This document shows positions 1-64,000 of a DNA stretch of 64,000 bases, piece after piece. Positions within the stretch are counted from its first letter, which is position 1, and the number at the start of each line of letters is the position of its first letter. This DNA is from Acanthamoeba sp. SK_2022b. Its lineage: Eukaryota; Discosea; Longamoebia; Acanthamoebidae. The notes beneath the pieces were generated by a model. It was not told where the DNA came from. It searched no databases and saw nothing but the letters and a program-made list of their open reading frames with translations. The stretch spans positions 233,204 through 297,203 of the forward strand of contig JANDJZ010000013.1 of NCBI GenBank assembly GCA_027943245.1, read 5' to 3'. The position numbers were made by a program, and so were the translations under genes.

Positions 1-1978
1 ACGCCACGACAGCTCTTCCCGTCCCTCGGCAATGCGGAGGAAAACGTCATGCAAGTGCCTCGCGAGTGGCCGAGCCTGGCCAGCTCGCTCGTGTCGTTCC
101 CTGCCGCTGCCCATGGGCCGAGCCAAGAAGTGCAGGGATCGAGAGGCGCCAGGCTCGCCCACCCGCCGCGGGTGATGATCACAGGCAGGAAGGGAATGGG
201 CAAGTCGACTATTTCTCAATACCTCCTCAACTCGCTGCTCGACCGGTACTCGTCACCTTGCCACGCGGCCACGGCCATGACCACAGCGCAGTCTTGTTAA
301 CAACTTGCTCGCATGTGCAGGTATTCCTATGTGGTGTTCCTCGACACGGATTTGGGTCAGCCAGAGTTCACTCCCGCTGGCCTGGTGTCCCTCCACGTCA
401 TCGGCTCGCCCGTGTACGGGCCTTCCTTCACGCACCTGGCCACGCCCACCAAGTGCGTCTTTCCCTCCGCGTCGCTACGGCTGCTGATCTTGTGTGCCGC
501 AAAAGTGGGAAAGGGATGGGGGGGGGAGAGAGAAAAACAGCTGACCTCAACCCTCGCATTAGGGCTTTCTTCGTGGGCGACGTCTCGGTGGACGAGGTCT
601 TCGAGACCCATACTCAGGCGGTACGGCTTGATCCCTCCCCGCAGCCGCGATGCCGTCAAGCGCTCATTGTCGTTCGGTTCAGGTGCGCTCGCTGGTGGCC
701 CACTACTACAGCGGCATTCTGCCGGGCACCAACATTCCGCTCGTCCGTCTCCCGCTCGTCATCAACACCCACGGTTGGCTCAAAGGTTTGGGCTATGAGG
801 TCTTGCGTGATATGGTCAGCAACGCGCGACCGGACAGGGCCGTTCATCTCTACCCAATTGCCTTCGAACATGCGCGTACGTGCCTTGTGACGTGTGGTGT
901 CGTGTGTCGTGTATGGCTCACAGAACGCCGGTGGCGTGCAGAGGGACCTGATTTCCCATTTGAGGAGGAAGAGGCCGGATTCCGCAGCGTCCACACTCTC
1001 CCCGCCGTCACAACAAAGCGGGCCAAGTACGTGCATCGCGGCGTGTGTCCTGTTGCGCCCGTCTCCTATCGCTCATCTTTTATTCGTCTTGCCGCTTTTC
1101 CGGCAGGATGTCCCTCGGCCCCGATGACCTGCGACGACTGCGACTGGACGCCTATTTCAACTGCTGGCACGAGGGCAGCCTCGTCACCCAGATCCCCTAT
1201 CGCGGTAAGTTCGAGTGGAGCGCACTCCACTACATCTCCATCTCATATTTGTCTGTTCTTGCACGTTTTATGTGTCACACGCAGTGCCCTGGAATGCGGT
1301 TCGGCTGGCGTTCGTTGACGCCGACGTGCCGCCCTCGGAGTGCTTGCTGGGCTTTAACGCCTCGCTGATCGGACTCTGCGTCGACAAAGCCGACTACCTC
1401 TCCTGCGCTCCCCCGGTTCGTTCTTCACATGGCGTTCATTTGTGGCAACGATCGCTCATCGTCTCGGCGACCGATCGTCTTCATCATGCAGGGCCAACCC
1501 GACCTCAGCCGTGGGCAATCGATCTACCCCTCCCTTCTCTTGTCCTCGCCTCGATGCGAGTGCGTGGGTCTCGGTTCGTGCAAGCTGCCCCTTGCCTGTG
1601 CCCCCCCCCCCGTCCCAGAGTCGACTCACCGGAAAGGCCACATCGACAGGGATCGTGCGGACCATCGACCCGACGACGCATCATTTCTACGTGCTCACGC
1701 CCGTCCCACTCGAGCAACTGCAGCGAGTGAACACCTTCGTGAAGGGCGCCATTTTCCTACCGGCCCCCACCCTTCTTCGTGGAGTACGTAGCCACTCCTC
1801 TTTCTTCCCCTCTCCTACAATCGTATAGCGTGGCCATATGGAGGGACGACCACTAAGCCCCATTTCACCCAATCAGGGCTGGCTCAGCAACCCCTACCTC
1901 CTGGATGCCATTTCGCGAGCCGGAAGCAGCAAAATGACAGCGCGCTCCAACATCCAGCGAAAGCATACCGCGAAGTAG
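1..1978 (+). CDS. NOL9: Polynucleotide 5'-hydroxyl-kinase NOL9/GRC3 (5' end cut by the window)
   Basis: The reading frame is open from base 1, so the N-terminus lies outside the window. A P-loop GRKGMGKST (near 186-212) is followed by VVFLDTDLGQPEFTPAGLVS, the Walker B-like and substrate region typical of the Clp1/NOL9/GRC3 family. Downstream are HYYSGILPG, NTHGWLKGLGYE, an exon with LRRLRLDAYFNCW, then IPYRVPWNAVRL and a late block TGIVRTIDPTTHHFYVLTPV. All are in NOL9 order. Exons that I can join in frame are 1-245, 321-452, 563-620, 683-875, 924-1026 and 1107-1204, with further exons from 1285 to a TAG at 1976-1978. The family phosphorylates RNA 5'-hydroxyls during pre-rRNA ITS processing in the nucleolus. 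The joins between 1411 and 1875 are less certain. The ribosome-biogenesis gene WDR12 lies 4.5 kb downstream, but no functional link follows from that. Confidence 0.87.
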
Positions 1979-2362
1979 GGCCCGCAAGATGTTAGGGCCT
2001 CCGCAGTAAAGCCTGGCGCCTTAACTGACCTCGCATCTCGCTTGTCGTCCGAAAAGGTGAAGATTACCACTAGGGGGAGTTGAACCCGGTAGGCCTGACA
2101 AGCTTTAGTCTCCGATCATAGCTCTCCATATCAGCGACCATCAGCACCTCCTGTAGAGGAGGGTAGGATATTAGATTGAGGGACAGCATTACCAGACCCC
2201 AGGAGTAAGAGGATATAGCAGACAGCCACAGCCATCCGTCACGGCAGAGGCGCAGAGATGGATGGCACGAAGGATACGGCAATACTGGGCGGTACCTTTG
2301 CTGTTGTCAAGCGGCCCTACAAAAAATTGCCTCTGCGCTCGCGCCCCCTTTCCAGCTGTGGC
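1979..2362. other. Intergenic: NOL9 3' flank and upstream region of the next gene
   Basis: No gene is supported here. A minus-strand stretch around 2076-2088 resembles a tRNA B box and is followed by a short T run at 2051-2054, but no acceptor stem or D arm can be folded, so I do not call a tRNA. Confidence 0.6.
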
Positions 2363-3017
2363 ATGGACCTACTGAGCTGGCATGGCCTTGTGCAAGGTAC
2401 GCACCCTCGCGCTGAGCTTACTCGTGTTTTAATCATCATCTTATCCCGCAGAGCACTTACTGAATCCGGGAGGTGCAGCAGTCGACGGTGTTGCCCTTTT
2501 GTCGCCCCAAGGCCAGGTCCTCTATGCTTTTGGTTCGCTTCAGTCAGCCTTCTCCTTCGCACAAGGACAAGAAGATGAGGAAGATGCGAGGGGCGACATT
2601 GCGCTGCAGTTTGTGGGTCTTTTCGAACATCAATTTGATGCCAATAAGAAGGCAGACCGCGTGCAACGCGTCACGGCACATGTGGAGACCCACCAGGACG
2701 AGGACAACCCCCTAAGCACTGACGACGATGACGCCCGTGATGTCATCACCAACCCAAGCCGCGAAGAGAGGAGGCCAAAGAGGCGACCTGTGACGCAGGA
2801 AGGCTTTGAGCTGCTGGGCGTCAAGCTTGCCGTCTGCCGGGCCGACATGCACCGGGTGCTGGCCCTCTCGGCGCACAAGGGTCGCGGCCTAGTGGTCCAC
2901 CGACTGGCGAGCAAGGGCGGCGTGATGCTACTCCTCACCTTTGCTTCAGCACGACCGCACACCACCCAGCACATCGTCGGCCTCGCCGACCTCTTCACCG
3001 GCATGCTCCGCCAATGA
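2363..3017 (+). CDS. Profilin-like small protein (tentative)
   Basis: Two exons, 2363-2396 and 2452-3017, join in frame across a clean GT-AG intron. The start ATG at 2363 opens with MDLLSWHGLVQEHLL, followed by VDGVALLSPQGQVLYAFG. This resembles the profilin N-terminus (Ser-Trp, amphipathic helix, small residues, then a G-x-V-x-A strand pair). The C-terminal part has ELLGVKLAVCRADMHRVLA, then GVMLLLTFASARP, then a final helix IVGLADLFTGML. This also fits a profilin fold, where the last helix packs beside the first. An acidic, basic-flanked insertion of about 70 residues in the middle is unlike canonical profilins. A Roadblock/longin-type fold is an alternative. Function is inferred only from fold resemblance. 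An upstream ATG at 2258 is in frame without a clear reason to prefer it. Confidence 0.45.
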
Positions 3018-3050
3018 AGAGAAGAACCAAGATCTCTTTATCCCTTTACG

Positions 3051-3678
3051 CTAGACAATATCCTTCCTGGGCTCTTCCTCTTGTTCAGCCGGATTTGAGT
3101 GCGTGGTACCTCGCTGGCCGGGAGGCCTCGCTGCCTTCTTGGTCTTAGGTGCGCGCTCGGGGACGGGCCCGAAGAGGTGCTTTTGGGAGTTGAAGACCAT
3201 GGCCTGCGCGTCGGACTGGGCCACCCACGAGAAGGCGTCCAGCTCGGGCAGGCCTCGCACGTGCACGGGCGAGTAGTCGCCCTCAATGATCGACGAACAC
3301 TTGAGCTCCTTCTTTCGGTGCAGACGCAGCAAACCCTCCTTGTCGTCTAGCTCGTACACCAACACCTGCCAGGTCCATGGCCGTGAGCGTCACTCGGGTT
3401 GGCCCATGACGCCTCGAGGAGGAGGGAGCCGGCGTACTGTCTTCTTGGCGGCGCCCTTGCCGACAATGAAGGAGTTGATGGGCTGCGCGTCCGAAGGAGG
3501 GACGAGCGAGGCAAGCTGCTCTTCACCTTTGAGGTCTATGCCTGTCTCTTCTTTCAGTTCCCTCATGGCCGCTTCGATTGGAGTCTCGTCCACCTCCACG
3601 ATGCCCTGCGCTTTAAGTCAGTTGTACATCCAGCGTATATGGTTGCAACGCATGCACTCACGCCCGGACGCATGCGCG

Positions 3679-3753
<75 letters not shown>

Positions 3754-5025
3754 CACGCGCACAGAAGGCAGACCTTGGAAATGGTCCAGTTGCCATCGGC
3801 CGAAACCGGCGGTTTTCTGTTCGTGGCGTGGCACACAAGGTAGAGGCCGGCCGATTTGATGAGGAAGCCCGCGGAGGTGAGCGATCCTCGTGGCTCTGGC
3901 TTCGGTTGGCTCTCGCGCGCCTTAGGGTTGTAATTAAGCCTGGAATGACGTTGGTGGATCGGCGGATGAGCAGGAGACATTTAGGCTTAGACGCCTCGCG
4001 ACAACAAACAGCAACGCCCACGTACTCGGGGATATTGTCGGTCTCCCAGAGGCGCTCGCCGCGAAGAAGCATCAAGAGCACGAACGCGTGGCCCATCTTT
4101 TTGTTTGGGTCGTCCAGCACCTGTGCCGCGAGCGATGGGGGCAGGTGTGAGCGAACGCTGCGGGTCACCTCGCAGTGGAGAAGGGTCGCGAAACGAGCAC
4201 CTGTTGCAGACTGCGGCCCATGGAGACATGGTCGTAGCCATCAAAGTCCCAGAGATAGAGCCTCTTGTTTTGTCGATATATCTTTTCCAGCTTCTTGAAC
4301 GCCACCGTGTTCTCCACCTGATGTCCACCCGTGTATTCTAAGCGATACAGACACTGCTTCGAGACAGCAAAGAGAGAGAGAGAGAGAGAGAGAAGAGAAG
4401 ACCGCACCAACGAGGCATAGAGTGGAGCGTAGATACGCTTGCGGGCCGCTACGTAGCCGTATTTCTTGCCAGCCCAGTACGAATACTCAGGTTTGGCGCC
4501 TGTTGCAACAAACACCCATTTCAGGCATGCAACGAGCATCGCAACCATCTGGGCGCAAGAGGCGGAAGGTACCTCTGCCCATGGGGAAGCGCACGGGATC
4601 GGGGTTGGCCCACCCGGCACATGCCCACTCCCAGTACTCGGCGGTAGGCTCGCCGGTCTCTGGGTCCACATGTTGCTTGTAGACCTAGGTCCATAGGCTG
4701 GTGAGGCTGTGCAAGTGGGGAGAGTCAAGCCCGACGCTGGATCTGCAGACCTTGGAGTATTGCCAGGCGTTCTCGACGTTCCTGGCCACGTGGCCATCGT
4801 AGAGCGGCACCGGTCCCAGGAAGAAGGGGCTTAGCCTGCATAAGAGGCACCGGTGTAAGCACATGACGCAGACGTTCAAGGAGTTGTGGAAGAGAAGGAG
4901 GAGGGAACATGCCCGTGGCACCAGGGCTCCTTGGATCGTGAAGTGCAATTTATCACTAAAACCGAGGGGTCCACATAGTCTCGTCCGTTCACCGTGCGTG
5001 CGTCGCACTGCGTGTCCTGCTCCAT
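3051..5025 (-). CDS. DUF6939-like domain fused to a Nudix hydrolase
   Basis: The coding strand starts at ATG 5025 and ends at 3051. The N-terminal half has INCTSRSKEPW, LSPFFLGPVPLYDG, NVENAWQYSKV, a Pro-Thr-Glu-Tyr-Trp region, PVRFPMGRG and PEYSYWAGKKYGYVAARKRI. I recognise this as the DUF6939-type family, known from phages and large DNA viruses as well as some protists; its function is unknown. The C-terminal half has a complete Nudix box (G-x5-E-x7-REL-x-EE-x-GI, near 3540-3610). It suggests hydrolysis of a nucleoside-diphosphate-linked substrate, though the substrate cannot be read from sequence. The basic C-terminal tail looks disordered. The first intron (about 4845-4908) needs a GC donor to stay in frame. 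Two introns hold GT-rich and CT-rich microsatellites on the coding strand. Exon joins are partly approximate. Confidence 0.8.
3681..3752. repeat. (CA)n microsatellite, (GT)n on the sense strand of the host gene
   Basis: Nearly uninterrupted CA dinucleotides lie inside an intron of the minus-strand DUF6939-Nudix gene. In that gene's pre-mRNA the tract reads as GU repeats close to the 5' splice site. Confidence 0.97.
4371..4398. repeat. (GA)n microsatellite, (CT)n on the sense strand of the host gene
   Basis: The GA run lies in an intron of the minus-strand DUF6939-Nudix gene. On the coding strand it is a CT tract about 20 bases upstream of the acceptor, so it probably serves as the polypyrimidine tract. 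Confidence 0.9.
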
Positions 5026-5514
5026 GGGAATTCTTCTAAAGATTTGGTGGTTTGAAAGATTATGATCAGAATCAATTTTGATTGGATGGGCCTGGGGTAG
5101 GCCTAGCTTCCGGGAATGCGTTCCGCGAATAACCACATCTGAATTAAGGGGGCAAAAAAACGTGTAGGTTGGCTCGAATGGTTTTGAATTGATTGTTGCT
5201 TTGGCTATGTTCTACACATTAATTATAAACAGGTGAAAGCAGAGCAAGAAAACAAATTAAAAATCGGCCCCATCATGACTCTCCTTCCATCTGTTTCGGC
5301 TGGTTCCCTTGATCTTGCCCATTTCTCTGGACAGCAAGGGCTTGCCCTCCTCCATCTTCGTCCGTGTTCAAGAGAGATGGGGTAGCTTGGCCTAATGCCT
5401 GTCGCAATGGCTCGATCAAGTGAATGGCCCCTCTGTTCATTGTTTGCTTCCTTCCGCTCTTCTACCTCGCCTCCCTCCCTCCATCCAACCGTTTTCCACT
5501 CTCTCCTTTATCCT
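5026..5514. other. Intergenic, AT-rich; promoter side of the Nudix fusion and 3' flank of the next minus gene
   Basis: No coding sequence is supported. The region around 5140-5270 is AT-rich relative to its neighbours, as expected for UTR and promoter DNA. Confidence 0.6.
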
Positions 5515-5907
5515 TCAGCTGTCCTCTGTTTCGGAGTGGTGGCCACTGTCGTCTTGTCGCACTGCAGCGGGTTCGGTCGTCTTGTCGTTCGAATGTGCCT
5601 CCTCTGTATTCGTATCCTCGTCCTCCGTCAAATCGTCATCGTCTTCAGCTGAGCTCGTCTTCTTTGATGCAGCCTTTTCCCCTTGCCCTTCTCGAGGCGC
5701 TGGCGGAGGTGGCAGGGCTTCCTTGTCCGCGGCAGGACCCGCATTCTCTGATGGTCCATGCGCGGCGCCTCCCGCTTGGGTCGATTGAAGATAGTCCTTT
5801 ACCATGGCCGCATCGGTCACCTTCTGGAAGGAGTTGTAGTCGGGCTGTCCGATGACGATGTCGAAATCACCCTTGCCACCCTTACCCCTGCTAAACAGTC
5901 CCCCCAT
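5515..5907 (-). CDS. Small acidic protein with Met-Gly-Gly N-terminus (possible N-myristoylation)
   Basis: A single open frame of 130 codons runs from ATG 5907 to a stop at 5515. It begins MGGLFSRGKGGKGDFDI, which has Gly at position 2, Ser at position 6 and following basic residues, a pattern that often directs N-myristoylation and membrane attachment. A short ordered segment follows (IGQPDYNSFQKVTDAAMVKDYL, cut here by a few residues in meaning only). The rest is Pro/Ala-rich and then strongly acidic (DDDDLTEDEDTNTEE), probably disordered. The frame stays open upstream of 5907, but without another ATG. I do not recognise the family. It could be a peripheral membrane adaptor or regulator; that is inference from composition alone. 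It is divergent from WDR12. Confidence 0.6.
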   Translation of the reverse strand: MGGLFSRGKGGKGDFDIVIGQPDYNSFQKVTDAAMVKDYLQSTQAGGAAHGPSENAGPAADKEALPPPPAPREGQGEKAASKKTSSAEDDDDLTEDEDTNTEEAHSNDKTTEPAAVRQDDSGHHSETEDS

Positions 5908-6508
5908 GTTCTCGATCTCTTTTCGATAATGGATGTTGGTCGAGCGTCGGTTATTGGCGGTGGCGAACACGACGAAGAGGCCAAGGCGCGAGGAAGGGGG
6001 AAAAAACGAACGAGTGAGAAGGGCAACGTTATTAACTCAGAAATTATGCAATTATTTATAATTAATCAAGAGGCATCGAAATTTCCATCCGCCCCTCGGC
6101 CAAACAAGGGTTCTCCACCACCAACAACACCAACCAAGGGCTCGGAACCAGCTGTAAGACGAAGAAAGAAGGAGCCAGAGAGCTGAGAAACCTTACCTCT
6201 TTTCCTTGGTTATAGTGTTGCACTCCTCAAGGGATATCTTGGTCTAACAGCTTGAGGTTTTAATCCCCTGTTCGCCTACGTCCATCGATGTTCTTAGAGT
6301 CTCGCCACAAAGCTGTCGGACGGAAGGTCCTGTTTTGGGTTTGTGCCTACAAACCTCTATGTATCCCACCACCGCAACAGCACAAAACATGTGCTTTCTG
6401 TGGTAGTGGGCCCAACAAGCGGAAAATTCCCACCACCACAAAAATGCGGCAAAAAGAAAACAGATTTTGTGCATCTCAGAAATCTCTCCCGGAGCAGCGC
6501 AAAGAAAG
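5908..6508. other. Divergent intergenic region upstream of WDR12
   Basis: This should hold the promoters and 5' UTRs of the minus-strand acidic protein and plus-strand WDR12. Open frames here lack homology and codon character. A short imperfect inverted repeat with GTGGTAGTGGG-type arms lies near 6400-6445. Confidence 0.55.
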
Positions 6509-8077
6509 ATGGAAGGCGATCCGACCTCAACTGTGGCTGAAGTGGATTTTGAGAATGAAGAGCAGATCGAGGTTCGTTTCACCACCAAACTGAAAGACCC
6601 CGCTCTGCAAGTTGAAGATACCCCCTTCTTCGTTCCTCTCCGGCTGGCACGCCAAGGCCTCTCCGAGATCATCAATTCACTGCTCGATTTAGGTATGGTC
6701 CCTCCTGTAGTCAGTTAATGCGGCAGCATTTTTCTTTTTTTTTTTAACACCGATTCCGTCATAATCTTTGTCAATCTCGCAGATCCGCCCCGTCTCTTCG
6801 ATTTTCTCATCAACAACCAATTCTTGCGCACATCTTTGCTCACGTACGTGCAGCAACGAAATGTCAACCGAGTACGCGGCCTTGCTCTCTTGTTACTTCT
6901 TATCTGCCCGAACCCACTATAACGCACTCCATTAACAGGAAGAGACTCTCTCTATCGAATACACGGAGGTGATGCCGGAGCCGGAACACAAGCAAGACCT
7001 TCCGCACGATGACTGGGTGGCTTGTGTGGCCGCTGGTGGTAATCCGTAAGTCCAGCGGCCAGCTGTGCGTGCTTAGCACCTGCGATTGCAGTTTGTGTGG
7101 CCACGTCTTGCTCATCGCTGGTCCCAATCCAGGTTTATTGTGTCCGGTTCGTTCGATCAGCAGGCACGCTTATGGAACGCAGAGGGCGAATGTGTCGCCG
7201 TTGTGAACGGTCACACCGGGCCTATTAAGGGAGTCGCCTGGATGTCGAAACGTACGATTTTGCCACGCTTCCCACCTTCCGTCCCGCTCCTGTTGATGGA
7301 GTGTGTATTCGTTGCTGTCCTCTGCTCCGCAGCCTCGTCAGACAACGCGTCCTTTGTCACTGCTTCACAGGACTTTTCTTTGTTCCACTGGAAGGTACCT
7401 ATGCTCACGCTGGCAACAACACGCTACGTGAGACTGATTTTCACCCATTCCTCTTCGTCGTCGCCAGGTGAACGCCGCCGATAAGACGCACGAGGCGATC
7501 AACAAGTACGTGGGACACACGGGATCGGTCGAGTGTGTTGCTGTGGAGCCCTCCTTCGAAAGGGTACTGCACCGCCGTTGTGTTCTTCTTGCCTCAGCAA
7601 CACTGCGCTACTCACCATGCGGAAACCCTCCCTTTGATCCAGTTTTGCAGTGGCTCGTGGGATCATTCGATCAAGCTGTGGCACCCAAAGTCCACGCCGG
7701 CGGAGGAGGAGAAATCGGAGGTGAAGGACGTCGAGACAAAGAAGTCGGCGAAGAAGAAGGCGAAGATCACCGCCGACATTTCCAAGAAGGTGCGCCCTTT
7801 CTCGTTCAATCGAGGTCGAGTTGTGCTCCTTTACTAACGCTTACCCCTCCTGCTCTGATACCTCAGGGCTCTATCCGCACCCTGCAAGGACACACGCTGT
7901 GCGTGTCCTCTGTCGCATGGCCTACCCCCTACGCCATTTACAGTGGTTCGTGGGACCACTCGCTCCGTCAGTGGGACGTCGAGACCGGAATCGCCACACG
8001 AGTCATGGTACGCGGATGTCCTCCTGGAACGCTGATCAGCTAGCGGCTGCGGACAGAGGGAAATGACCGCGTTTGCC

Positions 8078-8133
<56 letters not shown>

Positions 8134-8570
8134 ATTTAGGCCGGTGACAAGGTTGTGAGCAGCATCTCCTACTCGTCTTCGGTCGGGCTTCTGGCTTCGG
8201 GCCACAACGACAAGATAGTTCGCCTATGGGACCCACGATCATCGGGTGCGCCCGTTCTACTGCTCTCCACGGGTCGCACCCACTCGCTGACAAGTCAATC
8301 TCGTGTGTAGATTCGGTGGTGAAGGACAGGTTGATCTCGCACAAGCTGTGGGTGTCGAGCGTGGCCTGGCACCCGACGTCGAGCCTGCTGCTGTCAGGCT
8401 CGCATGACGGATCAATCAAGGTGTGGGACGCGCGCAGCAGGATTCCCCTCCACACGCTGCCCGGCCAGCACAAGGGCAAGGTGCTCTGTGTGGCGTGGGA
8501 CGGCGATAGAATCGTCAGCGGCGGCGCCGACAACGTCATCAAGGTCCACAACGCTGTCAGCTCGGCCTAA
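6509..8570 (+). CDS. WDR12: Ribosome biogenesis protein WDR12/YTM1 (NLE domain plus WD40 propeller)
   Basis: The start ATG at 6509 leads into an NLE domain: IEVRFTTKLKDPALQV, then DTPFFVPLRLARQGLSEIIN. The linker LSIEYTEVMPEPE...HDDWV matches WDR12. At least six WD repeats follow across exons, for example VSGSFDQQARLWN, SGSWDHSIKLWHPKS, YSGSWDHSLRQWDV, LASGHNDKIVRLWD, LLSGSHDGSIKVWDARS and IVSGGADNVIKVHN, and the stop is at 8568-8570. In the PeBoW/Nop7-Erb1-Ytm1 complex this protein acts in 60S subunit maturation, and its NLE domain contacts the AAA ATPase Rea1/MDN1. A lysine-rich insert (KDVETKKSAKKKAKI) sits between two blades, as in other WDR12 proteins. A long GT microsatellite lies in one intron. 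About nine short introns are implied; only the gene ends are exact. Confidence 0.94.
8079..8132. repeat. (GT)n microsatellite, GT on the sense strand of WDR12
   Basis: An uninterrupted GT run lies in a WDR12 intron and ends about 6 bases before the acceptor CATTTAG. Confidence 0.97.
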
Positions 8571-8765
8571 GCACGAATGAACATGCGCACAGGATGTGAC
8601 GAAATTTCGGTGGAGGGGGGCCGCACGAAAACGAAGAACGAAAATTCCACCGCGTTGGGCAATACGTGGTCATCCGAAAGATTTGCCAGACTTGATCACT
8701 AGTGCAATTGAAGGAGCGGCCCGCCAACGTTTGGGTAGATTGGAAGAAGGAGGTTCAACGTTACA

Positions 8766-9640
8766 ATGTTCAAAAGCTTCTTCGATGGCATCCTCGAATG
8801 GTTCAGAAGCCTCTTCTGGAAGCAGGAGATGGAGCTGACGCTTGTGGGCCTCCAGAATTCGGGCAAGACTACACTGGTCAATGTCATCGCCGTACGTGCC
8901 TTCCGGAGTGCACTCGATCAATTATCAGTTGGCCTGACTCGATTTTTAGTGATATCTGCATTCATTGCCATACGCGCTGATCTAATGATTTACTCCATTC
9001 AATTCAGTCGGGCCAATTCAAGGAGGACATGATCCCGACGGTTGGGTTCAATATGAAGAAGGTTACAAAGGGTAACGTCACGATCAAGTTGTGGGACATT
9101 GGCGGCCAACCTCGGTTTAGGAGCATGTGGGAGAGGTACTGCCGTGGGGTGAATGCGATCGTGTACGTTGTTCCCATCCTCTTCATCAATTCACGCTCGT
9201 GTTCATCATGAGGAGCAATCCAAGCTCTCCTTCTGTGCTGTTGACTCAACCGTGGCGGGGCTGCAGGTACGTGGTGGACGCTGCCGACCAGGAGAAGTTC
9301 GAAACGGCCAAGAAGGAACTGCAGGAGCTAATGAGCAAGCCGCCGCTGGCTGGCATTCCTCTGCTCGTGCTCGCTAATAAAAACGATCTGCCGGAAGCCG
9401 TAGGCGTGCATGACACCATTGAGCTTTTGTACGTCTCTCCCAATCCGCCATGCGATCCAACAACCAGTTCCTCTTGCTCTTGTCTGCCGTGCCTTGCTCA
9501 TGACCACTCGTCCTTCCTCTAGGGACCTCAAATCGATCACGGGACGCGAGGTGTGCTGCTACTCCATTTCGGCCAAGAACAACGTGAACATAGACATGAC
9601 GCTCGAGTGGCTCTGCAGGCACTCTAAAAGCAGCAGCTAA
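8766..9640 (+). CDS. ARL8: ARL8-family small GTPase
   Basis: Four exons (8766-8891, 9008-9162, 9267-9428, 9523-9640) join in frame to 186 residues, the usual ARL8 length. All GTPase boxes are visible: G1 GLQNSGKTT, switch [10 protein letters not shown]3 WDIGGQ, G4 NKND, and G5-like SAK in ISAKNNVN. The N-terminus [18 protein letters not shown] is an amphipathic helix without Gly-2, as in ARL8, which is N-acetylated rather than myristoylated. ARL8 marks lysosomes and recruits kinesin adaptors and HOPS. A HOPS/CORVET core subunit gene (VPS11) lies just beyond the island to the right. That neighbourhood may be chance. Start and splice sites are clear. Confidence 0.97.
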
Positions 9641-10089
9641 AGTACTGGTCTTCCTTGACCTGCCCGGTTCGCGCAGATGCTGACCCCCTGCAACTTCGCG
9701 TGTGCACTTCAGGTGGGGCGGGAGGCAATTTTGTTGAGTAACCTTTTGAGACGTGGAGGGAGGGGCAGTCCACAACGAGCGACGCAGTGGAAGCCGCCAG
9801 TCACGCGCCACGGACCGTGCATGCACAAATAAACGCACCGTGCAGTTGGACTTGGCTCACCTCGCGGGGCAGTGGCTGGGCGTCAGCTGTCCTGTTCTGC
9901 CTACAGGCAGCAGTATTAGCAGGTGAAACAACACCAAGCCACAAAAACAAGGCAAGTGTGCAGAGAGTGATGAGAAAGAGGTCAACTGTCTGAGTGATTG
10001 TCCAGCCAAGAAGAGGTCACTGTATTCACCAATTCAAGTCACACCTACCACACTCACCAGCCACCACAATGGTATGCCAAGCATAAATG

Positions 10090-10310
10090 CCAAGAAGACC
10101 ATCACATGTGAGCATTGCATATGTGTATGTGATGGTAGAGCAGAGAGAAATGCCAAGAAGACCATCAACATCACATGCTCACATGACCAGATGGCAGGCA
10201 TTTTTGTGTTGAAAGAGGTGCATGAGCATTGCATACACATATACAATGGAATGGCAAGCATAAACCCCAAGAAGGCCATCAGCACCACATGCTTATACAT
10301 GACCAAATAG
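10090..10310. repeat. Diverged tandem repeat, period about 114 bases
   Basis: CAAGAAGACC-type cores occur at 10091, 10154 and 10268, and the block GAGCATTGCAT occurs at 10110 and 10224. The clearest spacing is 114 bases, seen for two different landmarks. Confidence 0.7.
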
Positions 10311-11248
10311 CAGGTCTCTGTGTGAAGAAGAGGAGCTGCAAAACACTGCACATGTGGACACAATGGTTGCAAGCAAGCATGTGTGGTGAAGGAGGTGTAC
10401 TGGCAAAACCTTGCACTTCACCAACCATGTGCAGGATGTTCAAGATTGGTCTTGGCTGTACCATGCAATATGGCGCTGGCATGTTGTACAAGTTGTGGGG
10501 AAGGTGCCATTATTTTTGGTCTCTCCCTGTTCATATCTCTGCACTCAAGACACAACAAAAACAGGTATTGGGGAGATCAAATAGAGCTGCACATCCTTGA
10601 GTTTAATGTAACCTGCCAATCAGTGGCAAGCCCAGAAAAGCCCAACGCAATGGTTCATGTGGGAGACCAGGCCAACCCCACACACAGAACAGCCACGCTC
10701 TAATGCAAATGCGCCAATTGGTTTCTCACTCATAAAATGAACGAGCAATTCGTTTTACACCTGTGCAATTCATTTCAAAATAATTCAGAAAAAAGTAACA
10801 ATGACTCTTTTGACACTTCTACACTTTTCAGACACAGAAAAATACACTGAGATATGTTTTAGGCCTCAAAAAAAAGCTTCAAATTCTGTACACCAAGGTA
10901 AAACAGTTTTGAAAATCAGATGTTTTGTACTTGATAAAATGCATTGGTCAACATGGATTGTGTTTAAATTGTTGGAACTTGATCTCTTCTAACCCTTCAA
11001 AAAAAGTTTTTCAGTACCTTGGTGCCAATTGAAAACAGTGGCAGAATGTCTTGGTGGGTAGTAAAAAAACACATAACATGAAGAACTGGTTTTTCACAAA
11101 CATCTTTAAAGCCTTGGTACCAATGCACATCAGGTCTGAGTGATTTTGTGACAACATGCCTGTTTTGCACCTGTTAGAGCTCATATTTGGTACAGATCTG
11201 TGCACAAAGTGATATTTCTTCAAATACCTTGTATCTCACCTAAAATAT

Positions 11249-11530
11249 GTACATCTCTGGGCTGGGGTGGAAGAACCGATGCACATCAGTTCAACACTTC
11301 TCTTGTGGGTGAAGATCTATTATGATGAAAAAGTGATATCTTGAAATGTATGCCCTTTGGGTCAAGTACATCTTTGGGCTGTGGTGGGCAAACCAACATG
11401 CATCAGGTCAACACTCACTTTAGTTGTTTTTTGATGAAAAAGGTAGATTGTGAAAAAGTCACATTTGCAGATGTACAGAATATGCATGGGTTCACCTTGG
11501 GTCGTGTACAGGCATTTTTGGGTTCGTTAA
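11249..11530. repeat. Diverged tandem repeat, period about 117 bases
   Basis: GTACATCTCTGGGCTG at 11249 recurs as GTACATCTTTGGGCTG at 11366, followed in both copies by a ...ATGCA..CATCAGxTCAACAC stretch. A third, poorer copy starts near 11509. Confidence 0.65.
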
Positions 11531-11930
11531 AAAGTGACAATATTACTTTTGTCTGAACACTCTGTTAGTGGGAATACCCCAAGCTGCTGTCCTCTGTGCC
11601 ACATCCCACAGTTTGAGCCTCGCCTCAGCCCACCAATGTCACACAAATGTGTGTTTGCTTGATGCAGCCACTTTGACTTCTGCAAACTTAAAATGGAAAA
11701 TCAGCAGGAGCTAAATCTTCACAATCAAAAATGACTGGACCTCTCCTTCCACGGACTGAGTCTACCACAGGGGCGGGCCCAACTCACCACGCCTAATAGA
11801 GCCGCGCCTGTTTGCAGCACAGTCGTGCCTGACTTCAATTACATGGTGGCGATAGGTGATCGTGTGCAGCACGCGTGAGATCGTTGTTCGTGCGTTGCGC
11901 GTTATGTTAAAAGACCAATTACACTACGTT

Positions 11931-14803
11931 TTACTGGGGAGGGCCTATGGGTTGTTCGCTGGCGTTGGGCATGTGCGAGAAGATGCCTCGCCCGAAGTAC
12001 TTGGCCACCACCTCGAAACCGTCCGACGCCGCGTCCAGCTGCGAATGAACGCCAAGTCTCAGCCCATTGACCCGAGGGCAAACAGCGCGAGTGAAAGGGG
12101 GTGCTGCGAACCTCTCTGAAGAAAGCCTCGTGCTGCTCCGAGTTCTCCTCGAGGGACTTCTTGATCTCTAAAATCTTTCGGTTGTTGCGCACGCACACTG
12201 GGCACTCCTTGTCGTACTCGCCGAGGCACCTCAGGTGGAAGGAGTGCATGCACAGGAAGTGGACGGAGGGCAGGTCGAGCGGACCCGTACATGCTGTGCA
12301 CTTGTGCAGCTGGAAGATCTTGGCCCTACACGCATAAGGATAAGCACATGGCCAATGCCGACAACGCAGATGCAGGTGACCAGTGCTGGTTCTTCCATGC
12401 GAGGGAGACCAGTACCCCGACCGCAGCTCTTCGAATTCCTTCTTCATCTTCTCTGTCTCCTCGCGGTAGTTGTTGATGCAGCGCTGGTCCTGCAGATACG
12501 GAAGAAGCAGGTTGACGATGGGCGGTGATAAAGTCAACCAACGTAGCAAGGTGGCCTTACCTCGGCGATGAGCTGGTTTTCCTGCGAGAGCCTGCGTACG
12601 ATGTAGTCCTTCACCACAGCCAGTTGCGTTGTTGGCTATCACGTAACAACCAATATCAATATGGTCCCAGGCGTATATGAGCCATGCTTCCACTCTTACT
12701 GCGTGCTGGCCAAGTTGGCGAACCTTTTGCGAGAGAATCTGAATGATGGGGAGCGGAGGCAGAAGGTTCTCTCGGTCGATGTTATTGAGCACCTCGCCGA
12801 TTTCATGCTGGCAGTCGTCGTCGCGGAGGGCGAAGTAGGTCAGTGCCTCGATCCACAGGTCCGGATCCATAGGCCTGACGATACGAGAATCGTCAGTGCC
12901 TCGTTGCCAGCAACAATAATAGAATTCACTCGCACCCATATTTCTTGCACGAGTTGATGACTTGCTCGTAGTCATTGTTCTCCATGTGGAAGTCCACAAT
13001 CTCATGATACCTGCGTTCGATGTGTTAGAAAACAACAAGCTAAGAGTCATGGAAGAGAGAGAGAGAGAGAGAGAGAGGAGGCATACAGCTTGAGGTGTTC
13101 GTAGACGACGAGGATGCCGGCCTTGAAGTCGTGCATTTGACACAGTACCAGTGCATGGTCTTCATCGAATTGCGCCTGCAACCCCCACCGTAGAAAAAGT
13201 GAGCAGAAAAAAAAATGGAGAGATGACTCAAGCCCGCTCATGACGGCGCATGCGTACCCGCGGGTCATTGAGGAGCGCAATAGCCTTATTCAGGCGCTCC
13301 TTTCTATCCGAAGCCGCGGTCTTTTCGCCAACCTGTGTCCGTTGGCCGTTATTCCATGCTCGTGTGGGTGTATGGAGCGGAGTGGTGCGGCATGTCGTGT
13401 GCCATGACTTACGTCTTCTCGAAGATAGATCTCAAGGAGGGTATTGTAGACGAGGTTGGTGGCGAGACCCTGCTGCACAATGAATTCGAGGAACTTGGCC
13501 AGCCATTCTTCTTGACCAACGAACACGTGAATAAACTCCTCAGCGTTTGCCTGCCGCCACCACACAGCGTCAGTTTCACCTATGCCTGCGCGCTCCGAGG
13601 GTCAACCGAACACTCACCTTGGGCCGTGGCTGGGCAAAGCTCTCGGAGGCCTCTGTTAGATAAAATCGGCGACGGCACGTCAGCGCTGGACACGTGTGAT
13701 CACACGTAGTGCATGGCCCTTCAGGGACTTACCTTTGGTGCCCTTGGGTTTATAGTTTGTACAGAGGTCCATGAGGAGGCTGGTGGTCTGCTCCGGCATG
13801 CAAGACACCAAGTTCTTGCCGTACTTCTTCAGTACCTTCTCGCACTGCACAGACGCACGATCCCGTTCGTAGGCCATGTCAACAACCCAGAATGTCAGCC
13901 GAGGAGGACGAGAGGCAAGAACTGGGAAAGAGGCGAAGGGGCACCTCGAAGAAGTTGAGGGTGGCGATATAAGTAAGGGCGTTCTGATAGTCCTTCAAAT
14001 CCTCCACGATGATTTTCAGCGCTTGTTCGTGGTGGTTGTGACGCTGCGTAGGCCCAAGGCGCAGTTAATAGTGTGCATGTGCGTGCGCGCATGAGGCGTG
14101 CTCTTACCTTGGCAAGATAGAGCGCATGCTCAAAATAGCCCGCCTGCCTGCACACCTTGATCGCGGTCTTGACCTCAAACTTGAGGTTCGAGCCCGCCTG
14201 CATTCATGTCCAGCCAATATCAGCATACGCTTCCACACGCGGCACCAACACCCATTACCTTGATGAACTCATCGAGCTTTTGTACATCCTTGAGTTTGGT
14301 GTAGCAGTTGAACAATAGGGTCGTGTGGTCTGCGTTGGCCAAGCCTTGCTCATGCAGCGCCTACATGTTCACATGCATGCCCAATCAACCCATGTAGCGG
14401 TCAGGGCACTTACTGAGACAAGCCTTGCGTACCTGTAGGTAGGAGGTGAGGTTGTGTATGCGCTGGGCGTCGAGAAACTTGCGGATGACGTAAGACGGCT
14501 CGAGCCGACCAATCGTTCGCAGATATTGACGCATAGCTCCATCGTAGTCGCCCTTCCTGCGAATCACAGCCAAAGCGCGGTGCCGGAGTAAGAGGACAAG
14601 AAACGAGAATCTGAACGAGGGGTAAGGCCTGTACGAATAGAGGTGGTCGCCGTATTTCCTGAAGATGTCGATAATCGAATTGTAGTCGTACTGCTGGCTG
14701 TGGGCGAGGTCGATGGCCACTGAGTACAAGTTCTTCTTGAAGAGTGTTTCCAGCTTTGTCTGTGTGTCCTTCTCTTGGACTTGGTACAGCTGCGTGCACA
14801 CGA

Positions 14804-14859
<56 letters not shown>

Positions 14860-16483
14860 CGTTGGTTATAGGTTCTTTGGGCAGTAGCAGCGGTGCGTGA
14901 CGAGGCATACTAGTCCGTCGCGGGTGAGCACAAAGATGGAGCCCCACTCGGATACGATATAGGAGATGTTGGTAAAGGTGGTGGTATAGGCGATGAACTT
15001 GTTCTTCAAATCGTAGATCGTGAACACATCCTGCTTCGGTCCACTGCGTGGCGTCGTCGTGAGCGTTGCACACAACAGCGTTAGACAGGATGGGAAGATG
15101 AGAATTCGTGTGAGTGTGAACAAACCTGGCAACCTCCTGTTGGCTGACAACGATGAGGTAGCCACGGAACCACGACAGCATCTTCTTCTCACCTTCGAAG
15201 GCGAAGCATGGACCGCGTCCCTCCGGTTCGTAGAAGTAGACCGCCTGACAAGACGTAAAATAAGAAATCCCATCGTGCGTACATGTCCACACCCATGCGT
15301 GACGCTGACGGTGACCTACCTCCTTCCGCCCAATACAGAGGTCGTGGGTGTCACTGATCACGGCGCGACCCAGCTCGCAACCTCTATCATCGAGCACCTC
15401 CTATTCCATCAGACACTTCGTGAGCACACAGCCGACAAGAGACACCTTGGCTTAATGCTCCGATCATACCGTTGGCGTTCGCTGCAAGGACGTGTGGTAG
15501 GCAACGGTGGAGTCGGGTGTGGCAGCGAAGAGTGTCGTCCTGTCCTTGCCGTCGTCCGAGAAGCCCAGCCCTACGAGGAAAGGCCCAAAAGTCGGGTGCG
15601 CCGTCATTTCAACGCGAGCCGGTCCAACATGGAGGAGGCAGAGGTGATGTACCGGTGATAGGCGAGTAGGAAGGGTTGGAGAGGGCCACGAGCTTGGGCG
15701 CGCGTTCCTGGCCGAGGTCCCGCATGAGGAGAACCACACCATTACACAGGCCAATTGCAACCTGCGAGAGGTCCTCGAGAACGGCCAAGCAGGTCACGGG
15801 GACTACAGAGCCCGTGGGCGGCTGTATCTTGATCGATCGCAGGCAAAGCGGATTGCCTGACTTGTCGGCCTTGTCCAGGTTCCACACCTGCCGAGCACAG
15901 CCACCATCACCATCAAGACGCCAATAGTGCATGCAAAACACGAGGCTACGAAGGTAGCAACATTCAGGGCGGACAGAAGCAGACCTTGAGCGTGGGCGAG
16001 ATGGCATCTTCGTCGTCGCCGATAGCGACGAGGATGTTGGCCTGCTTGAGCTGCTCGGCATGGGTGACGGAGAAGCGGAAGGCCTGGAAGGAGTAGACCT
16101 TGAAGTCGCGGTCCACCACGTTGACAAACCCCGAGGTATGTGCGCAGCAGTCAAGGAAATGACTACAAGTGGTTTGTGGGTTGCGGTGCAGTGCGTGCAG
16201 CTATGCGTAGTGTGCGCTTGTGCTTGCGTGGGTGGTATGAAGCAAGGTGGTGGAAAGGATATCTCCAAAGATGAGGTTGCCGCGGCCACTGGTGCAACAA
16301 TTAATGTCCAATTTCTGGTTAAATGTGAAAATTGTTAGCTAGAATCAAGTTGTGGCCATTTTCGCGAATCAATCTTTACATGTTAAATGAGTGTACCTGA
16401 ATGATTTGGTGCGGATTATCACTGGAGCCACCCTCCTTCACCAGCTCCTGCTCAAAGAACTGAAATCTCTTCCATTGAAACAT
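11931..16483 (-). CDS. VPS11: VPS11, core subunit of HOPS/CORVET with C-terminal RING-H2
   Basis: The coding strand starts at ATG 16483 (MFQWKRFQFFEQELV) and stops at 11931. The N-terminal beta-propeller is spread over many small exons. A central solenoid has strong VPS11 signatures: EKDTQTKLETLFKKNLYSVA, YGDHLYS, KGDYDGAMRQYLRTIGRLEP and SYVIRKFLDAQRIHNLTSYL. Near the C-terminus a coiled coil (EETEKMKKEFEELR) precedes a RING-H2 with C-x2-C, C-x-H-x2-H-x2-C and C-x2-C (CTAC ... FLCMHSFHLRC ... CPVC). The complex tethers membranes at late endosomes and vacuoles; the VPS11 RING helps bind VPS18. The gene has roughly fifteen introns, two of which carry sense-strand CT and GT microsatellites. The terminal residues SEQPIGPPQ and the stop are unambiguous; internal joins are approximate. 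Confidence 0.95.
13054..13079. repeat. (GA)n microsatellite, (CT)n on the VPS11 sense strand
   Basis: The GA run lies within a VPS11 intron and reads as CT in the pre-mRNA. Confidence 0.9.
14805..14858. repeat. (CA)n microsatellite, (GT)n on the VPS11 sense strand
   Basis: An uninterrupted CA run lies in the VPS11 intron that precedes the exon coding LYQVQEKDTQTKLE. In the transcript it is a GU tract. Confidence 0.97.
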
Positions 16484-16626
16484 GCTGCGCAGGCGTGCAC
16501 GACTGGCGCGTAGTTTGTTGTCAATTGATATAATATCAAGCAAAAAGCAGGACGTTCCAAGCCGTTTTCCTTGCTAAATAATAAAAATTGATTATTGCTG
16601 CTAGTATTTCTGTCCACAAGGAAAAG

Positions 16627-19541
16627 ATGGGAGCGGCACTGACGTCGCTCTATCGACGCTATGTGCAGGGAGCACAGCAGTTACCGGCAGAAGACGAGGA
16701 ATCGAGAGGTGGCCGCGGCGGCAGCAGCAACACGCTTGGCACGTCAAATGCACCGTCGCAGAAGAACCTCGATCTGAAGGCCAATCTGGTGGTCATTCGC
16801 AAACTGTTGCCGTACCTCTGGCCCAAGGACGAATATCTCCTGCGGTTGCGGGTGGTCTTCTCGCTACTATTTCTCTTCTCCAACAACGTGTGGTCGGTGC
16901 TCACGCCTATTACTTACAAGAAAGCTGTTGATGACCTCTCGCCACCCGATCCGTCCTTTCCCTTGTTCTGGATCTTTGCTTATTGCGTGCTCAAGTTCTG
17001 CAGCCGCGCTTCCAACGATATCCGTGATGCCATCTTCGTCAAGGTACCCCCTCGCTTCCTCCGTTGGCCCTTCTCTCTTCTTCGTTGTTCATCGTTTTTA
17101 TTGATATATGATTCATTTTAATGTCAATGGCTACTGTGTTTCTGCAGGTGTCACAAGCCGCGCTCAAGTCAGTCTCGTTGGACATCTTCAACCACCTCCA
17201 CTCGCTTTCGCTCCGCTTCCATCTGAACCGACAGACGGGCGGCATCCTGCGGGCCATCGAACGAGGCACCTCCAGCGCCAGGTACCTCTCTCACCGGCCA
17301 TTTCCTACTGGTAGTCTTGTATCTAACTGCCTTTCAAGCTATCTCTTGTCGATGATCCTGTTCAACATCTTGCCCATATTCGTTGAGGTGCGCTTCTTTC
17401 CTGCAGTCTCTCCCGAGACAGAGAGCTAATAACACGGATGGCCACGACTTAGGTGGGCCTGACATGTGCGGTGCTGATCTCGATATACGACATCTGGTTC
17501 ACAATCATCACCCTCGTCACTGTGGTGGCGTATGTAGGTACGTGGAGTACTCAGCGAGCGGTGCGGTTATTCATGCCTACACCACACTAACAGCCCTTGA
17601 TGGCAGCCTACACGATCTCGGTCACCGAGTGGCGCAACAAGTTCCGCCGTCTGATGAACGAGAAGGACAATGAATCTACCAACAAGGCTGTCGACTCGCT
17701 CATCAATTTCGAAACTGTTAAGTACTTCTGCAATGAACAACACGAAGCCCAGCGGTACGAGCGAGCGCTTGATGGTAAGACGCCTCTCCTTTCCATGCGT
17801 CGCCTGCCCTGTCTTGTTCAGATACACAACGCACACACAAACGCATATCACAGAAAAGGTAGCAGCAGCCGTGAAGAGCACGACCTCACTGTCACTGCTC
17901 AATTCGGGCCAAGCGATGATCATTGCCCTAGGCACACTCTTCGTCATGCTACTTGCGGTACCAACCTTTGCCCCCCCCCCCAACAAAATTGTTCATTTCA
18001 TGCTCACATGGCTTCCGTAGGGCAAACGAGCGACGGATGGCGAAATGACCGTTGGCGACTTTGTCCTGGTCAACACCTACATGATGCAGCTCTACACGCC
18101 GCTCAATTGGCTCGGTATCTTCAATATTCTCTTCTCAGCAACCGTCATGAGCTTTTCACTCTCGCCTAATCGCACCACAGGCACCAGCTACCGAATGATC
18201 AAGCAATCGATGGTCGATCTGGAGAACCTCTTCACACTTCTAGATGAGCCAATCGAAGTGGCTGATGTGGACAATGCGCGCCGGCTCGAAGTCATCGACG
18301 CCGAGGTTAAGGTTCGCTGATTACCACTGCTTTTTTAGTTTGGTCTAGCTAAAGTACAGCCGTGCGTGTTTGATCTTCAGTTCAAGAATGTGTCATTCTC
18401 GTATAAGGACAACTTGCCCATCCTCAAGAACATCTCCCTTACTATCCCCAGCGGTCACACTGTGGCAGTCGTTGGGCCTACCGGTTCTGGCAAGTCGACA
18501 TGTACATTCCATCAGCTTGATTGTACGCAGTGAGCATTCTAACCGTAATGACCACCTGTACCTTCCCCTGCAGTGGCTCGCCTGCTCTTTCGCTTCTACG
18601 ACCTTGACAGCGGCAAGATCACCATCGACGATCAGGACATCGCGCGCGTCAGGCAGCGGTCACTGCGCAAGGCCATCGGCGTGGTCCCCCAGGACACCGT
18701 ACGCTGTTGCTGGCCTGTTCTTTGAAGTGTATGCAAACGCATGGTTCCAATCCTGATGATGGCGACGAATGTATATCGTGCAGGTTCTCTTTAACGAAAC
18801 CATCAGGTACAACATCATGTACGGTCGACCTGACGCCACAGACTCCGAAGTGGAAACGGCGGCCCGACTGGCGCAGATCCACGACTTCATCATGAGCCTG
18901 CCTGAGGGTTACGAAACCAAGGTCGGCGAACGAGGTATAGCTCGACGCAGTCCAGTGCGACGTTCTCACACGAGGGTCGCTAACTGTTTTGACGTTACCC
19001 TATCTACAGGATTGCGCCTAAGTGGTGGGGAGAAGCAGCGGGTGTCCATCGCACGGGCGATCCTCAAGGACCCGGCGGTGATGATATTTGATGAGGCCAC
19101 CTCTGCCCTGGATACCCACACTGGCACGTACCAAGGCAACTCCTTTACGGTTCCTTTGGCTGGTCGCTGACGCCACTAGTTACGTATTTAACGATATTTA
19201 GAGAAGGAAATCCAGAGCGCGTTGCGCGAGGTGAGCAAGGGTCGCACTACTCTCGTAATAGCCCATCGATTATCCACCATCGTGGATGCTGGTGCGCACA
19301 AGGCAGCTTTACGATGGTATACATTCTCTTACCTCTCTGTCGCATCACAGACGAAATCCTGGTGCTCCGCAAGGGCGAGGTGGTGGAGCGCGGCACACAC
19401 GAAGAGCTGCTGCAACAGGAGGGCGAGTACGCCGAGATGTGGCACCGGCAGCTGGCCGAGATCAACAGCGCAGGGACCGAAGGAGACACAGACAATGGTG
19501 CTGGCGTGGCGCCTCTCATTGACCCCACCCTCTTAGCCTAA
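16627..19541 (+). CDS. Half-size ABC transporter, ABCB6/HMT1/ATM1 subfamily
   Basis: The start is ATG 16627 and the stop is at 19541. The membrane domain includes [21 protein letters not shown], the helix region [17 protein letters not shown] and [13 protein letters not shown], which is diagnostic for the HMT1/ATM1/ABCB6 group. A single nucleotide-binding domain has Walker [10 protein letters not shown] (interrupted by an intron right after the Thr codon), a Q-loop in [14 protein letters not shown], signature [15 protein letters not shown], Walker [13 protein letters not shown] and the switch His in [11 protein letters not shown]. Such half-transporters dimerise and export glutathione-linked metal or iron-sulphur precursors from mitochondria or vacuoles. 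The N-terminus [15 protein letters not shown] is basic, but I cannot decide mitochondrial against vacuolar location. About ten introns interrupt the gene. Confidence 0.94.
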
Positions 19542-19828
19542 CTCGTTCCCCAGCGGCAGACAGCTTCCACAATAATAAAAAATTCGTTGCATGCGTAACC
19601 TTGCACGTACGCGCACAACACAGCAACCGCGACACCCTTTCCGATTGGTTTACCTTTTAGCGAGGCTGTAGGCGGCTCCTGGTTACCCGGCCCCATGGAT
19701 AGGTGGATACGAGGAGGTTGCCAATTTTCATATCGGGATTTAATGATGGTTGGCTAAACACCAACATCCCACCAGACACCAATAGGTCCAATTGTCCTCT
19801 CTCCCCCACACAACCCAGACACCACAGC

Positions 19829-26374
<6,546 letters not shown>

Positions 26375-28706
26375 CTGGCGAGCGAAAAGAGGCGAAAGGT
26401 GTAATTTTAGGTTTACAAAAATGAAGATGAGGTAACGAGTTTCAAAGTGGGTAATGTCTAGCTGTGAGCTAGCTGACAACCTCACTATGCCACCCTCCCT
26501 GCTGCTCACCAAGATAAACGTGACACTGTACGACTGCAAGCCTCCACATTGTGTTGGACGCTTATAATCTCGAGTATTCCCACTTTATTCTCCTCACACG
26601 GATATTTATTCGTTACGTCTCTCAAATATATTCTTCACCTTTTTCTCCTCCTCACTCACACCCACGGCTTTCTCTCTCTCTCTCTTCACCTTCCAACACA
26701 TTGCCCAATGGAACACCATGAATCATGTTATTTCCTCATCAAGGACATCATTGACCACGTTGTTTACTATGAACAGCAGACCATTGACACCAAGGCCAGT
26801 AGGCTAACTTCTGGAACAATGTGCTCCAGTGGATGGGTATGCTGGCAAAAAGTTATATGCCGAAATCACAAACTACAAACTACCCCTGCATTTGAAGTCA
26901 CGGTTTGCTTTGTATGGCATGGTCCACAAGATAATGATCAAGCTTGGCAACTGTGATGAGCATAAAGATCTCCTATATTCTTGCAAGCATCTGTCAACAA
27001 GCTCAACAATTGCCAACAGTTGCACACGCCAAAGTTCAATGGTGTAGCCAAGCACTTGGCAAGATGATGCTTGCCCTTCTATGCAATGCCAGCTTCCAAA
27101 GGTCTTCTAGGGTGAAGCAACACACACCATGTCCATCATCAACAACAGTCTGCCTGCCAACAGTACATTTTGATGGCCTTATGTGTGCTCTTCTGCTTGC
27201 AACGGAAGACTTGAGTGAACCTTGTGAGCACTTGTGATCATCTACCATCACAAGTGTGGCGCAATTTCCAGTGTGCATCTAAACCTCAAAGGGGCCAGCA
27301 ATGTTGACCAGCTGAGTGGTTGGCTACGTTCCCCACTGAGGTTTGCACAGGTGGGCCTTGCCCTTACCCAGTGTCCGCCAATGGAGGGTAGGTGTGGTGT
27401 TGGTTAGGGTGTGTGTTGAAATTCTTTTCATTACACACCACCCATGGTGGAGTTGCTGACACTGTGGCAACTTGCTGCAGTCACAGCCCTCTTAAGGGCC
27501 CAAGTCGGAGCTCTTGTGTAGAGCCTCCTGATTTAGATTTCAAGAAATCAAAATAGGTTTTAACTCCAAATCTCCCATGTGAAAAATGCTAACATTTTTT
27601 TGGCAAATCCAAAGATATCCAAGTGATTTTATTGCTTATTGAAAGATGTCAACATATAAATTCAGCATGACCTATGTTACGATGCATACTGTGGCCACTC
27701 CAACAAGTAACAACAAGCATCACTTATAGGACTGCAAGGGCATTGAGTAGGGTGTCATGAAGCACAATCCGTTTTTAGACATGTGGAGCAGTAATGGTGG
27801 TTGCAATAGTGATGTCATAGTTAGAGGCAGTCAACAAGGTCAGTCATCCAGCCCCCATCACCCTTACTCAAGGATGAGCATTAAGATTTCATGAATTCTG
27901 CAGCAGCTCCATCATGGTGACTGGTCACTGGTGAATGGTGCACATCACAAACATACAACATTGACTGTCCGTGGCACCTTGAAGAAACATGACAGCGGTC
28001 TACCCCAATGCTGCTGCTGCTGCACAGAACACAATTGATCTGCACTTTCTTCATCTCCTTCACCTCTTGATGCTGCACTGTCATGCATGTGCAGGTGAGA
28101 GCTGCTTCATTGATGGCATGGCATCAAGGTTGTGCCCAGTCCTGTCCACTTATTGATGTGCCAGCTACTCCACCCATCAAACAGTTTGTGGCCTGGAAGT
28201 TCACAGTTTCAGGTGCTGTATGGTCCATACAGGGGTTTCTCTCCCTTCCTTTTTTGACATAGTGTTACAACACCAAACCACCTCCCCAACATCTGAATGA
28301 CAACACAGATGCCTACCCCAGCTGGTTTTGTAAGACCATCTGTAAATTTAACTTCACTTTCACAACACAAAAAACGACCCTCCATTTTTTGCGCCTGTCC
28401 ATTGACTTTTACTTCAATAAAATGAGCAAGTTTACCTCATTAAAATCGATTTTAATTGCACATAACAAAAAATTACCCTACCTAAAATATTGTAAACTTA
28501 AAAATACAATTGTTACTTGGTCTCGCTGGTTAATTCACCAGATAGCACTGCATTCCTGGAAATGAGTGCACAACAAAACGCCAGTCATTTTCAACCTCTC
28601 ATTTGATAATAGTGGAGGTTTTTGTCCGCGCACAAATCTTTCCGTCAGAACCGCAGAGAATAAAAGAAGGAAAGCAGAGAATAAAAGAAGCCCGCAGGCG
28701 CACACC
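26375..28706. other. Gene-free, CpG-poor island
   Basis: Between the receptor kinase and the LRR gene, about 26700-28500 is AT-rich and CpG-poor. Open frames of 70-135 codons occur at 26549-27240, but they shift frame among themselves and match no family I know. I read it as decayed repetitive DNA. A run of four CTG-type triplets occurs near 28010. Flanks up to 26700 and after 28560 look like normal UTR and promoter DNA. Confidence 0.65.
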
Positions 28707-30251
28707 ATGAAGAAGGAATGGAAGCGCCAGGTACGGGATGAGGAGGAAGAGGAGCACGAGCAGGGGCAGAAGGAAGCTGAGGGGCGGGGCCACGTCGGTA
28801 GGAGAGTCGGCAGAGACCGTACGGAGGAAGACATGGCTCTGCGGCTGCAGGAGGCGGTGGCTCGCCGGGCCGACACGCTCTACTTGATCAACCACTCCAT
28901 ACGCCGCTTTGACTCACCTCTGCTACCCCAGGCACGCACCCTCCAGATTTGCACCTGCCGCCCCTTTATTTACAGTGTACACACCTGACGGAGTGGGGTT
29001 TCCGCAAGGTGGCCGAGCGCTTGGAAAGGCTGCACCTCAACCTCAACTTGCTCTCTTCCTTCCCGTCCGTGCACGGACTTCTCTCCTTCCACAAGGTGCA
29101 GCGCTGCGCTTCACTCCGTCAGGTGTGAGTGCTGAGCAATGCGTGTGCGTGCATGCCAGCTGCTCTACCTCAACCTGTCTTCCAACGCAATCGCTGGTCC
29201 TGTCCCTGATGGTATCGGACGCCTCACCAACTTGAGGTACGAGGGTTGGCACGGTGTGTGGCCACCTAATTGATTCATTGTCTGGGCAGGACGTTGATAC
29301 TGGCCTATAACCGCATCACGTCCTTCCCCACTACCGTCGCGAAGATGACCTCCCTACACGATCTCTTCCTCGGTGAAACCTCCCGCCTTTCTTTCGCTTC
29401 TCTGCGCCCTGACTTCATCCAACACAACACAGAAGGCAATCCCACTCTTCTGTTCATGCCTGCAGAAGTTTTGATGCGGGCTCGCGCCGACCCAGGGTTC
29501 CTGCTCAAATGGAACAGCGCCAAGGTGGGAGAAATAGAGCGGACTGAGTGGCCACCGTGCCTCCTAACCATCGCTTGCGTGACGACAGGACTCAACGCTC
29601 ACCGCCGAGAAGCAAGCCGAGATCGAGAGATGCCCATCCGTGGCGGTGCCCACGCTGCTCAACCTGGCCTGCTCCATTGTCCTCGCCTACCGTAATTCTC
29701 TGCGCCATCATCCCGCGACTCCAACCTCTCTCGCTAACGACTGTTCGCGTGTTCGTCCCAACAGGGCGAACCAATCCGTCCCTCAAGCAACTTTTGTGCC
29801 AGGTCCTACCACAGGAGCTCCAGGAGTATGTCCACCAACGCCAACGTCTGGCCACGCTGTGACACGGTCGTCCACAGTGGACACAGAAGCTCACCCACAG
29901 AATCGCACAGATACCTGGCAGACACGTACAGGTGTTGGCGCTGTCGGCGCAAGTTCGCGGGTCGCCCGGCCGTCGTGGTCATTCGGCGGGTCAACTTGTC
30001 ACCGAGCCAGAAGCAGGTCCAGAAGCGGCGGTCAGCGGGCTACTGGGGCGGAGAACCCAAGTACGTTCTGCGACCGGCCCCAGTCCAAGATTGACAGTGA
30101 GTGAGCTCACTTGCTTCGCAGAGCTACACCATGCTTGTTCACCTTTGATCGATTGGGCTGCTACCATGCGTGGCATGCCGACGACCAGGACGAAGGGAGA
30201 GTATTCAAGAACGCGAGAAAAGAGCCGGTAGCGAGCACCGAGGTCACGTGA
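28707..30251 (+). CDS. Leucine-rich-repeat protein with C-terminal cysteine pair region
   Basis: The start ATG at 28707 gives a charged N-terminus (DEEEEEHEQGQKEAEGRG). Four LRR units follow: LERLHLNLNLLSSFPSVHG, LLYLNLSSNAIAGPVPDGIG, LRTLILAYNRITSFPTTVAK and LHDLFLEGNPTLLFMP. After the LRRs, VPTLLNLACSIVL and NPSLKQLLCQVLPQELQEYV resemble the post-LRR part of LRRC58-like proteins, where a zinc-binding module usually follows. The last exons carry CWRCRRKF and PCLFTFDRLGCYHAWHADD, a possible C-x2-C...C...C-x-H site, ending at TGA 30249-30251. The intron after codon LPQ (near 28931) has a GC donor (CCCCAG/GCACGC). The join around 29820-29930 is uncertain. Partners are unknown; LRR proteins of this size often act as adaptors. 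Confidence 0.77.
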
Positions 30252-30426
30252 AATTGATGATCGTTTTGTATTCGCGTTGAAAACAATGTGGCAGTGAACT
30301 GTACAAACATGGCCTCGAGCCTCTGTTCTCCCCCTCCTCCCCGCCTATGTGCATGGATCGGTGCCGTCGGTGACAACAGGCCTGATGGCTGCATCACCAA
30401 CGGGAGCTGGCTCAACACGTCAGCTC

Positions 30427-32544
30427 TTAGCCGCGAAGGAGGTTCTCGTTGCCCTTCCACGGGTCGTGATAGAGCGGAGAGTGGGAGGCGCCCTCGAAGC
30501 CTGGGTCGTCGATCTTGACGCCATAGATGCCCGGCATGCTGCCCCGCCTGATGAGGAAGGCCAGCAGGCCCGCCAGCGCCGCGAACAGACACGCCAGCAT
30601 GAGCGCGCCGACGGCCGCGCCCACAGCAATACCCGCAATCTCCCCGCCGCCGAGACCGCCACCGCCGGTCACACAGCCGCAGTTGTCCGAGTCGGCTGAG
30701 TAACCGTCGCCATAGGTATCCTCGCACAGCTTGTCCGTGACAACGCAGTAGCAGTCTGTTTCGAAACAAGGAGGAAAACAGGGGGTGAGCACAGAGTGCT
30801 ATGTGTGCTCGTTGCGTTGGAAACACCGTGACATGCGACGCGTACCGCAGCTCTCGAGGGAGGCGTTCCAGAAGCGGCCTTGGCTGCGGCAAGAGTCCAT
30901 GACCGCGCTCGAGCAGACGCAGCCACAGAGCGTGGGATCGGGCGACACGACGAAGTCCTTGTCGACGACACCGCACTGGTCGTCGGTAAGCGGACAGCCG
31001 CAGCTGCACGTCGACGCATCGTAGGTGCTGTTGGCCGGACAGTCGGACTCCTTGAGCGTGCACTCGCAGCTACAGGTGTCGTTCACGCTCTTCCAGTAGG
31101 GGTTGCCGTTGTGCTCTGCAGAGTGATTGATTGGTTGGGTGAGATTCGATCGCGAGGTTAGCAATTTGAAAGGCGACGTACGGCTCTGGCAGAGGTCGTC
31201 GGAGACGGCGCACACGCAGCCGCACACGGGAGGCGCCTGGAACACTTCGTTGGGCCCGCACTCGGACTGGATACACGCCGTCACGATCTTGGCGTAGACG
31301 TCCGCGTAGGTCACGTTCGACTCCTTGGTGACGAACCCCTGTGTGTGCGCGCGCCAAAGGCGTGAGCGCGAGCGTCACACAAAAAAAAAGGAGTCAGCCT
31401 AGGTGTACCTTGATGGGAGTGGTGCTGTCGTCCTGCACGAACCCGACGATCTCGAGCGTGTACTCGATGTTATCCTTGGTGAATGTGTCGGTGAGGACCA
31501 GGTCGGAGAACGAGAAGCGATCGTCACACGGCACGTTAGCTGTCAAGAATGCCGCCGTTAGCCATCACCACCTCCGCAGCCATCACCGCCACTGTGTAGC
31601 GCAGCGTGGGGAGGAGCGTACTCTTCTGGATGACGGGATCGCACTTGCTCAGCGCAGTGTTCGGGGTCTCGATGAAGTCTGTACGGCAAAGGAAGGTCAC
31701 CCTGTGGATTCGGAGGGGGGACTACAGGGGGTGGGAGGCATACTGAGCGGGTAGCTGATCGAGAACGGCTGGCCGAGCTCTGGCGCTTCCATGGAGAGGG
31801 TCAGGCGCAGCTGGGTCGGAGAGAAGCCCTGTGATGCGACGCAATAGTCAGCACACGACCAATGCACAGCATGTGATGGGGTTGAAACGTACGGCGATGG
31901 GATTGTTGTAGTGGGTCATCCTGCCAATCTTGGTCCCCACACCATCCGTAGGGTTGGACACGATCGAAACGTTGCTGACTCCCCGGAAGCCCACGCCAGA
32001 CGAACCGAAGCAGTTGCAGGTAACGCCCCAGTCCGGGTTGCACACGCCCCATCTGCACGACACGTCAGTATTGCACACATGAGAATACACATTTGGGGGG
32101 GGGGGGTGTAGCGCGAACGGACACGACGTTACCTCTGCTGGTTGTCGTCGGGTTCATTGAAGCCCAGGGAAGGACAGGAAGCGCTGTCAACCCATGAGCA
32201 TCCGTTGGCCGTGGAGCAGTCGCAGTAACTACAGGTGCTGGGCGTGTCTTGTCTGCAGGAAATAGGAAGCAGGTTGGTGTTAGTGGCGGTAGGGTTCTCA
32301 CACGTGAGTGGTGGAGGCCAACCTGAATGAACCGACGACGGTGACGTGGAAGGTGTCCTGTACGTCGAATTTGTTTTGGCCTGCTCGTTTGAGGAGAGGG
32401 GGTCAGGCAATCCACAGAAGAAGCCCAATACTCAGGCCAAGCGACGAAGAGGGAGGGAGGGAGGTTACCGCTCACAAGCACGGCCCAGGCCGCAATGCAG
32501 AGGGCGAGAACATGCACTGTCCGTTGAGATAGCATTCGCTTCAT
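30427..32544 (-). CDS. Cysteine-rich type I membrane protein
   Basis: The coding strand starts at ATG 32544 with a signal peptide (MKRMLSQRTVHVLALCIAA), and the stop is at 30427. The ectodomain has an N-terminal part with CSYCDCSTANGCSWVD and a GVCNPDWGVTCNCFG segment, a beta-rich middle, and then at least four short cysteine modules with a C-x-C core. Examples are PPVCGCVCAVSDDLC, DTCSCECTLKESDCP, STCSCGCPLTDDQCG and TLCGCVCSSAVMDSC. A single membrane helix follows (GGGEIAGIAVGAAVGALMLAC), with a cytoplasmic tail of about 45 residues beginning IRRG. It is likely a cell-surface protein; I do not recognise a named family. It is divergent from the MAM-like protein, and both share a Gly-rich lead into the TM helix. 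Confidence 0.8.
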
Positions 32545-33450
32545 GCTTGTGTTGAGTCGGCAGGCTCGGAGTATGGTGGTGACGTCGATTGCTTCACACT
32601 GTTCCGCAACGCCTGGTGCAGAACGTGATGGGGAAGAGATAGAGGAAGCTCGGCCGGTGAAAGTATCGATGCGAAGGCGGGAGTGAATAAAGGGTAAAGG
32701 AGCGGTCGCACTTGTCGAACAAGAGGCAGAACGGCACTAACTCCTGGACAAGGGCGGGTTGACAGATGTTTTATAGGCGCGCTGCCAGGCCAGGTGGTGG
32801 CTGGTCTTGGCCTCCCGCCAATCCGCAACCAGGTGGCGGGGAGGATCCTGTACAGGCTCCGCTTTGGTAAACTCCTATCGCACCACGCCAATCGTTGGGC
32901 GTGAGTCACACAGGCCACCGCCTCTCGGCCAGCGATGTAGCCGTACGACGAGACATAGGAATTATCTTCAACACCATTTTAGCTCCGATTGGTGTTCCGC
33001 AGAACGCTAAGGGCCGGCCGTTCGCTTCTCGTTGCCTCGAGCAGAGCGCGGGGGCTGGGTTATGGCGAAGGGAGTTTAGGAGTGTTGCCAGCAGGGGTTG
33101 GGATAGGGTGTAGCATACACGACACGGCCAACCCCCTGAATTAACGACCTACCATCATACTCGCGGATACGCAAAGCGAGCCCGACGAACTGGGTGGAGA
33201 TTACCTCTCGAAAGTCCTGCGGGTGCACCACACAAGACTCGGACGGCCACACTCGCACTTTATCTCTTTTGTTCATCGCCTTTCCTCCACTACACACACC
33301 ACTCCGCCTTTCCTCTCTGCGTAGGAAAGTGTGAGCAAACGAAAAACAAGGCAGGAAGCAAGCCGTCGTACTTTCGTTATACACACACGCCCCACCCACC
33401 CGAGACATAGCACAAATACAAACACACACACACGCACACACGAGGAAACG
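32545..33450. other. Divergent intergenic region between two surface-protein genes
   Basis: This 906-base region lies between two start codons pointing apart, so it should contain both promoters. No coding frame is convincing. A CA-rich stretch (33416-33440) lies directly upstream of the plus-strand start. Confidence 0.6.
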
Positions 33451-34985
33451 ATGACGACCAAGTCTTACTGTTCGGCCGCCGCGCGAGTGCTCGGGAGTTT
33501 GCTCCTGCTCTGCGTCATGTCCCAGTCGCTGGTCGTGACCAAGTTCCCCCACTTCCAGACCTTCGACTCGTGGGACGATTGCAACTACGCCGGAACGTGC
33601 TACGAGCAGGTACAGCCTTTCTCCCCCTCGCACCTCCCCTGTCACACGACACAAGACACGGGTGAGTGATAAGTGATGGCTCACGCGATGGGGTACAAAG
33701 GAATGCCTCAACCTGCCGGCGGGATGGTCGAACGTGCCCGTCGAAGCCGTTAGTTTCTACGACCAGACCCGCAATTGGTGGATCATCGAGGGGCAGACCT
33801 CGTCGAACATCGACTTCGAGACCGATAAGCCCCTGCCCTGCAGCGAGGTGCGTGTTTTGGAGAGACCTGCTTGACCTCTCAGACCATATGGTCCTCCCTC
33901 GACGAGGAAAGCCGGGTCTCACTCTGGCCTCCCCCTTGCAGCTGCTGACCGGTCCCTGCGGTGACCACACGAGCGGCTCGGGCAAGTACGCCTACGCCGA
34001 GGCCTCGGGCTGCTACGGGTCGGAGTTTGCGTTCTACAGCCCCACGGTCATGTACACCAATGAAAGTACGCACATCCCAACAGACGCGCTCGCACAAGAG
34101 AGCTGTCGGTACCGAGGGGTTGACGCGTGTGTGTTAATCGTCCGCCAGGTGCCACAGTGAGCTTCTACTACTTCATGTACGGCGTGGATATGAACGCCAC
34201 TGAGGGCGCGGCCACGCTCACGCTGTCGATCAAGGCGCTGAACGCGTCTTCGCCGTCGTGGGTCGACATCGTGACGTTCACTGGCCCGCAGCAGACCAGC
34301 CCCAAAGAGGACTGGCGAGTCCACAGGGCCAATGTCGACAGCTTCCTCCCGGCCACCGCTTCGACCAGCGCCCCGATGGCTGCGCAGTACAGATTTAGGT
34401 AAGCCAGAGCCGGCCACCTCACCGACGTGATGACGAGGTGTGCAGAAGGGTGTCGCTCACTCTTGGCTGTGTGGTACCGTCTTGTCTGCTATTCAGGGCC
34501 GTGACGGCTGGCACGCGAGGCTTGACCAAGGACTTCTTCAAGAGCGACATCGCGCTCGACGACGTGTTGTTTACCCAGAGCGGCGCATCCAACGATACCA
34601 CACCCTACGTCGACCCCACGCCAACGCCGACCCCCTCGCCCACCGATCGTACGTTGCCCTCGTCTTGGGCGTCGTGATTCCGGAGGAAACATAGCCGGGG
34701 GAGTCTCACCTGGTTGTGGTCTGTCCTGTTACAGCAGGCAAGCCCGGTGGCAGCAGTGGTCTTGAGGATTGGGAGATCGGCACCATCGTTGGCAGCATTC
34801 TTGGTGGCCTGCTGCTGCTCGCCCTCCTCCTGGCCGCGGCCGTGATCATCCTACTGCTCATCATCAGCCCGAGGCGCACGATGCAGAAGATGCGCAGCGG
34901 CTCCACGAGCAGCTCCGACAATGAGGCCCCGAACCCGATCGCCCCTCCGCCCACGGAGAACCACAGGAACAGCATGATCATGTAA
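33451..34985 (+). CDS. MAM-like domain type I membrane protein
   Basis: The start at ATG 33451 gives a signal peptide (ARVLGSLLLLCVMSQSLVV). The ectodomain has FPHFQTFDSWDDCNYAGTC, WWIIEGQTSS, GPCGDHTSGSGKYAYAEASG, ATVSFYYFMYGVDMN, TLTLSIKALN and DIALDDVLFTQ. The order of these blocks (Phe-Glu..Cys, W, GP..DHT..G-Y, Y-x-M-x-G, and a final I-A-x-D-D strand) is that of a MAM domain. A Pro/Thr stalk (DPTPTPTPSPTD) and one TM helix (LGGLLLLALLLAAAVIILLL) follow, then a short basic/polar tail ending at 34985. MAM domains mediate adhesion in animals; a surface or adhesion role here is inference. Several N-glycosylation sequons occur. There are about six exons. Confidence 0.8.
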
Positions 34986-35147
34986 AGACCCATCACCGTC
35001 GGTTGTGGGAAGAGGTGTGCATAGTGGAGAGACAGCTGAACATGTAGATATAACCGATCATGAAGCATGGCTTTATCAAAAGTGACGTTCAGCGAAATGG
35101 CACAAGGGGAATAAGGCAGCAGCCGCCAAACAAAACTCAAAACGAAG

Positions 35148-35779
35148 ATGGAGAAGGCGGAGAGAAAGGGGGCTCCTGTCTGTGGAAGATTCCCCCAGGT
35201 GCCTTTCTGCGGCTGCACCATCCCGTGCAGGGTGGCGATGAAGGAGGTGGAATTCTACAAGGTCCTCGACAGTCTCTACCTCGGCCCCATTCAAGCTGCC
35301 TACAAGGTTTTTCCCCTCACGCCAACGACCTGCACATTTGCACGGTTAAACGTGCAGGCAAAACACAGGTGGATCAGCTGCAGGAGCAAGGGATAACGCA
35401 CATCCTGGACCTGGCGGACCAGCCCTACACCAAGTATCCCGAACGCTTCAGGTACCTCAGCTTAGCGGTTGCGGACAACGAGAACGAAGACCTGGCTCGA
35501 CATTTTGAGGTTACCAACGCTTTCATCAACGACGCAATCGCGCAAGGTGGTGCGGTGCTCGTCCACTGCGACGCTTGCGTCTCGCGGTCCCCAAGCGTTG
35601 TTATCGCGTATCTGCTCCACTCAAATTGCATGGACGTTGATGCGGCCCTTGCTACCGTACGCACGGCGCGAAGCCGGGCCAAGCCGAACGAGGGCTTCAT
35701 GCGCCAGCTCCGCAGCTACCGCGCTTCTCTTCTGTTGCGCCCCAAAACAGCGGGGTCTGTGTTATGCTCGGCCCCCTGA
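35148..35779 (+). CDS. Dual-specificity protein phosphatase
   Basis: Two exons join in frame across an intron at about 35309-35370 (acceptor AACACAG). The N-terminus has VEFYKVLDSLYLGPIQAAYK, the strand-helix start of DUSP domains. The catalytic loop reads VLVHCDACVSRSPSVV, a full HC-x5-R motif with nucleophile Cys, Arg and the following Ser. The glycine usually found in HCxAGxSRS is Cys here. A candidate general acid Asp lies in AVADNENEDLARHF. The stop is at 35779, 95 bases before the mariner insertion. It probably dephosphorylates Ser/Thr/Tyr in signalling proteins; the substrate is unknown. The start at 35148 is the first ATG, but a later in-frame ATG near VAMKEVEFYK is also possible. Confidence 0.87.
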
Positions 35780-35874
35780 GCTTTCCCCCGGTCGCCAATA
35801 AAAAAAATAGCGAGAAAAATGAGCAGTGCGTGGCTTGCGCGACGATTATGCGGAAACGCTAGAGTCGGCAAATA

Positions 35875-35905
35875 TTCCTGTTCTCGGCAAACCGTGTCCA
35901 CCCAC
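35875..35905 (+). repeat. Left terminal inverted repeat of the mariner element
   Basis: It starts TTCCTGTTCTCGGCAAACCG and is identical over 31 bases to the reverse complement of 38112-38142. A TA dinucleotide precedes it. Confidence 0.97.
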
Positions 35906-36013
35906 TGGTGAGTTGGGATACGTGGGAAATAGGGTAAGAAAAAAAGGATACGCCGTGTCTGGCCTATCACGCCTGACAGTGTCGGTTTGTTTTTTTCATT
36001 GTCGGCAAACACC

Positions 36014-36958
36014 ATGGAGGACACCACCGACACCGAGAACGATGCCCTCTCTCTGTGGGGCAAGGCAAAAGGGATTAGTGATCTTCTGCCCTTCCTTCAA
36101 AGCAATGGTTTCCTCAACATCAGCAGCATCATCTATGTGACCGCTGACGAATTGAAGGAGATCGGCATGTCACGGCTGGGCGATCGAAAGAGGGTGCTTG
36201 TCGCTGCTGCCGAAGGGAAGGCAGCGTACGAGGCAGGCCTTATTGCTGCTCCTGCACCTCCTCTTCTTCCACCCGCCCCTTATTCCTATCTTTCGCCCCC
36301 AGCAACCCCCTCCTTCAGCCCTCCTTCCCCAAGCAACATGACCATCCGCGTCCCTGCGACCCGCGCACCGAAGAGATGCCGAAAGTTCTGCCACCAGCTT
36401 CTCTTCAGCGGCAAGCACACCTGCACCAAAGAAGAGGAATGTGGCAGCCTAGCAAGTTGCGGCCGCATCGATCTCCATCCCGAGGAGAAGAAACGGCGCA
36501 TGGAGGAGAAGAAGGTCGAGAAAGCAGAAGCAAAGAGGCAAAAGAAAGAAGAGGATGCAGTGCAGAAGGCCGAGAGGGATGCGCTTCTTCGTCTCCGGCC
36601 GGAGCCCATCTGGGATTCATGGTTCAAGGTTGAACTCGAGCGCCTTGTTGCCGCCCATCCCGACCTGTACTCGACCACGAAAGGGACACGCGAACGCTGT
36701 GACGCGACAGCCAAGCTTGCCCAGCGATTCACCCGCACACGGCATGCCTACAAGAGGAACAAGGCAATAATCACTAAGATCACAAGCGAATTGAAAGCCC
36801 TTTCCCGCGATCTTGCACACGACGAACAGATGGACTTCATCCGCAAGAGGAAGGCTGAATTAGAAGGAGAGGCAGATCAGCTTGTCGCAGAAGAGGACCA
36901 GAGAGAAGCAGAAGAACGGATTGCTGAAAGAGAGGGTGATTCAGATGCTGATGAATAA
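36014..36958 (+). CDS. Transposon-borne SAM-domain protein with cysteine cluster and coiled coil
   Basis: An intronless frame of 314 codons starts at CACCATGG (36014). Residues about 8-75 look like a SAM domain: LPFLQSNGFLNISSIIYVTADELKEIG, then LGDRKRVLVAA (given here in two parts). A Pro-rich linker follows, then a cysteine cluster RCRKFCHQLLFSG...HTCTKEEECGSLASCG that could bind zinc. A long Glu/Lys coiled coil (EEKKRRMEEKKVEKAEAKRQ and on) and a basic-acidic C-terminal region (WDSWFKVELERLVAAHP ... DSDADE) complete it. It lies wholly inside the mariner repeats and converges on the transposase. SAM domains oligomerise or bind proteins or RNA. An accessory role in transposition, or a captured host gene as cargo, are both possible; neither is shown. 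Confidence 0.82.
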   Translation: MEDTTDTENDALSLWGKAKGISDLLPFLQSNGFLNISSIIYVTADELKEIGMSRLGDRKRVLVAAAEGKAAYEAGLIAAPAPPLLPPAPYSYLSPPATPSFSPPSPSNMTIRVPATRAPKRCRKFCHQLLFSGKHTCTKEEECGSLASCGRIDLHPEEKKRRMEEKKVEKAEAKRQKKEEDAVQKAERDALLRLRPEPIWDSWFKVELERLVAAHPDLYSTTKGTRERCDATAKLAQRFTRTRHAYKRNKAIITKITSELKALSRDLAHDEQMDFIRKRKAELEGEADQLVAEEDQREAEERIAEREGDSDADE

Positions 36959-36967
36959 ATTGATTTA

Positions 36968-38014
36968 TTATAGCCATCCGCAGGACTCATACCAGCCAAG
37001 CATTCGGGGCATGGTGACTTTGCCGAGGATTGATACAATCGCCTCCAGAAGATTGTCGGTCGCATGGAAAGATGTGCGGAGGAGAGTTTTGAGATAGGAA
37101 AAGACCTTCTCTGCTGGGCTGAACTCGGGGGAGTACTTCGGCAGAAGCTTGTACTCTCCACCCACTTCTTCGATCATGCTTTGTGCTGTCGTGCTCGCCC
37201 ATCCGCGCTGGTGGAAGGAGCAGTTGTCCCCAAGAATGATGTCGCCATTGTGAATAAATGGGAGAATAAAAGAAATAAAATCGATGAATTTTTCGCTGTT
37301 GCTCGAGTGTGGTGTGAGGGTGAAGAGCAGAGGGAAGTCGTCATCGAGCAGTGTAAGGACTGTCACTGTCCAGCTTTCCACAATGATGTCTCGACGGTAG
37401 CGCTCCCGAAGTGGTCGTTGGCCTCGCCGGGACCAGATGATCAGATTTCCAAGATGGGTGCGGTCCACCCTTGCCTCGTCGAAGACCTTGACCCGGAAGT
37501 GGCGCTCCAACGGGACAGTCACGCGCCACAGCAGGAAGTTCTCATAGAGGTCACAGTTCGCTGGCAGCCATTTTCGTGGGTCCTCAAATGTTGCTTTCTG
37601 TCGGGAATGCTCTTGATTTAGAACTCGATTGATTGTGCTGTAGCCCCAGCGCTTGCCCGTCCACTCTTCAACACTGTTCTGGACATCCAAAATTGTATTT
37701 CCTTTTGCTCCATCCTTCATCTCCACCAACGCCACCATCAGTTCGATGTGGTGTTCCTCCATCTTCTGCTTCGCTCCTGACCCATGCTCCCGTGGGCCAC
37801 GTTCCCCCGCCTTCAACCGCCTCTTGACCTTCTTGATCAGAGATCGTGAGCATTGCAAGTTGTCGGCCAACTGCTGGTTCGTCATCTCGGGGTGGCTCCC
37901 CATTTTACTTTCGATCGCCCGCCACAGTAGCACATCAGCAACACCAGCTTGTCGCCACTTTCCTGAGTTCACCTTACGCAGGGTGGGCCTGCCCCCCTTT
38001 TCGATCCGCTTCAT
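36968..38014 (-). CDS. Tc1/mariner (IS630-superfamily) transposase
   Basis: The coding strand runs from ATG 38014 to TAA 36968, 348 residues without introns or stops. The N-terminal helix-turn-helix includes MTNQQLADNLQCSRSLIKKV, and a second one lies around SVEEWTGKRWGYSTINRVL. The catalytic triad is visible: Asp in VFDEARVDR, Asp in IILGDNCSFHQ, and Glu in KYSPEFSPAEKVFSYLK. I count 38 residues between the second Asp and the Glu, so DD38E. The frame has no disruption, which is consistent with an active enzyme that cuts at the 31-bp repeats and inserts at TA. In-frame codons extend upstream of the ATG without another ATG. Confidence 0.95.
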   Translation of the reverse strand: MKRIEKGGRPTLRKVNSGKWRQAGVADVLLWRAIESKMGSHPEMTNQQLADNLQCSRSLIKKVKRRLKAGERGPREHGSGAKQKMEEHHIELMVALVEMKDGAKGNTILDVQNSVEEWTGKRWGYSTINRVLNQEHSRQKATFEDPRKWLPANCDLYENFLLWRVTVPLERHFRVKVFDEARVDRTHLGNLIIWSRRGQRPLRERYRRDIIVESWTVTVLTLLDDDFPLLFTLTPHSSNSEKFIDFISFILPFIHNGDIILGDNCSFHQRGWASTTAQSMIEEVGGEYKLLPKYSPEFSPAEKVFSYLKTLLRTSFHATDNLLEAIVSILGKVTMPRMLGWYESCGWL

Positions 38015-38111
38015 CGACAACGTAGGTGGGTTCTGACGTTTGCCAGCAAGAATACGTCTTTTGGGGCCTATTTTTTTTTTCTTAGGTCTCTTTCGGCTAT
38101 CTGCCGAAGCT

Positions 38112-38142
38112 GTGGGTGGACACGGTTTGCCGAGAACAGGAA
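38112..38142 (-). repeat. Right terminal inverted repeat of the mariner element
   Basis: It is the exact reverse complement of 35875-35905 and is followed by TA. It ends 60 bases before the start codon of the next host gene. Confidence 0.97.
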
Positions 38143-38202
38143 TAATACAGAGCGATAAAACGAGAGCCTCAGGCCAACAACAATCAAACAGCCAGCAACA
38201 AC

Positions 38203-39191
38203 ATGAACGTGGCCTCTGAAAACCCTGCTGTCGTGTATCAGCAAATCGAGCGTCAAGAGGAAGATTGCCCCCAACAAGATGAGCCGGCCGAAGTGGAGTT
38301 GGTTTACACGGCCGAAAATCAGGCCATCATCGAAAACTCTACCAAGTGGGTGTTTTTGCTCATCATCGTTCAGATGGTACGTTGCTAAGATTTGGCGTTC
38401 GCACCCGATCAAGGAGTATGAACGCTCATTTCTTTCTTTCTTTCTTTTCAGCTGATCTCAATTCCCCAATGGGGCCCGGGTACTTTCGGTGTCTTCTTCC
38501 CGTACTTCAACCTCTTCATGGCCATTATTGGTTGGGCTGGCGTACGCCGCCAGCACCTCGGCCTGATTGTCTCGGTAGGTGTTCACGATTTGCTTCCTGC
38601 TTGCGATGAAGCGCGTGCGATTACTAATTCTCCAATCCCTGCCGTAGCACTTCCTCTACTCGATGTTGTGCTTGTTCGGCCTTGTGATGGTGTTCTCCTT
38701 GGTTGTCTTCTACTCCACCGTTATCCACTTGGAGTGGCTCGCCATCCTCACCTGCATCATCCTTGCCTCGAGCTTCCTCCTCAGGAAGCAGAGGCTCCTC
38801 ATTCAGGCCCTTTGCACCAAGAAGGGTATATGCCAGCTGCTCTCCCTCTCCTCGCTCAATGTTGCTGACCCCAGCGGCTCTCCCCGTCCGCGAACCTACA
38901 GTGCCCATGATGGTCGACGCTGAGGACCCCATGGTTGTGGAGATGCCTATGACTCCCCTGGAGGCCGTCGGTGACTCCTCCCCCATGGCTCCTCCTTCGG
39001 TGATGACTGGCGACCAGCTGCCCGCGTTCTACCCCGCCTTCCCGCAGGACCAGCCCATCCCCATGCTCGTCCAGACCGAGAACGGCAGCCAGATCGTCTA
39101 CATGTACCCGGTCATGCCCAACCCTCAGTTCGTGCCTGCGCCTGCACCCGCTCCAGCTGGTGACGCCAAGGACGCTGCCCAGCAGCAGTAA
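38203..39191 (+). CDS. Small four-helix membrane protein, unknown family
   Basis: The start is ATG 38203 (MNVASENPAVVYQQIE). The first exon ends in a membrane helix WVFLLIIVQM and is followed by GTACGT. Three more hydrophobic segments follow: TFGVFFPYFNLFMAIIGWAG, HFLYSMLCLFGLVMVFSLVV and LEWLAILTCIILASSFLL. The C-terminal tail is cytoplasmic-looking, acidic and then Pro/Met-rich (MMVDAEDPMVVEMPMTPLEAV ... PAPAPAPAGDAKDAAQQQ), with the stop at 39189-39191. An intron at about 38825-38875 is needed to keep the tail open. The layout resembles tetraspan proteins but lacks the cysteine motifs of true tetraspanins. Function is unknown. A mariner element sits 60 bases upstream of the start and so occupies the likely promoter. 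Confidence 0.75.
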
Positions 39192-39541
39192 GTGGGATCT
39201 TTGTACCAGCTGTGCAACGGCAAAGTGTGGGTTAGTCAGTGTACATACCAAGAAGGATCAAGCTTCACCCCGCCACCACACCGGATGCCCTGGCGCAAGG
39301 GCTCTCGGCCACCTGGTCTGTAGAACGGTGAACAACCAACAGTGCGCGAGGGTGGGCTTTGCTACAACGCTTTATCTTAACAATAACGAAGCCTTTCGCG
39401 ATGAGTGGGATGAGGGAGAGGAGGTGGTTGTGAAGAGGCTGAGGCAAGAGCCCCTCTCCTGCAAGGATGTACAGTCGTGTCACGAGACGATGAAAACCAA
39501 TAAATAAAGGAGAGAGCAAGGTTTGGCCTTGCGCAGGTTCG
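39192..39541. other. Convergent 3' flanks
   Basis: This lies between the stops of the four-helix protein (+) and the tail-anchored protein (-). AATAAATAAAG at 39500-39510 is a possible polyadenylation signal for the plus gene. No gene is seen. Confidence 0.6.
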
Positions 39542-40072
39542 CTAGAGAGAGGCGATAAGGACGTAGAAGAGCATGAACATGGTGACGAAGACGCCACCCA
39601 GAAACTTGGGGTTGCCGAGCCACTCGTCAGGCTTGCTGGGCTTCTCAAGTCGCATCTCGTCGTAGAAGGTCTTCCAATCGACTCGTCGAAAGTCCTTTCT
39701 TTCCCAGCGGTCGTAACGCTCGAATCGGCTTCGAAGATCGATGGAAGTGACGGTGGTTCGCGATTTCCGTCTCTTCTGCACCTCGCACCAGCACATGCGC
39801 CGCCAGTAGTCGCTCTTGTTCTCGATCACTGACTGCTTGTAGTTGTTCCTGAATTCGTGGTCATCATCTCCTTCCAACTCGTGCCGCTTCTTGATGCTCT
39901 TCTTAGGGCTTGAGGTTTGCGTTCGAGTCACGTTGAAGGAAGCCGCCTTCCTCATCACCACGACCCTCTTCTCGCTCTCACCGACTATACTGAATTCCTC
40001 CTCCTTTACGGCAGCCGCCGAACCCTTCATGATCGCCAGATCGTCGAGCATGCTTATCACCTCATTTGCCAT
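39542..40072 (-). CDS. Predicted tail-anchored membrane protein, unknown family
   Basis: An intronless frame of 176 codons runs from ATG 40072 (MANEVISMLDDLAIMKGSAA) to a stop at 39542. The middle is basic and charged (SPKKSIKKRHELEGDDDHEF, YWRRMCWCEVQKRRKSR, RSRFERYDRWERKDFRRV), with many Trp/Tyr-Arg pairs. A hydrophobic segment, FLGGVFVTMFMLFYVLIASL, reaches the last residue, so insertion would be post-translational as a tail anchor. I do not recognise the family, and organelle location is unclear. Confidence 0.68.
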   Translation of the reverse strand: MANEVISMLDDLAIMKGSAAAVKEEEFSIVGESEKRVVVMRKAASFNVTRTQTSSPKKSIKKRHELEGDDDHEFRNNYKQSVIENKSDYWRRMCWCEVQKRRKSRTTVTSIDLRSRFERYDRWERKDFRRVDWKTFYDEMRLEKPSKPDEWLGNPKFLGGVFVTMFMLFYVLIASL

Positions 40073-40437
40073 GGTGAAAAATATTATTGAATTTCGGAAG
40101 GATCGCGCAATCGAGGGTACTCTAGCCTATCCTTGCCGCACAAGATACAAGATGGAACGGTGTTGGTAAGGAAGCTAGCTCATTCGCACGCTCGTCGTGA
40201 GGCGTGATCCAAGATGCGATCGCCGCCTAGGACAAGGGTAACCTGACGGCGGTTCCTCCTTTCCCTTTTCTTTGGTACGCATGCCTCGCATATTTCTACA
40301 GAATCCTGGGGAATCCACTTCTCCCCCGCTTCTTCATCAAACCGCGTGCCCAGCCCCACCCCACAGAATGCCACTGCTTGGGAGGGCAAGCGGCGCTTGT
40401 ATTTTACAGGCCAAACCGAAGGGTGGCAGAGAAGACC
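40073..40437. other. Gap between two minus-strand genes
   Basis: This is the 3' flank of the Rho GEF and the promoter side of the tail-anchored gene. A minus-strand frame at 40180-40389 contains KWIPQDSVEICEACVPKKR, faintly like the start of a FYVE finger, but the remaining cysteines and the RRHHCR motif are missing, so I do not call it. Confidence 0.5.
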
Positions 40438-43400
40438 TTAGGTCGGGACGGAGGAGCGCGGGGAGGAGGGCGAAGAGATGGGTGACGCCGATTGCGAGGT
40501 ATCGGCTGACGACGGCTCGGCAAAACCGGCGGTAGGCATGATGAGCTGATCCTCCGGCTTCGACATGCGCGACCGCCGCGGCTTCTCCGCCGGCGCCGTA
40601 GCAGCTGCCGCCGCCATCTCGGTCTGCTTCTGCTCCCACTTGGAGCGAGTCGATCGGAACGAGTGCATTCGAATGGACCGCAGGTGGCCCAGCTCGCGCT
40701 GCCTGATCTCCTTGGTGAACGTCGAATTGCTGTTTAATTTATTGCGCAAAAACACATGCACACATAACCACACGTTAGCCCACTAAGAGAATCGAGACGT
40801 GTGGAAGTGGGGTACCTGGTGGTCTCGAGTCTGAGCTCGCTGTTAACTCGTTTACCAATCATGCCGCCCTCCTTCTTCCATTCGGTGACGTCGTCTCCGC
40901 TGGCGCTCCTGTTCTCCGTCCTCTTCTCCTCTTCCGCTTGTGCTCTCCTCTTCTTGATGGACGCGTAGTCTTCCTCTTCATCGGAATCCTTTTCCTCACC
41001 GCCATTGCTGTTGCGGTGGCCGTTCTTCACTTGCTCCTCCTCCTCTTTGTGCTCTCGCTCGTGGGTCTCGATGCTGGCTCCGTTCATCGTCTCCTTTGCT
41101 TCCTGAGCCTCGACAGCAGTTAGGTTCTCCACCTCTTTCGTGGGCTCGCTGCACTCTCGCTTCCCTTCATCGGCCGCCTCTCCATTCGTCGCTGGGTCGG
41201 CACCAACGTTCGGCTGTTCTCCGTCGACCGTTGGCGCGGACGCGTCTTCCGTCTTCGCACATTCCTGCTCCTCATCATGGCTGTGCTTCTCTGGCTTCGG
41301 CTCCGACGCTGCGGTGGTGTCTTCTGGTGGCACCTGTTCGGCCGCCGCCTGGCCATTCTCCGCTTCGCCTTCTCCGTGCTCGCCGCCTGTGGTGGGCACA
41401 TCATCGGACGAAGAATCGCTTCGCCGCTGCTGTTCCTCCTCCACGGCCGACGCCTCGTCTGGCGGCATCGCAGGGCTGGCATCCCTTCCCTCGACTTCTG
41501 CCGCTTCTGTTCTTTTGATTGCGGGGATCGCGTTGTCCGAGGCCGAAAGCACGGGGGGCTAGCGAAGAGAAGCGAGCGTAAGCTGCGCACGCGCGCATGC
41601 GTGCGTGTGGAAAGAGACACAGAAGTAAGAGTACCTGGGCCAGCGGGGAAGAAGGGGGCTCGATGGCGCTGCCGGAGTTGGTTCGAGGCATCGTCGGCGA
41701 CGCGGTGACGATCCGCTGGAAGAGAGGAGACGCCGAACCCTTCTGGATCATCGTTTCCTTGAGACGCTGCGCGCTCAGCTTTCTCTTGAGCTTGGCCTTG
41801 TTGTCCTTTGGTTCATTCTTGACGACCTCTTCGCCGGCGCCCTGCTGCTGCGGCAGCTCCGCCTGTTTCTCTTTCTCCGGCGTAGTTGGAGTTGTCGCTG
41901 CCATCGCTGCTGCTGCTGCCGCCGCCGCCGCCTTCTTCTCAGCCCTAAGTCGCTTCTTCTCGCGTCTCTTCTCCTTCGCCCTCTCCTTCTCGTCCCGTTC
42001 ATCGTCGGTCGAGGCCACTTCGCTGGCGTTGGAGCCCCTCCTGACCTTGCGCGACCTTGCGATGATGGCAGTCACTTCGGACGACTTGATGCCTTCGTCG
42101 CAGCCGGTCGCTGACGCTGCTAGCCTGCTCGCGGCAGTCTTGCCGGCTGACGACGAGGACGACAGGTCGCTGCTGAGCGGGTGCGAGGAGCTCGAGGTCG
42201 AGAGCGAACGCGTGCCGCGGGAGCCTCGCACATCATCCTTACCACTCCCCTCTTTCTCGTCGGCCGACCGCGACTTGCCGATGCTGCTTCGACTGGAACG
42301 CTTCGAGTCCGTGCTGCCTTCGCTCTTCCGCTTCTCCCTGCATGAACGGATTATCAGCGGATCGTGTCGTGTGCGGTGCATGTGCAATGCGTGAGAGATG
42401 GAGAGGGGGGGGGAAAGGAGAACGGGTGTCGAGTAACGCACTTGGAGGCACGCCTGGCCTTCCCCTTGTCGTCCAACTTCTTTTCCTCGCGGAGGTAGCT
42501 TGGGCGTTGCTTTTGTCGGGGCGAGGTAACGCAATCGGCGCATGAGACGGATGACGAGAGGCTGGAATCGCCCAACCCCGGCTGCTGGGGAGAGGGCGAT
42601 GACGACGAGGACGACGAGGAAGATGCATCCCCGACGCCGTTGATGTCCGAAATGGAGATCTGGGTCTTGAGCGATCGCACGCTGCTGGAGTATTGCGGGA
42701 GGGGCGATCGCGTCTTGGAGCGCTTCCGGAAGAGCCGCGAGAAGAGCGAGGGCGATTCAGACTTGACCATGCCCTCGGTGATGGTGTGTCGCCCCCGCGA
42801 GCCCTTCTTGCCATTGGCCGCGCCGTTGTCCTCGACGGACTCGTCGGCCGCCGGATCGGCTGCGACGTGGGACGAACCGGACTCGAGAGATGTCTCGCCA
42901 TCCATGCCGTTCGGTTGTCGTGGTGGCGAGGGAAGTGAGTGCGAGGGGTCAGGCTCGCCGGCCTGAGCCTGTATCTGTCGAATGCGGGCGGTGTGGGCTC
43001 GCAGCCGCGACTCCCATCGCGAGGACAGTGTGCTGGTTCTGGAAATGGAAATGGAGACCGCCGATCTGTGAGAAAGTGACGGCGGGAGACAGCGACCAAG
43101 GACAAGGGAGCAGTAGACACTAGCTGGCGCACCTCGCGATCATGGAATCCTCGGGCAGGGTGGGCGAAGTGTATCGACCCTCGATTGTCTCCTTGTACCT
43201 GGCGGCCTTGGACTGTGCTGTGTCCCTCACTCGCTCTGTGGCATCACGTCGCATGATGAGATGTTGCACTGTTCCCACAAGGGTGACGCATGGACTCGAA
43301 CAGACTCAACGGACGGAAGGAAAGGCGAACCGTAGTGTTCGTTTCGCTTGGCTTCGATGTCGCTCCTGAGTGCTTGGAACGCGCGCACCCAGTCGTCCCG

Positions 43401-44592
43401 CTCAAAGGCGGACTTGGCGTACAGTCTAACTAACGCCGTCTTGCCGCCTTCGGACGTGAGCGCCAAGCCGTACTTGTCGCCTGTTGCCCGTTTAGCCCAG
43501 CACTGACCCATGAGCCAACTATGTTCGCACGACGCACGCAACACACTCGCAACTCAAAGCAAAGACAATCGGGAACGAACGTTCGGTGTCTGGCATGGCC
43601 GCGGGAGAGACGTGGTAGAGATTCCACGAGTGGAGATACTTGAGGACCTGGAGGTCAGGCTCGCCCTTGCGACCCTTCTTGATCATGGGCTTTGTCTCGA
43701 GCAGTAGGTCGTTAAAGAGGATGACTACCCGATTCTCCTTCTTCTTGTTCTCCAGCGACCACACCACCATCTCGCCCTGCCGGACGTACTTACGAGACGC
43801 CTGGGCCAGATTCTGCACGACACACCCATCGTTAGTTAGTGCCTCTCCCACCCACCAATGGCATCCCCTTGGTCACGCCTATCCGAGGAGCGGCGAGCGC
43901 GTACGTCTATTTTACCGAACAGTCTGGACTGGATCTCGCTGACTTTGGTGATGTTCTCGGCCTCCTCGCATCGCTTCTCTATGTACACTGCCACCTCCTT
44001 GATCTTATCGGCGGCTTTCTCGAGCGACTCGTAATCCTGAGAAACGGGGGTTAGCCCTGGGGGCACAGTGCCCCGGTAGGGAATTTTTTTTGGGGGGGGG
44101 GGTTCGCGTACGAGGTGCTCGGGATCGCTGTGGGTTAGGAGATCTTTGAGAAGCAGTTGGTATCGAGGGATGCGCTGGACGGGCTGGATGAGCAGAGCAG
44201 TGATATCTTGCCCGTTCGCCTTCTCAGCACACTCCTGCGCAGGATCGCGCGTACAGAGAAGAACGCGCGTTCAGCCTGGGCGCACCATCGGTGGAACTAT
44301 GTTGCGGTTTACCTCGAGGAATTGTCGGAACTTGGGCATCTGCTTCTTCAAGCCAGTGATGTGGGCGATGGCCTTGTTGTACTTGGTGACATACTGGGTG
44401 TACACTTTCAAAAATGCAGCCTGCACCACGTCAGAGCAAACGGGACTGTCAGTCGCGGCATGCCCGCAGTTTGACAAAGCGCCACGGGCGATTATGAATA
44501 GTTGAGCTGTAGGGCTATGTCTCAGGTGGCGTAGGGTTGCAAAAAAAGTTGGGTATCTTCTCGATTTTGCGTGTCATCCTTGCGCAGGGGCC

Positions 44593-44624
<32 letters not shown>

Positions 44625-46886
44625 ACAGATGGATCCTCCCTTGCGGGAGGTCCACCGTTACGAGTGTGCTGCGGCCGTACAAAAGGGCGCTCGCTCGCCA
44701 CTCCCAATCCATTATGGGATAGAATGTTCCCAGAATTGTCCGTTCAAAGAAGAAATAGAATTTTTAAAATAATAAAAAAAATTGAAATAAATGGTGTGGT
44801 GGTGCGTACCACTTGCAGGAAGATGTCGCCTAAAGATTGGTTGGGATGCCATTTGGCTATTCGTGGCTTGATGTCGTTCAGCATCTTTCCATTGTAGTTA
44901 CGAATCACCTGGGTGACGCGGAACAGGAACAGGCGATGAGTCACCCTTCTGGGGAAGAGAATCGCCCACAGCCCAGCAGAGAGGAGGGCTGGCGAACCTG
45001 TATGTCGGCAAACACTCCCTTGAATCCTTCAAGGGCCTCGTCTTTGGCCTCTAGCTCTTTTCGCAACGGTTCCAAGAAGACCTGTCCACGGTACACGGTC
45101 GTGGAAAGGGAGGAGCGGACAGTGAGCCAAAGCTTCGCGCCGGATGGCGAGCTGGGCAGGCGGGTGGATATACCTCGGACAGGAGCCGAAGATTGTCAAC
45201 ATAGTCCTGCTCGGTCTTTTCGATCTCGCGCGCCACGCTCTCCCTGTACGCGGCGTTCCTCACTGTGCGGCAACAATCAACGCCCCAACAACAAAACAAA
45301 GTTGAGCCATCGACCCGGCCAAGGACCAACAATCCGCTGGTGTGTGGCGCGCATGCGGTGGTGCACGCACATTTCTTCCTGTATCTAACACGCGCCTCTT
45401 TGCCCCGGAAAAGCGCCTGCAGCTTGATTACGCCTCGTATCAGGAGCTCCTCTTCCTCTGCGATGTCGCGAAGTGGGGTGATGTTATGTGCGCGCGCGTT
45501 GAGAGCAGAGAGCTACCGTGAGTGATGTTTGTTTGAAGCACACATCACCGGCAGCGTAATCATGGGCCGTAGTGCGGTGGAAAAGGGTGAGCAGAGGGAT
45601 ATACGTGGCGAGAGAGTGATGACGACCACCGCCCTGGGGCTGATGTCGTGGTCCCCCGGCGCTGCGAGTACTTTCTCCTTGCCCTTGCCTTGGCCCTCAG
45701 GGATGGTGACAACGGTATTACGGAGCGACGGGACGTGGTGTATCTCGCGACCATCCTGCTCCTGTGACGGCGGCGAGGGAGCCTGAGATCGGGGCGATGG
45801 AAGCGGAGGCAGTGGCTTGCGCGGTGATCGACTCCCCGGCGAGGAGGGTTCGGCCTCGTTGGAGAACTCCTCCGGTTCAACGGCGGCGAGCAAAGGGCTG
45901 GAGGAATTTGATGAATTTCCGAGCGAGGCAGCGATGATCGCTCCTGCGCCGACTCCATACGTCGAGGCGGCTTCCCTCGTGGGCACCTTCGCCTTGGACG
46001 TTACCACTCGCTTGGTGGCCGGGATGTAGGCTGATGAGAAGTTCCTTTGTGCTCGCTTGTTGGTCTCCTGTTGTGACAGGGTGCGTGGACAAACAGAGTG
46101 GAGAGAAGGAGCGGAGAGAGAAGGTGAGCGTGGCCAGAGATGCCCACCAGCGACGCAATGCACTTCCAGACAGCACCGGACTGTACCTGAAGGTGGCGGG
46201 TGAGGATGTGGACAGCTCGCGCCTTGTCCGCGTCGGTGAAGACCTTGCCCTCGGTCATTCCTATCTCCTCTTCGATCTCTGCAGCCGACTTAAGTTTGAA
46301 GTAGAAGTTCCACTCCAGCACCGCTATCTTGGCCAGCTCCTCGATGCACTCGCTACGAGTGTGAGTGTGTCAGCAACGTTGTCGCCACACACTTGCACTA
46401 ACAAGGGACGGTGCAACAGGAAGCGAACAAACCACCAAGGGCGCGGCGGACATTTGTATAGACATTTGTAGAGTGTCTAAGAGCTCAAGGACAAGCCACG
46501 CAAAAGAGGATGGTTGTTGGTACGTACAGGACTTTGACGAGATTCTTCTCTTCGTAGAGATCAGCCACGGTGAACTTCTTCTTAGAGGGGAAGTCGTTCT
46601 CGTCGAGGGCCTCGAGGAAGAAGAAGAGATTCTCCTTGCGCCTGAAAACGGCCTTCTCTTCATGGATCTTGGGCACCGAATTGGGTTTCAGAGTGAGCAT
46701 GACACGACAGAGAAGCACTCCGTCCTTGAGATGGTCCCAGATGCTGACGGGCTGCTTGCCCCCATCGCCAGCTTCGCCCACTGGGTTCAGATCTTCGACG
46801 AGGATCTGCTCGAGCCATCGCCGCAACGCCAGCTCGCGGAGCAGGAAGTTGCGGATCAGTTTCGTGCCCACGACGACATCTCCCAT
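40438..46886 (-). CDS. Rho guanine-nucleotide exchange factor: CH, IQ, DH, PH, long charged tail
   Basis: The coding strand starts at ATG 46886. A calponin-homology domain comes first (ALRRWLEQILVEDLN, IWDHLKDGVLLCRVM, LENLFFFLEALDEN-like block, DLYEEKNLVKVL). After a Ser/Pro linker there is one IQ motif, VIKLQALFRGKEARVRYRKK. The DH domain follows (REIEKTEQDYVDNLRLLSEV, LIQPVQRIPRYQLLLKDLL, YESLEKAADKIKEVAVYIEK), then a PH domain (RQGEMVVWSL, NRVVILFNDLLLE, AFERDDWVRAFQAL). The remaining third is Ser-, Lys- and Glu-rich, probably disordered, ending at 40438. DH-PH modules activate Rho-family GTPases at membranes; CH and IQ suggest actin and calmodulin input. An unusually long intron in the DH region (about 44427-44811) holds a U6 snRNA gene on the same strand. 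It is divergent from ThrRS. Confidence 0.92.
44541..44547 (-). terminator. RNA polymerase III terminator of the U6 gene
   Basis: A run of seven T residues on the minus strand follows directly after the U6 3' end. Confidence 0.85.
44548..44653 (-). ncRNA. U6: U6 spliceosomal snRNA
   Basis: On the minus strand a 5' stem-loop (CCTCCCGCAAGGGAGG) is followed by TTAAAATTGGAACGATACAG, then the invariant ACAGAGA box, the AGATTAGCATGG block, the CCCCTGCGCAAGGATGAC stem region and the 3' segment ending just before a T7 run. Length is about 106 nt, as usual for U6. The 5' base is placed by the stem and may be off by a few bases. A TTTTGTAC element at -24 to -31 could be a weak TATA-like box. The gene lies in an intron of the Rho GEF, in the same orientation. 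The core is fully conserved, so it is probably functional. Confidence 0.95.
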
Positions 46887-47342
46887 TTCCTTGGTCGTAG
46901 ATGTTGCCTGCAGTCCTTGATGCAGATTATTGTCCCCCCTACTCTTACACTTGATCAATTTATCTGACTTCTTCAGTTTCGTTTCGTGTGGTTGATAAAA
47001 TCGAGAGCTGAGGTTCGCCGCAATCGATCCGTAATGATGCGGTTACGGTACCCCTCCGTTCGATTTGCTCTCTTTCCTTATCGAGGCCGAACTTCCGTCT
47101 TCGTGGTCCAACTTTGATTCAGCCAGAGCGGAGGAGGAAGCAGTGGAAGAAATAGCAAGACGAGCGCGAGCGAGTGCCCTCTCGCCAGAGGGGATAGTTC
47201 GATTCTACTCCCAAGTTCCCGTCGTTGCTCCTTTGTCCAAATAGTAATATTGGCTCTCTTTTCTCTTTTGTCCTCGTGGTGATATCGCCTTGCCGGTAAT
47301 TTCGGGACAGCGCCCCACCAAACCCACCCAGAGCGCAAAAAG
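46887..47342. other. Divergent promoter region, Rho GEF and ThrRS
   Basis: This 456-base region lies between two start codons pointing apart. No independent gene is seen. Confidence 0.6.
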
Positions 47343-50300
47343 ATGAGGCGGGCAGCTGGAGCGAGAGCCACCGTCGCAACAACGCGTCCGCTGCCGTGGC
47401 TGGCGATGCCGTTTCGCAAACCAGTTGCTGCTGGTGTGCGACACCGTCCATCTGCATTGTCGCCGCAGAAATCGGACAAAATGGCATCGCCCACTCGCTT
47501 CTCCTCATTCGTCCGTTCGCTACCCCCTTGGCGGATTGGTCGACCTTTCGATCGTTCCTTCGCCTCCGTCTCCGCTGTTCCCCACCGGGCTGCCGGTACG
47601 TCACACTTTTTTTATTTATTAAATTAAAAAAAATTACTTCTTTCACAAAATACATATTAAAAATAAACAAATAAAACCCTCACTGGTGGCTGTGTTGCAG
47701 GGAAGAAGGTCGCTCTGCCATCTTTCATGCAGCGGCGTTTGGAGCTCTGGCGCGAGGAGCAGGAGCGACAGCAAGCCTGCAAGGAGGCGATAACAGCTTC
47801 CGGGGAGGCACGCGCGATCAAGGTCATCCTTCCCGATGGCCGTGTAATCGATTCCACTTCATCCACGACTCCGCTTCAAGTAGCTGCCAGTACGACCTCG
47901 CTTCTGCCTCCGGCGCGCTCACGTGTGCCCAGTTTGCTGGGTCGGGACCTGTCGTGTCTGATGGACCGTTGTTCAATGTGCAGGCATATCCGAGGGTTTG
48001 ACTCGCGAGGTGGTGGTGGCGCGAGTGAATGGGGAGTTGTGGGACGCAACTCGGCCGCTCGAACAGGATTGCCGTCTGGAATTGCTCAAGGTGAGCCTGA
48101 TCTTACCGATGGGTCATCTCCGCTCAAGTGCTTCCACGTGCTTGGCTTACATTGTCTGGTGTCTCTCACATCGCAACACAGTTCGACTCTCCCGAGGGAG
48201 CAGGAGTGTTCTGGCACTCGGCTTCGCATCTTTTGGGCTTGGCCATCGAGCGAGAATACTCGCCCGCCGCCGGAGAACACCCGTGCTCCTCCATCAAGGT
48301 CCAGCTCTGCGATGGACCAGCCCTGTCTCCCGATGACAAAGGGGGCTTGGGTACGTGGCCTGTTTCGCTCGCTCGTGGTTGCGCGTTACACTCACATTCA
48401 CAATTGGCATGGGATAACTCTCGCAGGTGGCTTCTTCTATGAGTTCTTCCTCGACCCAAAGGGCGAAGGCGCGACGGGAGCCTCCACGGAGGACTTTGCC
48501 GAGCTCGAGAAGAGGGTGGAGGCCTTCGTCAAGGAGAAGAGGCAGTTTGAGCGGATGACCGTGTCACGCGAGTTTGCTCTTCGGATGTTTGCCTACAACG
48601 ACTTTAAACGGTGCTTCCTCATTTTTGGTTATTCTTTTATTTCGTTGTCTTCAGCCGGCTGCCACGCCTTGCCAAAGGCCCTCACCACTTCTGTATGCGC
48701 GTCGTACAGGGAAATTATCGAGGCCATCCCACCAGGCGAGGAGCTTACACTCTACAAGTGCGGCGACTTCATTGACCTGTGCCGAGGCCCACACCTCCCG
48801 CACACGGTAGCCTCTCCGCACTGCTTGCTTGTGCCTCCTGGTTTTTCTTCTCACGTTACAACATCATGCAGGGTCTAGTGAAAGGGTTCAAGCTGGTGAA
48901 GGTGTCCGGCGCCTATTGGAAGGCTGACTCGGCGCGGCCCCTTTTGCAGCGAGTGTACGGCATTGCCTTCCCCAAGAAAGAGCTTCTCAAGGAATGGCTG
49001 ACGCTCCAGGTAACCCTCCACCAAATCTTCCTCCCCTCCTTCCCGCATCTCATCAGCCACCGACCGTCGCAATATTAACCTTTTTAATTGGGCGTGCTCT
49101 ATCAGGAGGAGGCTGCGAAGAGGGATCACCGCTTGATCGGCAAGAAGCAGGGCCTGTTCATGTTCCACCAGTGGAGCCCCGGCAATGCCTTCTTCTTGCC
49201 ACCCGGCGCACGGATCTACAACAAGTGCGTGCGCGCCCTCATGTGAAGTCTTTCATTGTGACCTTCCTGAACCTTGTTGCGCTGCGGTCGCCAGGTTGAT
49301 GAACTTCATCCGCGATGAGTACCGGGTGCGCGGCTATCAGGAGGTCATCACGCCGTTGGTCTTCAACAAGGAGCTCTGGGAGACCTCGGGCCATTGGCAA
49401 AACTACAAGGACGACATGTTCGCCGTGACCGGCGCATCGCACGCTCTCGCACAGGACCACTCGCATGTGGGAGGGGAGGGCCATTCGTGTGCTCACCTCC
49501 ACCACCCCTCTCCGTCAACGGACAAGGATGAGGTAACGCGGCCTGTCGTTGTCTTGGTGCAAGAGTTGGCCTTACCTTGAAATGTTCACGTCACCCTCTC
49601 TCCTCCCTTCTTTAAGGTGATGGGCCTCAAACCGATGAACTGTCCGGCGCACTGTCTGATCTTCTCCGGCGGACACCATTCCTACAGAGATCTGCCGCTA
49701 CGACTTGCCGACTTTGGCGTACTCCACCGCAACGAGCTATCGGGAGCTCTCACTGGTAGGCGGCCGACGGAGATCTACTTTTTGGTTTTGGAGGTGAGTG
49801 CTCTAATGACCCATACTTCTCCTCTTCCGTTTGACAGGCCTCACTCGTGTTAGGCGGTTCCAACAAGACGACGCCCACATCTTCTGTGCCGAGGACCAGA
49901 TCGAGAACGAGATCGGTGGATGTCTCGATTTCTTGAGAAAGGTGACATTATTATTCTATATCGCCCATCATGTGCGCTCTCCTCGTCTCACCAATCGAAT
50001 ATCGTGGCGGGGGTCTCCAACAAGGTGTACTCCATCTTCGGATTCGAGTTTGCCGTCCAGCTGTCGACCCGCCCGGAGAAGTACCTGGGCGAACTCGCTC
50101 TGTGGGACAAGGTACGCGCTCTCTCGCCCACGGGCGGGAGACGCACGCGATGATGCGTATGCTCTCTCCGGCAGGCCGAGGAGGCCCTCAAGCAGTCGCT
50201 GTCGCGTTTCGGACACTCGTGGAGCATCAAGGAGGGGGATGGCGCGTTCTACGGCCCCAAGATTGACATCGAGGTCACCGACGCCCTCAAGCGCAAGCAC

Positions 50301-51064
50301 CAGGTAGCCTCCAGGCCCGTGCGCGCACGGCCGCTCGCGTTTAAATCACGTCTGACACGCTTCTTCTGTCCACTACCGGTAGTGCGCCACGATTCAACTC
50401 GACTTCCAGCTTCCCCTTCGGTTTGGGCTCAAATACCAGGGCCTGGACGATGCCTATCACACGCCGGTCATGATCCACCGCGCCATCTTCGGCTCAGTTG
50501 AGAGGTGAGTGGCCCCTCGCGCGACTGCCCCTCTCCTGCTCTCTTGTGGCTCTTTCCTCACCACTGGCGGTGATACTGGCGCAGGATGATGGCGATCCTG
50601 TTGGAGCACACGTCGGGCAAGTGGCCCTTCTGGCTTTCGCCTCGGCAGAGCGTCATTCTGCCGGTCACCGATGATCACTACGATTACGCCAAGCAGGTCC
50701 ACTCTCAGCTGCAGAAGCAGAGGTGCGTCGTCACCACCTTTCAACTGGTGAGACCAGCCTTGGGTTCGCGCGCGCGTGTGTGGGAGGAGGAGGAAGTTGA
50801 CCTGCTCGTTCGGCTGTGCTGTGAAACAGGGAAGACAAGTTCAACGAGTTTTTTGTGGACTTGGACGGCAGGACGAAGCTGACACTGCCCAAGCGGGTCA
50901 AGGAGGCCCAGGAGAAGCAGTACAACTACATCCTGGTGGTGGGCGAACGCGAGCGGGCCGAGGGCACCGTCAGCGTGCGCACCCGCGACGGCACCATCCA
51001 CGGCGCCAAGACTCCCGCCGACCTCCTTGCCGAGTGGCGACACCTCCTCACCGCCTTCCAGTAG
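47343..51064 (+). CDS. TARS: Threonyl-tRNA synthetase, with possible mitochondrial presequence
   Basis: ATG 47343 opens a basic, Ala-rich leader without acidic residues for over 40 positions ([20 protein letters not shown]). Later in-frame ATGs at 47406 and 47481 would remove much of it. A TGS domain ([20 protein letters not shown]) and the editing domain follow, with HSASH and CRGPHLPHT. The class II core has motif 2 ([27 protein letters not shown]), the zinc ligands in [11 protein letters not shown] and DAH, and motif 3 ([20 protein letters not shown]). A C-terminal anticodon-binding domain ends at TAG 51062-51064. A His-rich insertion of about 30 residues ([20 protein letters not shown] and on) sits just before MGLKPMNCP. 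The enzyme charges tRNA-Thr; one gene may serve both cytosol and mitochondria. Confidence 0.97.
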
Positions 51065-51203
51065 GAGAGTGTTGTGGAATGCAAAGAATGGAAATGACCG
51101 ACCGCGAAAGACCGCGGGAGAAAGCCGTGGGGTGCTGTGGTGTTGTTTGTTCTGCGTTTGTTGCCCGCCTCCGAAAGCGAGAGCACCAATCAAAGAGGGG
51201 GCT

Positions 51204-53922
51204 GATGATGGAGGATAACAGGCGACGAGGCTACGAAACACTGGAGGCGCATGGGGAAAACGGCGGCAAGCGTCACCTCATCAACGCGCTTGTGCTGAGC
51301 ACTTCATTCTTCCTCATTTTCTTTGCCTACTCGTTCGTACCTCCCACAAATCTACCCTTTTTTCTTTTCATTCATCAATGCGAGCACAATTTTCTCAGAT
51401 GATTCGGTACACTGAGATGAACTTCATTTAAAGGTTAAAATAGTATTTTTGTGCACCGCACTACTGAGAGGCCTTGGTTGGGTGCGGCGGGGGAGGGAAA
51501 GTTCAGAGCGCGCTTCTAGCGGCCGGGTATTCCCGGGGCAGTGGTGGTGTTGGGCCGCTTTAATTGGCTTTTACGTGCTCCGCATTGGAGCCAAGCTCAC
51601 ATTTTCCACTCCTGCAGGACCACGCAGAACTTGGAGTCGAGTCTGATCCCCGGCAAGCTGGGGTGCGCGTCTCGTCTGGCTCTCTCTCCCTCCCTCTCCT
51701 CCTCTTCTTCCTGGTTTCTTGTTGCTGTTCTCCTCACTGCCTGTCACACCGCAGATATTGGTCGCTCGCCGCGCTCTACGCCTCGTTCTGCATTTCGTCC
51801 CTGTTTATCGCCTCGCCCGTACGAGTCTTTCTCAGCTCATATGCGCCTCCCCTGTTCTCTCTCTCTCTCTCTCATTTGTGGCCTGTCGGTCCCGTGTTTG
51901 GCCTTCTCTTTTGCGTGTCGCATCGATAGATCGCCAATCTGCTTCCGCCGCGCTTCGCTCTCCTGGTGGGCGGCGCAGCCTACATCCCTCTCACTGCGGC
52001 CAACCTTTATCCCCGCTGGGGTACTCCTTGCCCTCGGCCGCTCGGACCTGCTCTGCACGCTCCATCAGCTCGCTGCAAATTCAGATATGTCAACTCACCG
52101 CTGGCTCTCTCTTCCTCGCTCTTTCGTTCTGTGCGCAGGCACCTTGATTCCCGCTGCGGTCGTCCTCGGTTGCGGTGCCGGTGTCCTCTGGACAGCCCAA
52201 GGTCAAGACCCCCTCCTCCCTGCATGCAACTTGCCTGAGCTCTCGCACCAATACGCATCTCATCTGTTGGCAGGCTCCTATCTGACTGCGGCCGCCTCGA
52301 ACTATGCTCGCTCGCGCAACAAGGAGCCCAAGTCGGCCATGGGCCTCTTCACGGGTATCTTCTTCAGCATCTTCCAGGTTCGTTGGCCCCCTCTCCACAG
52401 GAGCTGCCTCTTTGCCTTTGTCCCCTTGCTCACCAAGCCTCGTCGTCCCGTTCGCGTGCGTATACCCGGCCCCGTAGTTGACGCAAGTGGTGGGCAACCT
52501 GGTGGCTGGATGCATTTTCATGTACGGCGGTAGCAGCCAGGACCAAGCCCGGTAATAGCCGCCTCGCCCATAGCCGCCAAAGGCCACCGCCACTCGCTCA
52601 CACATTGCGCAGCGACATTCTGTTCTATGTCTTCCTGGGCGTGGCAGCCCTCGGCGTGCTGTTGTTCCTCACGCTGGGCAAGGAGGTGACTGAGAAGGAG
52701 AGGAAGGGCGTCGAAGTCAACGACCGCCTCCTCGTCGAGCGTCAAGGCGGTAAGCCACCCCCCCCCTGCCACCCTTAAGTTCCAACTCCTTGCGGACTGG
52801 CGGTCTGACGCTCTGCGATCGGACGCGTCTTAACAGTGAACTCGGAGATAAGCCCGCGCTCGGGCGTGGCCGCCAAGGTGTTTGGCAACGCCTTCGACGT
52901 TTTGAGGCTGCTGAAGGACCCCCGCATGCTCCTCATGGTACGCCTTCCCCCCGCACACACGCGACCAACGAGGCCCAGGCACGGGCTCATCGTCATACAC
53001 ACGCGACGAAACCATGTTCTTTTTTTCGTCGTGCAGGTGCCCGTCTGCATTTATTCGGGCATGGAGCAGAGCTTCGTGCCGGGCGACTTCAACGCCGACA
53101 TTGTCAAGCAGGCCAAGGGCCTTGAGTGGATCGGTGCGCCAGCCACGCCCCCCCCCTCCCTCCCCTTCTGTTCCCATTACGCAACCCTCACCACGCATCG
53201 ATTACCCACGTAGGTTTCGTGATGGCGGTCTATGGCGCGTTCGACGCGACGGCGAGCGTGCTGCTGGGCCGCATGGCGGACGTGATCGGCAAACGGCTGT
53301 ACCTGATCGTGGGATTCACCGCGCACGCCACTTTCATCGGGTTCTACCTGGCCTTCCTCAACATCTCCAACATCGCGACCCTGCGCGATGACTTCTGGGT
53401 CCTGTTCCTCAGCGCGGCCGTGCTGGGCGTTGCCGACGCCTGCTGGAACACCTTCCCACCGCTCATGATGTCCGTCTTTTTCGCCGACAACGCCGGTATG
53501 GTGTCCTTTGCCAACCACGCATGTGGCCACGCGGTTGCGAAGCGTGAGGCGGCAGGCGGGAGAAGGGGCGCACGCGTTTACGAGAAGATCTTGCTGATTT
53601 GCGCTGTGTCGTGGTTGTGCGGGAACCAGAGCCGGCGTTTGGCAACCTCAAGTTCTGGCAGAGCATTGGGGCGATCTGTCCGTTCGTGTGGGGGCCGCTC
53701 CTGCCCTTCCAGGTCAAGATCATCATTCTGGGCAGCACCCTCTGCCTCGCCACGCTCTCCGTTCTCATCCTCGATCTCAAGGTCTCCCGCGAGTGATGCG
53801 TGTCGCGCTGTGACCTCAGCTGCTCATCCCCTAATCTTTCCATCAACAACCAACAACAGGTGGCCTCCATTTCGGACACCAGCGACACCAGCAACAAGAG
53901 GGAAGACGAAGAGGACGAGTGA
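51204..53922 (+). CDS. UNC-93-like major-facilitator membrane protein
   Basis: The start is at tandem ATGs 51204/51207 and the stop at 53920-53922. Membrane segments spread over about ten exons include HLINALVLSTSFFLIFFAYS, then TTQNLESSLIPGKLG, YWSLAALYASFCISSLFIAS, PAAVVLGCGAGVLWTAQGSY, FYVFLGVAALGVLLFLTLGK, GFVMAVYGAFDATASVLLG and DDFWVLFLSAAVLGVADACW. The QNL..S box after helix 1 and the LWTAQGxYL motif are characteristic of UNC-93/MFSD11 proteins. Related proteins regulate channels or receptor traffic, but the activity here is unknown. The tail is acidic (SNKREDEEDE). The first intron (about 51330-51617) is longer than most in this window. Another intron carries a sense-strand CT repeat. 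Confidence 0.87.
51855..51873. repeat. (CT)n microsatellite on the sense strand of the UNC-93-like gene
   Basis: A CT run lies in an intron of the plus-strand UNC-93-like gene, so it is again pyrimidine on the transcript. Confidence 0.85.
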
Positions 53923-54095
53923 CGCAGCCGCCCAGTGACGTCTGTCGTTCTCTCCTCTCTCTTCTCCTCCCAGATCTTCGGAGCGGCTATGTCCGCACGG
54001 AATACATCACTGCCCTCCACCTTCCACCAGCCGTCTATGTACATCAGGTCTCTCGCTCTCTCTGCCTTGCACGGCGTGGGTATCGACCGACCGGC

Positions 54096-55899
54096 CTAGA
54101 AGGAGAGGGCGATCATGGCGATGGCGCACATGCTGACACCTACGGCGACGATGAGGGTGAGGTAGTTGCGCCGGCCCTGAATCTCGCGGAAGACAAAGAC
54201 CGACCACAGGGACGCCACCACGCCCGGCCCCACGGTCGTGATGGGCATGGTGATCACCATCCCCAGTCCCGACGTTGCCACGAAGAAGCACAGTTGAGCT
54301 GCAGCACGGCCAGGCAAGTTAGTCCTGTGGCGGGGTATCGAGTGCGTGGTGAAGTACGGACCGGTTGCCCACATGACGCCCGAGAGGAGGGCGGGCAGGG
54401 TGACCTGCGGGTACACCTGCGGATGGTTGCGGGCCAGCACGCCGTAGATGACGAAGTAGCTCGTGCTTGTCAGCAGGATGCCGCAGATGTGTGAGTAGAG
54501 CTGAGCAAGCACAGCAAAGGCAGGAATGTTATCAGCGTATGCAGCGGGAGCACCATGAGTAGAGCAGGTGCGTACGTAATCAAGAGCGTGGCGTGGGCCA
54601 TCTGGACGGTTGTCGATGAGCCACTGCGTTGGGTTGAACGCTACGCCGTACAGCGCACCGGCCAGCAACGCCAGCACCACGCCCTGGACGACGGAGGTGT
54701 GCGTTTGTGCTTTAGGGTGAGGCGCTGAGAGTGGCAAAGGGAGCGCGCCGTACGACGATGCGCTTCTGTGCCGAGGGCATGGTGTCGAGGTGGAATAAGG
54801 TGACGGGAAGACAGTGCCTCCGCATGTCGTCCGCTCCACGCAGGGATAAAGCGTCGAGATGGAAGTAGTGCATCATGGCCTGATGAGAAAAGGTCAGTAG
54901 CTCCTCCTGATCTCGTGAACGGAAACAAGCCGTACGTGTCGAAGGTCTTCGTGGTCTTCCATGTGCACGAAATGAAGAAACCTCTGGCGCAAGGTCAGGG
55001 GTCGATCGCTGAGATCAAGGGCCACGCCGTCGTCCTTGGAGAGGCTGCGTGTGACGTCCTTCTGCGCCTCTTCGCACTCTTCCTCGTGCAGCATCAGGCC
55101 GAAGCTGACCATCTCGCTCTCCTCTCTTCGGTGGCTGCGCAGGTGCTGTGTCCTGGCCGGCAGCGGAGTTCTCACATGATGAGTCCGGTCGAGCGTGGGA
55201 GAACTGACTCCCTTGCCCGGTAGCAGAGGCTTCGCCTCCTCCGGATCAGGCAACTCGTTGTCCGGTGAACTTGGCGCGTCTTTGGGCTGTATCAGAACGT
55301 AGCACACCCCTGCCCAAACCATCAATGATTGAAGACATAATCAAAGAGGTTGCCTCTGCCACACCAGGAGTACAGTATAGTCATGAAGTTGTACCGCTGA
55401 GCACGGCCGTGGCAACTCCCACGTAGTTGAGCCAGGGCATAGACACCGTCTGCTGGTGGAGTCCGAACAGGCCGAACGTGCCCGATGCCCAGCCCATCAC
55501 CTGGTAGTTTGTCAGCCTTAGAGCGGGAACAGCGTGGTGTGCAGAAGGGAACTACCAGACAGGCTGTTCCCCACAGGAGGATGCCCAAGCCGAGGCCAAT
55601 AAGCCTGACTATGGGCACCGTCATCAAGTTGCCTGCCGCCGAGTGTTAACGCCTTGCATTGTGGTGAGGCTGCGATAAGTGGTGGTACCGGTGGCCCAGA
55701 GAGCTCCGCCAAGCATGGAAAGGGGCTGAAAGGCTGGAGATCCGTTGAAGAGGTTTGCCAGGAGCCCCACCAGCCATATGCCCAGGGCCATAATCCACTG
55801 GTAGTAGAACCCGTCGCCCACGGGAAACTCCTTCGTCGGCACAAACGTGCTGCCCCACAACACCGCGCTCGCGCCTACACAGCCAAACTCAACCCACAT
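54096..55899 (-). CDS. TMEM144-family multi-pass membrane protein
   Basis: The coding strand runs from ATG 55899 to TAG 54096. The N-terminus VEFGCVGASAVLWGSTFVPT, then KEFPVGDGFYYQW, matches the GSxFVPxKxFxxGDGxxxQW start of TMEM144 proteins. Further helices include MALGIWLVGLLANLF, LIGLGLGILLWGTACLV, LNYVGVATAVLSG, GVVLALLAGALYGVAFNPTQ, LYSHICGILLTSTSYFVIYG and YLTLIVAVGVSMCAIAMIAL, about ten in total. A central acidic loop (PDNELPDPEEAKPLLPGKG) carries a dileucine-type PLLP motif that may direct endosomal sorting. TMEM144 belongs to the drug/metabolite transporter clan and is suspected to carry carbohydrates; the substrate is unproven. Exon joins are approximate. Confidence 0.86.
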
Positions 55900-55986
55900 C
55901 CTGGTACCCGCTTCTCCTCGTCACCGTGCCCATCCTGCTCGTCTCGATTGCCTTTCGCTAATTTACCAACAAAAATCGCTCAAGTT

Positions 55987-57725
55987 TCAGTGAGTTTTAT
56001 GGGATTCGTGGGGGGAGGTGTGTAACGAGGGGAGGACAAGCGCGTTTGCCGAGCGCTGTCGCTTCTCGCGGCGCGCGGCGTTCTCTTCCTTGTTGAGGGC
56101 CACGCAGGCGCCGGTGCCGTTGAGCGCCACCGTGAAGGCGATCTCGCCGTAGGGCGGTGGTTGGGTGTCCTTCCACGTGTAGCACCACCGGCCGTTCAGG
56201 AACAGGTAGAGCACCAGCTTGTGCCCTTTTCGCCGCTTGGTACTCGCCTGCGGTGCAGGCAGCGGCTGCGACGAAGTCGTGGTCTTCTCCGCTGCCCGCT
56301 GCATCAGCACCTCGATTGGCGTGTGCCGTATTCGCACATCGCCCTCGCCCTCACCATCTGTGCCGCCATTTCCTTCTTCATCATCGTCATCCGCCTTCAC
56401 CTCCATCTCGGCACCAATCTGGTCGTCACCATCATCATCAATTCCCTCGCCCTCGCTCCGCTTGGTGTCGTCCGCTCCCGTTTCCGTCACCAAGGTCATC
56501 CCCGACACGCCCGAGTCGCCCTCGCTGACCGTGCCGACTGCTCGTGTGGGGGATAAGCGAACGTGGGACGTGGCCCCAGTGTGCGTCGGCGTCGATGCAT
56601 GACCGGACCACTCCCTCGACGTTATTCGCTCCTCGTACTGCACAAGCAGGCCCACGCTGTCTCCCGTCCCATACATCGGCACCTGCACGCAAACGCGCAC
56701 GCCAGGGCCATTTTCAACAGGTGTGCGCGCGTGTGACTGATGTATGCATGTGTGGCCGGAGGCGGTGATCTCGGCCCAGCGATGACGAGAGGCCAATGCG
56801 ACATCTGTAGGTACCTTGGCCACCTCGGAGTTGGAGTTGTGAAGGATGAGCCCGTTGCTGTGAAAGGCGTAGTTGTAACAGTTTTGGCCAAAGCCCACCA
56901 GATTGCCCGTGTACTGGGGAGAAGAACGAGTCAGGCGCGCACACACGCATACACCTGCACACACGTGCACGCGTGAAGTTGTGGGCGTACCGCCCAATCG
57001 CGGTCAGTGATGCCGACGGACATGTGAGTGTACTTCTTCTCAACGACGAGAATCTGGTAGTAGTGGAACGGCTGCCGCGCCGACGGCACCATGCGCTCCC
57101 GGCACTTCACCGTCTCGTTCATGTAGGTCTGTGCAGTCTGCACTCACATCCACCCACAGCCAACCAATCGCTTAGCTGCATAAGAACACACGACGCGGGG
57201 GGGGGGTCAATGGAGAGAGCCTGCGTCGTTACCGCTACGGTGTCGTCTTCGGTGAGCTGTATGACCTCTGACTTGTCCAATGCCGAGAACTGCAGTGTAC
57301 GCGTGGGGAATGAGAGAGGTCTTCGATGAGGGAACAGGGAAAAGCGGGTGAGAGGGGGCAGGAGGCAGTGGTAGGTAGGGGTAGGAACCTGGTGCTGGCA
57401 GTAGAGAACGGAGTAGAGCTCGCGCCAGGGCACGGAGAGGTTCTTGGATTTATAGTAGGCCACCATGTGTTCCATCACGCCCTTCCTGCCACCTCGCTTG
57501 CATCGCGTCTTCCACAGCCTGAGGCCGTTGACAGCATCAGCGCATTGCGCGTGCATGTTCGTGGCCGGAGGAGAGGGTGCTGTGAGAGAGGACGCACTGC
57601 TGGTCGAGAGCGATGCGCATCCATGTGTGATTGACGCATGAGGCGCGGTGGAGGTCGGCTGCTGGCAAGAAGGAGAACACCAGTAGCACTATCTCCTCTC
57701 CAAACAGCTCCGTGAAGTCGCTCAT
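55987..57725 (-). CDS. F-box/SPRY protein with an acidic insertion inside SPRY
   Basis: ATG 57725 starts with an F-box (EEIVLLVFSFLPAADLHRAS, CVNHTWMRIA). A basic linker (LWKTRCKRGGRKGVMEHM) follows. The SPRY part has FHYYQILVVEKKYTHMSVGI, then NLVGFGQNCYNYAFHSNGLI and VPMYGTGDSVGLLVQYEERI. About 130 residues of Asp/Glu/Gly-rich sequence then intervene (EGEGIDDDGDDQIGAEMEVK). The final SPRY strands resume with LVLYLFLNGRWCYTWKDTQ, PPYGEIAFTVALNGTGAC, and the stop is at 55987. The F-box would recruit SKP1-CUL1 and the SPRY domain would choose substrate, making this a ubiquitin-ligase adaptor. The last exon is long and has no stop across the insertion, so the insertion appears real. Confidence 0.86.
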
Positions 57726-58123
57726 TGTGGAGCTCTTGTCTCGGGTTGTGCACTGCCGCCAACTGGTGAGTGTCTGGCCGGCATTGAATAAAAAATTAAA
57801 TGATTAAATTTTATAAAGCGATGCATTACGCCAACAAACAATAAACGAAGCAACTGAATGAACATGAAATGGGGAAAAGAAACACTTTTTTCACCTCTGT
57901 TGCGCGGTGACCACGCACAAGATGGTCAGTCGGGCCGCCTAGATTGCTCAACCGTGCGCTGTTTTCGATCACCAGCAGCGAAATAAAAAGGTTCAGAGTT
58001 GCAAGAGTCTTTCTTTCCCCATTTCCTTGGCTGGAAATATAACACCATTTTTATTTTATATCTTCGATATGGGTTGGGTGTACTGGTGATGAAGAGATGG
58101 AGATGGAGGACGAGGAGATAGGA
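57726..58123. other. Intergenic, AT-rich
   Basis: This lies between the F-box/SPRY start and the RasGAP stop, both minus strand. It is AT-rich from 57780 to 58060, and no coding sequence is seen. Confidence 0.6.
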
Positions 58124-61100
58124 TTATTTGGAGACAAAACGGGCGTTGAGGAGGTGAAGGAGAAGATTGACGTCGAAGGTGAGATACTCGGTAATGTAGT
58201 CGAGCCTGTTCTCCTGTTGTCTTTCCAACAGATCAGCCAGCTCTAGCTCCATGTCGGTTACCTTGACCGCACGAAACTTGACCACCACCTTGTAAACGCC
58301 CGGCATCGACGACGAAAAATAGAATGCGATATTGCTCCTGCACGCACGCATGACACGACGGGCGAGAAGGCAGGGAGGAACGACGAAGACGAGCTGAGAG
58401 CGTGTACGGGGTATAGGGACCCGGGGGGGGGGGAAGGAACGCACTTCTTGTCCTTAGGTACGGTGGACTCCTTGATGATGCCGTCTTTCTCGAGCTGGCT
58501 GTAGGGGAACTTGAATGGACCTGCCTCCTTGACGCTCTTCACCTTGTCTTTGTTCTTCTTCTTGGCCTTGCCGTTGGAGGTCTGCACGCCGCACTTGCTC
58601 GTTACATCCTGCAAATAGTGCTTGTAGGCCTCTGTAGATGTGAAAGCACGAGAGCGTGAGAGAGAAGGAAAACGGTCAGCGCAGGACACTACAGCGAGTG
58701 ACGTGGGGCAGGTTTGGGGTGCGTGGCGGGGGCATACCGTATTGGTCTTCCAGGAATTTCTGGTGGTTGGTGACGGTCTTCAAAACGCCGTCCAAACGCT
58801 CGAGTAACACTCGCGCCTTTTTGCTCTGCTCTTCGTAGTTGTACAGCTCCTGTGTTGACGGCATCGTGAGAACAAGACGTAAGCATCCCGAGGTACCACA
58901 TGCGGATGCCACGGCCAAATGGATTGGTTCAGAGCAGGCCCAACGGGCCCGTGGGGGCGTAAAACGAGAAAGGGGTCGAACCTGGACGGCGTCCCTTCTC
59001 AGCTGCGCGTAGTTGTCGCTTTCCTTGAGGTACCCAACCTTTACCAGATCTTGGCAGTTCTTCTGAATCCTCTTGATCTTATCTAGGAGGTGCTGTACCG
59101 GTAGCGAAGAGATTATGCGTTTCAGCCAGTGAACTCGGAGCAGATGGCAATCAACTGTGCAAACGGGATTTGTACCTTGTCGCTGTGCTCCTTGGCCCAC
59201 TTCCAAGCAACGTTGAGAATGGCTTCGACGGTCGCGCATTCGTTGACCTCCTTCTCCGGAAGCGATTTGATGATGGTGAACAACAAGAACTTGGTCTCAG
59301 CGTACATCTGCTCCGGCGTCAGTTTCCCGCTAAGCTGGGTATCTGGATCAATGGGTGTCGATGGGACATCACTTCAGCTGGTTGTCCTCTATCCCACTCT
59401 CTCCTCAATCAAAGAAGGCAAGGGGCGTTACCCTCCTCCCTGAAGCTATCGGAGAGGATGAGATCGATGTTGGCGTTGTCCTTCTTGGACAGCTGGGCTG
59501 GCGCTGGGCCCATCTTTTCCAGCAACGCTGCTAGGGGATCCTTATCCTCCGCGCACTGCAATTCACAACGCTACGACGTCAGTTGCACGGATTTCCGGGG
59601 GGGGTGCATGCATGCGTACCAGGCGGTTCTTGTGCAGTTGAAGCATCTCGTGGATAAAATACATTTCGTTGAAAGATATATTGATCATGTTCACGTTGGT
59701 TCGCTCTAAGGCAAGGTACTTGTCCAACTGTAGATACGGACCGCGTGAGTCACAAAAAAGCTCTGGAGCGACTACCAAGGAGAGGGAAGGACGTGCGTTG
59801 AGGTGCTGCTCAAGGTTCTCCACCGCTGTCAGGCCCTCCAGGAACTCGTTGAGCCTCTCCTTATTCTTCTCTATACAAACATTGAGAGGCTCCATGTAGA
59901 ATTCCTTGACACCACCGAACTTGATGTTGTTTGCAAGATTTTGCAGGATCTTGGCGAGCTGTTGTCGGGTGGTGGTTGCATATGACGATCATGCGCACGG
60001 GGTGAGACGCGCTTGACCATCGGTGCAGGTTCGCCACGAAAGGAGGAAAGAGAAAGTTCTGAGGGGAGGGGGGCGCACCAGCGTGAGATTCCTTCTAGTG
60101 TTGGCAGAGAGAGTGTTTTCGACGAGCATGAATGCCTGTGGCGTGACGATGGCCGGATTGATGAAGCGGAGGAGATAGAAGCCGCCGATCAGACCGCAGA
60201 CCTGCTCGCGGCTCGCTTCGGGGAACTTACTCTGTTTGCAGCGCAAATAGGAAAGGCATCAGCTCACCGCGAGTTGGCGTTGTGCAAACGAGAGAGAAAA
60301 ATGGGAGAGGAGCAGTTACCCGGACGAGCTCGCGAATCTGCTTACAAATCCAACGGATGCCGTAGGGCACTTGGTCGGTGGAGGAAAGCAGCGCACCGAT
60401 GAACTCACCAGCGATCTGGTCTAGCTTAGCGATACGTGCTCCGAGTTAAGGCAGAAAAGCTGACAATGAGGAGAGAGAAAAGGCGGTGTGGTTTCAAGAA
60501 GAGGGAGGTTGGTGAGGATATGAGGTCTGATGATCTTCTGCACTTCCGCGTTCTCGGCTGCCTCTTCGGCAGTGACCTTACGGTTGAGGTTCGACTTCTG
60601 CCCCGTTTTGATCTCGTAATCGTTTATCATCTCAATATAGACCTACCAGGCGGTGAACACGCAGAAGCACAGTCAGCGAGAGCCGAAGGCAAGCGCACAT
60701 ACGCAAAACACAGAGTACATGCAAACCTTCAACGGATTGATCTCGAGCATGAGGTTGGACTGTGAGCAAAGGTTGGAGAGTACGCCTGTGAGTGTGGCCT
60801 TGAGGTACTGCTGACCCGGTCCTCGCCTGCCGGCCAGATGTGAGCAAAGACCCAGAGGACACGGAGAAGAGTGAGTTCATACCTGGTGTATGTGGTCATC
60901 ATCCTCGTGAGAGCTGTGTTGGCCCGCAAAAGAGAACCGATGCCCGTTGCCTCTTGAAACTCGGCGTTGAGTACGGTCTGCGGCAAAAACAAGCAACAGT
61001 GAGAACTGTGAAGGGCATTGAGCTGGAGGAAGAATATACTCTAAACATTGAAAGGAGCAAGTGCTCTTCCATTTCATCGTATTGGTTGCCGTAGAGGGTG

Positions 61101-61785
61101 AACATGACCGTCTGGAGGAGGTTGTCGATTTGCCCCAAATTCACCAGCCGAGCCAGCGTGGCGATGTACTTGGTGTCGTTCTGCAGCAGCCAGAAGAGCT
61201 CCCCATACGCCTGGAATGGATGGTACCAATTCAGTCCAGATCAGATTAATTGAAATGGTGTAAGTCGAGACCCGTAGCCAAATAGAGTACCTCTCGCTCC
61301 TTCTTGTTCTTAATTTGGCCATTCGCCTTGTTCATGAGGGAGAGATCACCAGAGTTGGCCATGATTTCCTGCGAGCAGCAACATCAGCCAAAGGACAAAC
61401 GAAGGTTTTTGAGAGTCTGCGTGGTACCTCGACGCTGATTCTGTTTCTAATGAGGAGTGAAATCTTCTTATCGAGATTGCGAATGTCTCTCTCAAGCGTA
61501 AAGTTACGCTTGCTCTGCAGAGCGATGTCGCGCTTGAGCTCATACAACGACTTTTGCACTGCATTAAGAATTGGAGAGGGAGAGGGGGGTCATTCATGTA
61601 ACAAAGTGGAATCTAAATAAAATGGGCAACCAAAATTGAAAAGGAGAGGTACATGAGGCTAGCTCATCTCCCTTTTCTTGATCTTGGCCCTTGATGATTT
61701 TGATAATGCTGTGTACGCTGTAGGTTCTCGTTTGCCGGGCAGGATTGAATCGCTCATACGCGTACCCCTCCTGCGGAGGATCCAT
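58124..61785 (-). CDS. IQGAP-type RasGAP protein lacking CH and IQ domains
   Basis: The coding strand starts at ATG 61785 (MDPPQEGYAYERFNPARQTR) and stops at 58124. A coiled-coil segment (LYELKRDIALQSKRNFTLER, DIRNLDKKISLLIRNRIS) precedes the GAP domain: EREAYGELFWLLQNDTKYIA, LLRANTALTRMMTTYTRRGP and LIGGFYLLRFINPAIVTPQA. The Arg in LLRAN sits where RasGAPs carry the arginine finger, which animal IQGAPs lack. The C-terminal part is the RasGAP_C/RGCt type (SNIAFYFSSSMPGVYKVVVK, then FRAVKVTDMELELADLLE). Size and layout match Dictyostelium DGAP1/GAPA-like proteins, which act in cytokinesis and Rac signalling. There are about fifteen short introns. Confidence 0.93.
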
Positions 61786-62058
61786 TCTTTGTAGAACTTG
61801 AGCTAAGCTTGCTGTTGTGGCTTTTGGTGTTCGTCCCCTTTCTTTTTTCCGACCAATCACCGAAACGGAGCCATTCCTTCGGCTGGCAATTTGAGCCGCG
61901 CAGAATAATCACGCCCCACTGCTACCTCCGTCACATGCCGCCACGGTGATCGACCCAGCACGCTCGCGATGCATCCTCTCCTCCAGACACAAAGCGCTGG
62001 CATTGGGAAGGGCCTTCCCTTTGAAGAAGTACCGAAGAGAGGCCGTGCTCAAGATGTT
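61786..62058. other. RasGAP upstream region
   Basis: This is the promoter side of the RasGAP gene. An open plus-strand frame from 61946 runs into the 5S-like sequence and shows no family resemblance. Confidence 0.5.
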
Positions 62059-62148
62059 GGATACGGCCATGCTGCTTCCCACCCGAACATCGAAGTTAAG
62101 CTGCACCAGGCATGTCAGTACTGGGGTGGGCGACCACGTATAATCCAC
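62059..62148 (+). pseudogene. Truncated 5S rRNA copy
   Basis: GGATACGGCCATGCTGC begins like an amoebozoan 5S rRNA. The central CGAAGTTAAGCTGC and the downstream GTACTGGGGTGGGCGACCAC are the most conserved 5S blocks, in the right order and spacing. About 20 bases of the 5' domain are missing between GGCCAT and CTTCCCACCCGAAC. The 3' strand that should pair with GGATACGG is replaced by unrelated sequence after AATCCAC. The copy therefore cannot form helix I. It spans about 90 bases instead of about 119. Confidence 0.85.
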
Positions 62149-62291
62149 TCTTTCCTTGCTGCCTTCTCATACATTTCATCATACCATGCACATCATCCCC
62201 TGTTCACCAATTTAAAACTGTATTGTAGTCATTTACAGTCAACTCCTGTTTGCACAACACAGGGCCACTAAACCTCCTGACCAGCAGCATT

Positions 62292-62313
62292 GGAGGATGT
62301 CCTTAGGATAGCT
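62292..62313 (+). repeat. Left terminal inverted repeat of the decayed transposon
   Basis: It is an exact reverse complement of 63743-63764 over 22 bases. Confidence 0.9.
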
Positions 62314-62497
62314 TTCAGTTATCCAGTGCTTGTTAGTGCAAGACCTACCTTTCAGACATCCAGACAGCTAGCCCTCCAGTTGTCCAGTGGATATCCTATG
62401 GATGTCCAGCGCAAGGAGTCAGCTAAGCAGTGGCCCATCACCCCACTGTTTCCACAAAACAGATAAATAAAAAAAAAATTCCATCAGCAAACAACAC

Positions 62498-62992
62498 ATG
62501 GCCACCACCATGAGCAAACGCATCAACACACTCAAACTACACTGCTTGCAGGACAAAGTCGGCCAGCACTTGCATCCTAATACTGTAGCTTCAGTCATAG
62601 CTGCCATACAATCTGCTACTCCTCCTCCAGTTCTTTATGGAGGGTGGAATGTGGAGGACTGTGTGTACGCTTTTTTGTACTGGCTACTGTACCACCTGGC
62701 ATATCGTCTACTGCAAAAGAAGACTGGCATCCCTCACTCTGATTTTCACCAGCACTTTGGTGCTCTCCATGCCACATTGGTCCCATGGGCTCACAAACAG
62801 GTTGAAAACCAGTACACACTCACTGAACAGAAAGCAATCTCTGAAGAGGCCATTGATGACCCTGAGTTCAAGGGCCAGATCACACTTCTTGTTGATGGTG
62901 TGCAAGTGCGCAAGTGGTGTTCTCCTATGCAGCTGTTCAAGAAGATCAAGTGTTGTTCAAGTTTGGAGGTTGACCTGCATGTAACTTCATAG
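62498..62992 (+). pseudogene. Transposase N-terminal half (HTH and first Asp of a DDE enzyme)
   Basis: From ATG 62498 the frame has DCVYAFLYWLLYHLAYRLLQ, then KKTGIPHSDFHQHF, a winged-helix pattern found ahead of DDE_Tnp_4-type transposases. QITLLVDGVQVRKW follows, with the first catalytic Asp in the usual DGT/DGV context. It stops at 62992, before the second and third catalytic residues, which are on the other strand. It is probably non-functional on its own. Confidence 0.7.
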
Positions 62993-63647
62993 TCACAATG
63001 ACGCTGGCAAAGATCATCAAACCTACATGAGCCCAGCATTTGGTGCTCAGCATCACAACATGTGGGTACATTGCTTTTCCTTTCATTTTTTTGCTTTTGT
63101 CGCTGGGGTTGACTGTGTGCTCCTCTTGGTGTTGTTGGTCCTCTTGGCGCTTGTCAAGGTTGTAAAGCGCACAACAAATGAGGAATACTTCCTCCAACCT
63201 ACCAAGAATCAGTTAAATAAAAGATCTTGCTAATCAACAAAAAAAAGTACCTGTCTTCATCCCCACAGAAGAGCTTGAGCACCTGGAACTTGGTTTTGAG
63301 TGCCCCAAACACTTGTTCAACATGCCCACGTATATGACAAAGGTGGTGGTTGTAATCTGTAAAAAGAGGGTCAAAGATTAATAAATAAATCAAATAAATG
63401 ACAGCAATGTGCCTTCTTGTTCATCAGTGAGCTCTCCTCTTTTCTGGACCTTGTGTGGGCAAAGGACATCCCATTGCGCCATGATGTCATGCTTTGCAGT
63501 CCCCAAGAACCCAAGATCGCCACAAATGACGTCTCCTGCAAGATTTCCACTGTCCAACATTGCACATTGGAGGTGATGTGCACACTTATGAAGTGACTGC
63601 ACCATGAGAGATTGTTTATCTATTGTACATGTCGGCGACAAATACAA
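62946..63647 (-). pseudogene. Transposase C-terminal half (second Asp and Glu), opposite strand
   Basis: The minus strand reads DVICGDLGFLGTAKHDIMA (second Asp), then PHKVQKRGELTDEQEG, then HLCHIRGHVEQVFGALKTKF (the Glu in RxxVEqvFGxLK), then, across an apparent intron with a TAG acceptor near 63197, EEVFLICCALYNLDKRQ. This is the C-terminal order of a Harbinger-like transposase. Nothing resembling an N-terminal half lies upstream on this strand, because the terminal repeat begins about 60 bases beyond 63650. It looks like one half of an enzyme inverted relative to the other. Confidence 0.75.
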
Positions 63648-63742
63648 TGATTTCTTCTATTTTCTTTTCTTTTTCTTTTTGCCTTGTCCGCTTCTGTGGT
63701 TTAGCTGTGGACATCCATACACTATCCCAACGACTGGACGCC

Positions 63743-63764
63743 AGCTATCCTAAGGACATCCTCC
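63743..63764 (-). repeat. Right terminal inverted repeat of the decayed transposon
   Basis: It is the exact reverse complement of 62292-62313. Confidence 0.9.
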
Positions 63765-63783
63765 ATTAATAGCACTAGTGTTC

Positions 63784-63897
63784 ATAAACTGCGTGTTCAG
63801 GAAAATGAGAAACTGCCCCTTCTTAAAATGTCTACAGTTTTCAACTGCTGTAGACATTTAGGACACCCACTGTCTCATTTTCCTGAACACACAGTTC
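63784..63897. repeat. Long imperfect palindrome (fold-back, MITE-like)
   Basis: GTGTTCAGGAAAATGAGA at 63793-63810 is exactly reverse-complemented at 63873-63890, and AAATGTCTACAG near the centre pairs with CTGTAGACATTT. Arms of about 50 bases surround a tiny loop at about 63840. It lies 20 bases outside the transposon end. Confidence 0.85.
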
Positions 63898-64000
63898 ATA
63901 AGATATTTATAGTTAACACCATCATCCAGCTTGTACAAGATACATGGGCGCATATGGTTGGGCAGGAACCATGATTATAACTTGCTGTCTGGATAGCAGT

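Follow-up and report, generated by a model that had tools for sequence, protein, structure and literature searches.

A two-gene Tc1/mariner lineage in Acanthamoeba with a putative SAM-domain partner of the transposase

Tc1/mariner transposons are the standard example of elements that depend on a single protein. The genome of Acanthamoeba sp. SK_2022b holds a family of them in which the transposase gene is accompanied by a second, convergent gene for a protein with a predicted SAM domain. We analyzed one such element in a 64,000-nucleotide stretch of DNA (the window; contig JANDJZ010000013.1, assembly GCA_027943245.1) and followed the gene pair through the genome, finding that it recurs in an old, diverse family, which makes the second gene look like a regular component of the transposon rather than something picked up by accident. 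Taken as a whole, the data are best explained by an old two-gene IS630-Tc1-mariner lineage whose SAM protein would serve as an accessory transposition factor in trans, a reading that we consider probable. A lineage that has retained such a gene over deep divergence offers a way to ask what a helper adds, be it end pairing, targeting or escape from silencing.

Structure, copies and decay of the window element

The TA-flanked unit spans positions 35875–38142 of the window (2268 bp; copy C205), and its parts are given in Table 1. The preliminary description was accurate on its architecture: the perfect repeats and their TAs match at 33/33 bases between the two sides, the DD38E transposase (DDE_3; D179, D263, E302) is unbroken, and the 314-codon gene facing it is a single intronless frame. 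Inside the ends lies a second inverted repeat, whose arms are 85% alike over 20 nt and which might have a binding or promoter role. The two stop codons are separated by 9 nt and sit within AATAAATTGATTTATT, a sequence that resembles a poly(A) signal whichever strand is read and has a putative role in ending both transcripts. The same two-way box is present in C918, C158, C800, C691, C379, C375 and C1038, and is partial or missing in C770, C829, C878, C381 and C456. Elsewhere in the window, long CA/GT dinucleotide arrays occupy 3681–3751, 8079–8132 and 14805–14858.

Table 1. Features of the window element (copy C205) and of the stand-alone gene C396
Feature	Position	Strand	Remarks
Left target-site TA	35873..35874	unstranded	
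Left terminal inverted repeat	35875..35905	+	31 bp, perfect
Inner inverted repeat, left arm	35935..35954	+	20 nt, between end and SAM gene
Second gene (SAM)	36014..36958	+	314 codons; ATG 36014, stop 36956-36958, one open frame
SAM domain (predicted)	36041..36223	+	about residues 10-70, approximate borders
Cys/His cluster	36377..36478	+	residues 122-155
AATAAA...TTTATT box	36954..36969	unstranded	spans both stop codons
Transposase gene (DDE_3)	36968..38014	-	348 codons; stop 36968-36970, start 38014, unbroken
Catalytic E302	37109-37111	-	
Catalytic D263	37226-37228	-	
Catalytic D179	37478-37480	-	
Inner inverted repeat, right arm	38065..38084	-	
Right terminal inverted repeat	38112..38142	-	31 bp, perfect
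Right target-site TA	38143..38144	unstranded	
Stand-alone SAM + Cys gene, C396	about 35388-36451		in C396:34136-37561

The genome comprises 45 Mb in 1129 contigs. Its profilin fits the genus Acanthamoeba, with 251 bits against 1f2k/2acg and about 226 bits against 1acf/1prq, all four being Acanthamoeba entries (1f2k/2acg from A. castellanii), compared with 117 bits for the next, unrelated chain; an Acanthamoeba 18S primer matched nowhere, possibly for want of rDNA in the assembly. Searching the genome, we found four copies of the whole element (C205, C91, C918 and C383), which are 96.8–98.4% alike, lie in unlike flanks, and share the same terminal inverted repeats (TIRs) with TA at both ends. 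The end together with its TA (31 bases, up to 3 mismatches) occurs 4+4 times in the genome, compared with 0+0 times for a reversed control, indicating that the repeat is not a product of chance; all eight matches lie inside the four copies, so no short derivative with similar ends was seen. Three of the four have an unbroken SAM frame, and C383 bears a 2-nt deletion near the SAM start that shifts the frame; the transposase is intact in C205 and C918, interrupted by one stop in C91, and affected by a large deletion and a stop in C383. Both genes are full length in three copies, C91 among them despite its transposase stop, and the fourth keeps the SAM gene; this is the outcome that the preliminary description had named as support for a genuine two-gene element. 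The description of the element as young holds for these four copies; the lineage to which they belong is old and diverged.

For C91, we identified an empty counterpart, either an allele or a paralogue, at C79:8713-8910. It is colinear with the joined flanks over 198/200 bases at 99% identity, lacks one 2-bp copy of the target, as an unoccupied site should, and reads TG in place of TA. The corresponding joined-flank search for the window copy returned its own two flanks and no empty site. TA lies on both sides in 14/14 elements with ends placed at TATTCC/GGAATA; given the TG of the C79 empty site, it is these flanks, and not a direct view of the target, that point to a duplication of TA. At the level of genome comparison, the TIR-to-TIR unit with both genes is shown to insert as one piece at TA-flanked places.

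The four copies have decayed in a biased manner. With 11 ambiguous columns left out, we counted 84 private changes, 68 of them of the C-to-T/G-to-A type; 63 of these 68 fall in CpG, whereas CpG holds 256 of the 1213 cytosines, and four of the five outside CpG adjoin an ambiguous base. This CpG-biased decay suggests a mark of CpG methylation of transposons in Acanthamoeba sp. SK_2022b. By coding effect, the SAM gene has 23 non-silent and 14 silent changes, and the transposase 18 non-silent, 15 silent and two stops; both genes look about neutral since the insertion of these young copies.

Recurrence and ancestry of the gene pair

Protein searches of the genome placed transposase matches on at least 31 contigs. 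Among the 28 with DNA around the match (C716, C747 and C662 being left out of the count), a convergent SAM partner stands beside the transposase in 18: C205, C918, C91, C383, C158, C800, C691, C381, C456, C994, C171, C770, C375, C379, C829, C878, C1038 and C670. One of these (C994) is a deletion product that keeps the starts of both genes, and two (C171 and C670) are broken. The pair spans two clades, down to about 30% identity, and this recurrence, together with the different TIRs of the clades, bears out the earlier reading of a two-gene mariner.

The remaining ten loci show no partner within flanks of about 1.5 kb, shorter at contig ends. Five of them (C1074, C661, C733, C622 and C323) are short or stop-ridden; C1074 is a degraded clade I copy whose partner side is cut off by the contig end. 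The transposases of the other five (C668, C371, C484, C520 and C15) have mostly open frames, fully so in 4/5 with one TAG in C15, indicating that relatives without the partner exist. We sought TIRs in the flanks of these five and recognized none; this distant SAM-less group, open-framed and lacking recognizable TIRs, is possibly domesticated. Conversely, C756 and C502 have a SAM gene without a transposase match. At the transposase's place to the left of the SAM gene in C502, there are open frames that by eye resemble a non-LTR retrotransposon endonuclease.

TIRs starting with TATTCC were found in C158, C381, C456, C770, C375, C994, C379, C829, C878, C1038 and C756, and in elements that keep both genes they lie outside the pair. 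The repeat of C800 is 19 nt long and misses the outermost bases; C691, C502 and C670 each have a single candidate end. The TIRs of the distant pair-bearing elements differ from those of the window element. The C381 element lies between two inverted tRNA-Pro(agg) genes, at 236-306 and 2509-2579 of its locus.

To place the loci, we built a tree from 20 transposase rows, omitting four paired loci, C91, C670, C171 and C994 (midpoint root, for drawing only). Its 14 SAM-bearing rows form two clades, clade I being the kin of the window element and clade II comprising C770, C379, C375, C1038, C829 and C878, apart from the five SAM-less transposases, which are distant (branch 1.4, support 100/100). Because the degraded C1074 sits in clade I without a SAM gene, the SAM label needs two changes on this tree and not one; 3/17 inner branches are open.

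Between subfamilies, pS is 0.71–0.81 for the SAM gene and 0.74–0.87 for the transposase, which is near saturation, and pN is 0.23–0.48 and 0.21–0.28, respectively. These ranges come from 15 clade I SAM, 15 clade I transposase and 10 clade II SAM pairs, some of whose rows are broken copies. Four close pairs were kept apart, C381–C456 (both genes), C158–C800 (transposase) and C379–C375 (SAM), and gave ratios of 0.50–0.94, as expected of dead copies. Both genes look constrained between subfamilies; set beside the neutrality among the young copies, this suggests that constraint acts on the lineage and not on each copy.

The SAM gene of clade II appears to be split. We looked at the intron site in eight loci (C770, C756, C379, C375, C1038, C878, C396 and C670), of which all but C670, which gave no reading, have a predicted 3' splice site directly preceding the D of DAEAIG, DVEAIG, DALEIG or DVIAIG. 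In five of the six clade II elements, exon 1 and a GT donor can be recognized as well, and read by eye they predict a phase-2 intron; in C878, exon 1 was not found by motif. In these elements the predicted intron sits inside the SAM domain, and clade I, as well as the SAM stretches of C583 and C87, reads through the site.

One relative of the SAM gene stands alone. C396 has a predicted intron at the same place and in the same phase as clade II and the same order of SAM domain and Cys cluster. Its contig yielded no transposase match, and the stretch C396:34136-37561 showed no TIR. In the SAM-protein tree, it joins clade II with support 100/100, against 42/55 for clade II without it; a shared ancestry of C396 and the clade II SAM genes is therefore well supported, its exact branching point within the group less so. 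C396 may be either the parent of the element's SAM gene or a domesticated copy of it. Among the 11 matches of C396, we found no other stand-alone SAM + Cys gene, save a Cys-cluster fragment at C242. The element would have acquired the SAM gene ahead of the divergence of clades I and II, with clade I losing the intron afterwards. The preliminary description had named two findings that would make the SAM gene a single capture: its absence from all other copies, which is not what we see, as other copies keep it, and an intron-bearing host orthologue outside any element, to which C396 answers in part; the recurrence of the pair in two diverged clades excludes a single chance capture all the same. 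The clade II elements and C396 thus offer a traceable case of a DNA transposon that carries a gene with an intron while a related gene stands alone elsewhere in the genome.

The two proteins and their proposed roles

The window transposase matches Pfam DDE_3 (E=5e-14), and its second D and E are 38 residues apart, giving the DD38E spacing that we also counted by eye in the clade II row C770 and the SAM-less row C668. Its best NCBIfam match is NF033545, a bacterial IS630 family, over residues 43–330 (E=3.2e-23), at 82.6 bits and thus below the curated cut-off of 100. The TA flanks, terminal inverted repeats and DDE_3 transposase are traits of IS630-Tc1-mariner elements; the single-gene habit, which is typical of the group without defining it, is broken by the second conserved gene. 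We know of no IS630 element with a SAM gene. No bacterial relative of the window transposase turned up in the genome contigs scanned with close-relative motifs, and a PDB sequence search returned one chance-level match only. For giant viruses, a scan of viral contigs by short motifs and exact patterns, which distant relatives could escape, found no SAM or transposase relative and no exact TIR.

The second protein consists of a SAM domain, a Pro/Ser-rich linker, a Cys/His cluster, a charged helix and a conserved C-terminal region. Its SAM domain, as first proposed, scores under the Pfam cut-off in the window copy itself (SAM_2, 17.5 bits against 20.5) but is firm in relatives: C502, C381 and C800 exceed the curated SAM_1/SAM_2 cut-off, and solved SAM domains are recovered by a six-sequence profile, among them the Caskin-1 tandem SAM (E=2.3e-15) and numerous Eph SAM domains. 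Taken by itself, exon 2 of C396 reaches 13.7 bits against a cut-off of 23. AlphaFold single-sequence models were poor (pLDDT 55.8 and 55.6); the low-confidence model of the SAM piece has four helices, where a SAM fold has five, and with this weak model the 18 best Foldseek matches were all SAM-bearing chains, none significant (best E 0.59). In the Cys/His cluster, C122, C126, H127, H135, C137, C143, C149 and H155 are invariant in 6/6 aligned clade I proteins, three of which are near-identical copies, and the cluster occurs in similar form in clade II and C396; it might bind zinc or DNA. The charged helix and the C-terminal region are common to clades I and II and have no clear counterpart in C396.

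The SAM protein is most likely a DNA-binding, self-associating helper of transposition. The transposase would cut and paste the element, as other Tc1/mariner transposases do, with the second protein acting in trans as an accessory factor. In this scheme, the Cys/His cluster and the charged helix of the second protein would contact DNA close to the element ends, and its SAM domain, by self-association or by holding the transposase, would help to pair the two ends or to guide the complex to its target. As a tentative extension, possible though doubtful, the elements might form a Tc1/mariner lineage of their own, in which a polymer of SAM domains is the scaffold of the transposition complex. A host gene combining SAM domain and Cys cluster would have been captured with its intron and become indispensable as a partner, the two genes sharing a two-way transcript end and one branch later shedding the intron; alternatively, C396 would be an element gene turned host gene.

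A role outside the DNA chemistry, in which the second protein counters or tunes host silencing or represses transposition, is in our estimate unlikely. Anti-silencing proteins occur in some plant Mutator-like elements, and the CpG mark in 63/68 C-to-T-type changes indicates that the host probably methylates the copies, so a counter-measure would pay; a putative DNA-binding cluster joined to a domain that often self-associates would fit this task as well. The same decay, however, shows that the four copies went unprotected, and we found no direct tie between the SAM protein and methylation. Less probable still, the SAM gene could be a passenger that serves itself or the host and has no part in transposition. 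The nearly neutral ratio in the four young copies (23 non-silent to 14 silent SAM changes), the similar stand-alone gene C396 and the five distant transposases without a nearby partner all agree with such a passenger, but any transposon gene, and so also the transposase, should change neutrally once a copy has inserted. Moreover, a passenger should be lost frequently, yet the pair persists over two clades at about 30–60% identity with signs of constraint. A single chance capture, with the SAM gene confined to the window copy or the young subfamily, might be suggested by the intron-bearing relative C396 but is ruled out within this genome by eighteen paired loci in two diverged clades with different TIRs.

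Known relatives and associated MITEs

The reading that we prefer, a two-gene lineage with an accessory SAM protein, can be set against several known systems. Bacterial IS630 is like the window element in supplying the best, if sub-threshold, NCBIfam match of its transposase. Intruder (DD38E), an animal sibling of DD34E/Tc1 with one gene, shares the spacing, although equal spacing alone is no proof of kinship. Two-gene DNA transposons such as PIF/Harbinger and CACTA combine a transposase with a DNA-binding helper protein, but they belong to other superfamilies and differ in their helper domains (e.g., Myb-like) and target-site duplications.

Within Tc1/mariner, the TBE elements of Oxytricha have three open reading frames, all of which reportedly appear to be under purifying selection (PMC3731211; also PMC3558436), and, like the Tec elements of Euplotes, resemble the window element in carrying several genes (PMC3731211, PMC3558436). 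Multi-gene Tc1/mariner elements are thus known in ciliates, and several genes are not new as such. TBE elements have telomeric-repeat ends and ANT duplications, in contrast to the TIRs and TA of the window element (PMC3731211), and we saw no SAM-domain partner in the available parts of the TBE and Tec descriptions, by which alone these elements were compared (PMC3731211, PMC3558436). A SAM-domain partner in a Tc1/mariner element is new to us; we claim no priority, the wider literature and Repbase lying outside this comparison.

Submariner_Ac1/Ac2 and Submariner_Ps1 come from Acanthamoeba castellanii and Pandoravirus salinus (PMC4495683), the Ac1 element being 1604 bp long with a transposase remnant. 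They resemble the window element as Acanthamoeba Tc1/mariner transposons with a TA duplication, 29 bp TIRs, empty-site evidence and MITEs moved in trans, but have 75–86 residues between the second D and the E, compared with 38 here, a spacing that excludes membership in Submariner (PMC4495683). The accessible portion of the Submariner text names no second gene, with 'SAM domain' and 'second open reading' occurring 0 times (PMC4495683), and 'mariner' occurs 0 times in the article on the A. castellanii genome, as far as its main text was available (PMC4053784).

MITEs also accompany the present family. The clade II end pattern has 53 matches in the genome (up to 3 mismatches) versus 0 in a control, many of them in close inverted pairs. 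We examined four such pairs (C525, C391, C379 and C944), which measure 217, 216, 217 and 217 bp and are TA-flanked in 4/4 cases; by eye, three hardly differ from one another, and the fourth has the same sequence in the opposite orientation. In each, one end aligns with 48 bases at the left end of C770 (98–100%) and the other with 46 bases at its right end (89–91%). C770 has a transposase stretch of 258 aa and SAM exon 2 without stops, and the end matches suggest that the 216–217 bp MITEs were probably moved by a C770-like element. Further close pairs of clade II ends elsewhere span 123–157 bp, and at C371:18223-20541 an inverted pair of such ends is separated by 2.3 kb, a distance that would fit a full element.
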